From assembly GCF_003226535.1 (NCBI RefSeq), contig NZ_QKOB01000005.1:1-64000 (forward strand): a stretch of DNA of 64,000 nt, written 5' to 3'. Made by a program: the position numbers and the translations under genes. Source of the DNA: Meiothermus sp. Pnk-1. Lineage in GTDB: Bacteria > Deinococcota > Deinococci > Deinococcales > Thermaceae. Below are positions 1 to 64,000 of the stretch, piece by piece. Every line of letters starts with the position of its first letter. The stretch's first letter is position 1. The notes under the pieces are model-generated. The model saw only the letters and a program-made list of their open reading frames with translations, ran no database searches and was not told the origin of the DNA.

Positions 1-59
1 CCGGCTACTAGGCTCAGGTGGGCCAGGTCGTACACCTGCAGGTCTGGGACCTCTCGCAT
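1..59 (-). CDS. Possible N-terminus of a gene running off the left edge
   Basis: An open frame begins with ATG at 57-59 on the minus strand and leaves the window after about 19 codons (MREVPDLQVYDLAHLSLVA). A TAGGAT box lies six bases before the ATG, as in a leaderless promoter. The pattern of a short lead-in followed by HLSLVA is reminiscent of the start of IS1634/DUF4277-type transposases, but far too little is visible to assign a family. The stretch 60-202 between this and the Rieske gene holds no convincing gene. Confidence 0.35.
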   Translation of the reverse strand, partial: MREVPDLQVYDLAHLSLVA

Positions 60-202
60 CCCAAAATCCTAAGGCCGGAGGGGAGGGGTGCGGAATATCG
101 GCTTGAGGCTCAGGCCTACTCGGATATGCGGGCCCCGCCGCCCCCACCCGACGGAAGCGCTATGCCCTGGCCCCCTTCAGCTTGGGCAAGGGGGCCGAGC
201 GG

Positions 203-508
203 TTAGACCTCGAGCCAGACCTGCCCCCCCTCGAGCTTGGCCTTATAGGCTTTCACCGGGCGTGGGGCGGGCAGGGTGGCCTTGCCGGTGCGCAGGTTGA
301 AGCGGGCTCCGTGTCGGGTGCACTTGATGTACTCCCCCTCTACCGGTCCGTCTGAGAGCGGGTTGCGGTCGTGGGTACAGATATCCGAGATGGCGAAGAC
401 CTCCTCTCCCGCCAAAAGCACCAGGATCGGGGTTTTTTCCCCAGCTACCTCGACTACCTTGCGCCCGTTTTCAAACTCCTCGATGCGAGCGATGGGAATC
501 CAGGGCAT
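203..508 (-). CDS. Rieske-type [2Fe-2S] ferredoxin
   Basis: A 101-residue single-domain Rieske protein. Both cluster-binding boxes are visible: C-T-H near residue 43 and C-T-R-H-G near residue 63, giving the two Cys and two His that hold a [2Fe-2S] cluster. There is no signal peptide or membrane anchor, so it is probably a soluble electron carrier, like the ferredoxin components of ring-hydroxylating oxygenases or NirD-like proteins. It follows sufD on the same strand with a 63-base gap and is probably the last gene of the suf operon. That position suggests it is an Fe-S client or an electron donor connected with cluster assembly; this role is inferred from position only. Family assignment is firm, partner unknown. 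Confidence 0.9.
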   Translation of the reverse strand: MPWIPIARIEEFENGRKVVEVAGEKTPILVLLAGEEVFAISDICTHDRNPLSDGPVEGEYIKCTRHGARFNLRTGKATLPAPRPVKAYKAKLEGGQVWLEV

Positions 509-571
509 AAGAGGGCTAGAGGCTAGACGCTGAACGCAGAACGCATACCGCCGGGGTGGGGCGTTGGGCGA

Positions 572-1882
572 TCAAAGCCGCACCTTTTCCTCGATCACCC
601 GCTCGATGTGCTCGCGTAGGGGCAGCAGCGGGATACGCGTCAGCACATCGTAGAGGTGGGCCTTCACCAGCACCTGCTGGGCGACAGGCTTGGGCACCCC
701 CCGGCTCATCAGGTAGAAAAGCTGCATCTCGTCCACCGGCGCCGTGGTGCTGCCGTGGGTGCAGCGCACCTCGTTGGCGGCGATCTCCAGCTGGGGTATG
801 GACTCCACCCGCGCCTCGCTCGAGAGCAGCAAGTTGCGGTTGGACTGGTAAGCGTCGGCCTTTTGCGCGGCTTCCTCGAGCTTGATGAGCCCCGAGTAGA
901 CGGTGTGGGCCTGGTCCTTTACCGCCCCCTTGTACAGCAGGTCGCTTTTGGTGTGGTGTTCGGCGTGGTGCTGGAGGGTGTAGTGGTCGAGGTGCTGCTC
1001 GCCGTGGGCAAAGTACAGGCCCAGCATCTCGCTGTCGGCCCCCGGCCCGGCCAGCTCGGACTGGGTCTCCGTGCGCGCCAGCGTGCCGCCGAAGGTGGCG
1101 GTGAGGTCATTGAGCCGAGCATCCCGCTCCAAAACCGCTCGGGTACGGTGGAAGTGGTAAAACCCCAGGGCCAAAGTCTGTACGTGGGCGTGCCGCAGCT
1201 GGGCCCCCTGCCCCAGGATCAGCTCGCTCACTGAGAGGTTGACCCCCAGGTCAACCGCGGTGGGAGAGACGTACTCCTCGATGTAGACGGCTTTGCTGTT
1301 GGCTTCCGCGACGATCAGGGTGCGCCCGATGGAAAGCTGGCCACCCCCCAGGTAGTGGAACACCCCGAGGGGGGTATCGAACTCCACCCCCTGCGGCACG
1401 AATAGAAAAGCCCCGTGGGTGAAGAGCGCGGCATTGTAGGCCGTTAGCTTTTCCTTCCAGCCCACGGCGCGGAATAGGGCCTGGCGGATTGGCCCCGCGT
1501 GGGTGTTCAGCGCCTCGGCGAGGGTGGTAAGCACCACCCCTTTGGCGCGCAGCTCCTCGGGCAGCTCCAGGTACACCAAGTCCGCGCCCACGAACACCGC
1601 AAATCCAGCCAGCTGGGACTGCTCGAGCCGGGCTTTGATCTCAGCAGGCAGGGCTTCCCGGCTGAGCTTTTGGCCGCTGGGGCGCTCGAGGGCGAGGGTC
1701 TCGAAGGGTACTTTGCTGATATCGGTGTAGCGCCACTCCTCGGTCTTGAGGGTGGGGTAGGGAAGCTTGGCGAAGGCCTCCCAGGCGGCCAGGCGGTTTT
1801 CCAGGAGCCACGGAGGTTCGTTGAGCTTTTGGGAGACCTCGAGCACGAGATCACGGGAGAGTTCGCTTACGCTCTGCATCAT
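572..1882 (-). CDS. sufD: Fe-S cluster assembly protein SufD
   Basis: 436 residues, the usual size for SufD. It is the non-catalytic partner of SufB in the SufBC2D scaffold that builds [Fe-S] clusters in the cytoplasm. The right-handed beta-helix core region has the family pattern (for example the histidine-rich [16 protein letters not shown] stretch followed by [10 protein letters not shown] and the QSNRNLLLS segment near the C-terminus). Two ATG codons stand together at the start (1880-1882 and 1877-1879). The first overlaps the sufB stop, indicating translational coupling. It belongs to the operon sufC-sufB-sufD-Rieske. No sulfur donor (sufS/sufU) is seen in the window. Confidence 0.95.
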
Positions 1883-3288
1883 CCCACCGAGCCTTCCATC
1901 TCGAGTTCGATCAAACGGTTGAGTTCCACGGCGTACTCCAAAGGCAGCTCCTTGGCGATGGGCTCGATAAAGCCCCGCACGATCAGGGCCGCCGCCTCGT
2001 CTTCCTTGAGGCCCCGGCTTTGCAGGTAGAAGATCTGCTCGTCATTGAGCTTGGAGACCGTGGCCTCGTGGCCGACGTGGGCGGTGTCCTCCTCGATCTC
2101 GATGTAGGGGTAGGTGTCGGTGCGGGACTCGGGGTTGATGAGCAGGGCGTCGCATTCCACGTTTACCCGGGCATGCTTGGCCCCCTCGTAGACCTTGACC
2201 AGACCCCGGTAGCTGGCCCGCCCCTCGCCCTTGGAGATGCTCTTCGAGACGATGGTTCCGCTGGTGTGGGGGGCGGCCAGGATCAGCTTGCCGCCGGTGT
2301 CCTGGTGCTGGCCGGTGTTGGCGAAGGCGATGCTCATGATTTCCGAGCGGGCCCCTGGCTCCATGAGGTACGAGGAGGGGTATTTCATGGTGAGCTTGGA
2401 GCCCAGGTTGCCGTCCAGCCACTCGTGGTAGGCGTCCCCGTAGACCATCGCCCGCTGGGTAACCAGGTTGTACATGTTGTGCGACCAGTTCTGGATGGTG
2501 GTGTAGCGGCTCCGGGCCCCCTTGTTGACCACGATCTCAATCACCCCGCTGTGAAAGGAGTCGGTGGAGTAGGTGGGGGCGGTGCAACCTTCGATGTAGT
2601 GCATCTCCGCGCCCTCGTCCACGATGATGAGGGTGCGCTCAAACTGGCCCAGCTCGGCGGTGTTGACCCGGAAGTAAGCCTGGAGGGGCAACTCCACCTT
2701 CACCCCCTTGGGCACGTACACGAAGCTCCCGCCCGACCACACCGCCGAGTTGAGGGCGGCGAATTTGTTGTCCTCCGGCGGGATTACCGTGGCGAAGTAC
2801 TCCCGGAAGAGGTCTTCGTAGTGCTTGAGCCCTTCTTCGATGCTGACGAAGATCACCCCCAGCCGGGCCAGCTCCTCCCGGACTTGGTGGTAGACCATCT
2901 CCGAGTCGTACTGCGCCCCCACCCCGGCCAACACCTTGCGCTCGGCCTCGGGGATGCCCAGCCGCTCATAGGTGCGCCGGATCTCCTCGGGCACCTCGTC
3001 CCAGCTCTTGGCGTCGCGGACCTCGGTGGGTTTGGCGTAAAAGTAGATCTCGTCGAAGTTGAGGCCCGAGAGGTCGCCCCCCCAGGTGGGCATGGGCTTG
3101 GACTCGAAGATCTCCAGCGCCTTCAGGCGGAAGTCGAGCATCCACTGGGGCTCGCCTTTGTGGTAGCTGATGGCCTCCACCACCCGCCGGCTCAGGCCCT
3201 TTTCGCTCTTGAAGACGGGCTTCACCTCGTCTATGAAGCCGTACTTGTATTCGCTGCCTATGGTGGCTACATCGAAGTTATCGGACAT
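1879..3288 (-). CDS. sufB: Fe-S cluster assembly protein SufB
   Basis: 469 residues, full length for SufB, the scaffold subunit on which the cluster forms. Recognisable conserved segments include the [19 protein letters not shown] region, the [11 protein letters not shown] segment containing a conserved Cys, and the C-terminal [12 protein letters not shown] / HEATVSKL...[10 protein letters not shown] block. The start is supported by a GGAGG box nine bases upstream (in CCGGAGGAACCC). It lies between sufC (104-base gap containing a perfect inverted repeat) and sufD (4-base overlap). No intein interrupts it, although sufB is a common intein site in other bacteria. Confidence 0.97.
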
Positions 3289-3307
3289 TTGGGTTCCTCC
3301 GGTTAGC

Positions 3308-3362
3308 GCCAGGAGGCAAGCGCAGCGGGGCGGCCCTTAGCTTTCCCGGTACGCCTCCTGGC
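3308..3362. repeat. Perfect 10-bp inverted repeat between sufC and sufB
   Basis: GCCAGGAGGC at 3308-3317 is exactly complementary to GCCTCCTGGC at 3353-3362, with a 35-base GC-rich loop. It fills most of the 104-base sufC-sufB spacer and would form a hairpin in the operon mRNA just upstream of the sufB ribosome-binding site. No run of T follows, so it is not a classic terminator. An mRNA-stability or differential-expression element separating sufC from sufBD is plausible. Confidence 0.6.
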
Positions 3363-3392
3363 TTCATAGTCCTTGCCGTCTCTCCGTGCGGG

Positions 3393-4148
3393 TCAGCCCC
3401 CGGCGACGGCGAGTTCTTTGACCCAGTCGTAGCCCTTGGCCTCGAGCTCCAGGGCCAGCTCTTTGTCGCCCGACATCACGATCTTGCCATCCATCATCAC
3501 GTGGACCCGGTCAGGGACGATATAGTTCAAAAGACGCTGGTAGTGGGTGATGACCAGCGCGCCGAACTCGGGACCCCGCATGGCGTTTACCCCCTTGGCC
3601 ACGACCTTGAGGGCGTCGATGTCGAGGCCGGAGTCGGTCTCGTCGAGGATGGCGTAGGTGGGCTCGAGGACCATCAGTTGCAGGATCTCGGCGCGCTTTT
3701 TCTCCCCGCCCGAGAAGCCTTCGTTGAGGTAGCGGGTGAGGTAGTCCTCGCTCCACTCGAGGGTCTGGATGGCTTTGGTCACCTTGGCGTAGAACTCGCT
3801 CACGCTCACGTCCTCGCCGCGCTTGGCGTTGAGGCAGAGCCTGAGGAAGTTGGCGATGGTCACCCCCGGCACTTCCACCGGGTACTGGAAGGCCAGGAAA
3901 AGCCCCAGCTTGGCCCGCTCGTCGGGTTCCAGCTCGAGGATGTTCTGCCCGTCTACCAACACCTCGCCCTTATCCACGCTGTACTCGGGATCCCCGGCGA
4001 TCACTTTGCCCAAGGTGGACTTGCCGGTACCGTTGGGCCCCATCAGGGCGTGGACCTCTCCTCTGGGCACCACCAGGTTCACGCCCTTCAAGATCGGCTG
4101 GCCTTCGATAGATACCCATAAATCTCTGATCTCGAGCTGATTCGCCAT
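3393..4148 (-). CDS. sufC: Fe-S assembly ATPase SufC
   Basis: 251-residue ABC-type ATPase that powers the SufBCD scaffold. Walker A reads GPNGTGKST. The signature region is [13 protein letters not shown] and Walker B / D-loop is [15 protein letters not shown], the DETDSGLD form being diagnostic for SufC. The ATG at 4146-4148 was chosen because a GGAGGG box precedes it at the right distance and [10 protein letters not shown] is the family's usual start; a longer frame upstream lacks support. First gene of the suf operon, with a candidate promoter about 65 bases upstream. Confidence 0.96.
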
Positions 4149-4210
4149 TCGTACCCTCCGAAATATTGCCACCGTGAATGGGTAGCTTATTGCAACCCAT
4201 TACCAGTAAG

Positions 4211-4238
4211 AGTATAGCCGGAAATCCCATAAAGTCTA
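4211..4238 (-). promoter_or_regulatory. Candidate promoter of the suf operon
   Basis: On the minus strand TAGACT (4233-4238) and TATACT (4211-4216) are separated by 16 bases, a good sigma-70-like arrangement about 62 bases before the sufC start. The region around it is distinctly AT-rich compared with its surroundings. No clear IscR- or Fur-like palindrome was identified. Confidence 0.5.
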
Positions 4239-4265
4239 GTAATTTAGTCGGGATTTTCCTCGTCT

Positions 4266-7106
4266 CTAGGGGTGCGAAGAGGTCGTCAGCCAGAGGGCCA
4301 GGGCATCCGCAGGGGTCAGCGGGGCCAGGGTGCCGATCCAGGCCTGGAGGGCTTCGACCGGCCACAGCGCCCCCAGCACCCGCCCAACCTGGGCGCGGAA
4401 AGGTTCCGGGAGCGAGCAGGCCTCCAGGGTGCGCCGTCGGGCGGCCTCCTCCTGGCCCAGCCCCAGCAGGGCTTGGGCCTCGAGGGCGATCCTCCAGGCC
4501 AGGAGGCCGGGGTCGGGCAGGGGAGGGGTGGGGTCCATCTGGAGTAGCTGCGCCAGCACCTCACCCCACCGCCCGGACCGGCCGAGGGCCTCAGCGTAGG
4601 AGAGGCGGGCCTGGGTGCGGTGGTAAGGGTCGCTGAGCCCCAGGAAGGGCCGCAGCAGGCCTTGCGCCTCCTCGGCGGGCCTGAGCAGGGCCAGCATCTG
4701 CGCGGTGTCGAGCCGGAGGGCGGTATAGCGGTCGCTGCTGGGGGTCTCCTCGCATAGCTCGGCCCAGAGGGTTTCCAACAGCCCGAGCGCCTGGGGGGCC
4801 TTTCCCCCGCCGCGGAACGGGGGCCGGTAGGGATGATTGGTCTCGGCGACCCAGTAGGCGGTGGCCAGCCGCAGCCGGGTGCGCAGGTGGCGGTAGCGGG
4901 CCTCGCTGGGACGCTCGGCGGTGGTGCGCAGGTAGCGCTCGGCCAGGGCGGCCAGTTGTAGGGCCTCCCAGGGATGCCCCCGGGCCGATTCCAGGATGCT
5001 GGCCTCGCTCTGGGCGCGGGTGCGGGTGAAGGGATCGGGGGCTTCCTGGATGGCCTGGTACAAGAGCCGCGCGGCCTCCTCGTACTGCCCCAAGCGGCGG
5101 TGGGCGGTGCCCAGCCGGGCCCGCACCCGGGCGATCTCCTCGCGAGGCGCGTGGTGGCTCTCCAGGTTTTCCAACGCTTCCCGGATGTAGCGGGCGGCCT
5201 CTTCGGCGCGCCCGATCCGCATCAGCAAATCGCCCATCTGGTAGCGGGCCCGGCCCACCAGAAGCGGTTCGTGGCCTACCTGGGAGAGGGCCTCGAGCGC
5301 CTCCTCGAAGCGCCCGGCGTCCTTGGCCACCAGGCCCTGCCACAGCCGTACCCGGTCCGACAGAAAGGGCGGCGTGGGCAGCGCCAAGGCTCGCCGCACA
5401 TACCCTTCGGCCCGGGCATAGTCGCCGCGCCAGCGCTCGAGGGCCGCCCGCACCAAGAGCCCCTCGGCCTCCACCTCTCCTTGTAGCTCATGCTCGGGCG
5501 GGGCCTCCTCCAGGGCCCGGGCGTAGTCTCCTGCGTCGATCTGGGCCTCGGCGGACTTTACCTTGGCCCATACCCGCAGCTCGGGGTCCGGCGACTGGGT
5601 CAGCAGCGCCAGGGCTTCCAGGGCTTCCGGGTGGGCGTACTGCCCCAGCACCGCCCGGTAGCGCACCAGGATGGTCGCCAGCCGCTCGCGCAGCGAAGGG
5701 CCGCCAGGCCCCCGGCGTTGCCGGTCGGCGGCTCGGTTCCACCCTGCCGACTCAGCCCATAGCCCAGGCAGCAGCGAAAGCCGCGAGGGGTCCTGGGCCA
5801 GGAGCGCGAGCAAAAATTCCAGCTCGTTCGCCCCCCGCGCATGGTACAGCTGGCGGAAAAGGTTGCCCCCGGAAAAGTACCTCAGCGCCAGCCGGTGTAG
5901 CCTTTGCGCTTCTTTCTCCGGGATGTGGGTGGGGAGTAGCTTGCGCAGCGTGGGCCGTACCTGCCCTTCGCCCACGGGCTGAAAAAGGGCCCGCTCGGCC
6001 TGGGAGAGCTGTTCGAGCCGCCGCCCCAGCGCTTGTTCCAACAGGGGGATGGGCACCGCAGGGTCGGCTTCTGGCGAGAGCACCGCCAGGGCTTGCAAGA
6101 TCGGCCTCAGCTTGGGATCTTGGCTCAGGTCGGCGGACCGGGAGGGGCTCTGCGGGCGGGTGTGGGCCGCCGCCATCGCGATCTCCAGCAGCACCAGCCG
6201 CTGTAGCTCTCCAAAGTTGCGCCCCGCCTGGTTCACCAGGGCGTCTACCCGCTCGGCGGGCAGGTCGGGGAGCTGGTCTTTTACGAAGCGCCGGGACTCC
6301 TCGCGGGTGGGGGGGGAGAGCATCTGGTAGGGAAGGGTGGGTGGCGGCTCGGTCAGGGCCGCCAGGTAGGGCACCGAGAGCGCCCTCAGCAAAGGCTCGA
6401 GCCAGACCGAGAGGTTCACCCGTTCCCCCTCGAGGTTGCGCAGGGGTAGCCCGGAAAGCTGTCCGTCGGCCTCGGCCCGCAGCAGCAGGGGCAGGCCCTG
6501 CCGGTTGAGGGCCTCCGCCAGGGCCTGGCGCAATTCGCCTTGCAGGGCGGCTTTGAGGGCATAGGGCTGGGTGGGGGAGAGCTGCGCCAGCAGGGCCTCG
6601 AGCTTGTCTTGCACCCCTAGCCGCTCCGAGAGCGGGTATAGCTGTTGCGCCAGCTCGCCGCCCAGGTTGACCATCAGGCTCTTGGGCACGGCTTTCTGTA
6701 CCGCCGAGAGCAGCACCCCTTTGCCGGTGGCCGCCCCGCCCACGACCACCATCTGGGGGCAGTGGCCCTGGTGTAGGGCCTTGGTGAAAAGCCGCAGGAT
6801 GCGGCGCTTATCCCGCCCCAGCGACCGCCGCGCCGACTCCACCCCCAGCTCGAGGGGCGGGGTGGGGGGCTCGAGCCCGGCCTCCTGGTATAGCTCCGCG
6901 ATCACCTCGAAAAGCCGCAGCTTTTCCTCGGGGGCCCCCAGGTCTTTGTACAGGATGTTCCGCACCGTTCCGGCCTTACCCCCGCGCTCCGCGACGGCCG
7001 CCTCGAGCCAGCGCAAGGACCCCCTTTTCCCCCGATGATCCCGGCCAGACAGATACGGGCGCAGGGCCTCGAGGTGCAAAAGCCAGTGTGTAGCGGGTTG
7101 GGTCAT
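4266..7106 (-). CDS. Large ATPase-domain protein with TPR-like helical repeats
   Basis: About 946 residues. A P-loop-like GGAATGKG motif lies near residue 122-130, followed by an AAA/STAND-like NTPase region to about residue 330, then several hundred residues of alpha-helical repeats with TPR spacing (A..W, Y.RA, G..EEA.R patterns). No enzymatic effector domain or DNA-binding domain is evident, though the N-terminal 90 residues resemble a small helical domain. The ATG at 7104-7106 (MTQPATHWLL) is preferred over an upstream TTG because a TATAAG box lies ten bases before it. The architecture resembles STAND/MalT-type signalling ATPases, but function is unknown. It is separate from the suf operon (117-base gap). 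Confidence 0.8.
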   Translation of the reverse strand: MTQPATHWLLHLEALRPYLSGRDHRGKRGSLRWLEAAVAERGGKAGTVRNILYKDLGAPEEKLRLFEVIAELYQEAGLEPPTPPLELGVESARRSLGRDKRRILRLFTKALHQGHCPQMVVVGGAATGKGVLLSAVQKAVPKSLMVNLGGELAQQLYPLSERLGVQDKLEALLAQLSPTQPYALKAALQGELRQALAEALNRQGLPLLLRAEADGQLSGLPLRNLEGERVNLSVWLEPLLRALSVPYLAALTEPPPTLPYQMLSPPTREESRRFVKDQLPDLPAERVDALVNQAGRNFGELQRLVLLEIAMAAAHTRPQSPSRSADLSQDPKLRPILQALAVLSPEADPAVPIPLLEQALGRRLEQLSQAERALFQPVGEGQVRPTLRKLLPTHIPEKEAQRLHRLALRYFSGGNLFRQLYHARGANELEFLLALLAQDPSRLSLLPGLWAESAGWNRAADRQRRGPGGPSLRERLATILVRYRAVLGQYAHPEALEALALLTQSPDPELRVWAKVKSAEAQIDAGDYARALEEAPPEHELQGEVEAEGLLVRAALERWRGDYARAEGYVRRALALPTPPFLSDRVRLWQGLVAKDAGRFEEALEALSQVGHEPLLVGRARYQMGDLLMRIGRAEEAARYIREALENLESHHAPREEIARVRARLGTAHRRLGQYEEAARLLYQAIQEAPDPFTRTRAQSEASILESARGHPWEALQLAALAERYLRTTAERPSEARYRHLRTRLRLATAYWVAETNHPYRPPFRGGGKAPQALGLLETLWAELCEETPSSDRYTALRLDTAQMLALLRPAEEAQGLLRPFLGLSDPYHRTQARLSYAEALGRSGRWGEVLAQLLQMDPTPPLPDPGLLAWRIALEAQALLGLGQEEAARRRTLEACSLPEPFRAQVGRVLGALWPVEALQAWIGTLAPLTPADALALWLTTSSHP

Positions 7107-7130
7107 GATGGGTACACTTATATACAAATT

Positions 7131-7160
7131 ACCAGACGCAAGCGACCGCTTGCGTCTGGT
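7131..7160 (-). terminator. 30-bp perfect palindrome after isocitrate lyase
   Basis: Two 14-base arms (ACCAGACGCAAGCG and its exact complement) flank a 2-base centre. It sits 15 bases after the isocitrate lyase stop and 25 bases before the start of the ATPase/TPR gene, all on the minus strand. In RNA it would be a strong hairpin followed by AATTTGTATA, only a weak U tract. It may terminate aceA transcription, or act as an operator for the next gene since the TATAAG box follows immediately. Confidence 0.55.
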
Positions 7161-7175
7161 GCAGGGGGCTCGAAT

Positions 7176-8465
7176 TCAATGAAACTGCGCTTCCTCGGTG
7201 GAGCCCACCAGGGCCGCGGTGGAGGCCTGGCCGGCGGTGATGGCCAAGAGCACCTCGTCGAAGTAGCCTGCCCCCACCTCGCGCTGGTGCTTGACCGCGG
7301 TGAAGCCATCCTTCTCGGCGGCGAACTCCAGTTGCTGCAACTCCACGAAGGCGCTCATGCCGCGCTCTTTGTAGTCCTTGGCCAGCTCGAAGGTGCGGTA
7401 GTTGAGGCTGTGCCAGCCGGCCAGGGTGATGAACTGGAACTTGTAGCCCATCGCCCCCAGCTCCCTTTGGAAGCGGGCGATGGTCGCGTCGTCGAGGTTT
7501 TTCTTCCAGTTGAAGCTGGGCGAGCAGTTGTAGGCCAGCATCTTGCCGGGGAACTCCCGGTGCACGGCCTCAGCGAACTTGCGGGCCACCTCCAGGTCGG
7601 GGGTGGAGGTCTCCATCCACAACAGGTCGGCGTAGGGGGCGTAGGCCAAAGCCCGGGTGATGCAGGGCTCGAGGCCATTGCGCACCCGGTAGAAGCCCTC
7701 CGGGGTGCGCTCGCCGGTCACGAAGGGCCGGTCGCGCTCGTCCACGTCAGAGGTGAGCAGGGTAGCCGCCTCGGCGTCGGTGCGGGCGATGATCAGGGTG
7801 GGCACGCCCAGCACGTCGGCGGCCAGGCGGGCGGCCTGGAGGGTGCGGATGTGCTGGGAGGTGGGGATGAGCACCTTGCCGCCCAGGTGGCCGCACTTCT
7901 TCTCGCTGGAAAGCTGGTCCTCCCAGTGCACCCCGGCGGCCCCCGCCTCGATCATGCTCTTCATCAGCTCGAAGGCGTTCAAGGGACCGCCGAACCCGGC
8001 CTCGGCGTCGGCCACGATGGGGGCGTACCAGTAGCGCCCGCCCTTGCCCTCGCTCCGCTCGATCTGGTCGGCCCGCATCAGGGCGTTATTGATGCGCCGC
8101 ACCACCTGCGGCACCGAGTTGGCGGGGTAGAGCGACTGGTCGGGATAGGTCTGCGCGGCCAGGTTGGCGTCGGCCGCCACCTGCCAGCCCGAGAGGTAGA
8201 TGGCCTCGAGGCCGGCCTTGACCATCTGCACCGCCTGGGCCCCGGTGTAGGCCCCGAAGGTGTTGACGTAGGGCCGCTCGTGCAACAGCTCCCACAGCCG
8301 CTCGGCCCCCCGCCGGGCCAGGGTATGCTCGACCTGGAGGCTAGGCCGCAGCCGCACCACGTCCTCGGCGGTGTAGTCGCGCTTGATCCCTTGCCAGCGG
8401 GGATCGCTCTGCCACTCCTTGCGCAGCTTCTCAGCTTCCAGCTTCATCTCTGGGGTCAGGTTCAT
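7176..8465 (-). CDS. aceA: Isocitrate lyase
   Basis: 429 residues, typical of bacterial isocitrate lyase, which splits isocitrate to glyoxylate and succinate in the glyoxylate shunt. The catalytic KKCGHLGGK loop is present, as are the metal- and substrate-binding segments [15 protein letters not shown] and the [10 protein letters not shown] box. A GGAGG box precedes the ATG. The upstream region carries repeated GGTGTA half-sites, and a GntR/FCD regulator is encoded just upstream on the same strand. No malate synthase is in the window. Confidence 0.97.
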
Positions 8466-8482
8466 GGCTTCCTCCTGATACC

Positions 8483-8590
8483 CCTCCAGTCTGGAGGAAT
8501 GGGCTGCGCCCAGCTCGGTGTAGCCTCGAGTTCAAGACACCCTCTGTATGGTGTACCGACTTCTTTTTTACACCAAAAGTCAATTACACC
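8483..8590 (-). promoter_or_regulatory. aceA control region with repeated TTACACC/GGTGTA sites
   Basis: Three half-sites are visible on the plus strand: GGTGTA at 8550-8555 and TTACACC at 8568-8574 and 8584-8590. The last two are direct repeats 16 bases apart and the first is inverted. The last overlaps the stop codon of the GntR gene. A 7-bp palindrome (CCTCCAG, centre T, CTGGAGG) at 8483-8497 lies just before the ribosome-binding site. The arrangement suggests control by a dimeric regulator, with the adjacent GntR protein the obvious candidate. Confidence 0.5.
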
Positions 8591-9240
8591 GTTTCACGGG
8601 CGCCGAGGAATTGTTCCAGCGCCCGCCCGGCCTGCTGCACGTGGGCGCGCATGGCGGCCTCGGCGGCCTCGGCGTCGCGGCGGCCGACGGCCTCGAGGAT
8701 GGCCTCGTGCTCGGCCAGGGAGAGCGGCAGGCGTCCGGGGATCACCGCCGAGGAGTTGATGAGCAGGCGGATCTGGCCGTCGATGGTCTCGGCCACGGCC
8801 AGCAATCGCTTGTTGCCCGCCGCTTCCCAGAGGGTGCGGTGGAAGGTCAGGTCGAGGTCGCCATAGCTCTCGATATCGCCCTGCTCGGCGGCCTTGCGCT
8901 GGCGCTGGAGGACTTTTTCTAGCTTCCTGGGCAGGACTTTGCCGTTGTTCTCCACCGCCAGGCGGGCGGCCAAACCCTCTAGCACCTCGCGCAGCCGGTA
9001 GATCTCTTGCACGTCCTCCAGGGTGGGTTCCAGCACGAAATAGCCCCGGTGGGGCACCGCGACCACCAACCCCTCGCGCTCGAGGGCGGCTAGGGCCTCC
9101 TTGATGGGGGTGGGGGAGAGCCCCAGCTCCTCCGCCAGCACCCGCACCACCAGCTTGCGGCCCGGAGGGAGCTTACGGCCCAGGATGGCCTGGCGCAGGG
9201 CTTTGTAGGCTTCGCGGTTGAGGGTGGTGCGGCTCAGCAT
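8584..9240 (-). CDS. GntR-family regulator, FCD (FadR-like) subfamily
   Basis: 218 residues. The N-terminal winged helix-turn-helix of the GntR type spans about residues 8-70 (YKALRQAILGRKLPPG ... LAEELGLSPTPIKEALAALEREGLV). An all-helical FCD ligand domain follows, with the metal-ligand pattern D..FH (LDLTFHRTLWEAAGN) and H residues near the C-terminus (LAEHEAIL, MRAHV). FCD regulators usually sense small organic acids. The ATG at 9238-9240 fits the family N-terminus; longer frames run through the divergent promoter. It is divergent from the sulfolactate-lyase-like operon and upstream of aceA, so it could control either or both. Confidence 0.88.
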   Translation of the reverse strand: MLSRTTLNREAYKALRQAILGRKLPPGRKLVVRVLAEELGLSPTPIKEALAALEREGLVVAVPHRGYFVLEPTLEDVQEIYRLREVLEGLAARLAVENNGKVLPRKLEKVLQRQRKAAEQGDIESYGDLDLTFHRTLWEAAGNKRLLAVAETIDGQIRLLINSSAVIPGRLPLSLAEHEAILEAVGRRDAEAAEAAMRAHVQQAGRALEQFLGARETV

Positions 9241-9261
9241 CTCTATTGCAGTGTAGCACGA

Positions 9262-9290
9262 TTGACGACAAAAGATTTTAGATATAAAAT
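9262..9290 (+). promoter_or_regulatory. Candidate promoter and operator of the 9.3-19 kb operon
   Basis: TTGACG (9262-9267) and TATAAA (9283-9288) are separated by 15 bases. The -10 lies inside an exact inverted repeat, ATTTTA-GATA-TAAAAT (9275-9290), a plausible repressor site. The element occupies the 76-base gap between the divergent GntR gene and the first lyase gene, which has an AAGGAGG box at 9305-9311. Confidence 0.6.
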
Positions 9291-9316
9291 CCGCTGCGTA
9301 TACCAAGGAGGCCGAC

Positions 9317-9658
9317 GTGGCGCACAGAGCTCTGGCGCATAAAAGCACCGACGACGTGGCGGTAGCGGTGAGCGAGCTGAAACCGGGAGAGACCCTCACC
9401 ATCGAGGCGCTGGACGGGGGTAAACCCCACCAGGTGAAGGTGCTCGAGGCCATCCCCCTGGGCCACAAGATCGCCCTGCGCGACCTGCCCGAGGGGCACG
9501 TGGTCATCGAGTACGGCGAGAAGATCGGACGCATGACGCGGGCCGTGAAGAAGGGGGGCTACGTGCACACCCACAACCTCCGCACGCTGCGCTGGGATTA
9601 CGGGAAAACGCCAGACGCGAAGGGCAAGGCATCCTCTCAGAAGAAGGGGGGTAGGTGA
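9317..9658 (+). CDS. UxaA/SuyA-type lyase small subunit (SAF domain)
   Basis: 113 residues with the SAF-domain fold found at the N-terminus of altronate/galactarate dehydratases and in the alpha subunit of (2R)-sulfolactate sulfo-lyase (SuyA). The conserved IPLGHKIAL segment and the C-terminal GGYVHTHNL segment, with its conserved His, are visible. It starts at GTG 9317, just after a strong AAGGAGG box. It overlaps the large-subunit gene by one base (TGATG). In this family separate small and large subunits occur both in SuyAB and in two-gene altronate-type dehydratases. The SuyA reading is favoured here only because SlcC-like and ComC-like genes follow. Confidence 0.85.
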   Translation: MAHRALAHKSTDDVAVAVSELKPGETLTIEALDGGKPHQVKVLEAIPLGHKIALRDLPEGHVVIEYGEKIGRMTRAVKKGGYVHTHNLRTLRWDYGKTPDAKGKASSQKKGGR

Positions 9659-10830
9659 TGGCCAAAGCCGCTACCGCCATGTCGCTTAGCGGCTACCGCA
9701 GGGCCAACGGCGCGGTGGGGGTGCGCAACCACGTGGTGGTGCTGCCGGTGGACGACCTCTCCAACGCCGCCGCCCTGGGGGTGGCCCGGCTGATCAACGG
9801 AACCGTGGCCCTGCCGCACCCCTATGGGCGCTTACAGTTCGGCGAGGACCTCGAGCTCACCTTCCGCACCCTTTCGGGGCACGGGGCCAACCCCAACGTC
9901 TACGGCGCGGTGGTCATCGGCATCGAGCCCAAGTGGACCGAGCGGGTGGCCGAGGACATCGCCCGCACCGGCAAGCCGGTGGAGGTATTCTCCATCGAGC
10001 GCCACGGCGACCTCAACACCATCAACCTGGCGGCTCGAGCGGCCTACCGGCTGGTGCAGGAGGCCTCCGAGGTCCGGCGTGAACCCATCCGCCCCTCGGA
10101 GCTGGTGACCTCGATCAAGTGCGGGGAGAGCGACCCCACGCTGGGCCTGGCGGGCAATCCCGCGCTGGGCCGGGTGGTGGACCGGCTGGTGGACTTAGGG
10201 GCCAGCGTGATCTTCGGGGAGACCTCCGAGCTCACCGGCGGCGAGCACCTCATCGCCGAGCGCTGCGCCACCCCCGCCCTCAGGAAGAAGTTCCAGCAGA
10301 TCTACGACGCCTACATCCGGATGATCGAGGACCAAGGCGTGGACCTCTTGGGCTCGCAGCCCACCGAGGGCAACATCCGCGGCGGGCTTTCCACCATCGA
10401 GGAGAAGGCGCTGGGCAACATCCAGAAGACCGGCTCCCGCCCGGTGAGCAGGGTCATCGGCTACGCCGAGTCGGTGAGGCCGGGAGAGGGCCTGGTGTTC
10501 ATGAACTCCTCCTCGGCGGGGGCCGAGCACGTGACGCTGTGCGCGGCGGCGGGGAGCGTGCTGCACTTCTTCACCACGGGCCAGGGCAACGTGGTGGGCC
10601 ACCCCCTGATCCCGGTGATCAAGATCTCGCCCAACCCCGTCACCTGCTCGACCATGAGCGAGCACATCGACGTGCCCCTACCCGACCTGCTGGTGGGCGA
10701 GATCGGCCTGGACCAGGCTGCCGAGCGCATCTTCGGGGTCTTCGAGCGCACCGTGAACGGCCGCCTGACCGCGGCCGAGCTGCTGCGCCACGAGGAGTTC
10801 GTCCTCACCAAGCTGTACCCGAGCGCATGA
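9658..10830 (+). CDS. UxaA/SuyB-type lyase large subunit
   Basis: 390 residues, the size of the catalytic beta subunit of (2R)-sulfolactate sulfo-lyase or of two-subunit altronate-type dehydratases. Family segments include the N-terminal GYRRANGAVGVRNHV, the Cys-containing KCGESDPTLGLAGNP, ETSELTGGEH and the C-terminal TGQGNVVGHPLIPVIKI with NPVTC. The conserved Cys are consistent with a metal or Fe-S centre. SuyAB converts (R)-3-sulfolactate to pyruvate and sulfite. The ATG at 9658 overlaps the previous stop; a GTG three bases earlier is possible. The next gene overlaps by four bases. Confidence 0.87.
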   Translation: MAKAATAMSLSGYRRANGAVGVRNHVVVLPVDDLSNAAALGVARLINGTVALPHPYGRLQFGEDLELTFRTLSGHGANPNVYGAVVIGIEPKWTERVAEDIARTGKPVEVFSIERHGDLNTINLAARAAYRLVQEASEVRREPIRPSELVTSIKCGESDPTLGLAGNPALGRVVDRLVDLGASVIFGETSELTGGEHLIAERCATPALRKKFQQIYDAYIRMIEDQGVDLLGSQPTEGNIRGGLSTIEEKALGNIQKTGSRPVSRVIGYAESVRPGEGLVFMNSSSAGAEHVTLCAAAGSVLHFFTTGQGNVVGHPLIPVIKISPNPVTCSTMSEHIDVPLPDLLVGEIGLDQAAERIFGVFERTVNGRLTAAELLRHEEFVLTKLYPSA

Positions 10831-11753
10831 TCCTCGTCTGCGAGTTCATTACTCCAAGCGGCCTCGAGCGCCTCAGGCAGAGCGGCCTCGAGGTCCAGTA
10901 CGACCCCGACCTCTGGAAAGAGCGCGACGCGCTCAAGGCCCGGTTGGCCGAGGCAACGGCCCTCATCGTGCGCAACCAGACCCAGGTCGATGCCGAGTTG
11001 CTCTCGGCGGGGCCGAAGCTCCGGGTCGTGGGGCGGCTGGGGGTGGGGCTGGACAACATCAACCAGGCGGACTTGGCGGCCCGGGGAGTGAAGCTCTACT
11101 TCGCCCGCGGGATCAACGCGGTGGGGGTGGCCGAGTACGTGATGGCCGCCATGCTGCACCTGGCCCGGAACCTGGCCGGGGCGGCGGCGCATGTGGCCGG
11201 GGGCGGCTGGAACCGCAGCGCCTTCGGGGGCTTCGAGCTCTCGGGTAAGACGCTGGGCCTGATCGGGCTGGGCGAGGTGGGTTTGCGGGTGGCGCGGCGG
11301 GCTGGGGCCTTCGGCATGAAGGTCGTGGCCGCCGACCCCCAGCGCCTGCCCTGGGAGAGCGCGGTGGAGGAGCTGGGGATCACCCTCACCTCCCTCGAGG
11401 AGGTCTTGCGGCAGGCCCAGTTCCTCTCGCTGCATGCGCCGCTGACCCCCGAGACCCGCCACCTCATCCGCGCCGAGACCCTGGCCCTTTTGCCCAAGGG
11501 GGCTTACCTCATCAACACCGCCAGGGGTGAGCTGGTGCATAACGAAGACCTGGCCGCGGCGCTGCGCTCGGGGAGGCTGGCGGGGGCGGTGCTGGACGTG
11601 GTGGACGAGGAACCCCTCCCCGAGCACCACGTGCTGCGGGGGGTGGATAACCTGTGGATCACCCCCCACGTGGCCGGGCTCACCGCCGAGGCCCAAGAGC
11701 AGGTCGGGGTACGGGTCGCCGAGGGGGTACTGAGGGCGCTGGGGGTAGCATGA
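10827..11753 (+). CDS. D-2-hydroxyacid dehydrogenase, SlcC/SerA-like
   Basis: 308 residues. NAD-binding glycine motif GLGEVG near residue 147 and the three catalytic residues of the family are present: Arg in NTARGELV, Glu in LDVVDEEPLP and His in ITPHVAG. This length and fold match (S)-sulfolactate dehydrogenase SlcC, which in Chromohalobacter works with ComC to interconvert sulfolactate enantiomers through sulfopyruvate. The same fold also covers phosphoglycerate and glyoxylate dehydrogenases, so the substrate cannot be read from sequence alone. It is coupled to both neighbours by 4-base ATGA overlaps. Confidence 0.85.
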   Translation: MILVCEFITPSGLERLRQSGLEVQYDPDLWKERDALKARLAEATALIVRNQTQVDAELLSAGPKLRVVGRLGVGLDNINQADLAARGVKLYFARGINAVGVAEYVMAAMLHLARNLAGAAAHVAGGGWNRSAFGGFELSGKTLGLIGLGEVGLRVARRAGAFGMKVVAADPQRLPWESAVEELGITLTSLEEVLRQAQFLSLHAPLTPETRHLIRAETLALLPKGAYLINTARGELVHNEDLAAALRSGRLAGAVLDVVDEEPLPEHHVLRGVDNLWITPHVAGLTAEAQEQVGVRVAEGVLRALGVA

Positions 11754-12741
11754 AGATCGCCTACGCCCAGCTTCTGCAAACCGTGCAGGCCCACTTCGCC
11801 GGCCTGGGGCTCAGCGCCGAGCACGCGGGGGCCATGGCCGAAGTGTTGCTCGAGGCCGAACTCGAGGGCAACGCCGGGCACGGCCTCTCCCGCCTCCCGC
11901 AGTACACCCAGCAGCTCAGGGCCGGGGGGCTCAACGCCCGGCCCGCGATGCGGCTCGAGCGCCCCCGCCCCGCGGTCGCGCTGCTCCACGCCGATGGCGC
12001 CCCGGGTCCGGTAGCCGGGCTCTTCGCGGTGCGGGCGCTGGCCGAGCTGGCCAAGGAACAGGGGAGTGCGACCGTGGCGGTGCGGAATGCGGGGCACGCG
12101 GGGGTTTTGTCGGCCTACGTGGGGAGGCTGGCCCAGGCCGGCCTGGTCGGCCTGGCTTTCGCCAACACCCCGCCCGCCCTCCATCCGGGGCCGGTGCTGG
12201 GCACCAACCCCATCGCCCTGGGCGCCCCCGCCGAGCCCGAGCCGGTGGTGGTGGACACCTCGGTCGCGGTGGTGGCCCGGGGCAAGGTCATGGCCGCGGC
12301 CAGGCGGGGTGAGCCCATCCCGGAGGGCTGGGCGGTGGACAAGGAGGGTCGGCCCACCACCGACGCCAAAGCCGCGCTCGAGGGCTCCTTGCTGCCCATC
12401 GGTGGCGGCAAGGGCTTGGCCCTGGCGGTGCTGGTGGAGGTGCTGGCCGGGGCGCTGGCGGGGGCGGTGCTCTCCCCCGAGCTGCCCCTGCCCTGGGGGC
12501 CGCCGGAGCAGGCGGCCAAGCCGGGGCTGTTGCTGGTGGCCTTCGACCCGGCGGCTTTTGACGAGGGGTACCGCGAGCGGGTAGCCCGGATGGTGGGGGC
12601 GCTCGAGGCTGCCGGGGGGCGCATCCCCGGGGCCCGGCGGGCGGCGCTGCGGGAGAAGGCCCGGCGGGAGGGGCTCGAGCTCAGCGAGACCCTGCAGGCG
12701 GAACTGGCTAAACTTGGCCTAAAAGTACAAGGAGGAGCGGC

Positions 12742-12745
<4 letters not shown>
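11750..12745 (+). CDS. Ldh/ComC-type malate/sulfolactate dehydrogenase
   Basis: 331 residues of the malate/L-lactate dehydrogenase (Ldh_2) family, which includes (R)-sulfolactate dehydrogenase ComC and ureidoglycolate dehydrogenase. Visible features are the GNAGHGLSRLP segment, the catalytic His in RNAGHAG, LGTNPIALGAP and the late GGGKGLALAVLVEVL segment. Its placement beside an SlcC-like enzyme and a SuyAB-like lyase is the arrangement known for sulfolactate use: one enzyme oxidises (S)-sulfolactate and the other reduces sulfopyruvate to the (R) form required by SuyAB. Overlaps both neighbours by four bases. Confidence 0.85.
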
Positions 12746-14001
<1,256 letters not shown>

Positions 14002-14079
14002 TGTCATACGTCATACTTCGTATGTCCTTATGGTGCCGTTTAGCGTACGACGTATGACGTACGACGTACGACGGAAGCC
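14002..14079. repeat. Intergenic stretch built of CGTACG/CATACG words
   Basis: This 78-base gap consists largely of overlapping short palindromic words (catacgtcatacttcgtatg, tacgacgtatgacgtacgac). Related word-rich filler recurs at about 14990-15060, 15910-15960 and 47565-47700, always between genes of ABC-transporter operons. It is not an insertion sequence and has no coding sense. It might fold or bind a nucleoid protein, or reflect slippage of short motifs. Confidence 0.6.
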
Positions 14080-14988
14080 ATGATGATCCGACCCCAACCC
14101 CGCCACCGCAGGAGTTTCGGCGACCTCAGCGAGCGCGCCCTGGCCTTCTGGCTGCTGCTTCCGGCGGGGCTGCTGCTGGGCCTCATCGCCCTGTACCCGG
14201 TGCTCCGGCTCGTCTACACCAGCTTTTTTCACTATCAGCTCACCTTGGGGCCCGAGGCCAGCTTCAGCGGGCTGGAGAACTACACCGCTGCGCTGCGCGA
14301 CGCCCGCTTCTGGAACGCGCTGAAAAACACCGCGCTCATCGTGCTGATCACCGTTCCAGGGGCGCTGGTGGTGGGGCTCGGGCTGGCTTTGCTGGCTAAT
14401 TTGCCCTTCCGGGTGAAGTGGCCGGTGCGCCTGGGATTGCTGTTGCCCTGGGCCCTGCCGCTGGTCTTCGTGGGCCTGATCTTCCAGTGGTTCTTCGACA
14501 GCCAGTACGGGGTGGTCAACGACCTCATCGTGCGGCTGGGCGGCGAGCGGCAGTTCTGGCTGTTCAAGCCCGACCTGGCCTTCTGGGCCATCTGCTTCAC
14601 CATCATCTGGAAGACCAGCTCCTTCGTGGCGCTGCTCCTGCTGGCGGGTTTGCAGACCATCCCCAAGGAACTCTACGAGGCCGCCGAGGTGGACGGAGCC
14701 GGCCCCTTCCAGCGCTTCTGGCGCGTGACCCTGCCGCTTTTGACCCCGGCCATTCTGGTGGCCATGATCTTCCGCACCATCACCGCCTTCCAGACCTTCG
14801 ACATCCCCTACGCCATGACCAAAGGTGGCCCCGGCAACGCCACCGAGACGCTGGCGATGTACGTGCGGGTGACCAGCATCGAAAACCTCAACTTCGGCTA
14901 CGGCTCGGCCCTGGCGGTGCTGCTGTTTTTGATCAGCATGGCCATCACCGTGCTCTACCTGCGCTACGTGAGGGGGGCGGATGAGTAG
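14080..14988 (+). CDS. ABC sugar transporter permease (MsmF/UgpA-like)
   Basis: 302 residues with six predicted membrane segments, the first at about residues 24-45. The EAA loop that docks the ATPase is EAAEVDGAGPFQRFWRVTLPLL, ending in the usual transmembrane segment. Start is one of two adjacent ATGs (14080 or 14083). It pairs with the permease at 15079. The gap to the binding-protein gene contains only short palindromic words. Confidence 0.93.
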   Translation: MMIRPQPRHRRSFGDLSERALAFWLLLPAGLLLGLIALYPVLRLVYTSFFHYQLTLGPEASFSGLENYTAALRDARFWNALKNTALIVLITVPGALVVGLGLALLANLPFRVKWPVRLGLLLPWALPLVFVGLIFQWFFDSQYGVVNDLIVRLGGERQFWLFKPDLAFWAICFTIIWKTSSFVALLLLAGLQTIPKELYEAAEVDGAGPFQRFWRVTLPLLTPAILVAMIFRTITAFQTFDIPYAMTKGGPGNATETLAMYVRVTSIENLNFGYGSALAVLLFLISMAITVLYLRYVRGADE

Positions 14989-15078
14989 GGGTCGTACGCA
15001 AGAGGCCAAAGGCAAAACGCCGAATGCCGAACGCCCTCAAAATATCGGCGTTTTGCCTCAGGCCGGATCGGGGGCCGC

Positions 15079-15909
15079 ATGAACCCCTTCAAGAACCCGC
15101 GCCTGTGGCTGTGGATCGCCGCGGCCCTCGTGGTGGTCAACGGCTTCTTCCCGGCGGTATGGATCTTCTTCACCTCGCTGAAGCTCGAGGGCGAACTCAC
15201 GCGCATCCCCATCACCTACTGGCCGCAAAACCCCACCTTCCAGAACTACCTCCAGGCCTTTCGCGAGCAGCCCCTGGGCCGCTACTTCCTCAACAGCGTG
15301 ATCGTGGCGGTGGGTTCGACCCTGCTGTGTGTGGGGGTGGCGAGCTTGGCGGCCTACGCGCTGGCCCGGCTGCACGTGCCGAGGCGCAACCTGATCCTCT
15401 CGCTTTTGGTGGGGGTCTCGATGTTCCCGGTGGCCTCGCTGATGGTGCCGCTGTACCAGACCTTCACCGAGCTGGGCCTGCGCAACAACTACCTGGCCCT
15501 GATCCTGCCCCACGCCGCGCTTTCGCTGCCGGTGGCCACCCTCACGCTGGTGAGCTTCTTCGCCGGGATCCCGCGCGACCTCGAGGCGGCGGCGATGGTG
15601 GACGGCAGCACCCGCCTGGGCGCTTTGTGGCGCATCGTGGTCCCGCTCTCGGCGCCGGGGGTCTTCACCGCGGCCATCCTGGCCTTCGTCAACAGTTGGG
15701 ACGAGTTTTTGCTGGCCTCCACGCTGCTACCGGCCAAGGCCATGCGCACGCTGCCGGTGGGCATCCAGCTCTACCAGGGCGAATACGTCTTCCCCTGGCC
15801 GCTGATCTCGGCGGCGCTGGTGGTGGCCTTGGTGCCGGTGGCGCTGGTCATCGCCCTCTTCCAGGAGCGGGTGGTGGGCGGCCTGACGCAAGGGGGGGTC
15901 AAGGGGTGA
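15079..15909 (+). CDS. ABC sugar transporter permease (MsmG/UgpE-like)
   Basis: 276 residues with six membrane segments. The EAA loop reads LEAAAMVDGSTRLGALWRIVVPLS. It is the second permease of the importer. No ATP-binding gene follows. The nearest MalK/UgpC-type ATPase in the window is in another operon at 44798, so the importer probably uses a shared ATPase. Downstream (15910-16028) are AAGACGC-type repeats and a small CCCCT-G-AGGGG hairpin at 15980-15990. Confidence 0.93.
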   Translation: MNPFKNPRLWLWIAAALVVVNGFFPAVWIFFTSLKLEGELTRIPITYWPQNPTFQNYLQAFREQPLGRYFLNSVIVAVGSTLLCVGVASLAAYALARLHVPRRNLILSLLVGVSMFPVASLMVPLYQTFTELGLRNNYLALILPHAALSLPVATLTLVSFFAGIPRDLEAAAMVDGSTRLGALWRIVVPLSAPGVFTAAILAFVNSWDEFLLASTLLPAKAMRTLPVGIQLYQGEYVFPWPLISAALVVALVPVALVIALFQERVVGGLTQGGVKG

Positions 15910-16028
15910 GGCAAGACGCAAAACGCAAGACGCGAGACGCAGGTCGTACGTCGTACGCAAGAAGGGGTGTGGCTCTGGACCCCTGAGGGGTTGTCCTGGG
16001 CGTTTGGCGTGTAGCGTTTGGCAATCTT

Positions 16029-17351
16029 ATGTTACGCATTGGACTGGTTCCCATCGTGCGGCCCCTGTTCCGGGGGGCCCGGTTTGGCCTCGAGCGCGCC
16101 TCGGCTCAAGCCCTCCAGCGCCTGGGCGCCGAGCTGGGCTTTGCGCTGGCCTACGTATCTGACCCCGTGGCCGAGGCTACCCAGGCCGCCGCGGCGGCGC
16201 GGGCGGCTCAGGCGGCTGGGCTGGACTTGCTGCTCGTCGAGCACGTGACCTTCGCCACCGGGGACGTGCTCTTGCCCCTCCTGGAACTCCCTATGCCGGT
16301 GGGCCTGTGGGCGCTGCCGGAGGTGTGGGATACGGGTCCGCTGCCACAGAACGCGGTCTGCGGGCTGAACCTGGGGGTTTCGCTGCTGGAAAAACCGGCC
16401 AAGTGGTTCTACGGTGCGCCCGAGGACGGGTGGTTCCGCGAGCGCCTGGGTCTGACCCTCGCCGCCCTGCGGGGGGCCAAAGCCCTGCGCGAGAGCCGGG
16501 TGCTGTGGCTGGGCGGCCCCGCGCCGGGGTTCTTCGCCTTCGACGCGCTGCCCGAGGTGGGGATGCGGGTGGAGCGGGCGGGCCTCGAGGTGCTGTGGGA
16601 AGCCCTCGACGGCGTGCGGGATTCCGACGTAGACGAGCTGGCCGCCACCTTCGACGAGCTGGCCGAGTACCCGCCGGAGCAACTGCGCCAGACCTTCCGG
16701 CTCGAGCTGGCCCTGGCCCAGGTGGCGCGGGGCTACGACGGGGTGGCCATCCGCGAGTGGCCCGAGATCCCCGATAGGCTCGGGGTGATGGCCTACTCGG
16801 CCATGGCCCGCCTGGCCGATAGGGGCCACACCTTCGCCCCCGAAGGCGACGTGCTGGGGCTGGCCGGGCAGCTGGCGCTGCAGGCCGTCTCGGGGCAACC
16901 GGCCATCCTGCTCGACATCTCGCACTTCGGGGCCAAGGGCCTGATGCTCTGGCACGGCGGCGAGGCCCCCAAAGCCTGGGCGGGCGGCCCTACCCGGCTC
17001 ATCCCCCACTTCAACCGGGGCCTGCCCGCGGTGCGCGACATGCCGCTCAAGGCGGGGCCCATCAGCGGCCTGCGGCTCTTGCCGGGTCGGCGGGCGGTGG
17101 TGCACGGGGGCCATTTGAGCGGCGAGAAAGGCTACGACGGGGACTCGAGCTGGCTGGTGGCGGCGAGCTGGGCTGGAGCGCCCCAGGGGCCGCGCGAGTT
17201 CCTCGCGAGCTGGCTCAACCACCGCCTCCCCCACCACCTGGCGGTGGGCCTGGGCGAGCACCAGGCGGCTTTGCTGGAGATGTGTGCCTGGCTGGGCTTG
17301 GAGGTACTCCCGGCCCAGCCGGAGGAGAATGGGCTGGTATGGCGCGGGTGA
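16029..17351 (+). CDS. L-fucose/L-arabinose isomerase-fold protein (candidate sulfosugar isomerase)
   Basis: 440 residues. The LPQNAVCGLNLG segment near residue 105 and the late EGDVLGL, LLDISHF and WHGG segments follow the L-fucose/L-arabinose isomerase superfamily pattern. There, a Glu, an Asp and a His bind Mn2+ and the enzyme converts an aldose to a ketose. It is shorter than FucI (about 590) and AraA (about 500), as are many uncharacterised members. It lies directly upstream of a sugar kinase (13-base overlap) and an aldolase, the expected order isomerase-kinase-aldolase. Its substrate is inferred only; sulfoquinovose to sulfofructose is the proposal. Confidence 0.72.
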   Translation: MLRIGLVPIVRPLFRGARFGLERASAQALQRLGAELGFALAYVSDPVAEATQAAAAARAAQAAGLDLLLVEHVTFATGDVLLPLLELPMPVGLWALPEVWDTGPLPQNAVCGLNLGVSLLEKPAKWFYGAPEDGWFRERLGLTLAALRGAKALRESRVLWLGGPAPGFFAFDALPEVGMRVERAGLEVLWEALDGVRDSDVDELAATFDELAEYPPEQLRQTFRLELALAQVARGYDGVAIREWPEIPDRLGVMAYSAMARLADRGHTFAPEGDVLGLAGQLALQAVSGQPAILLDISHFGAKGLMLWHGGEAPKAWAGGPTRLIPHFNRGLPAVRDMPLKAGPISGLRLLPGRRAVVHGGHLSGEKGYDGDSSWLVAASWAGAPQGPREFLASWLNHRLPHHLAVGLGEHQAALLEMCAWLGLEVLPAQPEENGLVWRG

Positions 17352-18187
17352 TCACCCTGGGCTGGGCCTGCCTGGACCAGCGTTTCTACCTCGAGCATTT
17401 CCCGCCCACCCACAGCCGCACCCCGGTGCGGGGCTTCCGCCAGGCCATCGGCGGGCCGGCGGCGGTGGCGGCCCAGGCCGTCGCCCGGCTGGGGGGAGAG
17501 GCACTGCTCCTCTCCCGGCGCGGCCCGGACGCGGTGGGGGAGAGCCTCGAGGCCGCCCTGCGCGCCGAGGGGGTGCGAAGCCGCTTCACCCTGGGCCGCG
17601 AAACCCCCGTCAGCGCGGTGCTGGTAGCCCCGGACGGCGAGCGCTACATCTTCCCCTACCGCCCCGAACTGCCTGCCGAGCCGGACTGGAGGCCGGAGGA
17701 GGTGCTGGAGGGCGTGGGGGCCGTACTGATCGACCACCGCTGGATCCGGGCCGGGCTGGCCCTGGCCGAGGCGGCCCGCGCGCGGGGCCTCCCGGTGGTG
17801 CTCGACCTCGATCACGACCGCCCCGAGGCCTGGGAGCTGGTGCCCCTGGCGAGCCACGTGGTGGCCTCGGAGGAGCTGGCCCGGCAGATGGGCGGGGTAG
17901 AGGCCCTGCTGGAGCGCATTCCAGGCTGGGCCGCCGTGACCCTGGGGGCCGAGGGCGTACGCCACCGTGGGGGCCACCTCCCCGCCTTCAAGGTAGCCGT
18001 CAGGGACTCGACGGGTGCGGGGGATGTCTACCACGGCGCCTTTGCCCTGGGCCTGGCCGAGGGGATGGGCGAAGAGGGGGCCTTGCGCTTCGCCGCCGCG
18101 GTCGCCGCCCTGCACGTGCAAAACGGGGAACCCCCCAGGAGGCCTGAGGTCGAGGCGTTGTTGTCATCAAGAAGAGGTGAACCATGA
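17339..18187 (+). CDS. PfkB-family sugar kinase resembling sulfofructose kinase YihV
   Basis: 282 residues of the ribokinase/PfkB family. The phosphotransfer motif DSTGAGDVYHGAF near the C-terminus carries the catalytic Asp. Several segments run parallel to E. coli YihV (6-deoxy-6-sulfofructose kinase) as I remember it: the GGPAAVAAQAVARLGG N-terminal motif, a central D-x-RW box (IDHRW here, ADVRW there), the following LD.D.....ELV.L..H layout, and LPAFKVAVRDSTGAGDV. The RW box is not general in PfkB kinases. The ATG at 17339 overlaps the isomerase stop; the ORF extends upstream in frame but lacks family similarity there. Overlaps the aldolase gene by four bases. Confidence 0.82.
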   Translation: MARVITLGWACLDQRFYLEHFPPTHSRTPVRGFRQAIGGPAAVAAQAVARLGGEALLLSRRGPDAVGESLEAALRAEGVRSRFTLGRETPVSAVLVAPDGERYIFPYRPELPAEPDWRPEEVLEGVGAVLIDHRWIRAGLALAEAARARGLPVVLDLDHDRPEAWELVPLASHVVASEELARQMGGVEALLERIPGWAAVTLGAEGVRHRGGHLPAFKVAVRDSTGAGDVYHGAFALGLAEGMGEEGALRFAAAVAALHVQNGEPPRRPEVEALLSSRRGEP

Positions 18188-19173
18188 AGACCACCCCTGC
18201 TAAAGCCCGCGCTTACGCCCGCATCGGCGACGCCCAGATGCGCTTCGGCACCCTGGCCATCGACCAGCGCCCCCCGCTCTTCAACCTGGTGGCCAAGGCG
18301 CTCGACAAAGACCCAGAAGCCGTGGGGGCCGAGGTCGCCGCGCTCAAGGGCCTGCTGGCCGAGACCCTGGCCAAGAGCGTCACCGGCATCCTGATCGACC
18401 CCCACTACGCCTTCCCCGCCGCCATGCCCCTCATCCCCCGCGAGACCGGGTTGATGCTGACCCTCGAGCACCACCGCTTCCAGACCGTGGAGGGCGGCTG
18501 GCGCAAGAGCGCGGTGATTCCGGGCTGGAGCGTGGAGCGGGCGGTGCAGATGGGCGCCGATGGCCTGAAGCTTTTGGCCTGGCATCGCCCCGACGCTCCC
18601 GCCGAAGTCACCGAGCACCAGCTCGAGCTGGTGCGAAGGGTGGGCGAGGAGTGCCAGAAGGCCGACCGGCTGTTCATCTTCGAGGTGCTGCCCTACCCCC
18701 TTCCCGGCGAGGACGAGGCCACCTACAGCGCCAAGCTGCGCGACCTCTCGCTCGAGGTCGCCGCCGCCTTCGCCGACCCCGGCTTCCACATCGACCTCTA
18801 CAAGCTGGCCATCCCCGGCGCGGCCAGCCTGGTGAAGGAGTGGGGCGGCAAGGGCTACAGCCTCGACGACCTCGAGGCCGAGATGCGCGAATACAGCAAG
18901 CTCCCGGCCCCCTGGCTGCTGCTCTCCGGCGGCCTCAACACCGACCAGTTCGTCGAGGCCTTCGAGCGCGCGGTAGCCGCCGGGGCGCGGGGCTACTTGG
19001 CCGGGCGGGCCATCTGGCAGCACCCGCTGCGCCGCTACCCCGACCTCGAGGCCACCCGTGCGGCCTTGCTGGAGGAGGGCCGCGAAGCCCTCGACCGGCT
19101 CAACGAAATCCTCCTCACCCTCCCGCCCCTGTACCCCGAGACAGACTGGGTTTTGCCCGGAGTGGCTGGTTAG
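18184..19173 (+). CDS. Class I aldolase of the LacD/YihT type
   Basis: 329 residues of the tagatose-1,6-bisphosphate / sulfofructose-1-phosphate aldolase family. Visible marks are FGTLAIDQR at the N-terminus, GADGLKLLAWHRPD, the Schiff-base Lys in IDLYKLAIPG, LLLSGGLN, and GARGYLAGRAIWQ near the end. All have counterparts in both LacD and E. coli YihT. YihT splits sulfofructose phosphate into DHAP and sulfolactaldehyde. Sequence alone does not separate the two, but pairing with a YihV-like kinase favours YihT-like activity. Last gene of the long operon; the next gene has its own promoter. Confidence 0.85.
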   Translation: MKTTPAKARAYARIGDAQMRFGTLAIDQRPPLFNLVAKALDKDPEAVGAEVAALKGLLAETLAKSVTGILIDPHYAFPAAMPLIPRETGLMLTLEHHRFQTVEGGWRKSAVIPGWSVERAVQMGADGLKLLAWHRPDAPAEVTEHQLELVRRVGEECQKADRLFIFEVLPYPLPGEDEATYSAKLRDLSLEVAAAFADPGFHIDLYKLAIPGAASLVKEWGGKGYSLDDLEAEMREYSKLPAPWLLLSGGLNTDQFVEAFERAVAAGARGYLAGRAIWQHPLRRYPDLEATRAALLEEGREALDRLNEILLTLPPLYPETDWVLPGVAG

Positions 19174-19202
19174 GCGCCATTAGCGAAGCGGGCTCTGGAG
19201 GC

Positions 19203-19231
19203 TTGACCCCAAGGTAAGGGAACCTTACTAT
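19203..19231 (+). promoter_or_regulatory. Candidate promoter for the DUF1801 gene
   Basis: TTGACC (19203-19208) and TACTAT (19226-19231) lie 17 bases apart, an ideal sigma-70 spacing. They are 49 bases before the start of the next gene. The short repeat TAAGG-GAA-CCTTA overlaps the spacer and -10. Confidence 0.65.
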
Positions 19232-19279
19232 GTTAAGAGCATAACAAACCCTTGCTTTTCGCAAATAAAGGAGAGGCCG

Positions 19280-19702
19280 ATGCCCGCAAAAAAAGCCCCT
19301 GGAGGATTCACCGCTGAGGAACAAGCCGCCATGAAGGAGCGCGCCCGGGAGCTAAAGGCGGGCAAGGAGGGCGGAGAGAGCGCCGCGCTCGAGAAGATCG
19401 CCGAGCTGCCGGAGCCCGACCGCTCCATGGCCCTCAGGCTCCACGCCCTCATCAAGGCCAGCGCGCCGGAGCTCTCGCCCAAGACCTGGTACGGGATGCC
19501 CGCCTATGCCAACCGGGAGGGCAAGGTGGTCTGCTTCTTCCAAGGCGCACAAAAGTTCAAAACGCGCTACGCAACCCTCGGGTTCACCGACGCGGCGAAG
19601 CTGGACGAAGGCCATATGTGGCCGACCGCCTTCGCGCTGAAGGCGCTGACCCCTACTGAAGAGGCTAAGATCGCTGAGCTGATCAAAAGGGCGGTGGGTT
19701 GA
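19280..19702 (+). CDS. DUF1801 (YdhG/iron-chaperone-like) small protein
   Basis: 140 residues. The [28 protein letters not shown] segment and the [35 protein letters not shown] segment are typical of the DUF1801 / CyaY-like fold proteins, whose function is poorly known. A strong AAGGAGAGG box lies seven bases before the ATG and a well-spaced promoter upstream, so it is probably transcribed alone. It is the last gene before the defence island begins. Confidence 0.85.
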
Positions 19703-19824
19703 GGGCCGAGCCAGGCGTCAAAGCGACAAGGCAACGTCAGACCGCCGCAAAGGCGCTGCGCGGCGGCATAGATGCTGCCGGGGGCAAGCACGCCGTCTCC
19801 GGCGCCTTCGAGGAGCACGCTTAG

Positions 19825-19959
19825 GACCCCGACGATTACCGCGCGGCGAACGTCTTCTGGCTGCCACCCGCGTCGGGTAAATCTCAAGGCTCAGGCCGAG
19901 CAGCCCACCACCGACCGGCTCGTGGACGAGGCCGAACGCGAGGCGTGCTGCCGGCTATA
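19825..19959 (+). pseudogene. Relic of a second type I methylase gene (hsdM)
   Basis: The frame from 19825 reads DPDDYRAANVFWLPPASG, then the sense continues in another frame as VNLKAQAEQPTTDRLVDEAEREA. Both pieces match the conserved segments (DPDDYRAENIFWVP..A.W and LKAQA.QPTIG.LVDDAM) of a different HsdM subfamily from the intact hsdM at 25444. The first stop codon and the frame change show it is decayed. The rest of 19703-19996 has no gene. Confidence 0.6.
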
Positions 19960-19996
19960 AGCTATACTCGTGAGTTCTGAAACCGAGGAGGCATAG

Positions 19997-20056
19997 ATGA
20001 GCATCCCCAAATACAAGCTCAAAAAGGTAGACGGTAACTTTTGCACCGAGGAATGA
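19997..20056 (+). other. Short truncated ORF (19 codons) with a good ribosome-binding site
   Basis: ATG at 19997 follows a GAGGAGG box and a TATACT element (19963-19968), but the frame (MSIPKYKLKKVDGNFCTEE) stops after 19 codons. It looks like the start of a gene cut off at this point, not a functional peptide; I do not recognise the parent. The 56 bases to hsdR contain no further gene. Confidence 0.35.
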
Positions 20057-20112
20057 TAGGTCCAGAGTTTTAATGGAATGCGTGGAATGTACAACGCTGT
20101 CACCGGAATGTC

Positions 20113-23094
20113 ATGAACAACAACGCTATGACTAAAGAAAGCGAAATCGAAAACGCCTTGCTTGAGAAGCTGCAAGCGCTCAAGTACACCTACCGCCCGG
20201 ACATCCGCGATCGCGAGGCGCTCGAGCGCAACTTCCGCGAGAAGTTCGAGGCGCTCAACAAGGTCCAGCTCACTGACGCCGAGTTCGCTCGCTTGCTCGA
20301 CGAGATCGTCAGCCCCGACGTGTTCGCCTGCGCGGAGCGGCTGCGTCACCGCAACACCTTTGAGCGCGAGGACGGCACACCGCTGCACTACCAGCTCGTC
20401 AATCTCAAAGATTGGTGCAAGAACGAGTTCGAGGTCGTCAGCCAGCTTCGCATCAACACCAGATCGAGCTTCCACCGCTACGACGTGATTTTGCTTGTCA
20501 ATGGCCTGCCGCTCGTGCAGATTGAGCTGAAATCCCTGGAAATCAGCCCTCGCCGGGCGATGCAGCAGATCGTGGACTACAAGCAAGACCCTGGAAACGG
20601 CTACACCAATACGCTGCTCTGCTTCATGCAGCTTTTCATCGTTAGCAACCGCTCGAACACTTGGTATTTTGCCAACAACAACGCTGAGCACTTCCGCTTC
20701 GATGCCGATGAGCGCTTCCTGCCGATTTACCAGTGGGCCACACGCGACAATAAGAAGGTGACGCACCTCGACGATTTCGCCGAGGCGTTTCTGGCCAAAT
20801 GCACGCTCGCCGAGATGCTCAGCCGCTACATGGTGCTGATCCAAACCGAGCGCAAGCTGATGATGATGCGCCCTTACCAGATCTATGCGGTCAAGGCGAT
20901 TGTGGACTGCATCCAGCAGAACCGCGGCAACGGCTACATCTGGCACACCACCGGCAGCGGCAAGACGCTCACCTCGTTTAAAGCCTCGACCCTGCTCAAG
21001 GACAACCCCGAAGTCGACAAGGTGCTGTTCGTCGTGGACCGCAAGGACCTCGACCGCCAGACCCGACAGGAATTCAACCGCTTCCAACCCGGTTGTGTGG
21101 AGGAAAACACCAACACCGAAACGCTGGTGCGCCGGCTGCTCTCCGACGACTACGCCGACAAGGTGATCGTCACCACCATCCAGAAGCTGGGGCTGGCGCT
21201 GGATGCCAACCACCGCAACGAATACCGCAAGCGCCTGGAGCCGCTGCGCGACAAGCGCATGGTGTTCATCTTCGACGAGTGCCATCGTTCCCAGTTCGGC
21301 GAGAACCACAAGGCCATCCGCGAGTTCTTTCCAAGCGCGCAGCTCTTCGGCTTCACCGGCACGCCGATCTTCGAGCAGAACGCCACCTACCGCACCATCG
21401 AGGGCACCGAGGCCCGCATGGTCACCACCGCCGACGTTTTTGGTCATCAGCTCCACGCCTACACCATCACCCACGCCATCGACGACGGCAACGTGCTGCG
21501 CTTCCACGTGGACTACTACAAGCCCGAAGGCGCACCCATCAAACCCGGCGAAACGCTGGCCAAGCAAAAGGTAGTTGAAGCAATCCTCGACAAGCACGAC
21601 CAGGCCACCAACCAACGCCGGTTCAATGCGCTCTTGGCCACCGCCAGCATCGACGACGCCATCGAGTATTACCACCTGTTCAAGGAAATCCAAGCCAAGC
21701 GCCAGGCAGAAGACGAAAACTTCCAGCCGCTCAACGTCGCCTGCGTCTTCTCGCCGCCCGCGGACGGCAACCGTGACATCGCCCAGCTTCAGGAAGACCT
21801 GCCCCAGGAACTTGCCGACAACCAGAAGGAGCCCAACCAGAAGAAGGAGGCGCTCAAAGCGATCATCGCCGACTACAACGCCCGTTACGGCACGAACTTC
21901 GACCTGTTCACCTTCGACCTTTACTATCAGGACATCCAGCAGCGCATCAAGGACCAGAAATACCCCAACAAGGATCTGCCGCACGAAAAGAAGATCGACC
22001 TCACTATCGTGGTGGACATGCTGCTTACCGGCTTCGATTCGCAGTACCTGAATACCCTCTATGTGGACAAGAACCTGAAGTATCACGGCCTCATCCAAGC
22101 TTTTTCGCGCACCAACCGCGTGCTCAACGACTCCAAGCCCTACGGCAACATCCTCGACTTCCGCGCCCAGAAGGACGCCGTGGACGAAGCCATCACCCTC
22201 TTTTCCGGCGAGGCCGGAGAGCGCGCCCGTGAGATCTGGCTGGTGGACCCGGCGCCCGTGGTAGCCAAGCGCTTCGTCGAAGCCGTGCGCGAACTGGAGA
22301 GCTTCATGCAGTCGCAGGGCCTCGAGTGCAAACCCGAGGAGGTGCCAAACCTGCGCGGTGACGAGGCCCGCGCCGCCTTCATCAACACCTTCAAGGAAGT
22401 GCAGCGGCTCAAAACCCAGCTCGACCAGTACACCGACCTGGATGACGCTACGCGCCAAACCATCGAACAGGCCATGCCGGAGGATACCTTGCGCGCCTTC
22501 CGCGGCGTCTATCTGGACGTGGCCACCCGACTCAAGGAAAAGCAGTACAAGACCGCCGACCCCAGCGATCCGGTGCAGCAGCTCGACTTCGAGTTTGTGC
22601 TCTTCGACTCGGCTTTGATCGACTACGACTACATCATGAAGCTCATCGCCCGCTTCAGCGCCAAGGGGCCGAAAAAGCAGAAGATGACCCGCGAGCAGCT
22701 TGTGGGGCTCCTTAGGAGTAACGCCAAGTTCCTCGACGAGCGCGAGGAGATCATCGAGTACGTGAACACCCTGAAGGAAGGCGAGGGCTTGAGTGAGGAG
22801 GAAATCCGCAAGGGCTACGAGCGCTTCAAGGCCGAGAAATACGCCCGCGAGCTCACCGCGATCGCCGAAAAGCACGGCCTCTCGCGCGACGCGCTGCAAA
22901 CCTTCCTGGACGGCATCCTGCACCGCATGATCTTCGACCCCGACGCGCTCACCGACCTGATGGCACCCTTGAATCTCGGCTGGAAGGCGCGGGCGCAGAA
23001 GGAGCTGGCGCTGATGGAGGACCTCACGCCACTACTCAAGAAGCTCGCCCAGGGCAAGGAGATTTCTGGTTTGGAAGTGTATGACCATGTCTGA
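20113..23094 (+). CDS. hsdR: Type I restriction enzyme, R subunit
   Basis: 993 residues, full length. The N-terminal PD-(D/E)xK nuclease region ends in NGLPLVQIELKSLE (E-x-K). The superfamily 2 translocase follows, with Walker A TTGSGKTLTS near residue 283, the Asp-Glu-Cys-His form of the DEAD box in FIFDECHRSQFG, the TGTPI motif and the late QAFSRTNR motif VI. With HsdM and HsdS it forms a restriction complex that cuts unmethylated DNA after translocation. Start at ATG 20113 or ATG 20128 (MTKESEIENAL). Overlaps hsdS by 14 bases or less. Composition differs from neighbours (few CTCGAG words), consistent with transfer. Confidence 0.96.
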   Translation: MNNNAMTKESEIENALLEKLQALKYTYRPDIRDREALERNFREKFEALNKVQLTDAEFARLLDEIVSPDVFACAERLRHRNTFEREDGTPLHYQLVNLKDWCKNEFEVVSQLRINTRSSFHRYDVILLVNGLPLVQIELKSLEISPRRAMQQIVDYKQDPGNGYTNTLLCFMQLFIVSNRSNTWYFANNNAEHFRFDADERFLPIYQWATRDNKKVTHLDDFAEAFLAKCTLAEMLSRYMVLIQTERKLMMMRPYQIYAVKAIVDCIQQNRGNGYIWHTTGSGKTLTSFKASTLLKDNPEVDKVLFVVDRKDLDRQTRQEFNRFQPGCVEENTNTETLVRRLLSDDYADKVIVTTIQKLGLALDANHRNEYRKRLEPLRDKRMVFIFDECHRSQFGENHKAIREFFPSAQLFGFTGTPIFEQNATYRTIEGTEARMVTTADVFGHQLHAYTITHAIDDGNVLRFHVDYYKPEGAPIKPGETLAKQKVVEAILDKHDQATNQRRFNALLATASIDDAIEYYHLFKEIQAKRQAEDENFQPLNVACVFSPPADGNRDIAQLQEDLPQELADNQKEPNQKKEALKAIIADYNARYGTNFDLFTFDLYYQDIQQRIKDQKYPNKDLPHEKKIDLTIVVDMLLTGFDSQYLNTLYVDKNLKYHGLIQAFSRTNRVLNDSKPYGNILDFRAQKDAVDEAITLFSGEAGERAREIWLVDPAPVVAKRFVEAVRELESFMQSQGLECKPEEVPNLRGDEARAAFINTFKEVQRLKTQLDQYTDLDDATRQTIEQAMPEDTLRAFRGVYLDVATRLKEKQYKTADPSDPVQQLDFEFVLFDSALIDYDYIMKLIARFSAKGPKKQKMTREQLVGLLRSNAKFLDEREEIIEYVNTLKEGEGLSEEEIRKGYERFKAEKYARELTAIAEKHGLSRDALQTFLDGILHRMIFDPDALTDLMAPLNLGWKARAQKELALMEDLTPLLKKLAQGKEISGLEVYDHV

Positions 23095-24310
23095 GAAGAA
23101 GAAAGGCGTCGTGCCCCGCCTGCGCTTCCCTGAGTTCCGCGATGCGGGGCCGTGGGAATTCCACTCTATCTCTGATTTTCTTACAGAAAGCCGTATTGAA
23201 GGCTCCAGCGGAGACACAGCCCGAAAGCTGACAGTTAAACTCTGGGGTAAAGGCGTGGTCAGGAAGGAAGAGTACTTGCCTGGCAGTGAGAATACTAAGT
23301 ATTACAAGCGGCGGGCAGGCCAATTTATTTACAGCAAGCTTGATTTTCTTAACAGCGCTTTCGGTATCGTGCCGCCAGAACTAGATGGTTATGAATCGAC
23401 GACTGACCTTCCAGCATTTGAGATTAGTCCCGATCTCGTCGCATCCTTCTTTCTCGAGTATGTGAAGCGACCAAATTTTTTTCGGAAATTCGGCGAACAA
23501 GCGGATGGAAGCCGAAAGGCCAAACGAATTCAAACAAACTATTTTTTGGCGCTGCCTGTTGTCGTTCCCGCGAAAAAAGAACAACAAAAAATCGCCGACT
23601 GTCTGTCGTCGCTCGATGAGCTGATCGAGCTGGAGGGCAAGAAGCTCGAGGCCCTCAAGCAGCACAAGAAGGGGCTGATGCAGCAGCTCTTCCCCCGCGA
23701 GGGCGAAACCACCCCCCGCCTGCGCTTTCCCGAGTTCCGCGATGCCGGGCCGTGGGAGGTGAAGCGGTTGGGGGAGGTGTTTCGTGAACGCTATGAGCGT
23801 GATGGTGTTGGCCTCGAATTGCTGTCCGTTACGATTTCGGACGGGGTTGTTCGCGCTTCAGATCTAGAACGCAGAAATACCGCAAGCGCCGATTTATCAA
23901 CTTACAAGAAGGTTTACCCGGGCGACATTGTTTACAACACGATGCGGATGTGGCAGGGAGCCAGTGGGGTTTCGCATTTCCATGGAATAGTTAGCCCTGC
24001 CTACACGGTGGTTACTCCGGAAGACAACCACAACTCAGTTTTTTGGGCCTATCATTTCAAGCTTTGGCATTCGATTGATAAGTTTGCTCGCTTCTCTCAA
24101 GGGTTAACCTCTGACACTTGGAATTTAAAATTTCCGGCATTCTCCGCCATTAAAATGGCGTTTCCTCGTGATCCAGAAGAACAACAAAAAATCGCCGACT
24201 GCCTGTCCTCGCTCGATGAGCTGATCGAGCTGGAGGGCAAGAAGCTCGAAGCTCTCAAGGCTCACAAGAAGGGGCTGATGCAGCAGCTTTTTCCGCAGGA
24301 GGTGGAGTGA
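23081..24310 (+). CDS. hsdS: Type I restriction specificity subunit
   Basis: 409 residues in two similar halves, each a target-recognition domain followed by a helical spacer. RLRFPEFRDAGPWE opens both halves (about residues 14 and 212). QQKIADCLSSLDELIELEGK with a following KKGLMQQLFP closes both. The duplicated segments are nearly identical at DNA level (about 23120 with 23717, and 23581 with 24181), whereas the recognition domains between them differ and are AT-richer. Such repeats favour recombination that swaps DNA specificity. Start is ATG 23081 or 23087, overlapping the hsdR end. Confidence 0.93.
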   Translation: MTMSEKKKGVVPRLRFPEFRDAGPWEFHSISDFLTESRIEGSSGDTARKLTVKLWGKGVVRKEEYLPGSENTKYYKRRAGQFIYSKLDFLNSAFGIVPPELDGYESTTDLPAFEISPDLVASFFLEYVKRPNFFRKFGEQADGSRKAKRIQTNYFLALPVVVPAKKEQQKIADCLSSLDELIELEGKKLEALKQHKKGLMQQLFPREGETTPRLRFPEFRDAGPWEVKRLGEVFRERYERDGVGLELLSVTISDGVVRASDLERRNTASADLSTYKKVYPGDIVYNTMRMWQGASGVSHFHGIVSPAYTVVTPEDNHNSVFWAYHFKLWHSIDKFARFSQGLTSDTWNLKFPAFSAIKMAFPRDPEEQQKIADCLSSLDELIELEGKKLEALKAHKKGLMQQLFPQEVE

Positions 24311-24313
24311 GCC

Positions 24314-25447
24314 ATGCCGGCGCAGGGCCACATCCAAACCTTTCCCGACCTCGATGCCCTAGCGCGACACCTGCGCAGCCTAGACAAGAAAACGGTGCTC
24401 ATTTTCGCCTATAACGGCACAGGCAAAACGCGGCTGTCGGTGCACTTCAAAGAGCTGGGCAAAGTGCGCAACGACGATGGCGAAGTGACCAGCCGCGACA
24501 CCCTCTACTTCAACGCCTTCACCGAGGACCTGTTCACCTGGGACAACGACCTGGAAAACGACCGTGAGCGGGTGCTGCGCATGAATACCGCCTCCCGGTT
24601 CTTCAGCGGCCTGGATGAGCTGGAGATGGAAAACCGTATCCGCCCGGTGTTGCATCGCTATTGCGATTTTGATTTTTCATTCGATTATGATAAGAGTGTC
24701 ATTAGCTTCTTTCGGGATGAGCGCGTACCTCAGGAAGATAGCAATTACAACACCATACGCCACGACCATATCAAGATTTCACGCGGCGAGGAAAACATCT
24801 TCATCTGGTGCTTCTTTCTCGCGGTGGCCGAGCTCGCCATCGCGGGGCAGGAAGCCTATGAATGGGTAAAGTACATCTACATCGACGATCCCATCTCATC
24901 GCTGGACGAAAACAACGCCATCGCCGTGGCCGCTCATTTGGCGAAGATGCTCAAGGGTCAAGACCGGGTCAAAGCCATCATCTCCTCGCATCACACACTG
25001 TTTTTCAACGTGTTGTGCAATGAAATGGATAGGGCGCAGCGTTATTTTCTTCGCAAGACCGAATCGGGCTACGAGTTGCAGAACACCAACGACACACCGC
25101 GCTTCTACCATGTGGCCATGCTCAAGGAGCTGCGCAAAGCGGCCGAATCCGGGCAACTGTACACTTACCACTTCAATATCCTGCGCAGCATCCTGGAGAA
25201 GACGGCGACCTTTCACGGCTTCAACCACTTCGGCGACATCATCAAACGCGATCCCGATGACGAGGATGGCCAGCTCCATGCGCGCTACGTAAACCTTTTG
25301 AGCCACGGTAATTATTCCCTGTTCGAGCCCGTTGAGATGCTGGAAGAAAACAAAGAGATCTTCCGCAAGATTCTCAATGATTTCATGAACAACTACCGCT
25401 TCAACCCGGAGCTTTTCCCTGAAGTGGCTGAGGAGTCAATCGCATGA
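24314..25447 (+). CDS. PrrC-like anticodon nuclease embedded in the hsd locus
   Basis: 377 residues, close to E. coli PrrC (396). Walker A AYNGTGKT (to residue 39), an ABC-like signature ISRGEENIF and Walker B/D-loop YIYIDDPISSLDENN mark the ABC/SMC-like NTPase half. The C-terminal region has R291-x3-E295 and H331 (NLLSHGN), the same R...E...H layout as the proposed PrrC tRNA-cleaving site. PrrC is held silent by its host type I complex and cleaves tRNA-Lys when a phage disables that complex. Position between hsdS (3-base gap) and hsdM (4-base overlap) matches that biology. tRNA target is unknown; RloC is ruled out by size and lack of a coiled-coil/zinc hook. Confidence 0.8.
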   Translation: MPAQGHIQTFPDLDALARHLRSLDKKTVLIFAYNGTGKTRLSVHFKELGKVRNDDGEVTSRDTLYFNAFTEDLFTWDNDLENDRERVLRMNTASRFFSGLDELEMENRIRPVLHRYCDFDFSFDYDKSVISFFRDERVPQEDSNYNTIRHDHIKISRGEENIFIWCFFLAVAELAIAGQEAYEWVKYIYIDDPISSLDENNAIAVAAHLAKMLKGQDRVKAIISSHHTLFFNVLCNEMDRAQRYFLRKTESGYELQNTNDTPRFYHVAMLKELRKAAESGQLYTYHFNILRSILEKTATFHGFNHFGDIIKRDPDDEDGQLHARYVNLLSHGNYSLFEPVEMLEENKEIFRKILNDFMNNYRFNPELFPEVAEESIA

Positions 25448-27081
25448 CCGAACAAGACCAAATCCGTTTGGGCAAAGTACTTTGGGCTATTGCCGACGAA
25501 CTTCGCGGCGCGATGAACGCCGACGACTTTCGCGACTACATGCTGTCGTTTTTGTTTCTGCGCTACCTCTCGGACAACTACGAAGAGGCCGCCAGGCGGG
25601 AGCTGGGCGATGACTGGCCGAAACTTCCAGAAGGTGAGCGCCGCTCGCCGCTCGCGGTGTGGTACGAGCAGAACCCGGATGACATCGCGATGTTCGAGGA
25701 CCAGATGCGCCGCAAGGTGCACTACGTCATCAAGCCCGAATACCTGTGGAGCAGCATCGCCGAAATGGCGCGCACGCAGGATGCGGAACTGCTTCACACC
25801 CTGCAGAAGGGCTTCAAGTTCATCGAGAACGAATCCTTCGCCAGCAGCTTCCAGGGGCTGTTCTCGGAAATCAACCTGGATTCCGACAAGCTCGGCAAGA
25901 ACTACCCGCAGCGCAATGCGCGGCTGTGCAAGATCATCCAGCGGATCAACGAAGGATTGGCCGAGTTTCCGCGCGAGCGCGATTTGTTAGGCGACGCCTA
26001 CGAGTACCTGATCGGCCAGTTTGCCGCAGGCTCCGGCAAGAAGGCGGGCGAGTTCTACACGCCGCAACAGATCTCCAGCATACTTTCGGGAATCGTGTCG
26101 TTGGATGCGCAGGACCCCAAGAGTGGCAAGCGCGAGAGGCTCGGCAGGGTGCTGGATTTCGCCTGCGGCTCGGGTTCTTTGCTCTTAAATGTGTGGCGCC
26201 GGATGGGTCGGCACGGCGTGGGCAAGCTCTACGGCCAGGAAAAGAACATCACCACCTACAACCTGGCGCGCATGAACATGCTGCTGCATGGCCTCAAGGA
26301 CACGGAGTTTGAGATCTTTCACGGCGATTCCCTGCTGAACGAATGGCCGCTGTTGCGTGAGGAAAACCCGGCCAAGAAGATCGAGTTTGACGCCGTGGTC
26401 GCCAATCCGCCCTTTAGCTACCGTTGGGACCCCAGCGAGGAACTGGCCGAAGACTTCCGCTTCAAAGACTATGGCTTGGCGCCCAAATCTGCCGCCGACT
26501 TCGCCTTCTTGCTGCACGGCTTCCATTTCCTGCATCGCGAGGGTACCATGGCCATTATCCTGCCGCACGGCGTGCTGTTTCGCGGTAACGCGGAGGCCAA
26601 AATCCGCAGGAAGCTGCTCAAAGACGGCAACATCGATACGGTGATCGGGCTGGCGCCGAATCTTTTCTACTCGACCGGCATCCCGGTGTGCATCCTGGTG
26701 CTGAAGAAATGCAAGAAGTTCGACGATGTGCTCTTCATCAACGCCGCCGAGCTCTACGAGAAGGGCAAACGCCAGAACCGCCTGCTGCCCGAGCATATCG
26801 ACAAGATCGTTGAAACCTACCAATACCGCCGCGAGGTGAGGGAGGAGTTACCAAACGGAGCCATCTTCGCATCGCGCCGCGTGAGCATGGAGGAGATCGA
26901 AGAGAACGATTTCAACCTGAACATCACGCGCTATGTAAGTACTGCCGCGTCGGATGAAGAGGTGGACTTGAAAGGCGTGGGCGACGAGTTGCGTGCTCTG
27001 ACTGAGAAGATAGCGCAGGCTACCCGCAAGCACAATCAGTTTTTGATCGAGCTTGGCTTGCCGGGACTTCCTGAGGGGTAG
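25444..27081 (+). CDS. hsdM: Type I DNA methyltransferase, M subunit
   Basis: 545 residues. AdoMet motif I VLDFACGSGSLLLNV and catalytic motif IV NPPF mark an N6-adenine methylase. The N-terminal helical domain (DFRDYMLSFLFLRYLSDNY) is typical of HsdM. It methylates the recognition site so that the host is spared. The ATGA overlap with the PrrC-like gene suggests coupled translation, so nuclease and methylase are made together. Gene order hsdR-hsdS-prrC-hsdM differs from the E. coli prr locus (M-S-prrC-R). Confidence 0.96.
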   Translation: MTEQDQIRLGKVLWAIADELRGAMNADDFRDYMLSFLFLRYLSDNYEEAARRELGDDWPKLPEGERRSPLAVWYEQNPDDIAMFEDQMRRKVHYVIKPEYLWSSIAEMARTQDAELLHTLQKGFKFIENESFASSFQGLFSEINLDSDKLGKNYPQRNARLCKIIQRINEGLAEFPRERDLLGDAYEYLIGQFAAGSGKKAGEFYTPQQISSILSGIVSLDAQDPKSGKRERLGRVLDFACGSGSLLLNVWRRMGRHGVGKLYGQEKNITTYNLARMNMLLHGLKDTEFEIFHGDSLLNEWPLLREENPAKKIEFDAVVANPPFSYRWDPSEELAEDFRFKDYGLAPKSAADFAFLLHGFHFLHREGTMAIILPHGVLFRGNAEAKIRRKLLKDGNIDTVIGLAPNLFYSTGIPVCILVLKKCKKFDDVLFINAAELYEKGKRQNRLLPEHIDKIVETYQYRREVREELPNGAIFASRRVSMEEIEENDFNLNITRYVSTAASDEEVDLKGVGDELRALTEKIAQATRKHNQFLIELGLPGLPEG

Positions 27082-27160
27082 GGAGCCTCCGCCAGATACA
27101 GCATCCAGCTCAAGGGCAAGGACTTCTCCCCCAAGCGCAGCTGACCCGGTGCGCGACAAG

Positions 27161-27208
27161 CCCCGCCGTTCACGGCGGGGAAGGATAGCGCGGACGGCGC
27201 AGCCGTCC
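27161..27208. repeat. Tandem hairpins resembling an IS200/IS605-type end
   Basis: CCCCGCCG-TTCA-CGGCGGGG (27161-27180) is a perfect hairpin followed by AAGGAT, and GGACGGC-GCA-GCCGTCC (27192-27208) is a second. The first closely matches the stem plus GGGGAGGAT tail seen at the right ends of IS605-family elements in this window. It is probably a relic end, though it could also terminate hsdM transcription. Confidence 0.5.
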
Positions 27209-27215
27209 TATAATG

Positions 27216-27426
27216 TAAACGCCGGCAACAACCACGTCGGCCTACGGCGGGGCACGCCGGAAGTAACGCCTGCGGAGATACGGGTAGCGGTTGCGCACTC
27301 GGCCCAGGAACCCACCGAGACGTATTTTCGCCGAGCGTAGTGTGGGGAAGCGACTCAGGGGTAGCAACAGGCCGCACCTGGGCGCCGTAGGAATCCCCGG
27401 ACTTCAGGCCGGGGAGGATGTCAAAA
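27216..27426 (+). mobile_element. 3-prime relic of an IS605-type element (tnpB tail and right end)
   Basis: The frame ending at 27340 reads NVNAGNNHVGLRRGTPEVTP and on to SAQEPTETYFRRA, resembling the extreme C-terminus of TnpB proteins. It is followed by a right-end hairpin with 7-base arms (27394-27415; TCCCCGG...CCGGGGA) and the GGGGAGGATGTCA tail. In living elements this zone specifies the 3-prime part of the TnpB guide RNA. The body of tnpB is absent, so the element is dead. Host sequence (the GIY-YIG fragment) resumes immediately after. Confidence 0.6.
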
Positions 27427-27431
27427 CGACT

Positions 27432-27584
27432 AAACCCACCATCGACCACATCCTCGCCCCCAAGCCCGCGCTGCGCCCGCGCATCTACGCCTACAGCATC
27501 GCCGACGCGGCGCACGCGGGTCTCTCGAAGGTCGGTGTCGGAGATCGCCTGCGGCGTGAACTGGCCGCAACCGTGGAGAACTGA
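27432..27584 (+). pseudogene. Fragment of a GIY-YIG/helicase gene (first copy)
   Basis: Translates as KPTIDHILAPKPALRPRIYAYSI followed by HAGLSKVGVGDRLRREL, the N-terminal GIY-YIG-like motif (IYAY...KVG) of a large helicase family. It ends in a stop three bases before mntA. Nearly the same DNA recurs at 28263-28400, so this is one of two copies that bracket the MntA-HepT module. It has no start codon of its own. Confidence 0.55.
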
Positions 27585-27587
27585 AGC

Positions 27588-27893
27588 ATGACCCCACGAA
27601 CCTTAAGCCGCGACGACATCCTCGCCGAACTACGACGCCTCAAGCCGGAGCTTTCGCGTCGCTACGGGGTGAACCGCATGGCGCTTTTTGGATCCTTTGC
27701 CAAAGGCGAAGCGCGCCCCGGCAGCGACATCGACGTCGTCGTCGAGCTGGATGAACCGGATCTCTTTGCCCTGGTCCACATCAAGGAAGAGCTGGAATCG
27801 GCGTTGCGGTGCTCGGTCGATATCATTCCCTACACCGAGCTGATGAACGGCTTCCTCAAAGCGCGCATCCAGCGCGAGGCTGTGTATGTCTGA
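27588..27893 (+). CDS. mntA: MntA-type nucleotidyltransferase antitoxin
   Basis: 101 residues, a minimal nucleotidyltransferase with GSFAKGEARPGSDIDVVVEL, the G-S-x9-D-x-D active site. MntA proteins neutralise the HEPN toxin HepT, in studied cases by adding AMP to it. GGAGA lies eight bases before the ATG. It overlaps hepT by 8 bases, so the two are made together. Confidence 0.88.
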   Translation: MTPRTLSRDDILAELRRLKPELSRRYGVNRMALFGSFAKGEARPGSDIDVVVELDEPDLFALVHIKEELESALRCSVDIIPYTELMNGFLKARIQREAVYV

Positions 27894-28256
27894 TCGGGAG
27901 TTGGTCAGGGCAGTCATCGCGCAGATCCTGACCGCGATTGGCCGCATCGAGCGCCGGGCCGCGCGCGTCACCCAACCCAGCGACTTTGTCTCGAGCGATA
28001 CCGGACTCGACATGCTCGATGCCATCGCCATGATGCTGATTGCCATCGGCGAGAACTGCAAAAACCTGGACAAAATCACCGGCGGTACGCTCTTGGCCCG
28101 TTACCCCGATGTGGATTGGAAAGGGGTTAAGGGGATGCGCGACGTCATCAGCCACCACTACTTCGACATCAGCCCCGAGATCGTTTTCTCCGTTTGCCGC
28201 AAGCAGATCCCGCTGCTTCGGAGGACCTTCGAGGCGATGCTCACGGACCTCGACTC

Positions 28257-28260
<4 letters not shown>
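27886..28260 (+). CDS. hepT: HepT-type HEPN ribonuclease toxin
   Basis: 124 residues, all-helical HEPN domain with the catalytic R-x4-H-x-Y motif as RDVISHHYF near residue 86-94. HepT toxins cleave RNA, tRNA in known examples. Partner of the preceding MntA. Both genes appear intact. The pair sits in a nest of pseudogenes between two copies of the same helicase fragment, suggesting it arrived as a cassette. Confidence 0.88.
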
Positions 28261-29756
<1,496 letters not shown>

Positions 29757-29795
29757 GCATGAGGAAGCACTGCACGTTGGCGGGGAAAAGACCAC

Positions 29796-29830
29796 TGACA
29801 TCCTCCCTGTTCTGAGGAACGAGGGTTCCG
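29796..29830 (-). mobile_element. Relic right end of an IS605-type element, inverted
   Basis: Read on the minus strand this stretch gives GGAACCCTCG, a loop, then GGGAGGATGTCA, matching the right-end consensus at 27390-27423 but in the opposite direction and with a decayed stem. No transposase sequence is recognisable beside it; the remainder of 29757-29944 holds no gene. Confidence 0.45.
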
Positions 29831-29944
29831 TAGAGGTGACGATATAACTCAGCGGCTGGGGGCGCGCTCTGGAGTTGATGCCTTGCGCGCCGAAAGGCTT
29901 TTGGACTCAACCCCAAGCCGTAAACTCGAAGCCAGGGGGTGAGT

Positions 29945-30187
29945 ATGGCCAGCTTGATTATTCGAAACCTCGACGAAACCACAAAGCAAGCCTTGCGGCT
30001 TCGCGCGGCGCAGCACGGCGTTTCGATGGAAGAGGAGGCGCGCCGCATCTTGCGGGCGGCGTTGGGAGTTACCCGCTATCCCGCGCGGCTTGGCAGCCAC
30101 CTGCGCGACCGTTTTCAGGCAGTTGCCGATGAGGATTTCCACCTTCCCGAACGGCACAGGCCACGCAAACCGCCGCAACTGGGATGA
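29945..30187 (+). CDS. FitA-like ribbon-helix-helix antitoxin
   Basis: 80 residues. The N-terminal MASLIIRNLDETTKQALRLRAAQHG is a ribbon-helix-helix DNA-binding domain, and ARRILRAAL the following helix, as in FitA/VapB antitoxins. A GGGGG box precedes the ATG at 29945. It is followed after six bases by its PIN-domain partner and probably represses the pair's promoter. Confidence 0.82.
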   Translation: MASLIIRNLDETTKQALRLRAAQHGVSMEEEARRILRAALGVTRYPARLGSHLRDRFQAVADEDFHLPERHRPRKPPQLG

Positions 30188-30193
30188 GCTCGC

Positions 30194-30622
30194 ATGATTT
30201 TGCTCGATACCAACGTGCTCTCCGAGTTCATGCGACCGCAGCCCTCGGCGCAAGTGGTTGCCTGGCTGGATGAGCAGCCCGCTGAAACGGTATGGGTCAG
30301 CGCCATCAGCCTCGCCGAGATTGAGCTGGGTCTGGCGCTCATGCCGAAAGACAAGCGGCAAATGGCACTGGCGCAAGCAGCTCAGGCGATGTTCGACGAA
30401 GATTTTGCTGGTCGCTGCTTGCCGTTCGATGAGGTCGCCGCTGTCCACTACGCGCGCATCGTAGCGGCGCGCATGTAAGCAGGCCGACCGATCAGCCTGG
30501 AGGATGCCCAAATCGCCGCGATCGCGCTGGCGCACGGCATGGTGTTGGCTACGCGCAACACCGCCGACTTTGAACGGATCGAGGGGCTTGATCTGGTCAA
30601 TCCTTGGGCAGGTGGTGCCTGA
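30194..30622 (+). pseudogene. FitB/VapC PIN-domain toxin with an in-frame stop
   Basis: The frame encodes a PIN ribonuclease of about 142 residues. Acidic residues are visible in LLDTNVLSE, SLAEIELG, EDAQIAAI and NTADFERI. A TAA codon at 30476-30478, after ARM, interrupts it; the same frame then continues AGRPISLEDAQ to a natural stop at 30620-30622 (LVNPWAGGA). The shortened product of 94 residues lacks two of the four catalytic acids and should be inactive. The antitoxin gene is intact. A single base change explains the break, so it looks recent. Confidence 0.8.
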
Positions 30623-30648
30623 GCATCTATGTGTTTTGGATGGCGGCG

Positions 30649-31863
30649 TTATAAGTGTCCCAACCCATTCCCCTCGAGCAACCCCCGCACCATCACCTTC
30701 TCCCCCCGCTTCACCGACTCCTCGGCGGCCACCCCCACCACCACACTCCAGAAGCCTTCCTCGGGCGTGGCGGCTGTAGAGGGCTGGCCGTCCATGGCCT
30801 CGATGAAGCGCAGGTGCTCGTAGTAGGTGGCTCCGCTGTGGCCGCTTTCTTCGATGAGGGCGGGGTAGCTGGGGGTCATGGTGCGGGAGGTGCGGTCGGG
30901 GAGGGCAATGACCTCGAGGTAGTTCTCCCACTTGGAGTAGGCCTGGCCGTTGACGCCCTCACTGGCCTTGAGGCGGCCCTCGTCGCCGCAGATGACGATC
31001 TCCTCGTAGACCATGGGGGCAAACATGCACAAATTAAAGTTGGCCCGCACTCCGTTTTCGTACTCCACGATCACGAAGGCGTTGTCCAGGATGTCCGAGC
31101 GTTCGCCGCCGTACTCGAAGTCCTTGAAGTTGACGGCCTGGCTCCCCGAGGCATACACCATCACCGGGCGCGAGGCGGCGAAGAGATTAAAGAGGTCGAA
31201 GTAGTGGCAACACTTTTCCACCAGCGTGCCGCCCGAGTACTTGGAGAACTTGTTCCACTGCCGCACCTTGTCCAAGAAGGGCTCGCGGTGCTCCAGGATG
31301 CTGATGGTCTTGATCTCGCCCAGGCTGCGCCGCACCTTGGCCTCGTGGATGGCCTCGACGTAGATGGGCTTGTAGCGGTACTGCAGGCCAATCTGTAGCA
31401 CCTTGGGGTAGCTTTGCGCCATCTGCCAGATCTCGTAGGCGTCGCGGATGTTGGTGGCCATGGGCTTTTCCAGCAGGATGTGCTTGCCCGAGCGCACCGC
31501 CACCTTGAGCACCTCGAGGTGGGTGTGGTTGGGGGTGCAGATGATCAGGGCGTCGGCGGCGGGGTCGTTGCAGGCGGCTTCGAGGCTGTCGTAGACCACT
31601 AACGGCTCCGCGGAGAACTCGGCCTTGACCCGGCGGGCGCCCTCGACGCTGGTGGGGTTGGGGTCGTAGACCCCGTGGACGGTGCAGCGGCCCTCTAGCA
31701 TCGTCACCCGGATGTGCTCCTGGCCGTTGACCCCTACCCCGATGACGTTGAAGCGGTACTTGAGGGGGCCGGGGTCCATGAGGAAGCGGTCTTCCTTGGG
31801 CACGTAGGCGAACTTCGGCACCAGCGCGTGGAGGCGATTGGCGAACTCCTTGTTTCTCTTCAT
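30649..31863 (-). CDS. Gfo/Idh/MocA-family oxidoreductase
   Basis: 404 residues. N-terminal Rossmann region (FNVIGVGVNGQEH) and the family's LLEKPMA motif carrying the catalytic Lys are visible, with the usual H in the EKCCHYFDL segment. Members use NAD(P) to oxidise or reduce sugars and cyclitols; the substrate cannot be told. The ATG at 31861-31863 is chosen because a TATAAT box lies six bases before it, giving a leaderless message. Alone in its transcription unit, convergent with the FitB relic. Confidence 0.9.
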   Translation of the reverse strand: MKRNKEFANRLHALVPKFAYVPKEDRFLMDPGPLKYRFNVIGVGVNGQEHIRVTMLEGRCTVHGVYDPNPTSVEGARRVKAEFSAEPLVVYDSLEAACNDPAADALIICTPNHTHLEVLKVAVRSGKHILLEKPMATNIRDAYEIWQMAQSYPKVLQIGLQYRYKPIYVEAIHEAKVRRSLGEIKTISILEHREPFLDKVRQWNKFSKYSGGTLVEKCCHYFDLFNLFAASRPVMVYASGSQAVNFKDFEYGGERSDILDNAFVIVEYENGVRANFNLCMFAPMVYEEIVICGDEGRLKASEGVNGQAYSKWENYLEVIALPDRTSRTMTPSYPALIEESGHSGATYYEHLRFIEAMDGQPSTAATPEEGFWSVVVGVAAEESVKRGEKVMVRGLLEGNGLGHL

Positions 31864-31869
31864 GACGAG

Positions 31870-31898
31870 ATTATAAATCTTAGATTCAAAAATCCCAA
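31870..31898 (-). promoter_or_regulatory. Leaderless promoter of the Gfo/Idh gene
   Basis: On the minus strand TTGGGA (31893-31898), a 17-base spacer, then a perfect TATAAT (31870-31875), then six bases and the ATG. Transcription would start at or next to the A of the start codon, as commonly reported for Deinococcus-Thermus genes. There is no ribosome-binding site. Confidence 0.8.
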
Positions 31899-31960
31899 CG
31901 CGCAAAGATAAATCTCCCCCCTCTAGGCTTTGGGAGAGCGCTGGGAGGGAGAGAAAAGCG

Positions 31961-32455
31961 CTAAGCTATCCCCAGGGTCGACCGAATCTCGTCCAGGGTA
32001 TCCTTCTCGGCTTGGGAGACCTGCTCGCCGCCGATGCCCAGGAAGCCCCCCTCCTTGGCGGCCCGGGCCACCCGCTCGGCCACACTGACCACGTACTGCT
32101 GGTAGGCGGAGACGTCCTCGGGGGTGGCCTTGGTCTGGACGATCCAGAAAGCGCTGCGCAAGCGCTCGAGCATGGCCTTCTTGGCCTCCTCGAAGGACTT
32201 GAAGCGCTGGCCGTCGCGTGGATGCGCCTCTGGCTGCTCTTCCTGCTTGGCGTCGAGGCTGGCGGCGATAGCCTGGAGAAGCGGTGCGCTCGAGGCCCGG
32301 GCCAGCTCCTTCATGGCGTTTACGGTGGCGATCCCCTCGGCGATGATCCCGGTAAGGCCGGAGGGGGCCGCGGCCAAGATCGCTGCTGCCGCCGCCGCGG
32401 GGCCGCTCAGCACCTTGTCCCATTCTTCCGGGGTGAAGTTATCCCTGATGTGCAT
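31961..32455 (-). CDS. Uncharacterised helical protein
   Basis: 164 residues, a conserved-looking protein I cannot assign. It has an Ala-rich stretch (GPAAAAAAILAAAPSGLTG, about residues 18-36) that might be a membrane-associating or helical hairpin segment, a charged middle, and a helical C-terminal part including GGFLGIGGEQVSQAEKDTLDEI. A GGAGG box precedes the ATG. Divergent from glpK. No catalytic motif is seen. Confidence 0.75.
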   Translation of the reverse strand: MHIRDNFTPEEWDKVLSGPAAAAAAILAAAPSGLTGIIAEGIATVNAMKELARASSAPLLQAIAASLDAKQEEQPEAHPRDGQRFKSFEEAKKAMLERLRSAFWIVQTKATPEDVSAYQQYVVSVAERVARAAKEGGFLGIGGEQVSQAEKDTLDEIRSTLGIA

Positions 32456-32556
32456 GTTGACCTCCGGGTTCTAGCCTGGCATATTCCGCTCGGGGTGGAT
32501 GTGGGGAGACTAATGCCCCCGACAACCGGTAAAATCAGGCGGATTCAGGAGGTCTC

Positions 32557-34044
<1,488 letters not shown>

Positions 34045-34098
34045 CTTAACATCCACCTTCATGCCCTCATCGCCGATAATCGGGGGCGGAGGTCCATT

Positions 34099-34449
34099 AT
34101 GGCAAGCCCAATTCAGGAGATGCTCGAGAAAGCCCGGCAGGTAGCCGAGGGGGCCCTCAAGGAGGCCGAGGCCCGTTTCAACGAGGTCAAGGCCAACCTC
34201 GACCGGGACAAAGACGGGGTACCCGATGCCCTCAAGGAGCTGATGGAGCAGGCCCGCGAGGCTGCGGAGAAGGCCAGGGCTAAGCTGGACGAGATCAAGG
34301 TCGGCCTGGACAAGGATAGCGACGGCATCCCCGACCGGCTCGAGCGGCTTTCCGAAGGGGTCAAGCAGGCTGCCGAAGCCGCCAGGGCCAAGGCCGAGGA
34401 ACTGGCCAAAGCCGTCCGCGAGCGTATGGGCGGGAACAGACCGGGCTAA
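34099..34449 (+). CDS. Helical protein with two DxDxDG calcium-type loops
   Basis: 116 residues built of two tandem units. Each has a charged helix followed by an acidic loop: LDRDKDGVPDAL (about residues 34-45) and LDKDSDGIPDRL (about 74-85). These resemble thrombospondin type 3 or EF-hand-like calcium loops. The flanking helices are rich in Ala, Glu and Lys with coiled-coil or LEA-like periodicity. There is no signal peptide. A GGAGG box and a GATAAT element precede the ATG. I know no characterised homologue; Ca2+ binding is inferred from the loops. Confidence 0.8.
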   Translation: MASPIQEMLEKARQVAEGALKEAEARFNEVKANLDRDKDGVPDALKELMEQAREAAEKARAKLDEIKVGLDKDSDGIPDRLERLSEGVKQAAEAARAKAEELAKAVRERMGGNRPG

Positions 34450-34451
34450 CG

Positions 34452-34679
34452 ATGGAAACCGGACGCTGGCTGATGGTCTTGGGGGGGCTGCTGCTTTTGC
34501 TGGGGCTGCTGTGGACCTACGCCCCAAAGCTTTTGGGCTGGTTCGGCCACCTGCCGGGGGACATCCGCCTCGAGCGCGATGGCTTTCGGCTTTACTTCCC
34601 CCTCGCCTCGACGCTGTTGCTGAGCCTGGCGCTGAGCCTCCTGCTCAACCTGTTGGCCCGCTGGTTTCGCGGCCAGTGA
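34452..34679 (+). CDS. DUF2905 small membrane protein
   Basis: 75 residues with two membrane segments (about 7-27 and 50-68) and the LPGDIRLERDGFRLYFPLAS segment between them, diagnostic for DUF2905. Function is unknown. It starts two bases after the preceding stop, so the two genes are probably cotranscribed. The 132 bases that follow hold no gene. Confidence 0.85.
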   Translation: METGRWLMVLGGLLLLLGLLWTYAPKLLGWFGHLPGDIRLERDGFRLYFPLASTLLLSLALSLLLNLLARWFRGQ

Positions 34680-34811
34680 GCGGCCCCCGGGGATGCGCGA
34701 GCGCATGCTCTGGGCGGCGGAGCGTTCGGATTAGGGACTTGCGGGCGTTGAGCAGTCGTGCCGGGGGAGGAGAGGGGAGCTTTTCCAAGGGCGGGTGGCC
34801 TTCGTGGCCGC

Positions 34812-36194
34812 TCAGTTGAGCGTTCGCCCGCTAAGCATCGTTCGGGCTCGCTCTATGTAGCCGTGTAGGGTGTCGCGCCACTCGTCGGATTCGGCCAGAA
34901 GGGGCAACAGGGCCTCAGCCCGGGCCACGATCTCCTGTGGGCGCACGAAGCCCATCTGGGCCAGCACGTCCACCACCATCTCGTTGGCGCTTATCCACTC
35001 CCGGCTGCCCTCGGGGGCCTCCTGGGCGGCAGCCTCGTAGTGCTCGAGGGCCTCCTCCAGGTTCAAGAGGTCATAGGCTAGGTGGCCCAGGATCAGGTGA
35101 CCGGCGGGGGCAGCCTCGAGCTCAATGGCCTGCTGAGCGGCTTGGCGGGCCTCGTCGTAACGGTTTTGACGATAGAGGGTTTCGGCGAGGTCACCCCAGG
35201 CTTCGCCCAAGTAGGCGTACTCGGGGTCGCGCACCACCTCGCGCAGATAGGCTTCGGCGGCGGCGGCATCGCCCCCCTCCAGGGAGGCTACCCCCAGCTC
35301 GTGCAGCGCATAGGTGCGGTCGGTGTCCTCGGCGCGGGCGGCAGCCTCGCGGAAGGCCTCTATGGCGGCTTGGTACTGCCCCAGCTGCATCAGCGCCTGG
35401 CCCTGTACCAGCGGGGTGCCGTGGGCGGGCTCGGCGCCCTGTTTTTCCAGCTCGAGGGCCTGGGCGATGGCCTCCAGAGCCCGGTTAGGGTTGCCCAGGA
35501 GCAGATGGGCCCGGGCCTCCAGGTAGGCTCGGGTGGCGGCGTCTTCGGGGTCTTCCAGCCCAGGATCGCTCAGGGTTTCACCGGCCTCGCCCAGCATTTC
35601 AAGCGCTTTCTCCCCCTCTCCCGCCTCCACGAACATCGCTGCGGCATCGAGCAGGTTCCAGTAGCGCTCGAGGCCCATCGCCCCGCGGGCGGCTTCCCGG
35701 TAGGCCAGGGCGGCTTCTCCCAGCTGGCCGAGCCGCTCATAGGCCTTCCCCCGCAAGGCGTGGGCTCGCCAGGCGAGAAAGTCGGGGAGGCGGGGTTGAT
35801 GGGGGGAGAACAGCCGCTCAAGAACCCCCAGGGCTTCTTCGGGTAGACCCAGATAGAGCAGGGCTTGGGCCTGGTGGTACTGGGCTTGGGGGTCGTCGCT
35901 TTCGATCCATAGGGATTTGACTTCTCCCTCAGAGGCTCCTTCCAGCGCCCGCAACTCGGCCAGAAGGGCCCGGTAGCGAGGGTGAAGCTCGAGGTCGGGG
36001 TAGGCTTCGCGGCCCTCCTCCAGGGCGCGGTAAGCCCCCTCGAGCCCGCCCTCGCCGTAGAGGGTGTAAGCCTCCGCCAAGAGCAGCGAGGCCTCCTTGG
36101 CCGCCTCCCCTTGGGCAAAGGTCAAAGCGCGCACCAACATCTCAAATGCGGTGTCGTAATCTCCCTGGTGTAGTGCTTCCAGCACCCGCTGCAT
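34812..36194 (-). CDS. TPR-repeat protein
   Basis: 460 residues composed almost wholly of tetratricopeptide-like repeats (for example YHQAQALLYLGLPEEALGVL, and ILGHLAYDLLNLEEALEHYE). No catalytic or membrane domain is visible. TPR proteins mediate protein contacts; the partner is unknown. The ATG at 36192-36194 is preferred: a TATTCT box lies seven bases before it and the longer frame upstream has no repeat character. Divergent from ftsH. Confidence 0.85.
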   Translation of the reverse strand: MQRVLEALHQGDYDTAFEMLVRALTFAQGEAAKEASLLLAEAYTLYGEGGLEGAYRALEEGREAYPDLELHPRYRALLAELRALEGASEGEVKSLWIESDDPQAQYHQAQALLYLGLPEEALGVLERLFSPHQPRLPDFLAWRAHALRGKAYERLGQLGEAALAYREAARGAMGLERYWNLLDAAAMFVEAGEGEKALEMLGEAGETLSDPGLEDPEDAATRAYLEARAHLLLGNPNRALEAIAQALELEKQGAEPAHGTPLVQGQALMQLGQYQAAIEAFREAAARAEDTDRTYALHELGVASLEGGDAAAAEAYLREVVRDPEYAYLGEAWGDLAETLYRQNRYDEARQAAQQAIELEAAPAGHLILGHLAYDLLNLEEALEHYEAAAQEAPEGSREWISANEMVVDVLAQMGFVRPQEIVARAEALLPLLAESDEWRDTLHGYIERARTMLSGRTLN

Positions 36195-36364
36195 CCGAGC
36201 GAGAATACCACAGTGCGCTGCATCGCACCGTCGCCCAACGCCCAACGTAAGTAGGCCCGGGGGCGTGGCGCGGGCCGTTATCCTTCCTGGCACCCAATCC
36301 TCATCCGTTGGTGAGTTACCATACAGGTGTGCCCTGAGCGGGCGATTTGGGGCGAATGTCCTAC

Positions 36365-36416
36365 TTTGGGCTAGCGCACCAACGGGGTGTTTGATTTGAG
36401 CTAGCTTTAGCCCAAA
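36365..36416 (+). promoter_or_regulatory. Inverted repeat in the ftsH leader
   Basis: TTTGGGCTA (36365-36373) and its exact complement TAGCCCAAA (36408-36416) flank a 34-base loop and end five bases before the ftsH ribosome-binding site (GAGGAGG). CTAGC words just inside extend pairing partially. A hairpin here could control ftsH translation. The rest of 36208-36364 holds no gene or clear promoter. Confidence 0.5.
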
Positions 36417-36436
36417 GGGGTTGAGGAGGTATAAGG

Positions 36437-38299
36437 TTGCCAACACGCATCAATCCATGGACCTTGGTAATCCTGGTTATCGCCGGATATTGGTTGTTCA
36501 CCCTGTTTTCCGGCGGCAACCAGCCCACCGTCTCCTATAGCGATTTCAGGAAATACGTTAGCGAGGGCAAGATCGCGCGGGTGATCCTGGAGGAGAACCG
36601 CATCACCGGGGTGTTCAAGGTTCCCGAGCGCATCTCTACCAACGGCGGAAGCTCTACGGTGTCTCGCTTCAGCCTACCCACCTTGCCCAGCAGCGTTCGG
36701 GATGACGAGCTCATTCCGCTTTTGCAACAGAACAACGTCGAGGTGATCACCCGCGCCCCCTCGATCTGGCCCCAGGTGATCGGGATCTTCGCCCCGGTGG
36801 TCCTGCTGATGGCCTTCTTTTGGTTCTTCTTCATGCGCTCGCAAGGGGGGGCCGGGCAGGTGATGCAGTTTGGCCAAAGCCGGGCCCGGCAGTACGGCAA
36901 GGAGCGGCGGGTCTCCACCACCTTCAAGGACGTGGCCGGACACACCGAGGCCAAGCGCGAGCTGATGGAGGTCGTAGACTTCCTCAAGAACCCTCAGAAG
37001 TACATCAGCATCGGGGCCGAGATCCCCAAGGGGGTGCTCTTGGTGGGGCCTCCCGGGACCGGCAAAACCCTCCTCTCGCGGGCCATCGCCGGAGAGGCAG
37101 GGGTGCCTTTCTTCTCGGTCTCGGCCTCGGAGTTCATGGAGATGTTCGTGGGGGTGGGGGCCAGCCGGGTGCGCTCGCTCTTCGAGGAGGCTCGGCGCAA
37201 CGCCCCGGCCATCATCTTCATCGACGAGTTGGACTCCATCGGGCGCAAGCGCGGGGCGGGGATCGGCGGTGGGCACGACGAACGCGAACAGACCCTCAAC
37301 CAGATCCTCTCCGAGATGGACGGCTTCGAAAAGGACACCAGCGTGATCGTGCTGGCCGCGACCAACCGCCCGGACATCCTGGATCCGGCGCTGTTGCGCC
37401 CCGGGCGCTTCGACCGCGAGGTGGTGATCGGCCTGCCCACCATGGAGGAGCGCAAGGAGATCCTGCTGGTCCACATGCGGGGCAAGCCCATCGCCTCGGA
37501 CGTGGAGGTGGCCGAACTGGCCCAGATCACCCCGGGGATGAGCGGCGCCGACCTCAAAAACCTGGTGAACGAAGCCGCGCTACAAGCGGCCCGCGAGGGG
37601 TACAACCAGATCCATATGAGCCACTTCCGCACCGCGCTGGACAAGATCATGCTGGGCCTCGAGCGCGGCACGCTCAAGCTCTCCGAGGCCGAGAAGCGGG
37701 CGGTGGCCTACCACGAGGCTGGCCACGCCGTCGCGGGCGAGGTGCTCCCCTACGCCGACAAGACCGAGAAGGTCTCCATCGTGCCGCGCGGGATGTCCTT
37801 GGGGGTGCGCTGGAGCAAGCCCGAGGAGCGGGTGCTGATGAGCAAGGAACACCTCGAGGACACCTTGGCCATGACCCTGGCGGGCCGCGCCGCTGAGGAG
37901 ATCTTTACCGGCACCATCACTACCGGGGCGGCCAACGACTTCAAGCAAGCCACCCAGATGGCCAAGCAGATGGTGCTGGACTGGGGCATGGGGGAGCACT
38001 TCAAAAACGTGGCCTGGGGCTCCAACAGCGGCCCTATCTTTTTGGGCGAGGAAATCGCCAAGAAGCAGGACCACTCCGAGGAGACCGCCCGCCTCATCGA
38101 CGAGGACATCCGCAAGATTCTCGACGACGCCTACGCCAAGGCCAAAAAGGTGCTCTCCGACCACGCCCCCGCCATGCACAAGATCGCCGAGGAACTCCTC
38201 ACCCACGAGACCATCCTGGGCAACCGGGTGCGGGAGATCCTGGCCGAGGCCAAGGCTTTGCAGCCCGTGGCCACGCCGACCCAGGCCCCTGAGGCGTAG
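36437..38299 (+). CDS. ftsH: ATP-dependent zinc metalloprotease FtsH
   Basis: 620 residues. Two membrane helices (about 8-25 and 112-134) flank the periplasmic domain. The AAA module follows, with Walker A GPPGTGKT (near 204), Walker [16 protein letters not shown] and the arginine-finger region [17 protein letters not shown]. The peptidase domain carries the zinc motif HEAGH near 425. It degrades misfolded membrane proteins and some regulators. The start is a TTG with AGGAGG upstream; no ATG is better placed. A strong terminator follows. Confidence 0.97.
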
Positions 38300-38317
38300 G
38301 GCTCTGTCCGCCGCCGA

Positions 38318-38341
38318 GGCCGCCCGACAGGGCGGCCTTTT
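38318..38341 (+). terminator. Rho-independent terminator after ftsH
   Basis: GGCCGCCC-GACA-GGGCGGCC, a perfect 8-bp stem with a 4-base loop, followed directly by TTTT. It stands 18 bases after the ftsH stop and ends ftsH transcription before the convergent ddl gene. Confidence 0.85.
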
Positions 38342-38398
38342 CCATCCCCGTCGGAACGCTACCCCGCCCTGTTGGGAGCTCCCAGGCCCGCGCCCGGC

Positions 38399-40322
<1,924 letters not shown>

Positions 40323-40927
40323 AGCGCTGCTGGGCTGCCTGGAAGCCCTCCGCCACCCAGACCTTGACCCCTTCCGCGGCGGCCTCGAGCACCCGCTCTA
40401 ACACCGGCAGCTGATCGGGCCGAAAGCCACTCAAGACCCAGCTCGCTCCCTCCTCCGGGCGTTTAGGTTTGCCGATGCCGATCCTGAGACGATGAAAGCC
40501 GGAGGAGCCCAGGGCCTGGGTGATGGACTCGAGGCCGTAATTCCCGGCGTTCCCGCCCCCGCTTTTGAAGCGGAGCTTCCCCAAGGGCAGATCCAGCTCG
40601 TCGTGGACGACCAGGATGCGCTCCTGCGGGATCTTGTAAAAGCGGGCGAAAGGGGCCACCGCCCTGCCGGTGGCGTTGTAGTAGGTGAGGGGCTTCATGA
40701 CCCAGCCTCTCTCGCCCCCTAGGCTAAGCTCGGCGATCCCCGCCTCCCCCTGGATACGGAACTCGAGGCCCAGCCGATCCAGCACCCGCCAGCCCACGTT
40801 GTGCTTGCTGCTTAGGTACTGCGCCCCGGGGTTGCCCTGTCCGACGACTAAAAAACCCATGGCTCATCCATAGAAAAACGCCGATGGCCGCGGTAGGCCA
40901 TCAGCCGTAGGCCACGATCTGCCGGCC

Positions 40928-41545
40928 CTACTCTTCTTCGGCCTTGCCCTTCTTGATCACCTCGGGTTCGGCGGCGGCAGGGGCCGCAGCTTCGGCGGCC
41001 AACTTCTCGGCGTCCTCGGGCGGCACGATGGTCACCACGGTGGAGTCGCCCCGCATATTGAGCTTGACCCCTTCGGGCAGCTTGAGATCGGAGAGGTGAA
41101 GGCTATCCCCGATGCCCAAACCGCTCACGTCTACCTCGATGAAATCGGGGATGTTGCGGGGGGAAACCTTTACTTCGACGTCGCGCAACACGGTGTCCAT
41201 CACCCCACCTAGCCGCACGCCCTGAGGGGTGCCCACGAATTTCAGCGGCACGTACATCGCCACCGGCTCATCGGAGAGGGCATAAAAATCCACATGGGCC
41301 GGGCGGCGCTTGCGCTTGTCGAGGTTGACCTGCCGCACCAGCACGTCTTGGGTTTGGCCCTCGAGCTCGAGGGTGATCACGTGGTGGATGGAGGCTTGAC
41401 GGAAGACCTTGTCGAACTCACCGAGGTCCACGTAGACCTTTTTGTTGATCTGCTTGTTGTAAAGTATGCCGGGGATTTTGCCCGAATCCCGCAGCCGCTC
41501 GGGGTTTTCGCTTTCGCGGTAATAGGCTTTGAGCCGGTATTCCAT
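40928..41545 (-). CDS. rplY: 50S ribosomal protein L25 (TL5/Ctc type)
   Basis: 205 residues, the two-domain TL5/Ctc form found in Thermus: an N-terminal 5S-rRNA-binding domain (MEYRLKAYYRE ... KIPGILYNK) and a C-terminal beta domain (KVSPRNIPDFIEVDVSGL), ending in an Ala/Lys/Glu-rich tail. The ATG at 41543-41545 has AAGGAG upstream. An upstream TAAACT element may be its -10. The longer frame upstream is not expected in this family. Confidence 0.96.
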   Translation of the reverse strand: MEYRLKAYYRESENPERLRDSGKIPGILYNKQINKKVYVDLGEFDKVFRQASIHHVITLELEGQTQDVLVRQVNLDKRKRRPAHVDFYALSDEPVAMYVPLKFVGTPQGVRLGGVMDTVLRDVEVKVSPRNIPDFIEVDVSGLGIGDSLHLSDLKLPEGVKLNMRGDSTVVTIVPPEDAEKLAAEAAAPAAAEPEVIKKGKAEEE

Positions 41546-41694
41546 ACACCTTCTCCTTGGTTGGGTGCCGGGCGGGGGTCGCCCAAACACAAGCCTTCCG
41601 AGTTTACCACACGGCTGGGGAAGAAGGAAGGGTGAGATTCGGCGAGTTGGGGAAGACCGCGGCCTCAGCGGGGGATTTGGAGGCCCCCGCCCGT

Positions 41695-42489
41695 TCATAG
41701 CCAAGAGCGCAGCCGGCGCACCGAGGCCGGCAGGACTTGTTCAGCGGGGCCGCTCAGGCGGCATTCAAAAGCCATAAAGCCATCAAAACCGATCTCCCGC
41801 AAGGCGGTGAAGACCGAGGCGAAATCGCTGTGGCCAGCGCCGGGCTCGAGGCGGTTCGAATCGGCCAGATGGACGTGGGCGAGGTATCGGCCCGCCTTTC
41901 GGATCGAGCGGGGAAGCTGGGCTTCCTCGATGTTCATGTGATAGAGGTCGGCGATCACCTTGACCGATTCCAAGCCGGTTTCCTGGCAGTAAGCCGCGGC
42001 CTGCTCGAGGGTGTTGACCATGTGATCCTCGTAGCGGTTCAAAGGCTCGAGGAAGAGGGTGGTGCCCACCTTTTTGGCGTATTCGCCCAGGGTGCGCAGG
42101 GCCTCGAGCAGGATGCGGTGATCCTCCTCCGCGCCGCGCGGGGGCTCAAAGGGGGGCAAGCGCTTGGAGAAGATGCCGTAGGCGGCGGGCGTGACCACCC
42201 CGCGCGCCCCGATCTGGGGGGCGGTCTCGAGCAGGAACTTCATCCGCTCGAGGGCCTCCCGGCGCTTCTCCGGGTCGAACTCCCCGATAAACGGCCCGCC
42301 CGCCAGACAGATCGAGGACAGCACCACGCCGGACCGGGCGGCTTCTCGTAGCTCGGGCAAGCGCCCGCCGAACTCGCCGCGGCTCTTGGCCAGGATCTCG
42401 ATCCCCTCAAAGCCCGCGCTCTGGGCGAAGGCCCACTTCTCGAGCAGGCTGCCTCCGGGCAAAAGGTGTTCCTGGGCGGCCAACTTCAC
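41695..42489 (-). CDS. Sugar phosphate isomerase/epimerase (TIM barrel)
   Basis: 264 residues of the AP-endonuclease-2-type TIM-barrel family that includes ketose 3-epimerases. Metal-binding and catalytic residues are in LEPLNRYEDH, DLYHMNIEE, HVHLADSNRLEPGAGH and the late FECRL. It is the last gene of the LacI-controlled carbohydrate operon and overlaps the dehydrogenase gene by four bases. With that dehydrogenase it may act by an oxidation-epimerisation scheme on a released sugar; inferred. Confidence 0.88.
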   Translation of the reverse strand: MKLAAQEHLLPGGSLLEKWAFAQSAGFEGIEILAKSRGEFGGRLPELREAARSGVVLSSICLAGGPFIGEFDPEKRREALERMKFLLETAPQIGARGVVTPAAYGIFSKRLPPFEPPRGAEEDHRILLEALRTLGEYAKKVGTTLFLEPLNRYEDHMVNTLEQAAAYCQETGLESVKVIADLYHMNIEEAQLPRSIRKAGRYLAHVHLADSNRLEPGAGHSDFASVFTALREIGFDGFMAFECRLSGPAEQVLPASVRRLRSWL

Positions 42490-43532
42490 GCGACCTCCTG
42501 AAAATCCAACATCACCTGCACGGCCTCCGCTGGCTGCTGATCGAGGAGTTCATAGGCTCGGGCGGCTTCCAGGGCAGGGAAGACGTGCGAGACCAACGCC
42601 CTCAGCTCGAGCTTTTCCTCTACCGCCAGCCGCATCACGGTCTGCTCGAGCCGGAGCCGATCCCAGCGGTGATCGAGGCCGGGGTGTACCCCGGAGGTCT
42701 GGGAGCAGATCAGTTGAATGCGGTTGTGGTGAAACTCCTCCCCCAGCCGGAGTCCGGTCCCTTCCCCCTGGAAGAACCCTCCGACCACCACCTTCGAGTT
42801 ATAGGCGGTGGCCCGGATCGCCTCGTGCAAGGCGGTATAGGAGCCGGTGGCCTCCAAGCTTGCGTCGGCCCCCCGGTTGTGGGTGAGGGCTTTGATAGCC
42901 TCGGCGGGGTTTTCTTGGCGAAAGTCTATCGTCTGGAGGCCGAGCTTCCGGGCCAGCTCGAGGCGTTGTTTGATTCCATCCACGGCCACAACCTCCGCCC
43001 CGTTCAACCGAGCCAGCTGGGCCGCAAGGATCCCTACCACCCCTAACCCAAACACCGCCACCGTATCTCCCAACCGAACCTCCGCGTCGTGAACCATGTT
43101 GAGGGCAATCGCGCCGATGCGGGCAAAGATGCCTATCCGCGGATCCCAGCTTTCGCCCCTCAACCGCCTTGGAGCTGTGACCTCCTCGCTCAACACAGCC
43201 GAGCTGCGATGCCCCCACGAACCCCAGACCACCTGCCCGACCTCGAGCCTCCTTACCTGCGAGCCCACCTCCACGACCTGGCCCACCTGCTCGTAGCCGA
43301 TGCCCCGCAGGGGATACTCGAGCCCCGCCTGACCCGGCACGAAGAGGCGTCGTTCGGGATCCCAACGCTTCTCGAGGTAGGGATTGGTACCGCGGTACTG
43401 GGTGAGTTCGGTGCCCGCCGAGATACCCGAGTAGAGGGTACGCACCCGGACCTCGCCGGGTTGCAGCGGAGGGTCAGGGTACTCTTGCAGCTGAACGGTT
43501 CGGGGAGCGGTGAACACCACCTGGATGCCCAC
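42486..43532 (-). CDS. MDR-family dehydrogenase without the usual zinc ligands
   Basis: 348 residues, GroES-like then Rossmann domain (VAVFGLGVVGILAAQLA). The usual catalytic zinc Cys is replaced in SGISAGTELTQYRG, and there is no four-Cys structural zinc loop. This resembles MDR proteins annotated as zinc-binding dehydrogenases of sugar clusters or bacteriochlorophyllide-type enzymes. GTG start with GGAGG upstream. Between the GH63 gene (3-base gap) and the epimerase (overlap). Confidence 0.87.
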   Translation of the reverse strand: MGIQVVFTAPRTVQLQEYPDPPLQPGEVRVRTLYSGISAGTELTQYRGTNPYLEKRWDPERRLFVPGQAGLEYPLRGIGYEQVGQVVEVGSQVRRLEVGQVVWGSWGHRSSAVLSEEVTAPRRLRGESWDPRIGIFARIGAIALNMVHDAEVRLGDTVAVFGLGVVGILAAQLARLNGAEVVAVDGIKQRLELARKLGLQTIDFRQENPAEAIKALTHNRGADASLEATGSYTALHEAIRATAYNSKVVVGGFFQGEGTGLRLGEEFHHNRIQLICSQTSGVHPGLDHRWDRLRLEQTVMRLAVEEKLELRALVSHVFPALEAARAYELLDQQPAEAVQVMLDFQEVA

Positions 43533-43535
43533 GGC

Positions 43536-44801
43536 CTACCTCCACCACAACACCATCGCTGCCGTCCAGGAAAACTCTCCTCCGCCCAACCCGGCCCCGG
43601 TGGTGGGGTGATAGTATTCGCTGAAACCGGAGAGTTCCGCTAGCTTGAGGGCGTCCTGGCGCAGGCGCTCGGCGGCTTCGGGGTAGCCGTACTCGACCAA
43701 CCCCCGGGCGATGAGGTAGTTCATGATGGCCCACACCGGGCCGCGCCAGTAGCGCTGGGGCTCGAACTTGGGGTGGGTGGGGTCGGTGCTGGGCACCAGG
43801 TAGCGCACCCGCTCGGCCCAACTTTCCAGCGTCCGCACCAGCCGTTCGGCCCTCAGGGGGCTGCTGGTTCCGGCGTAGAGGGGCAAAAAGGAAGCCGAGG
43901 TCCCCACCCGGATGGGCGCGTCCTGTACTCGGTCGTAGTTGTGGTAAAGCCCGGCTTGCTCGTCCCAGAGCGTCTCGATGGCCCCCTGGCTGGCCTCGAG
44001 CCAGCCCGCGATCTCGGCCTCGTCGCCAAAGCCGAAGCGCTGCGACAGCCACAGCAAGTCGCGGTTGGCGCGGTGCAGCACGCAGTCGATGAGCAGGCTG
44101 ACCACGCGGAAGGGGCACTCGCGGTGCAGGCGCAGCTGGTCGTAGCCGGCGCGCTTGTAGACCTCGAGCAGCGATAGAAAGCGGTCGTACTCGGCCTTGT
44201 GCGGACGCTGGCTGGGGTCTACGTGGCTGGTGTCGCGGCGGGTGTAGGGGGGGAGATGGGGGTCCACCGGGACGCGGGCCAAGGCCTCGTCCCAGGCCGG
44301 GCTGTTGTCGGCGCCGGTCTCCCAGGGGTGGAAGGTGGTCATGAGGCCGGTGTTCTGCGGGTCGCGCTCGCGCTTGAACCAGCGGTGGTAGGCCAGGATC
44401 TTGGGGTAGAGGGCGCGGGTTTTTTCTTCCGCCAGCGCTTTATCCTGGGCCTGCTCGAGCATCCAGCGCACGAAGGTCGCCACCACCGGCGGCTGGGTGA
44501 TGCCCGAGGTGGGCGGGGTATGGGGGGTGCCCCAGCGCTCGGGCCCCGGAAAATAGCTCGACTCCGGCCTATGGAAGACGATGTGGGGCAGCATCCCGCT
44601 TTCCCACTGGCCCCGGAAGAGCGTCTCGAGTTCCTGCCAGGCCCGCGCCTCGTCGATCCTCATCCAGCCCAGCGCGGTGAAGCCCGCGTCCCAAAGCCAC
44701 TGAAACGGGTAGAGCCCGGCGGTGGGCACGGTGAAGCCGCCGCGGTCGTTGGCCCTGAGGATGCGGGTGGCCTCCTGCTCCAGCGATTCTCGTGTCTTCA
44801 T
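43536..44801 (-). CDS. GH63-family glycosidase, mannosylglycerate-hydrolase-like
   Basis: 421 residues, an (alpha/alpha)6-barrel enzyme of the GH63/MGH-MgGH group. Recognisable segments: FQWLWDAGFTALGW, TGADNSPAWDEAL, the DTSHVDPSQRPH segment and YWRGPVWAIMNYLI. The size matches mannosylglycerate/glucosylglycerate hydrolases known from Thermus and relatives, which cleave alpha-glycosides of glycerate. No signal peptide, so it acts on imported substrate. The ATG at 44799-44801 overlaps the ATPase stop. Exact substrate is inferred; YgjK-like glucosidases are the alternative. Confidence 0.8.
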   Translation of the reverse strand: MKTRESLEQEATRILRANDRGGFTVPTAGLYPFQWLWDAGFTALGWMRIDEARAWQELETLFRGQWESGMLPHIVFHRPESSYFPGPERWGTPHTPPTSGITQPPVVATFVRWMLEQAQDKALAEEKTRALYPKILAYHRWFKRERDPQNTGLMTTFHPWETGADNSPAWDEALARVPVDPHLPPYTRRDTSHVDPSQRPHKAEYDRFLSLLEVYKRAGYDQLRLHRECPFRVVSLLIDCVLHRANRDLLWLSQRFGFGDEAEIAGWLEASQGAIETLWDEQAGLYHNYDRVQDAPIRVGTSASFLPLYAGTSSPLRAERLVRTLESWAERVRYLVPSTDPTHPKFEPQRYWRGPVWAIMNYLIARGLVEYGYPEAAERLRQDALKLAELSGFSEYYHPTTGAGLGGGEFSWTAAMVLWWR

Positions 44802-45868
44802 GCTGGCCTCGCGTGGGGGAGCGATTGGCCGCTCGCCGGGTCGAGCCAGCGCAGGCGGCCCGGCTGGGGCCTGAGCCACAGGGTTTGCCCGGGTCTGGCG
44901 GCGAAGTCGGGGGGCACCGTGACCTTGAGCGGCTGCTGTTCGTAGCTCAGCGTCAGCAGCAGGTGCGATCCCAGCGGTTCGACCACCAGGACACGGGCGG
45001 GAAAGCTCTGGGGTTGGGGCTCGAGGTGGGCCTCGAGGTCTTCGGGCCGCACCCCCAGCAGGACCTCCTTGCCCGGCGGGGAGGAGGGTAACTCCAGGGT
45101 CAGCGACTCGATCCGGGCCTGGCTGCCCTCCACCGGCAGCCGCAGGAAATTCATCGGCGGGCTGCCGATGAAGCCGCCCACGAAGGTATCGGCAGGCTCC
45201 TGATAGACCTTCATCGGCTCGTCGTACTGCACCACGCGTCCGGCGTTCATCACCGCGATGCGGTCGGCCAAGCTCATGGCCTCCACCTGGTCGTGGGTCA
45301 CGTAGAGGGTAGTGGTGCGGCTTTCGGCCAACAGGCGCTTGAGTTCGGCCCGCATCTCCAGGCGCAACAGGGCATCGAGGTTGGATAAGGGCTCATCCAT
45401 CAAGAGCACCTCAGGTTCGACGGCCAGGGCGCGGGCCACCGCCACCCGCTGGCGCTGCCCACCCGAGAGCTGCGCAGGGTAGCGCTCCAGCAGCCCCTCG
45501 ATGTGCATGAGCGTGGCGGCCCGCTCCACCTGGGCTTTGATCCGTTCGGCTGAGGCCTTTTGCATCCTGAGCCCAAAGGCGATGTTCTCGAAGACGGTGA
45601 GATGGGGAAAGACCGCGTAGTTTTGGAAGACCATCGCGATCCTGCGCGAGCGCGGGGGTAGGGCCGTCACGTCGCGCTCCCCGATGAACACCTGTCCCTC
45701 GTCGGCGTGCTCGAGCCCGGCGATGATGCGCAGCAAGGTGGTCTTGCCGCAGCCCGAAGGCCCCAAGAGCACCACGAACTCCTGGTCGCGCACCTCGAGC
45801 GAGACCCCATCCAGGGCTTTCACCCTGCCGAAGAGCTTTACGATGTTTTGCACTCGAATTCCGGCCAT
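44798..45868 (-). CDS. ABC transporter ATPase of the MalK/UgpC type
   Basis: 356 residues. Walker A GPSGCGKTT, signature LSGGQRQRVAVARAL, Walker B VLLMDEPLSNLDA, H-loop LYVTHDQ, followed by the OB-fold regulatory domain (LGVRPEDLE). Such ATPases often serve more than one sugar importer. It is the only one in the window and could also energise the importer at 12742-15909. Confidence 0.95.
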   Translation of the reverse strand: MAGIRVQNIVKLFGRVKALDGVSLEVRDQEFVVLLGPSGCGKTTLLRIIAGLEHADEGQVFIGERDVTALPPRSRRIAMVFQNYAVFPHLTVFENIAFGLRMQKASAERIKAQVERAATLMHIEGLLERYPAQLSGGQRQRVAVARALAVEPEVLLMDEPLSNLDALLRLEMRAELKRLLAESRTTTLYVTHDQVEAMSLADRIAVMNAGRVVQYDEPMKVYQEPADTFVGGFIGSPPMNFLRLPVEGSQARIESLTLELPSSPPGKEVLLGVRPEDLEAHLEPQPQSFPARVLVVEPLGSHLLLTLSYEQQPLKVTVPPDFAARPGQTLWLRPQPGRLRWLDPASGQSLPHARPA

Positions 45869-45884
45869 AGATCTCCTAGCAGGC

Positions 45885-46685
45885 TCACCGGTTGGCGATC
45901 CCCCACAGCGTGAACAAATAGCGCCGGATGGCGAAGATGAACACCAGCGCGGGCACGATCAGGAAGAAGCCGCCGGCGAAGCGGAAGGGGAGGGGGGAGT
46001 CGTTGAGGGCGGTGAGGAGGAAGGCGGGGAGGGTGCGCTCGCGCAGGGTGAGCAAGGTGGCGGCGAAGACCTCGTTCCAGGAGATCACGAAGGCGAAGAT
46101 GGCCGTGGCGGCCAGCCCGGGCAGGGCCAGGGGCAGCACCACCTTGAGGAAGGCCTGGATGCGGGTGCAGCCCAGGGTCCAGGCGGCCTCCTCGAGCTCT
46201 TTGGGGATCCCCAGGAAGAGGCTGCTGGTCACCAGCACCGCGAAGGGCAGGGCCAGGGCGGTATGCACCAGGGCTACGCCCAGCGCGGTGTCGTAAAGCC
46301 CCAGGCGGATGAACTGTACCGAAAGGGGGACGGCCAGGATGGCCAGCGGGAAGGCGCGGGTCATGAGGATGAGCAGGCGGTAGGCGTCGGCCCCGGCAAA
46401 GCGGTAGCGGGCCAGGGCATAGCCGGCGGGAGCGCCCAGGAGCACCGCGAAAAGCAGGGTCAGGCCGGCGACGATGACGCTGTTGCCGATGGCTTTGCCC
46501 ACCCCCGCGACCCCGAAGAAGAAGGCGATGGTTTCTAAGGAGAAGCGTTGTGGCAGGATGCCCTTGGGCCAGGCGAACACCGAGGCCCGGTCGCTGAAGG
46601 CCAGCGTGGCGATGAGGAAGATGGGCACCAGCACCCATAGCGCCAGCAGCACGGCCAGCGCCAGATAGATGGTGCGGGGGTTCAC
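45885..46685 (-). CDS. ABC transporter permease (second subunit)
   Basis: 266 residues with six membrane segments and an EAA loop LEEAAWTLGCTRIQAFLKVVLP. The GTG at 46683-46685 is the start: AGGAGG lies upstream and it overlaps the first permease's stop (GTGA). A longer frame exists upstream but runs inside that permease gene. Confidence 0.93.
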   Translation of the reverse strand: MNPRTIYLALAVLLALWVLVPIFLIATLAFSDRASVFAWPKGILPQRFSLETIAFFFGVAGVGKAIGNSVIVAGLTLLFAVLLGAPAGYALARYRFAGADAYRLLILMTRAFPLAILAVPLSVQFIRLGLYDTALGVALVHTALALPFAVLVTSSLFLGIPKELEEAAWTLGCTRIQAFLKVVLPLALPGLAATAIFAFVISWNEVFAATLLTLRERTLPAFLLTALNDSPLPFRFAGGFFLIVPALVFIFAIRRYLFTLWGIANR

Positions 46686-47530
46686 GCGGCTACCTCCTGT
46701 CGGGGGCGCAGGAGCCTGAGGTAAAGCAGCGTCGCCAGCCCCGAGATGCCCAGGATCAGCACCGCGTACGCCGCCGCTACGCCGGGGTTCTGGTAGGCGT
46801 TGTACCAGAAGTAGGCTTCCCCGGCCAGCACCGGCAAGTTGCGCCCACCCAGCGCCACCACCACCGCGAAGACTTCCAGCGCCAGGATCGTCCGCAGGAT
46901 CAGCGCCACTTGCAAGCTGGGCATCAGCAAGGGCAGCGTGACCCGCCAGAACCGCCGCCAGGGCGTCGCGCCGAAGACCTCGGCGGCCTCGCCGTACTCC
47001 TTGGGGATGAGCTGCAACCCCGCCACCAGGATCACGAAGACGATGGCCGTCGCCCGCCAGACCTCCGCCGCCACCACCGCCAGAAAGAGCATCGCCGGGG
47101 TCTCGTAGCTCAGCCACAGCCTCGGCTCCTGGATGAGCCCCAGGGCTTGCAGGAAGCTGTTGAGGTAGCCCCGCTCGGTGAAGATCGAAAGCCACACCAG
47201 GCCCGCCGCCAGATCGGAGATGCCCAGGGGAATCGTCCAGACGTACAAAAACAGGTCGCGCCCCTTGGAGATTCCCCCCAGCAGCATGGCCATGCCCAGG
47301 GCTAAGATTACCTGCAAGGGCACCACCACCACGGCCAGGAGCACGGTGTATTTGACGGCATCCTTGAAGTAGAGGTCGGCGGCCATGCGCTGGAAGTGCT
47401 CGAGCGTCCACCCCTCGCTTCCCCGCACCGACAGCAGCAAGGCCTCCACCAGCGGCCAGGCGAACAAAAACAGCAGGAAGATCACGCTGGGCAGGACCAG
47501 CAGGTAGGGGATGTACCGTTCACTGCGCAT
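46682..47530 (-). CDS. ABC transporter permease (first subunit)
   Basis: 282 residues with six membrane segments, starting MRSERYIPYLLVLPSVIF. EAA loop: YGEAAEVFGATPWRRFWRVTLPLL in outline (about residues 185-208). It pairs with the permease that follows. The 169 bases before it contain only short repeated words. Confidence 0.93.
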   Translation of the reverse strand: MRSERYIPYLLVLPSVIFLLFLFAWPLVEALLLSVRGSEGWTLEHFQRMAADLYFKDAVKYTVLLAVVVVPLQVILALGMAMLLGGISKGRDLFLYVWTIPLGISDLAAGLVWLSIFTERGYLNSFLQALGLIQEPRLWLSYETPAMLFLAVVAAEVWRATAIVFVILVAGLQLIPKEYGEAAEVFGATPWRRFWRVTLPLLMPSLQVALILRTILALEVFAVVVALGGRNLPVLAGEAYFWYNAYQNPGVAAAYAVLILGISGLATLLYLRLLRPRQEVAA

Positions 47531-47699
47531 AGGCTCCTTTGGCTGTCAAATCCTGAAGCAGCTGGCGCGGGTCGTGCGTCGTACGCAAAAAGCCAAACGC
47601 CAAACGCAAGACGCCTTGACCCTAGACCCTCGACGCCCGCGGGAAGGGGTAACCACGAGCCACGCGCTGCGGGTCATACGCCTTCGACCATCACTCTGG
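47531..47699. repeat. Intergenic short-word repeat region
   Basis: Contains CGTGCGTCGTACGC followed by AAAGCCAAACGCCAAACGCAAGACGC. The same words occur in the gaps at 14990-15060 and 15910-16020. No gene or terminator is visible; it separates the binding-protein gene from the permeases, as the similar stretches do in the other transporter operon. Confidence 0.55.
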
Positions 47700-48986
47700 C
47701 TAGTTCACCGGGCAGGGGCCTTCGCTGGCGGGGTCGGGCGACCAGCAGGGGGCCTTGGTGTCGTTCATGACCCGCCGCAGGTTGACGGCCTCGCTGTCGA
47801 GCACGCGCCGGATCTCCTCACCCCGCAGGATGATGCGGGCGAAGGTGTCCTGGAAGACCTTGTTGTACTCCCCGCCCTTGGCCCCCAGGCCCACCGGCAG
47901 CAGGCTGGGCAGGGCGACATTGCTCTGGGCCTGCCGGGCGATGGCATCCGCAGCCATGCGGGTGCCCTGCGGGAGGTTGTCGGGGAGCTTGATCTGGATC
48001 ACCGGGAAGAAGCCGTTTTGTACCAGGGTGGCGATCTGTACCTCGGGACGGGTTAGGTACTCGATGAGGGCCACCGCCCCGGCCCGGCTGGGGGCGCCTT
48101 TAGGAATCCCCAACCCGGCCAGCACCGGCATGAAGCCGCGGCCATAGGGCCCGATGGGAGCGGGGAAGGCCACGAAGTCGTTGGGCCGCTGGTTGAGCGC
48201 ATCGCGCAGGCGGGCGATGTGGTCCCAGGCCACCCACACCTCGCCCGACAGGAGCGGCTCTTGCATGAAGTCGTAGGTGGTGGCTTGGGGGTTGACGTAC
48301 TGCCAGATCTCCTTAAACTCGGCCCACATGTTCTCGGCTTCTTCGCTGCGGAACTTGCTCACCGCGCTCTTGGTGTAGGAGGGGTAAAGGTAGCCCTGGG
48401 TGAAGCGGTGCATCAGCCCCCGGGGGCCAGCGGGGAAGCCCAGCAGGCGCTTGCCGGTGGCTCTTTGCAAATTGGCCCCCCACTCTTTGAGCTGGGAGTA
48501 GGTGAGGGTGTTGAGGCTGGCCTTGGCCGGAAGATACGGCAAGGCTTGCTTGTTCGCCACCATGATGTAGGTGGCCTGCATCCAGGGGATGTAGTACTGG
48601 TTGGCCGTGCCCATCTTGCCCAGGCCGACGAAGGTGGGGGAGAACTTGCGCTCTTTGAGCTGAGCCATCACGTCATCCACCGTGTCCATGGCCCCGGCGG
48701 CGATGAGGGGCGGGAAGTCGCCGTGCAGCCCCCCCACCAGGCTGACGTTGACCCTACCGGTCTTGGCCTCGGAGAGAATCCGGCTGGTGAAGGGGGCGTT
48801 GTCCTCGGGGATGAACTCCACCCGCCCGGAGAAGTCCTTGAGGATGACCTGGCGCATGCGCTGGGCCTCCTCGATGGGGGTGAACTGGGTGGAGACAAAC
48901 AACACCGATGGCGATTGGGCGAACACCGCGGCCAGGGCCACCAGCGCCGCCCCCATCAGACTGAAGCCGATCCACTGCCTTCTCAT
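47700..48986 (-). CDS. ABC transporter substrate-binding protein
   Basis: 428 residues, family-1 extracellular binding protein. Signal peptide: RR, then WIGFSLMGAALVALAAVFAQ. The segment AGAVALIEYLTRPEVQ is typical of the family. Two Cys near the C-terminus (KAPCWSPDPASEGPCPVN) could form a disulfide outside the membrane. GGAGG precedes the ATG at 48984-48986. First gene after lacI; likely ligand is a compatible-solute glycoside given the GH63 enzyme. Confidence 0.93.
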   Translation of the reverse strand: MRRQWIGFSLMGAALVALAAVFAQSPSVLFVSTQFTPIEEAQRMRQVILKDFSGRVEFIPEDNAPFTSRILSEAKTGRVNVSLVGGLHGDFPPLIAAGAMDTVDDVMAQLKERKFSPTFVGLGKMGTANQYYIPWMQATYIMVANKQALPYLPAKASLNTLTYSQLKEWGANLQRATGKRLLGFPAGPRGLMHRFTQGYLYPSYTKSAVSKFRSEEAENMWAEFKEIWQYVNPQATTYDFMQEPLLSGEVWVAWDHIARLRDALNQRPNDFVAFPAPIGPYGRGFMPVLAGLGIPKGAPSRAGAVALIEYLTRPEVQIATLVQNGFFPVIQIKLPDNLPQGTRMAADAIARQAQSNVALPSLLPVGLGAKGGEYNKVFQDTFARIILRGEEIRRVLDSEAVNLRRVMNDTKAPCWSPDPASEGPCPVN

Positions 48987-48999
48987 ACCAAACCTCCTT

Positions 49000-50034
49000 C
49001 TAGCTTTGCGGCGGCCCATCCGACCCCCGCAGGATCAACTCGGGCACCCAGATCTCCTGCAACTCCTCGGCGGCGGCCCCCCCCAGCCGCGCCAAGAGCA
49101 TCTCCACCAGGCGCCGGCCCATGGCGTGGAAGGGCTGGTGCAGCGTGGAGAGGGGAGGGTCGGTGTAGTGGGCTAGGGGAATGTCGTCGTAGCCGATGAC
49201 CGAAACCTCCCGCCCGGCCTTGAGGCCCCGCTCGCGCAGGGCCCGCAGGGCTCCGAGGGCCATGAGGTCGTTGGCGCACAGCAGGGCGGTGGGGGGCCGG
49301 GGTAAGCCCAGCAGGGCCTGGGTGAGCCGGTAGCCGCTCTCCTCGCTCAGGTCGCCCTCGAGCACCCACTCCGCCCGCAGGGGAAGGCCCGCTTCCGCCA
49401 GCGCCCGTTGATACCCCTTCAGGCGGTGCTGGGCGAAGTTGAGTTCGTGAGGGGCTCCGATGTAGGCGATGTGGCGGTGGCCCAGGTTCAGGAGGTGCTG
49501 GGTGGCTTTGTGAAAACCCTGCTCGCCGTCGATGTCCAGGTAGGGGAAGGGCTCGTCGATCAGGTCGCTGCGCCCGTGGGCCACGAAGGGGACCTTTCGC
49601 TTGAGCAGGTACACGATGCGCTCGTCCAGGCGGCGGGTGCGGGCGAGCACCAAGCCGTCCACCCGCTTGCTCTCGACCAGGCGCTGGTAGCAGGAGAGCT
49701 CCTGGGGACCCGGGGGGCTGGTGGTCACCAGTAAGTCCAGGCCCACCTCGGACAGCCCCTCGCCCAGGCCAGCCAGCAGCTCCAGGAAAAACGAATCGGC
49801 GAAGCGCCCCTGCGGCGCGGGAATCACCACCCCCACGGTCTCGGCCCGGCCTTTGCGCAGGCGCTGGCCCAGGGGGTTGGGGCGGTAGCCCAGCCGGGCG
49901 GCGGCCTCGAGCACCCGCTCCCGGGTGGCCGCGCTCACCCGGCTGGAGTTGTTGAGCACCCGCGAAACGGTGGCAATCGAGACCCCAGCCAAGGCCGCCA
50001 CCTGGCGAATGTCGGGGGAATGGGAGTCGGGCAC
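49000..50034 (-). CDS. LacI-family transcriptional regulator
   Basis: 344 residues. Helix-turn-helix and hinge: DIRQVAALAGVSIATVSRVLNNSSRVS, then a periplasmic-binding-like ligand domain ending VPELILRGS. The GTG at 50032-50034 with GGAGG four bases upstream is the likely start. It probably represses the operon that follows, and itself, through the site at 50075. Separated from the binding-protein gene by 13 bases, so cotranscribed. Confidence 0.93.
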   Translation of the reverse strand: MPDSHSPDIRQVAALAGVSIATVSRVLNNSSRVSAATRERVLEAAARLGYRPNPLGQRLRKGRAETVGVVIPAPQGRFADSFFLELLAGLGEGLSEVGLDLLVTTSPPGPQELSCYQRLVESKRVDGLVLARTRRLDERIVYLLKRKVPFVAHGRSDLIDEPFPYLDIDGEQGFHKATQHLLNLGHRHIAYIGAPHELNFAQHRLKGYQRALAEAGLPLRAEWVLEGDLSEESGYRLTQALLGLPRPPTALLCANDLMALGALRALRERGLKAGREVSVIGYDDIPLAHYTDPPLSTLHQPFHAMGRRLVEMLLARLGGAAAEELQEIWVPELILRGSDGPPQS

Positions 50035-50074
50035 AAAACCTCCACCGGGGCTAAAAACCCCATTGCTGAGATGA

Positions 50075-50119
50075 TGTAAACGTTTTCTATACCCTAGCAC
50101 TTGTTCAGGGTTTGGTCAA
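50075..50119 (-). promoter_or_regulatory. lacI promoter with LacI-type operator
   Basis: TGTAAACGTTTTCT (50075-50088) fits the LacI-family operator pattern TGnAAnCG-nTTnCA with one side imperfect and CG at its centre. Upstream on the minus strand TTGACC (50114-50119) and TAGGGT (50091-50096) are 17 bases apart; an alternative -10 is TATAGA. The operator sits just downstream of the -10, ideal for autorepression. Confidence 0.7.
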
Positions 50120-50183
50120 GGGCCCGCAGGGCGGCGGGCCGGTGGAGGGGGGGTGGGTTTTTCTTTACACTGGAGGGAAGTGT

Positions 50184-51071
50184 ATGAAGATTCATACCCA
50201 GTTCGCTCCAGGCAAACCGCTGTTCTCCTTCGAGTTCTTCCCGCCCAAGACCGAGGAGGGCGAGGCCCAACTTTTCCGCACCTTGCACGTCTTAAAACCG
50301 CTCCAGCCGGCTTTCGTCTCGGTGACGTATGGGGCAGGGGGGAGCGCGCGAGGCAAAACGGTGGAGTGGGTAGGGCGGATCAAAAAAGAGGTGGGGCTCG
50401 AGGTCATGGCCCACCTGACCTGCGTGGGCGCGACGCGCGAGGAGATAGGCGAGGTGCTGGAGCAGCTGCGTCAGGTAGGGGCCGAGAACCTCATGGCGAT
50501 TCGGGGTGATCCTCCTAGAGGCCAGCAGGAGTTTCGCCCGGTAGAGGGCGGCTTCCGCTACGCCAATGAACTCATAGCCTTCATCCGCGAGCGCTACGGC
50601 GACGCGTTCTGCATCGCCGGGGGCGCTTATCCCGAGGGGCATCCGGAAGCGCCTAGCCTCGAGGCCGATCTGCGCAACCTCAAACGCAAGGTGGATGCCG
50701 GGCTGGATTTCCTGGTTACCCAGCTTTTTTTCAACAACGCCCTGTACCTGGGTTTCGTCGAGCGGGCCCGCAAGGTGGGGATCGAGGTGCCCATCGTGCC
50801 GGGGCTGATGCCCATCACCAACTTGGCCCAGGTGCGCCGCTTCACCGAGATGTGCGGGGCCAGCCTGCCGGGGCCGCTCTTGGCGCAGCTCGAGAGGTTC
50901 GCCGACGACCCGCAGGCGGTGCTCGAGATCGGGGTGGAACACGCCACCCGCCAGGCGCTGGAGCTGCTCGAGGCGGGGGCGCCGGGGATTCACTTCTATA
51001 CCCTCAACAAATCCCCCGCCACCCGCTGGGTAGTCGAGAACCTGCGCAGCCGGATGGCCCGATCCGCTTGA
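50184..51071 (+). CDS. metF: Methylenetetrahydrofolate reductase
   Basis: 295 residues, the bacterial MetF size. It reduces methylene-THF to methyl-THF using FAD. The N-terminal FSFEFFPPKTEEGE with the catalytic Glu, the VTYGAGGS segment, LMAIRGDPP and VPGLMPITN are all present. The ATG at 50184 follows GGAGGG. Divergent from lacI. Confidence 0.95.
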   Translation: MKIHTQFAPGKPLFSFEFFPPKTEEGEAQLFRTLHVLKPLQPAFVSVTYGAGGSARGKTVEWVGRIKKEVGLEVMAHLTCVGATREEIGEVLEQLRQVGAENLMAIRGDPPRGQQEFRPVEGGFRYANELIAFIRERYGDAFCIAGGAYPEGHPEAPSLEADLRNLKRKVDAGLDFLVTQLFFNNALYLGFVERARKVGIEVPIVPGLMPITNLAQVRRFTEMCGASLPGPLLAQLERFADDPQAVLEIGVEHATRQALELLEAGAPGIHFYTLNKSPATRWVVENLRSRMARSA

Positions 51072-51108
51072 TGTGTGCCCTCCCCAACATCCTGGGCCTC
51101 AGGCTTGG

Positions 51109-51114
51109 GATAAT
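51109..51114 (+). promoter_or_regulatory. -10 box for a leaderless SDR message
   Basis: GATAAT is followed by exactly six bases and then the ATG at 51121, with no ribosome-binding site, the same geometry as at 31861-31875. A clear -35 is not seen. Confidence 0.5.
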
Positions 51115-51120
51115 GCGGGT

Positions 51121-51819
51121 ATGAGACTGGACGGGAAAGTCTACCTCCTCACCGGTGGCGGTGGCCCGGTGGCGGCCGCCATCGCGGAGACCTTCGCCGC
51201 CGCGGGGGCCAGGTTGGCGCTGGCCGATATCCACGCCGAGGCCGTCCAAGAGCGCGCAAGGCGGCTAGGGGGGCTGGGGTTTGGCCTCGATCTGACCGAC
51301 TACGCGGCCACCGAGGCCCTGGTGAGGGAGGTACGAGGCCAGATGGGGCGGCTGGATGGGCTGATCCATACCGTGGGCGGCTTTGCTTTCGGGCCGGTCC
51401 GGGACGCCGACCCGGAAGTCTATGAGCGGATGTTCGAGCGCAACGTGAAGACCCTGTTTTACGCGGTGCGGGCGGTGCTGCCGGGGCTGCTCGAGCAGAA
51501 AGACGGCTTCATCGCCGGCTTCGCTGCCGCTCCTGCCTGGGAGGGAAAGGGGCCCAACAAGGCCCTGTACGCCGCCGCCAAGAGCGCCGCCGCCACCTTC
51601 TTGCGCTCGCTAGACGGAGAGCTCGAGGGCACCGATATCCGGGTCGCGATCCTCTACCCCATGGGCACCGTCGACACCCCGGACAACCGCAACGACCAGC
51701 CCGGCGCCGACCCCAGCGGGTGGATCGACCCCGGCGAGCTCGCGCAAGCCCTGCTGTTTGCCGCTAGCCGCAGCCGGCGCGGGCGGCTGCTCGAGCTTCC
51801 CGTCTTCCCCCCGCGATAG
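51121..51819 (+). CDS. Short-chain dehydrogenase/reductase with altered catalytic site
   Basis: 232 residues. The nucleotide motif is TGGGGPVAAAIA and the Tyr-x3-Lys pair is in LYAAAKSA. The usual catalytic Ser position in the preceding strand is replaced (FIAGFAAAPAWEG), so normal SDR catalysis is uncertain. Substrate unknown. Probably separate from metF by its own leaderless promoter. Confidence 0.85.
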   Translation: MRLDGKVYLLTGGGGPVAAAIAETFAAAGARLALADIHAEAVQERARRLGGLGFGLDLTDYAATEALVREVRGQMGRLDGLIHTVGGFAFGPVRDADPEVYERMFERNVKTLFYAVRAVLPGLLEQKDGFIAGFAAAPAWEGKGPNKALYAAAKSAAATFLRSLDGELEGTDIRVAILYPMGTVDTPDNRNDQPGADPSGWIDPGELAQALLFAASRSRRGRLLELPVFPPR

Positions 51820-51849
51820 GGGCGGAGCTATAGGGTAACGTAGGAGGGT

Positions 51850-52470
51850 ATGGATTTAGCTACCCTCGTCGAGCAGATCTCCTACCTGGGCATTTTCGCC
51901 ATCGTACTGCTCGAAACCGGTTTTCTGGTGGGGTTTTTCCTTCCCGGCGACACCCTGCTCATCACCGTGGGCCTGCTGGCGGCGACCGAGAAGATGAGCC
52001 TGCCGGTCTCGCTCTTGGCCCTATTTTTGGGTTCGGTATTGGGCAACAACCTGGGCTACTACTGGGGCCGCTTGCTGGGACCCCGGCTCAAAACTCGGGT
52101 CCGTCCCGACCTCTACGCGCGGGGGCAGCGTTTCTTTGAGCGCTTCGGGGTCTTGGCGATTGTCTTCGGCCCTTTCGTGCCGGTGGTGCGCACCCTGACC
52201 CCCTTCTTATCGGGTTCGCTAGGGGTTCCCTGGCCGCGCTTCGCCCTGTTGAACCTTGTCGGAAGCATCCTCTGGACCCAGGGCGTGACCCTGGCGGCTT
52301 GGCGGGTGGGAGAGTTCTTCCCTCACCTAGACCGCTACATCCTGCTGATCGTGGCCCTAGGGGTGCTGGTGGGGGCGGTTCCGGCGGGCCTCGAGTATGT
52401 GCGCCACCGCGGGGGGGGCGCGCGGAAAAAGTCAAAAGGCCAACAGCCCCCTCCGGGTCAGCAGCCATAA
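51850..52470 (+). CDS. DedA-family membrane protein
   Basis: 206 residues of the DedA/SNARE-associated (VTT) family, thought to move lipids or ions across the inner membrane. The FLPGDTLLITVG segment and GPFVPVVRTLTPFLSG are characteristic. Four to five membrane segments are predicted. GGAGG lies six bases before the ATG. The next 105 bases have no gene. Confidence 0.92.
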   Translation: MDLATLVEQISYLGIFAIVLLETGFLVGFFLPGDTLLITVGLLAATEKMSLPVSLLALFLGSVLGNNLGYYWGRLLGPRLKTRVRPDLYARGQRFFERFGVLAIVFGPFVPVVRTLTPFLSGSLGVPWPRFALLNLVGSILWTQGVTLAAWRVGEFFPHLDRYILLIVALGVLVGAVPAGLEYVRHRGGGARKKSKGQQPPPGQQP

Positions 52471-52575
52471 AAGCCGCGGGACAGGCGGTTTAGGCCAGGG
52501 GCGAGGCTTTGCCCGGGGGAAAGGCGGCAAAGTTCCGGGGGCGACCTTCGTCGGAATTGGCCCAGGCCATCCCTC

Positions 52576-52914
52576 CTACGCGCGCCACCAAGCCCGGCGC
52601 GGCTTCTGCGGCAGGTGGATGCCCAGAAAGGCCCCCACCGAGTCGGCCAGCAGATCCAGCACGTCGGCCTGTCGCCCGGGGACAAAGCTTTGGTGAAACT
52701 CGTCGCTGAGGCCATAGGCGACCGCGATGGCCCAACCCCAGCGCGGGCTACCGCTGCCTTTGGCCAGCAGCCAGCCCAACAGCCCATACACCCCGGCATG
52801 GACGAACTTGTCCCAGGGAGAGGGGATGCCTACCCGCTCCCCACTTTGGGAGGAGAGGTAGAAGATCCCCCCCATCCAGCCCAGGGCGAGGATCAGGTAT
52901 AGGGGGCGGATCAC
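52576..52914 (-). CDS. VanZ-like membrane protein
   Basis: 112 residues. Hallmarks: YLSSQSGE, DKFVHAGVYGLLGWLL, and SDEFHQSFVPGRQADVLDLLADSVGA. VanZ-like proteins have no firm function; some give low-level teicoplanin resistance. The GTG at 52912-52914 overlaps the epimerase stop (GTGA) and follows GGAGGG. About four membrane segments. Confidence 0.9.
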   Translation of the reverse strand: MIRPLYLILALGWMGGIFYLSSQSGERVGIPSPWDKFVHAGVYGLLGWLLAKGSGSPRWGWAIAVAYGLSDEFHQSFVPGRQADVLDLLADSVGAFLGIHLPQKPRRAWWRA

Positions 52915-53306
52915 CCCTCCGCCTCCACCAGCTCCACCAGCACCCCGCCTGCCCACTTGGGGTGTACGAACGCGACCGGGTGCCCCCCAAATCCGGGCCG
53001 GGGGCTGCTGTCGATCAAGGGTGCGCCTTCGGCCGCGAGCCGGGCCAGCTCGGCCCGGATATCCCGGGTGGCGAAGGCCAGGTGGTGCAGCCCTGGCCCG
53101 CGCTTTTCGATGAACTTGGCGACGGCGGAGTCGGGGCGAGTAGCATAGAGGAGTTCCAGCCGATCCGCTCCGCTGCGCAGCATGTATACCTGAACGCCTT
53201 GGCTTTCCACGCGGCCTTGGGCCTCGAGCCTATACCCCAGCCGCGCGTAGAGTTCGGCGGCTTGCTCGAGGTCGGTTACGGCGATTCCTACGTGATGTAG
53301 CTTCAT
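52911..53306 (-). CDS. mce: Methylmalonyl-CoA epimerase
   Basis: 131 residues of the glyoxalase/VOC fold. Metal ligands expected of the epimerase are visible in HHVGIAVTDLEQA, GLHHLAFATRD and VLVELVE. It interconverts (R)- and (S)-methylmalonyl-CoA in propionate and branched-chain breakdown. ATG at 53304-53306 gives the family N-terminus. The mutase is not in the window. Confidence 0.9.
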   Translation of the reverse strand: MKLHHVGIAVTDLEQAAELYARLGYRLEAQGRVESQGVQVYMLRSGADRLELLYATRPDSAVAKFIEKRGPGLHHLAFATRDIRAELARLAAEGAPLIDSSPRPGFGGHPVAFVHPKWAGGVLVELVEAEG

Positions 53307-53375
53307 GCTACCAAGGTATCCCAACGTTCCAGTAAACGCGGTGGAGAAAAACGGGCTAGTCGTATCGCCAGGCCT

Positions 53376-54509
53376 CTAGGGGCTCACCGGCAGCAGGCTG
53401 ACCGGGCCGTAGGCCAGGTGGGTGGGGGTGAACCCCAGGGCCTTGGGACCGAACGGGCTTTGCAAGCTGGGGTCGCCTTGCAGGTCGTAGATCACCAGCT
53501 CGGCGCCCCGGCCCAGGTAGAGGTAGTTGTCCAGGCTGACGAGCCCGGCCTGGTAGGCCTCCTCGGGGTTGGTGGTGGGCAGCAAGGTGTTGCCGTCCAG
53601 CCGGGCGAAGCCCTTAGGGCCGAACCCCACGATCAGGCCCTGCCCGGCGGTGAGGCTGGAAAGCCCCCGATCCGGGATTCGGCGGGGCGCAGAAGGGGTG
53701 GCGGTAGAGGAGGTGGGGGTCCAGGTAACGCCCTCGCTGTTGCCGTTCAGGCTATCGCTCAGGAGCACGTACAGCTGCCCCAGCGGGTAGCGGAAGTCGC
53801 GGAGCTGGGGCAAGACCAGCGCGCTGGTGAACGGCTGCTGGTAGATGGTGGTGGGCGTATTGCTGGGATCGGGAAAGAATCCCAGGGTGAAGTTGTTGCC
53901 CGCCCCGTCTACGTAGGCCAGGCCGTCCCCCGGCCCCAGGGCGAAGCGGGCGTTCTCCGAGAGCGAGGCCAGAATAGCCAGGTTGAGCTGGTCGCTGCTG
54001 GTGAGCCCGGGGGTGCTCTGAAGGGGACGCCAAAGCTGTAGGCTGCTACCGCTGCGGCAGACCACCAATAAGTAGCTCGAGCCCGGGCGCAGATAGCCGC
54101 TGGGACAGGAGAAAGCGGGGCTCAGATTTTGCGTCAGGGTTTCCGTCGGCAGGGGGGTTTGGTCGCAGTCGAAGGAGGGGATCTGCCCGATCTGAGGGCC
54201 TTCCTTGATGGCGCTGGTGTCGTAGCGGAGCAGGCTCGAGGGGGTCAGCACCCACAGCTTGCGCGCGTTCTGGTCGAAGAAGAGGTCGAGTATATCGGCC
54301 CTCACGTTGCAGGTTGCTAAAGGGGTGAGCGGCTGCGAAAACTCGGGGCGGTCGGGGCGCAGGGCGAGAGAGTTGTAGAAGCGAATCTGCTGGCCGCCCG
54401 CCGCCACGAAAAGCTGCGGCACGGCCTCGCCGGTGCTCCCGCTACAGGCCGAAAGGGCTAGCCCTAAGCCTATGGCGATCCCTGCCAATCGGAACCACGG
54501 TAGTCTCAT
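53376..54509 (-). CDS. Uncharacterised lipoprotein
   Basis: 377 residues. A lipoprotein signal is clear: RLPWFRLAGIAIGLGLALSAC, lipobox LSAC with Cys near residue 22. The mature part has repeated beta-rich segments (NNFTLGFFP, GNTLLPT, GLVSLDNYLYLGRG) that suggest a beta-propeller. AGGAG precedes the ATG, which overlaps the stop of the upstream LptD-like gene. That coupling suggests a shared role at the outer membrane. Confidence 0.82.
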   Translation of the reverse strand: MRLPWFRLAGIAIGLGLALSACSGSTGEAVPQLFVAAGGQQIRFYNSLALRPDRPEFSQPLTPLATCNVRADILDLFFDQNARKLWVLTPSSLLRYDTSAIKEGPQIGQIPSFDCDQTPLPTETLTQNLSPAFSCPSGYLRPGSSYLLVVCRSGSSLQLWRPLQSTPGLTSSDQLNLAILASLSENARFALGPGDGLAYVDGAGNNFTLGFFPDPSNTPTTIYQQPFTSALVLPQLRDFRYPLGQLYVLLSDSLNGNSEGVTWTPTSSTATPSAPRRIPDRGLSSLTAGQGLIVGFGPKGFARLDGNTLLPTTNPEEAYQAGLVSLDNYLYLGRGAELVIYDLQGDPSLQSPFGPKALGFTPTHLAYGPVSLLPVSP

Positions 54510-57205
54510 GGGGTACTCCTGTTGCCGAGCCCGGGGAATTGAAAGCCGCTTTGGTCGAGGAGGAAGTCGGCGGCCTGTCCGCCGTAGAGGAAGGAGAGGG
54601 TGGCGGCGTTTTTCTGGGCGTCGAGGGTGAAGCGCATGGCCCAGCAGCAACGGTCCAGAACAACCACGATGCGCGGCTTGAGCAGGCCCAGAAGGGAATC
54701 CCCGGGAAAAGCGCTGGCGCTGCCGCTGAAGAAGGCGCTGAGGAAAAGCCGCGTGCGCTCGGCGCCCACGAAGCTGAAGGTGGGGCCAAAGTCGCTCACC
54801 ACGAGGGCGAACTTACCGCTATCGGGTGTGCGGTTGAGGTTGAGCCCGCCCTGGATGGCTAGGCCCGGGGGGTCTTCGGGCAAGAGCGGGGCCGGGAAGA
54901 CCTCGAGGCCCCCGACGAAGCTGAGCGTTTGCAGGTAGTGGTAGGGCTGGTCCCGCTCGGGGAAGTGCCATACTCCCCGCAGGGTCAGGGTACGACCGGG
55001 GTCGCGGAGGATCTGGCTGAAGCTGAGCAGCGGGTTCTTGACATACCCGTCGCGAAAGTACCACACCCCATTTAGGCTCAAGTTGGTGTTGCTGAAGCTG
55101 TTGCTGTAGGCCAGGGTAAGGTTGGCGGTGTCCTCGCTGGGGTCGGTGATGGCCGGGTCGGGGATCTGGAAGCGGAACGCATCGCTGAAAGACAGGCTGT
55201 GCACACCCCAGATGGCCCGGGCGCTGCCGGAGAGGGTAGCCGGGGTGTTTTGCGCGGGGTTGGCGTCGGTGACGGTTTGGCTGAGGGTATAGCTGTCCAG
55301 GTTGTCGCGCAGGGTGAGCGAGAAGGTGGTGTTCTGACCCCAACCGGTATTCAGGTCGCGGGCGTGCGAGAGCGAGACGTTACCGCCTGGTAGGGCATAG
55401 CCCGCGCTCAAATTCAGCGGCCCCCAGCGCTGCACCCCCCGCTCCTGCCAGTCCCAGTTGTAGCTGGTGTTGACCCCGAAGCTGAAGGGTTGCGGGGTGT
55501 ACTGGAGGGAGCCGGAGGTGGTGAGGTTCTTGCCCTCGTTGAGGTCGCGGGTGTGGGTCAGGGTGGTGCGCAGCGGGCTCGAGGAGTAGCCCAGGGTAAG
55601 GGTTAGCGCATCGTAGGGGCTGGTGTTGAGCACCCCCGGGTTGAGGCTGTTCTCGAGCAGCCGCGTGGTGGAAGCTGAGAGGCTGAAAGGCCCCTGGGTA
55701 TAGTTCAGGTTGATTCCCAAGCGGGTCTGGCGGGTGGCCCGCTGGGAGGGGGAAGGGTCTACCCCGGAGAAGGGGTTCTCTCCCTCGCGGGCGGTGCGGT
55801 TGAGGCTCAGCGAGAGGCTGAAGGACCCTAGCACCTGGCGGAAGCTGGCCGAGGTGGTCCAATCAATCTGGCGCTCGTATTCGCCGTCCGGGTTGCGGGT
55901 GCTGTAGTAGTAGCCCAAGAAGCGGTTGCTGAAGCTGAAAGAGGCCCCGCTCCAGAGCTGGGCATTGTACGATTCGGCGTGCTCGAGCAGGGCCCGCCCG
56001 GCGTAGCCGTAGCTGCCGAAAGCCTGGCGGGCGCTGCGGTTGGCCGGGTTGGGTGGCGCCCCGTAGATGCCGACCACCATCCGCGCGGTGAGGCTGAAGC
56101 CGCCCGCGCGGTACCCCTGGGGGAAGCCCACCTCTACCTCGGGGATGCGCTGCACGTCGCCCGGGCGCGGGGTGAGGGGGTCGTGGTCGATCACCCCGCG
56201 CAACGAAAAGCGTAAGGTCGGTTCACCCCGGCGCTTGCTGATGTTCACGTCCACGTCAGTGAGTAAGGCCCGCCCCCCGAGGTTTTCGAAACGGCCGGGC
56301 AGCGCATCGCTAGCCGCGTCGTCGCGCTTGAGGTTGACCTCGTAGCGCCAGTCGGGTTCCTCTAGTCTGTACTCCGCGCTGTACTGGAGTTGGGGGACCC
56401 CCGGTAGGTTGGGGTTGGGCGGCAGGAGCAAAAAGCGGTAGTGCTCGCGGGCCACGTCGGTACCCCAGTGGTCGAACCCCAACCCCCAGCCGCGGTTCTC
56501 GTAGTAGCGCAGCAGGGTGAAGCCGAGGCCGAAATCGCTCACGTAGGGCAAGTCGGCCTGCGCCCACCAGCCCAGGGTGTCGTCCTGGCCGAGCTCGAGC
56601 CGGGGTCGCCGCTCCGAGAGGTGAAGCAGCAGCACCGGCAAGTAGAGCACCGGCTGGCCTTTGAGGAGCACCCACACCCCGCGGGCGATGATGCGGTCGC
56701 CGGGGTATAGGAGTACCTCCTTGGCCCGGAAGCCATAGTCGTCCACCGCTTGCCCGCAGCGGGCGCAGGGGGTCAGGTAGCCTTCGCTGAGCAGGATCTG
56801 CCCGGCGGCCCGTTGGCAGAGAGGGCCGGTGAGGTCGAACTGGCCGGACTGGATCTTGACGCTTATGGCCTCGAAGCTATCGTCGCTGGCGTCAAGATCG
56901 AGCTGCTCGGCCTCCACCACCCGGTTTTCCCTGTCGTTGAGCCGTACCGCGCCGAGCAAGTGCAGCTTTTTCCGGGTACGGTTGTAGATGATCCGCTCCG
57001 CTTCGATTCGGTCGTCACCCCGCACCATCCGCACCGGGTTGCCGGTGAGGATGATGATCTCCTCCGTGCCCTCGTTGCGCAGCTCGAGCCGGTCGGCCTC
57101 GACGATGCGCAGGGTACGGGCTTGGGGAGAACCCTCCGCAGGGGCGCTTTGGGCCAGGGCGGAGAGAAAGAGCAGAAAAACGGCCATTCCCCCGGTCCAT
57201 TTCAT
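54506..57205 (-). CDS. LptD/OstA-like outer-membrane protein
   Basis: 899 residues. Signal peptide MKWTGGMAVFLLFLSALAQS, then an OstA/LptA-like beta-jellyroll domain (about residues 30-130, with ILTGNPVRMVRGDDRIEAERI), then a long beta-barrel region of alternating strands (for example LGYYYSTRNPDGEYERQIDW). LptD places LPS in the outer membrane of Gram-negatives. Thermaceae are diderms but are not known to make classical LPS, so it may handle another envelope lipid. ATG at 57203-57205 gives a proper signal peptide. Four-base overlap with the lipoprotein gene. Confidence 0.85.
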   Translation of the reverse strand: MKWTGGMAVFLLFLSALAQSAPAEGSPQARTLRIVEADRLELRNEGTEEIIILTGNPVRMVRGDDRIEAERIIYNRTRKKLHLLGAVRLNDRENRVVEAEQLDLDASDDSFEAISVKIQSGQFDLTGPLCQRAAGQILLSEGYLTPCARCGQAVDDYGFRAKEVLLYPGDRIIARGVWVLLKGQPVLYLPVLLLHLSERRPRLELGQDDTLGWWAQADLPYVSDFGLGFTLLRYYENRGWGLGFDHWGTDVAREHYRFLLLPPNPNLPGVPQLQYSAEYRLEEPDWRYEVNLKRDDAASDALPGRFENLGGRALLTDVDVNISKRRGEPTLRFSLRGVIDHDPLTPRPGDVQRIPEVEVGFPQGYRAGGFSLTARMVVGIYGAPPNPANRSARQAFGSYGYAGRALLEHAESYNAQLWSGASFSFSNRFLGYYYSTRNPDGEYERQIDWTTSASFRQVLGSFSLSLSLNRTAREGENPFSGVDPSPSQRATRQTRLGINLNYTQGPFSLSASTTRLLENSLNPGVLNTSPYDALTLTLGYSSSPLRTTLTHTRDLNEGKNLTTSGSLQYTPQPFSFGVNTSYNWDWQERGVQRWGPLNLSAGYALPGGNVSLSHARDLNTGWGQNTTFSLTLRDNLDSYTLSQTVTDANPAQNTPATLSGSARAIWGVHSLSFSDAFRFQIPDPAITDPSEDTANLTLAYSNSFSNTNLSLNGVWYFRDGYVKNPLLSFSQILRDPGRTLTLRGVWHFPERDQPYHYLQTLSFVGGLEVFPAPLLPEDPPGLAIQGGLNLNRTPDSGKFALVVSDFGPTFSFVGAERTRLFLSAFFSGSASAFPGDSLLGLLKPRIVVVLDRCCWAMRFTLDAQKNAATLSFLYGGQAADFLLDQSGFQFPGLGNRSTP

Positions 57206-57219
57206 CCACGACCTACAGC

Positions 57220-58260
57220 TCACCTGCGCCCTACCCCCAGCAGCACAACCCCGGCTACGGCGTAGAGGGTTCCCGGACCCCAGGCTGCGAGCAGCGGCGG
57301 CAGGGCTCCCGACTCGCCCATGATCCGGCCCACGCTCCAGGTGGCGTAGTAGAAGAAAGTCAGCACCACTACCCCCACCATACCCAGGTTCCGGCTGCCG
57401 CCCAACAAGAAAAACGACAGCCCCACCGCGAAGATCGTGAAGGCAAAAGCAGCGGCGGGCTCGGCCCACTTGCGGTAATAGGCGGTGAGTTCGGCGTGGT
57501 AGGGGAGCCCGCTTTGCCGGTACTGCTGGATCCGGCTTCTGAGCTCGGCCAGGGTCAGGGCGGATAGCCCGCCGGGGGCATCCTGGGCCAGCTCGATCAA
57601 GGGTACGGTGCCTCTCCCAAAGCGGGCTACCGTGCGGGGGCGGCTCCCGGCGTAAGTGACCCGGCGGCCCCCCCCGAGCACCAACTGCCCCCCTTCAAAG
57701 TGGGCGCGTTCAGAAAGCAGGATCTCCTCGGCGGTGATGACCCGCACCCCGCCAATCCCCCCCTCGTCGGCTTGGCCCACGTAGAGGATGCGCCCGTAGG
57801 CATCGGTAAAGGTGCTGCCAGGAACCAGCAGCGCTCGAGGCTTTTGAAACACCGCCTGGCGCAACAGGCTCTGCCCCGCCTGGGTAGCCTTGGGGGCGAT
57901 GCTCTCCCCGATCAGCACCCCGCCGATGAAGAGTACTGCCGCCAACAGCAAAAGCGGGAAGAGCACCCGCAAAGGAGAAATTCCACCGGCCAGAAATGCC
58001 TTGAGTTCGGATTCCTCGCCCATTCTCGAGAGCACCAGGAGCAGGGCAAACAGCATCGCTATGGGCAAGCCGCGTACCAAAGCCTCGGGTACCCGGAAGG
58101 CCAGGTACTGGGCTATCACCCAAGGGTCGGCTCCCCGTTGCAGCAGCGGGGCCAGCACCTCATACAAGTAGCCCCCGATGAACGCCAGCACGATCACTGC
58201 TAACCCGCCCAAGACGGCAGCCCCTACCTCGCGCCAGAGATAACGATCCAGCGGACTCAT
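57220..58260 (-). CDS. LptF/LptG-family permease
   Basis: 346 residues, YjgP/YjgQ family. Membrane segments lie at both ends (about 12-32, 60-80, 100-118, and three near the C-terminus), enclosing a periplasmic jellyroll domain. N-terminal MSPLDRYLWREV, GLPIAMLFALLLVLSRMGEESELKA and the late GGSRNLGMVGVVVL are typical. In LPS transport such proteins pair as F and G around the LptB ATPase. It overlaps its partner by four bases. Confidence 0.92.
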   Translation of the reverse strand: MSPLDRYLWREVGAAVLGGLAVIVLAFIGGYLYEVLAPLLQRGADPWVIAQYLAFRVPEALVRGLPIAMLFALLLVLSRMGEESELKAFLAGGISPLRVLFPLLLLAAVLFIGGVLIGESIAPKATQAGQSLLRQAVFQKPRALLVPGSTFTDAYGRILYVGQADEGGIGGVRVITAEEILLSERAHFEGGQLVLGGGRRVTYAGSRPRTVARFGRGTVPLIELAQDAPGGLSALTLAELRSRIQQYRQSGLPYHAELTAYYRKWAEPAAAFAFTIFAVGLSFFLLGGSRNLGMVGVVVLTFFYYATWSVGRIMGESGALPPLLAAWGPGTLYAVAGVVLLGVGRR

Positions 58261-59270
58261 CGCAATAACCTCACCGTGCCCCAGGCGGCAAGGGCGCCGT
58301 ACACCAGGTTGGGAAGCCAGGCGCCGTAAGCCCCCCAGACGTCGAACTTGGCGAACTGCGCCGAGGCCGTCCAGAGTACCCAGTAGCCGAAGATCAGGGC
58401 CACGATGCCGATAAAAGCCCAGGCTGATTCACGTAAAGACAACCCCACCACAATAGCCAGCCAAGCCAGCACCAAAGCCCCCAGGGCGTTGGCGTAGGTG
58501 CGGGCCAGGGTGAAGCGCACCGAAGGGTCTACCCGAGCCGCTGCGTGCAGGTCTGGGAGCCGTAGGGTGAGCGCCCCCGAGGAACTGCTCTGAGGGACGA
58601 ACCGTGCTGGGAAGGGAAGGGGTTGGCGGCTTACTTGGGTGACTTTGCCGTCCGGGTCCACCCGGTAGGCGTCCTCGAGCTGCCAGGATTTTTCCAGCCA
58701 GCGCCCCCGGTCGGCGCTCCAGATGGCTCCTCCGGGTTCGATCACCCGCACGCCCTCGAGGCGGGCCCCCTCAGGGTCGGGGTAGATGTGCTGCGCATAG
58801 TAGACCCCCAGACCCTCCGGTGCATAAACCTTATCGCTAAGCACCCCCGAAAGCTGGGCGCCGTAATAGATCCGGTACTGCACGGCGTCGAAACGCGCCT
58901 GAGCCTCGGGCTTGATCCAGCCTTCGTTCCATAAGGCTGCCGCCGATACGGCCAAGCCCAACAAGAGCACTGGCCAAATCAAGCTTCTGGGAGGCACTCC
59001 TGCTGCGTAGGCCGCTTTGAGTTCGGATTGGCGAATCCAGCGGGATAAGGTGACTAGCAGGGAAAATACCAACCCCAGCGGTAAGGCGATCCCCAGCGTG
59101 TAGGGAAGGCGGTAGAGTACCAGTTGTAGCACGTCGGAAAGCGGGGTGTTTTGGCGCAACAACACTCCCGACAGCGAGGAGAGGAGATCTGTGGTCAGCA
59201 AGCCGATAAAGATCAGGATGCCGACCGTGTAAAGCCCTAGGGTCTCGCGAATGAGATAACGCCGAAGCAT
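58257..59270 (-). CDS. LptF/LptG-family permease
   Basis: 337 residues, the partner of the preceding entry, with the same layout: MLRRYLIRETLGLYTVGI, IALPLGLVFSLLVTLSRWIRQSELKAAYAAG, and a C-terminal membrane bundle (AWAFIGIVALIFGYWVLW). First gene of the permease-permease-LptD-lipoprotein operon. No LptB or LptA/C gene is in the window. Confidence 0.92.
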   Translation of the reverse strand: MLRRYLIRETLGLYTVGILIFIGLLTTDLLSSLSGVLLRQNTPLSDVLQLVLYRLPYTLGIALPLGLVFSLLVTLSRWIRQSELKAAYAAGVPPRSLIWPVLLLGLAVSAAALWNEGWIKPEAQARFDAVQYRIYYGAQLSGVLSDKVYAPEGLGVYYAQHIYPDPEGARLEGVRVIEPGGAIWSADRGRWLEKSWQLEDAYRVDPDGKVTQVSRQPLPFPARFVPQSSSSGALTLRLPDLHAAARVDPSVRFTLARTYANALGALVLAWLAIVVGLSLRESAWAFIGIVALIFGYWVLWTASAQFAKFDVWGAYGAWLPNLVYGALAAWGTVRLLR

Positions 59271-59412
59271 CCTGGGGCAGTATACGCCGTTGGTCGGTGA
59301 GAATCGCCCCTGGATTGGCTAAGCCCCGGTTTCGTAGTCCACCGTCGTGAACGACGCGCTCATCCTCGTGCCGGAAGACCCCACCTTCGCTACGTCCCAA
59401 GCGGAGAACATA

Positions 59413-59454
59413 AGGTTTGACGTTCTCCCCAGCCCTAAAAGGGCGGGGATTCTT
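59413..59454 (-). mobile_element. Relic right end of an IS605-type element
   Basis: On the minus strand the order is GAATCCCC, a stem GCCCTTTTAGGGC, GGGGAGAACGTCAAA, the same layout as the right end at 27390-27426. Upstream on the minus strand (59455-59640) lies non-coding decayed sequence that may be the tnpB tail. The whole gap 59280-59640 has no intact gene. Confidence 0.5.
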
Positions 59455-59649
59455 TCTCGCTCATCGCGAGCTACACGGGTGCGCTGATGCGGATGCCACC
59501 GCACACCCGTGGGGAACGCCATTGCCCCAACTACTGGGCCTAAGCCCAGATACTCGACACTACATCCCCATCTCCCAGGAAGACCTCAAGGCCACCCTGC
59601 GCTCCCTGAGGTTTTTGCCGTCCGGCGAAGGGGTAAACAAGGGGTAAGG

Positions 59650-59682
59650 AAAAAAGGAAGTCCCCGGGGCTTACCCCGGGGA
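59650..59682 (-). terminator. Terminator downstream of tRNA-Ile
   Basis: On the minus strand TCCCCGGGG-TAAG-CCCCGGGGA, a perfect 9-bp stem, followed by CTTCC and TTTTTT. It begins 17 bases after the CCA end of tRNA-Ile. Confidence 0.85.
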
Positions 59683-59698
59683 TTTGCCTTATCCATCG

Positions 59699-59775
59699 TG
59701 GTGGGCGGTAGTGGACTCGAACCACCGACCTCACGCTTATCAGGCGTGTGCTCTAACCAGCTGAGCTAACCGCCC
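59699..59775 (-). tRNA. tRNA-Ile (anticodon GAT)
   Basis: A complete cloverleaf of 77 bases with encoded CCA. Acceptor arms GGGCGGT and ACCGCCC pair fully, the discriminator is A, the D arm begins TAGCTCAG, the anticodon loop is CTGATAA with anticodon GAT, and the T arm contains GGTTCGAGTCC. Not next to rRNA genes, where tRNA-Ile(GAT) is often found in other bacteria. Confidence 0.97.
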
Positions 59776-59854
59776 CCGCACCAGCGAGTTCCCAATATAG
59801 CGAACTCCTCCCAACCGGTCAAGCTCCGCATTTGCCTGGCGTTTATCTGGCCAG

Positions 59855-59883
59855 TTGACGAACCTTCCCTCGGTCTATACACT
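59855..59883 (+). promoter_or_regulatory. Promoter of tRNA-Pro
   Basis: TTGACG (59855-59860), 17-base spacer, TACACT (59878-59883). The tRNA starts 36 bases further on, leaving a short 5-prime leader. Confidence 0.75.
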
Positions 59884-59919
59884 TATATGCGCGCGTCTGG
59901 TCTATACCGGCGTGAGCAA

Positions 59920-59996
59920 CGGGGAGTAGCGCAGCCTGGTAGCGCACACGCTTGGGGTGCGTGTGGTCGTGGGTTCAAATCCCGCCTCCCCGACCA
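59920..59996 (+). tRNA. tRNA-Pro (anticodon GGG)
   Basis: 77 bases including CCA. Acceptor CGGGGAG pairs with CTCCCCG, discriminator A. Anticodon stem ACGC/GCGT encloses loop TTGGGGT, giving anticodon GGG. T arm GGGTTCAAATCCC. Usual tRNA-Pro identity features (C at position 1) are present. Confidence 0.97.
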
Positions 59997-60007
59997 GCTA
60001 TTCGTTG

Positions 60008-60037
60008 GGCCCGTATAGGAACGTATACGGGCCTTAT
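60008..60037 (+). terminator. Hairpin after tRNA-Pro
   Basis: GGCCCGTATA and TATACGGGCC pair as a perfect 10-bp stem around GGAACG, followed by TTATATT. It ends tRNA-Pro transcription and lies three bases from the end of the convergent CARF-HEPN gene, so it may serve both. Confidence 0.75.
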
Positions 60038-60039
60038 AT

Positions 60040-61248
60040 TCACCACTTCGGCCACGCTGGAGCCGCCTCGAGCCCGCACTCTACCAGATAGTCTCGTAGA
60101 GCTCGGTAGTCCTCTACGGCTACGGGCTTGATGCCGTGGGCCAGGATGCTCTGGTGACGACGATCCAGCAACCCCTGGAGGCGCTGGGCATAATCACCAT
60201 AAAGGCGCTGGGCGAGCGTACCGGTATACCCACCCCGAACATCCAGGTCGAAGGCCAGGGCCAGCGTCTCCTTGAGCCCGCGCAACCCGCTTGCTCGGTC
60301 TTTTAGGTTGACCAAGGCTTCCGGATAGGTCTCGGGCCGCCGCAGCACTACCCCGTGGCGGGCGTAGACATCGGCCTCGGCGGCCAGCTCCAGCGCCCGG
60401 TACAGCCGGGCCAGGGCGTCGTCGTAGCGCCCGGCGGCCGCCCGCCGTTCGGCGTTGGCCAGCAGGTCGGCCAATAGCTCGAAGCTGGGCGCGTTACCCC
60501 GGTTGAGCAACTCCTGGAGCCGCTCGAGCCCCTGCTTCAACCCCTGCAACACCCGCACCTTGCCGCCGTGGCCCCAGGCCTCGGCCACCGCTAGGGCGGG
60601 CTCGAGGTGCTCTCGCAACAGCTTTTGCGCGGCGGCGTGCTGAAAGCGGTCCCAGGCCACCAGCCCCTCCACCACGCCCTTCAAGTGCCGGTAAAAGCGC
60701 CGCTCCGAGGGGCTGAGTTCGCGCTGGAGGAGGGCCTCGAGGTGGGCCCCGGCCGCATCCATCTGGCCGATGTTCCAGGCTTGAACGAACTCGCCCCACT
60801 CCCGCACCCCGTAGCGCGTGGTGGGGTCTTCCAGCAGCTTCAGCCGCTCGGCCCCGCCGACCACCCTCCCCGCTTCGTCGCGCTGCTCGCCGCCCACGTA
60901 GCTAAACGTAACCCCCCGCCCCGAGAGCGCCAGCACCACCCCCGCCACCATGGGCTTGGTTCCCCCGGTCACATCGGCCACCACGCTGCGGGCTTCCCAC
61001 TCCAGCGCCTTGCGCAAGGCCTGCTGAGCTACGCGGTAACTCTCCGTGAGGCTTTCGGGATCGTCCAGCAAAAAGGTGTGGTGGCGTAGGTTGGCGCCAT
61101 ACTCCCGCACCAACTCCGCCGCCACCACCTGAGAATCCTGGCTGGCGATAAAAACCACCCCATCCGGCGCGTGCTCCGCAAGGCTGAACTCCACAGGAGC
61201 CCGGCTGTGGCCTACTGTAGCGATGAGCACCTGTTTTATCTCCCGCAT
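60040..61248 (-). CDS. CRISPR-associated CARF-HEPN ribonuclease (TIGR02710-like)
   Basis: 402 residues. The N-terminal half has a CARF-type Rossmann fold that would sense cyclic oligoadenylate: LIATVGHSRAPV and ADVTGGTKPM (about residues 89-98). The C-terminal half is helical and ends with a HEPN motif R364-x6-H371 (RHQSILAH), the RNA-cutting site of Csm6/Csx1-type proteins. Such proteins are switched on by type III CRISPR complexes. Type III effector genes are not in the window. A lone CRISPR repeat lies 21 bases before the start codon. Confidence 0.85.
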   Translation of the reverse strand: MREIKQVLIATVGHSRAPVEFSLAEHAPDGVVFIASQDSQVVAAELVREYGANLRHHTFLLDDPESLTESYRVAQQALRKALEWEARSVVADVTGGTKPMVAGVVLALSGRGVTFSYVGGEQRDEAGRVVGGAERLKLLEDPTTRYGVREWGEFVQAWNIGQMDAAGAHLEALLQRELSPSERRFYRHLKGVVEGLVAWDRFQHAAAQKLLREHLEPALAVAEAWGHGGKVRVLQGLKQGLERLQELLNRGNAPSFELLADLLANAERRAAAGRYDDALARLYRALELAAEADVYARHGVVLRRPETYPEALVNLKDRASGLRGLKETLALAFDLDVRGGYTGTLAQRLYGDYAQRLQGLLDRRHQSILAHGIKPVAVEDYRALRDYLVECGLEAAPAWPKW

Positions 61249-61268
61249 ACCGACATGCTAACAGGAAT

Positions 61269-61303
61269 GTTGCGATCCCCTTACGGGGCTTTTTGTTTGC
61301 GAA
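61269..61303 (-). repeat. Orphan CRISPR repeat upstream of the CARF-HEPN gene
   Basis: A single 35-base copy of the array repeat found at 63293, with two differences (G for A at its sixth base, A for C at its last). No second repeat lies within a spacer length. It sits in the 5-prime region of the CARF-HEPN gene and could be a leftover of a longer array or a processing site in that message. Confidence 0.8.
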
Positions 61304-61309
61304 TTATCC

Positions 61310-61540
61310 CGCCCGGTCACTCGAAAAGCGATTAGCTGAGAGGCTTGCCGCATCACGCCGGGGTCAATCCCACCGGCAGACCCTTGAAGCATTTGGTTGA
61401 TGAACGGGGTGTTATGCCCGGCTTCGCGCCCTCCAGGGGAAAAAGCGGTGAGCTTCGTCCAGCACCGTCAGCACGTCGGGCATGCGGCCAGGATGCCTTT
61501 GCCTGGGCCCGACTTGCCCACGATGAGGATGCGGAAGGTT
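61310..61540 (-). pseudogene. Relic of a HerA/DUF87-type ATPase gene
   Basis: Minus-strand frames read FRILIVGKSGPGKGILA (Walker A-like) and, after a frame change, VLTVLDEAHRFFPWRA (Walker B-like) and GGIDPGVMRQASQLIAFRVTGR. These are ordered motifs of HerA-like ATPases, but the spacing is far too short, showing a large internal deletion plus frameshift. Not functional. Confidence 0.65.
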
Positions 61541-61543
61541 TGC

Positions 61544-62011
61544 CTACCGGCCACGTTCGAACTCCGAGACTGCTACAACCGGAACTTTTTCTTTTATGGC
61601 AGCCTGGTACAGGGTTTTGTCCAGGGTGAAAAATGTCAAACGCGGCCTGAACAACAAAAGGGTTTTTACCGCGGCGAGATGTACGGCATCCACCCCTTTG
61701 AGGGGGTGTTTTTGGCATAGGTCAAAGGCCAGATCGCACACACGCTTGGAAACAGGCAAAATCAGCCAATATTTTAGGTTATTTATTACAAAGTTTTGTA
61801 TTTGGTTTCTTTGTTGCTTCGAAATGCGCTTATCGCGCATCATTGCGCCGGTTGCTCCGGCGATTTCTGGCAGCACCAAGTAGCACAGCCCTACTTGGCT
61901 TGCTTGGTTGTACACCTGCGCTGACAGTGCGTTGAAGCGCTCTTGGGTATGCAGTTGGATCAAGGCTCCGGTATCAAAAACGACCAGGTTATCTCCGTTG
62001 TTCGCGGACAT
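61544..62011 (-). CDS. PIN-domain toxin
   Basis: 155 residues. PIN-fold acidic residues are in VVFDTGALIQ, LPEIAGATG, KGVDAVHLAAV and FTLDKTLY. Probably an RNase toxin of the VapC type. ATG at 62009-62011 lies inside the end of the antitoxin gene (23-base overlap, different frame), as is common for such pairs. The frame stays open upstream but that part belongs to the antitoxin region. Confidence 0.78.
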   Translation of the reverse strand: MSANNGDNLVVFDTGALIQLHTQERFNALSAQVYNQASQVGLCYLVLPEIAGATGAMMRDKRISKQQRNQIQNFVINNLKYWLILPVSKRVCDLAFDLCQKHPLKGVDAVHLAAVKTLLLFRPRLTFFTLDKTLYQAAIKEKVPVVAVSEFERGR

Positions 62012-62162
62012 ACTCGAGGGAAGTCTTTTTCCCGGGTTTGAGTTTGACGGGTTTAGGTAGAGGGGGTTTGCCCGGCGCGGTAGGCTCAATAACTGGGAAG
62101 TCTTCTGGCCATTCCTTGATGGGGGCAGTTTTTTCTTTGGGGGTTTTCCCTTCACGCTTCAT
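61989..62162 (-). CDS. Small Pro/Lys-rich protein, probable antitoxin
   Basis: 57 residues (MKREGKTPKEKTAPIKEWPE at the start, ending TSLEYVREQRR). It precedes and overlaps the PIN toxin gene by 23 bases, the usual antitoxin-first order. GAGGGC before the ATG may be its ribosome-binding site. It is rich in Pro and Lys and has no evident DNA-binding domain; likely intrinsically disordered and wrapping the toxin. The family is not known to me. Its size and overlap with the toxin gene make it easily overlooked. Confidence 0.65.
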   Translation of the reverse strand: MKREGKTPKEKTAPIKEWPEDFPVIEPTAPGKPPLPKPVKLKPGKKTSLEYVREQRR

Positions 62163-62336
62163 GCCCTCAGCTTATCACGCTTGGTGGGCTTGCCACAGTT
62201 CTCATGCCAGCCAGGGCCGAAGGCCACCAGGGCTTGCAGGGTGGCGATATTGCAGGTTGCGCAGGCGGCCCAGGCCGAGGTAGGGCCCGCCGGCCAGCTC
62301 GAAAGCGTTGTCTTTGGCGAAGCCAGCGATGCTCAT
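62160..62336 (-). pseudogene. Small frameshifted ORF
   Basis: Starts ATG at 62334-62336 and reads MSIAGFAKDNAFELAGGPYL and on to LRNL; the sense then continues in another frame as ATLQALVAFGPGWHENCGKP to a stop (62160-62162) that overlaps the antitoxin ATG. About seven extra bases near 62245 explain the frame change. Intact, it would encode about 56 residues and could be a third gene of the module. Family unknown. 62337-62493 has nothing recognisable. Confidence 0.45.
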
Positions 62337-62493
62337 TTACGTTTTAGCCATTTGCTGGGTGTGGCTAGAGAGTGGAAATGCGACATGCCCTTGAATCCTC
62401 TCCAATCTCTTCTCCATTCAAGCTCAAAAATTTAGCGATGCCTGCGACCAGAAGTACCCTAGGCGGCCACATCGCAAATGCCAATGCGGTCAA

Positions 62494-62526
62494 TGAGTCG
62501 CCCTTACGGGGCTTTTTGTTTGCGGC
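62494..62526 (-). repeat. Second orphan, partly decayed CRISPR repeat
   Basis: The core CCCTTACGGGGCTTTTTG and following TTTGCG (62501-62524) match the array repeat exactly, but the first ten bases have diverged. It lies about 1.2 kb from the other orphan and 0.7 kb from the array. Confidence 0.75.
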
Positions 62527-62563
62527 GCGCGATTTGCGGATTCAAGTTATGCGGCAGCGCGAC

Positions 62564-62966
62564 TCACGAAATCTCCCTGAGAAACTGCCGCACCGTGGCG
62601 ATGCGGAGGCCGCGCACCTTGAGCGAGAGCAAGTGGCCTTTGTCACCGGTTATCAGCGCATCAGCTTGGCCCTCGACGGCGATTGCCAAGATCGGGTTAT
62701 CGTCGGGGTCGGGCGAGAGCTGGGGGCGATGTTTGGGCTGGATCAGGATCGCGGCTTTGCGCAGCCGCGCCCAACAGTTGGGCGCGGCGGACGGGCGAGA
62801 TGTGGGCTTTGAACTTAGTTTGCAAGATCCGTTTGAGTTCAGCCAGTTGAGCTTCGGAGGTGAGCAGGTCAAAACGGCCTTCGATCCAGAGGTCCAACAC
62901 CTTAGCGGCGGGGCCTTGGGTCAAGGTCCCCGCCACCAGGACGTTTGTATCGAGGACGAGCCTCAT
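62564..62966 (-). pseudogene. PIN-domain toxin broken by a frameshift
   Basis: The first frame gives MRLVLDTNVLVAGTLTQGPA and on to RRAQLLGA. At about 62760-62780 the reading changes to the frame containing DPDDNPILAIAVEGQADALITGDKGHLL, which ends REIS at 62564. Together these make one PIN domain of about 134 residues with all acidic residues (DTN, DDNP, TGDK), typical of the VapC-like PIN-3 group (COG1569). As it stands the toxin is inactive. Partner of the antitoxin at 62963. Confidence 0.75.
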
Positions 62967-63172
62967 CGAAGTTTCTGGTAGACCTCTCGTTCGCTCAGCC
63001 CGCTTTGAGCGCGAATTTCACGCAGGAGCGAGCCCAACTCTTGGCGTGCCTGTTCGCGCTCGAGTTCCGCCCGAAGAAGGCTGATCAGTTCCCGCGACCA
63101 GCCGCGACCGCGTTCCTTCTTGAAGCGCTCTAGGGCCTCGGCGACGCTGTTCGGAAGGGTTACGCTTCGCAT
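62963..63172 (-). CDS. Antitoxin partner of the broken PIN toxin
   Basis: 69 residues starting MRSVTLPNSVAEALERFKKE, a ribbon-helix-helix-like N-terminus followed by a charged helix (RAELEREQARQEL) and SGLSEREVYQKLR. It overlaps the PIN gene by four bases. Ends 46 bases from the first repeat of the array. Confidence 0.72.
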   Translation of the reverse strand: MRSVTLPNSVAEALERFKKERGRGWSRELISLLRAELEREQARQELGSLLREIRAQSGLSEREVYQKLR

Positions 63173-63217
63173 GCTTATAGGCTATCACAACCGCTTTCAG
63201 CACTGCTCCTCGAGAGC

Positions 63218-63477
63218 GTTGCATCCCCTTACGGGGCTTTTTGTTTGCGACTGTTTTTACTCCGCGTTTTTTTGCTGAACAATATTTATTTTGTTGCAAT
63301 CCCCTTACGGGGCTTTTTGTTTGCGACTGGTGATCAAGTGCAGCAAGTGCAAAAAAGAGTTTGTTCAGTTGCAATCCCCTTACGGGGCTTTTTGTTTGCG
63401 ACTCCTCAAGCTCGAGGAAGCAGAGGAGGCGGGTGACAGGGAGTTGCAATCCCCTTACGGGGCTTTTTGTTTGCGAC
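63218..63477 (-). CRISPR. CRISPR array, four repeats and three spacers
   Basis: Repeats at 63218-63251 (34 bases, one A missing), 63293-63327, 63368-63402 and 63443-63477 (35 bases each, identical). Spacers are 41, 40 and 40 bases. The repeat contains the hairpin CCCC-TTAC-GGGG. Read on the minus strand it ends in ATTGCAAC, the form of a crRNA 5-prime handle, and cas2 lies upstream on that strand, so transcription is probably right to left. The decayed repeat is then at the far (old) end, as expected. Spacer targets are unknown. Confidence 0.95.
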
Positions 63478-63823
63478 AGCATACCCCATAAAACCCCGTT
63501 CTGTACAGGGGTGCCGGAGGGTAGATTTATGAGAAAGTGGAGTTATCCACCGCCTCCCTGTGGATAAGTGGGGTGAAAAGCGGGGTTTGTGCCGATGGGT
63601 GCTTACTTCCCTGCACATTTAGATTTTGTGTCGCAGGGATTTGCGATGGAGAAGGGAAAAACTGGCTTTCAAGGTGCGCTGCGGGTGGCCCCGCTAGACA
63701 TTATAGCATTTTGCGCAAAACATAACGCCGGGTTTTGAGAAGCGGGCTTTGTGCCCTTCCAGACGGGGATGGTGGTCGCTTTCTCCGGCGAGGGGGTGCG
63801 ATCGCGCAGGGATTTTTTGCGGG
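63478..63823 (-). promoter_or_regulatory. CRISPR leader region
   Basis: 346 non-coding bases between cas2 and the array. On the minus strand a TATAAT (63700-63705) follows a 12-base palindrome TTTTGCGCAAAA (63709-63720), a candidate leader promoter about 220 bases from the first repeat. Nearer the array, TTATCCAC (63543-63550) and TGTGGATAA (63559-63567) form an inverted pair of DnaA-box-like sequences. Confidence 0.6.
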
Positions 63824-64000
63824 CTAGTTGCTTTGCCCGTAGGGCAAACACGTTTTAAGGATCAGGTAGTCGGGGTTTTCGGAGATTCGGCCCACACCCA
63901 GCACCTCTACCGCTCCGCCTACGGGGTAGATGCGCACGCCGTCCTCGGTGGGCTCGAGCCTCTTCTGCAAAAGCTGCTTGAGCTGCTGAAGCTGTGCCGG
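63824..64000 (-). CDS. cas2: CRISPR adaptation protein Cas2, C-terminal part
   Basis: The last 58 residues of a gene that continues beyond the window. LKQLLQKRLEPTEDGVRIYP and EVLG...PDYLIL match the C-terminal half of Cas2, the small protein that bridges Cas1 dimers during spacer capture. The tail LKTCLPYGQSN is unusual for Cas2 in having a Cys. The N-terminus and any cas1 lie outside the window. Confidence 0.75.
   Translation of the reverse strand, partial: PAQLQQLKQLLQKRLEPTEDGVRIYPVGGAVEVLGVGRISENPDYLILKTCLPYGQSN

Follow-up and report, generated by a model that had tools for sequence, protein, structure and literature searches.

In Escherichia coli, the anticodon nuclease PrrC is encoded within EcoprrI, a type I restriction operon with the gene order hsdM-hsdS-prrC-hsdR, and residue Asp287 of the protein contacts the modified wobble base of tRNA-Lys (PMC3014915). 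The E. coli core anticodon nuclease (ACNase) is very labile: at 30 C its half-life is less than 1 minute (PMC3014915). PrrC proteins have a size range of 341-416 aa (PMC2610378). A second system, PrrC170 of Klebsiella quasipneumoniae, was cloned as HsdR, HsdS, PrrC and HsdM, from 300 nt before hsdR; PrrC170 shares 35% identity with EcoPrrC. The system protects against T1 and T7, its toxin halts growth, and the specific target, tRNA-Lys, was identified by tRNA sequencing (Nature Communications 2024, phage tRNA paper, PMC11555353). RloC proteins are larger, at 658-897 aa, carry a coiled-coil/CXXC zinc hook and are seldom linked to restriction-modification (R-M) genes (PMC2610378).

Here we compare these systems with a gene found in a stretch of DNA of 64,000 nucleotides, which we refer to in its entirety as the window. 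A sequence-only reading had described the gene as encoding a nuclease of PrrC size, with ABC-like NTPase motifs and an R-x3-E...H layout, placed inside a type I restriction operon of a thermophile.

A full-length PrrC-family protein

The PrrC identity and size proposed for this gene were borne out. At 377 aa the predicted protein falls inside the published PrrC range, and a search with the PADLOC PrrC model (PDLC02360) returned E=1.2e-139 and 463 bits, a level comparable to the 490 bits that the same model gives on E. coli PrrC. As the E. coli reference we used a database copy (locus L082, CP057689) of 396 aa, whose operon shows the hsdM-hsdS-prrC-hsdR order. The two proteins are 34% identical over 367 columns (BLASTP), and a profile of the clade that holds the window protein matched the profile of the E. 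coli clade with a probability of 100 and E=5.7e-75 (hhalign). Judged by its sequence, the gene is a genuine and ordinary member of the PrrC family, from a less-studied branch of a known family.

An alignment of 130 full-length relatives, made with MAFFT, was used to place the conserved motifs of the protein (Table 1). All 130 relatives keep Lys38 and Thr39 of Walker A, D191-D192-P193 and D198 of the Walker B/D-loop region, the linchpin His226, and R291, E295 and H331, confirming both the NTPase motifs and the R-x3-E...H layout that had been read from the sequence. The last three residues, arranged as R291-S-I-L-E295 followed by 35 residues and then H331, line up with the catalytic triad R320, E324 and H356 of E. 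coli PrrC, by MAFFT as well as by profile-profile alignment. Since they are invariant among the relatives, the R-x3-E...H arrangement is genuine and cannot be put down to chance. The NAFTEDLFxWDNDL block of the PrrC N-domain is kept in clades A and B (defined below), and the conserved block at residues 67-80 of the window protein probably corresponds to the published 15-residue 'PrrC box'.

Table 1 Coordinates of prrC, its motifs and the neighbouring restriction genes in the window.
Feature	Residues	Position	Strand	Description or basis
hsdR		20113..23094	+	993 aa; Pfam EcoR124_C 239 bits; NCBIfam hsdR over cut-off; type IC-like
hsdS		23081..24310	+	409 aa; Pfam Methylase_S, PADLOC Specificity_I
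prrC		24314..25447	+	377 aa, ATG to TGA, intact; predicted PrrC-family anticodon nuclease of clade B
Walker A, AYNGTGKTRLS	32-42	24407..24439	+	conserved block in 130 relatives
Conserved block, NAFTEDLFTWDNDL	67-80	24512..24553	+	alignment of 130 relatives
ABC signature, K-I-S-R-G-E-E	154-160	24773..24793	+	aligns with E. coli KLSKGEE
Walker B / D-loop, YIYIDDPISSLD	187-198	24872..24907	+	alignment of 130 relatives
H-loop SSHH, linchpin His226		24983..24994	+	H226 in 130/130
Counterpart of the E. coli PrrC tRNA-recognition segment, NTNDTPRFYH	257-266	25082..25111	+	profile alignment
Arg291, catalytic by homology (E. coli Arg320)	291	25184..25186	+	130/130
Glu295, catalytic by homology (E. coli Glu324)	295	25196..25198	+	130/130
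Arg324, HEPN-type R-x6-H partner of His331	324	25283..25285	+	19/19 in clade A, 101/101 in clade B
His331, catalytic by homology (E. coli His356)	331	25304..25306	+	130/130
hsdM		25444..27081	+	545 aa; NCBIfam hsdM over cut-off

In an AlphaFold model of the window protein (pLDDT 85.8), the N-domain adopts an ABC/Rad50-like NTPase fold, and a Foldseek search with the full model returned Rad50, SMC and ABC ATPases at low TM; a viral structure library held nothing closer to the full model. In the modelled C-domain, which is helical, R291 and E295 lie on the same helix, and H331 sits where the following long helix ends. R324-x6-H331 fits the R-x4-6-H motif of the HEPN superfamily; superimposition of the RNase domain model on the HEPN structure 4nqf gave a TM of 0.41, a match that is not significant, and the ACNase domain model alone had no significant match among solved structures, HEPN proteins being among the insignificant ones. 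A PDB copy was searched by sequence with three queries, namely the window protein, E. coli PrrC and a profile built from 53 members, and no solved PrrC was found. For this reason, and because the E. coli core ACNase is so labile, it would be of use to have a stable homologue from a thermophile, in agreement with the earlier view of the gene as a potential structural model.

The restriction operon around prrC

The gene lies, as had been noted, between hsdS and hsdM, in a type I operon ordered hsdR-hsdS-prrC-hsdM, with each of the hsd genes at full length and matched by known models. The EcoR124_C domain of hsdR, together with the hsdS and hsdM genes that flank prrC, links the window protein to a type IC R-M system. 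The proposed overlap of stops and starts held for one of the two prrC junctions: the prrC stop and the hsdM start share an ATGA overlap, an ending of prrC also seen in 73 of 100 clade-B relatives, but hsdS and prrC are separated by 3 bp, with a Shine-Dalgarno-like AGGAGG ahead of the prrC ATG. The hsdR and hsdS genes overlap too. A promoter scan of the operon gave a yield no higher than in shuffled sequences.

The arrangement had also been said to match the E. coli system, which is correct in so far as both have prrC immediately after hsdS within a type I operon, and both proteins combine an ABC-NTPase with an R-E-H RNase domain and have an Asp at the wobble-contact position. The gene order, however, is R-S-prrC-M in the window and M-S-prrC-R in E. 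coli, so that prrC overlaps hsdM in the former and hsdR in EcoprrI, and the HsdM and HsdR proteins of the two operons are only ~35% identical. Since PrrC170 does not have the E. coli order, that order is a trait of the prototype and not one that defines the family.

Further modules lie downstream. Directly after hsdM, at 27588-28260, is a pair formed by an MntA-like nucleotidyltransferase and a HepT-like RNase, a second RNase-based module beside prrC. Two overlapping frames at 28377-29756 have the appearance of one frameshifted gene remnant and gave no Pfam, NCBIfam or PADLOC match, and the region 29939-30478 codes for a FitA-like antitoxin, behind which lies a PIN toxin frame (30194-30478) that spans just 94 aa and looks truncated or frameshifted.

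Clades and gene order in the PrrC family

PrrC proteins were found to form three clades: clade A, which includes E. coli PrrC, clade B, which includes the window protein, and a divergent clade C, mostly from Bacteroidota. In a set extended by further genomes, the M-S-prrC-R layout, in which prrC is preceded by hsdS and followed by hsdR, was present in 17 of 19 clade-A loci. The R-S-prrC-M layout, in which hsdS precedes and hsdM follows, was present in 89 of 100 clade-B loci and in all ten of clade C. The remaining 11 clade-B loci have one neighbour missing from the locus and none has an alternative gene order; hsd genes are present in every clade-B locus. Among the 80 closest relatives in genome contigs, which come from many phyla including archaea, the operon layout of the window was seen wherever both neighbours are visible. 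A maximum-likelihood tree of 77 proteins places each clade on one side of a branch, with a single change of layout. The HsdM and HsdR proteins fall into one lineage that accompanies clade-A PrrCs and another that accompanies clades B and C and, as far as these sequences tell, PrrC is co-inherited with one lineage of HsdM/HsdR. Some operons of the same type (L212) are missing PrrC, which is therefore an optional module.

The clade-C proteins (L103 and L168-L176, nine of the ten from Bacteroidota genomes) share with the window the R-E-H residues, R-S-x-M operons and the same HsdM lineage, but are 30-34% identical to the window protein, lack the Thr-Pro or Asp-Ser motif discussed below, and keep the HEPN-type Arg in just two of ten cases. 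PrrC170 probably belongs to clade B, given its gene list and order and its identity to EcoPrrC; it is likened to the window protein by the shared gene set and by this identity (35% for PrrC170 and 34% for the window). Defence and tRNA-Lys targeting by PrrC170 are experimental results, whereas for the window protein they are argued from homology. Clade B is widespread, and probably has one experimentally tested member already.

Host and origin of the operon

The RpoB protein of the host scores highest with Thermus RNA polymerases, at about 1790 bits, and the next match reaches 1184. The host is therefore Thermaceae-like and probably thermophilic, in keeping with the thermophile of the earlier reading. 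PrrC is present in one of 111 genomes of the host phylum, that of the window, the most similar other HsdM of the phylum shares 42% identity, and GC drops to 53-61% over the operon (20000-27000) from 65-75% in both flanks. Together these data indicate that the operon was horizontally acquired. The nearest PrrC relatives, at 79% identity in a Lysobacteraceae MAG and 76% in others, are not all from thermophiles, and the thermostability of the window protein is therefore not to be assumed. No relative was found in 50,697 phage records.

A proposed mechanism and its alternatives

Very probably, the window protein is a PrrC anticodon nuclease of the R-S-prrC-M branch and was gained together with the entire type I restriction operon, its suicide RNase mode being extrapolated from E. 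coli PrrC and PrrC170. At the level of sequence, the ABC-NTPase N-domain is intact, the R-E-H residues are present and the operon is intact. If the protein behaves as those two do, it would be kept silent inside the HsdR/M/S complex until a phage anti-restriction factor disturbs this complex on DNA, whereupon NTP hydrolysis by the N-domain would free the C-terminal RNase. The anticodon loop of one of the host tRNAs, most likely that of tRNA-Lys(UUU), would then be cut by the freed RNase, leaving a cyclic-phosphate end, and the cut would stop translation and abort the infection. Both tRNA cleavage and silencing by HsdMS are likely by analogy with E. coli PrrC (PMC3014915) and PrrC170 (PMC11555353).

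The choice of target turns on the recognition segment, which reads G-D-S-N in E. coli PrrC and N-D-T-P in the window. In the profile alignment, D260 of the window protein falls on E. coli Asp287; T258, which a first alignment had suggested as the counterpart, was rejected, since D260 is favoured both by the profile alignment and by those clade-A proteins that carry T-D-S-P or N-D-S-P. Apart from D260, the window segment diverges from clade A, in which Asp occupies position 287 in 17 of 19 proteins and Ser position 288 in 18 of 19. A Thr-Pro motif is found in 99 of 101 clade-B members, the two others having D-S-P, and the residue that precedes it is D in 52 of the 99, K in 14 and E in 11, with N, Q, A, S and H among the rest. 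It is this shift, from a conserved Asp-Ser to Thr-Pro after a variable residue, that could speak for a PrrC-family RNase with the same regulation and a different natural target, be it another tRNA or a tRNA-Lys with a different wobble modification; the recognition sequence of PrrC varies, and its substrates may vary accordingly (T4 review, PMC3014915). We regard this as quite unlikely, since PrrC170 shares the gene set, has a comparable identity to EcoPrrC and targets tRNA-Lys, and since the Asp is retained at the site in the window protein. The host has a tRNA-Lys(UUU) with the loop CUUUUAA, plus a tRNA-Lys(CUU), and our best guess, by analogy, is that tRNA-Lys(UUU) would be the target.

Two further readings question the identity or the activity of the protein. 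RloC, of which the Geobacillus kaustophilus protein is the prototype, also joins an ABC-NTPase to a C-terminal R-x3-E...H RNase, and the Rad50-like NTPase fold of the window protein and its weak matches to PDC-S06, models whose matches lie at the ends of AAA_13 proteins of ~730 aa, might suggest that it is an ABC-RNase, RloC-like or otherwise, which responds to DNA breaks and not to the state of a restriction enzyme. RloC is, however, twice as long, with a zinc-hook/coiled-coil insert, and its rare linkage to R-M genes differs from the constant presence of hsd genes in clade B; the PADLOC PrrC score, moreover, lies 400 bits above that of PDC-S06. RloC identity was rejected on the grounds of size and of the missing CXXC zinc hook, and a break-sensing function of this kind seems extremely unlikely. 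It is also very unlikely that prrC is an inactive gene in decay, carried along as a passenger. The operon is of foreign origin, and genes downstream of it (the 28377-29756 remnant and the PIN toxin at 30194-30478) appear broken, but prrC itself is full length, with every catalytic residue, AGGAGG before its ATG and a translational overlap with hsdM, and hsdR, hsdS and hsdM are intact. We therefore retain the reading of the window protein as an operon-borne anticodon nuclease.

The split between clades offers a natural comparison, the same enzyme with another operon partner, for asking which Hsd subunit silences PrrC. That clades B and C might be separate functional types, coupled to HsdM and not to HsdR, triggered by anti-restriction factors other than Stp, and with a tRNA or wobble-modification preference shifted by the residue before Thr-Pro, we consider unlikely. 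Clade-B operons are present in a K. quasipneumoniae plasmid record, whose PrrC homologue (L188) has 60% identity with the window protein, and in E. coli plasmid and chromosome records. In these E. coli and Klebsiella clade-B operons (L083, L091 and L188), genes for a TrlF-family ATPase and for a protein with an RNA-binding domain were observed between hsdR and hsdS.
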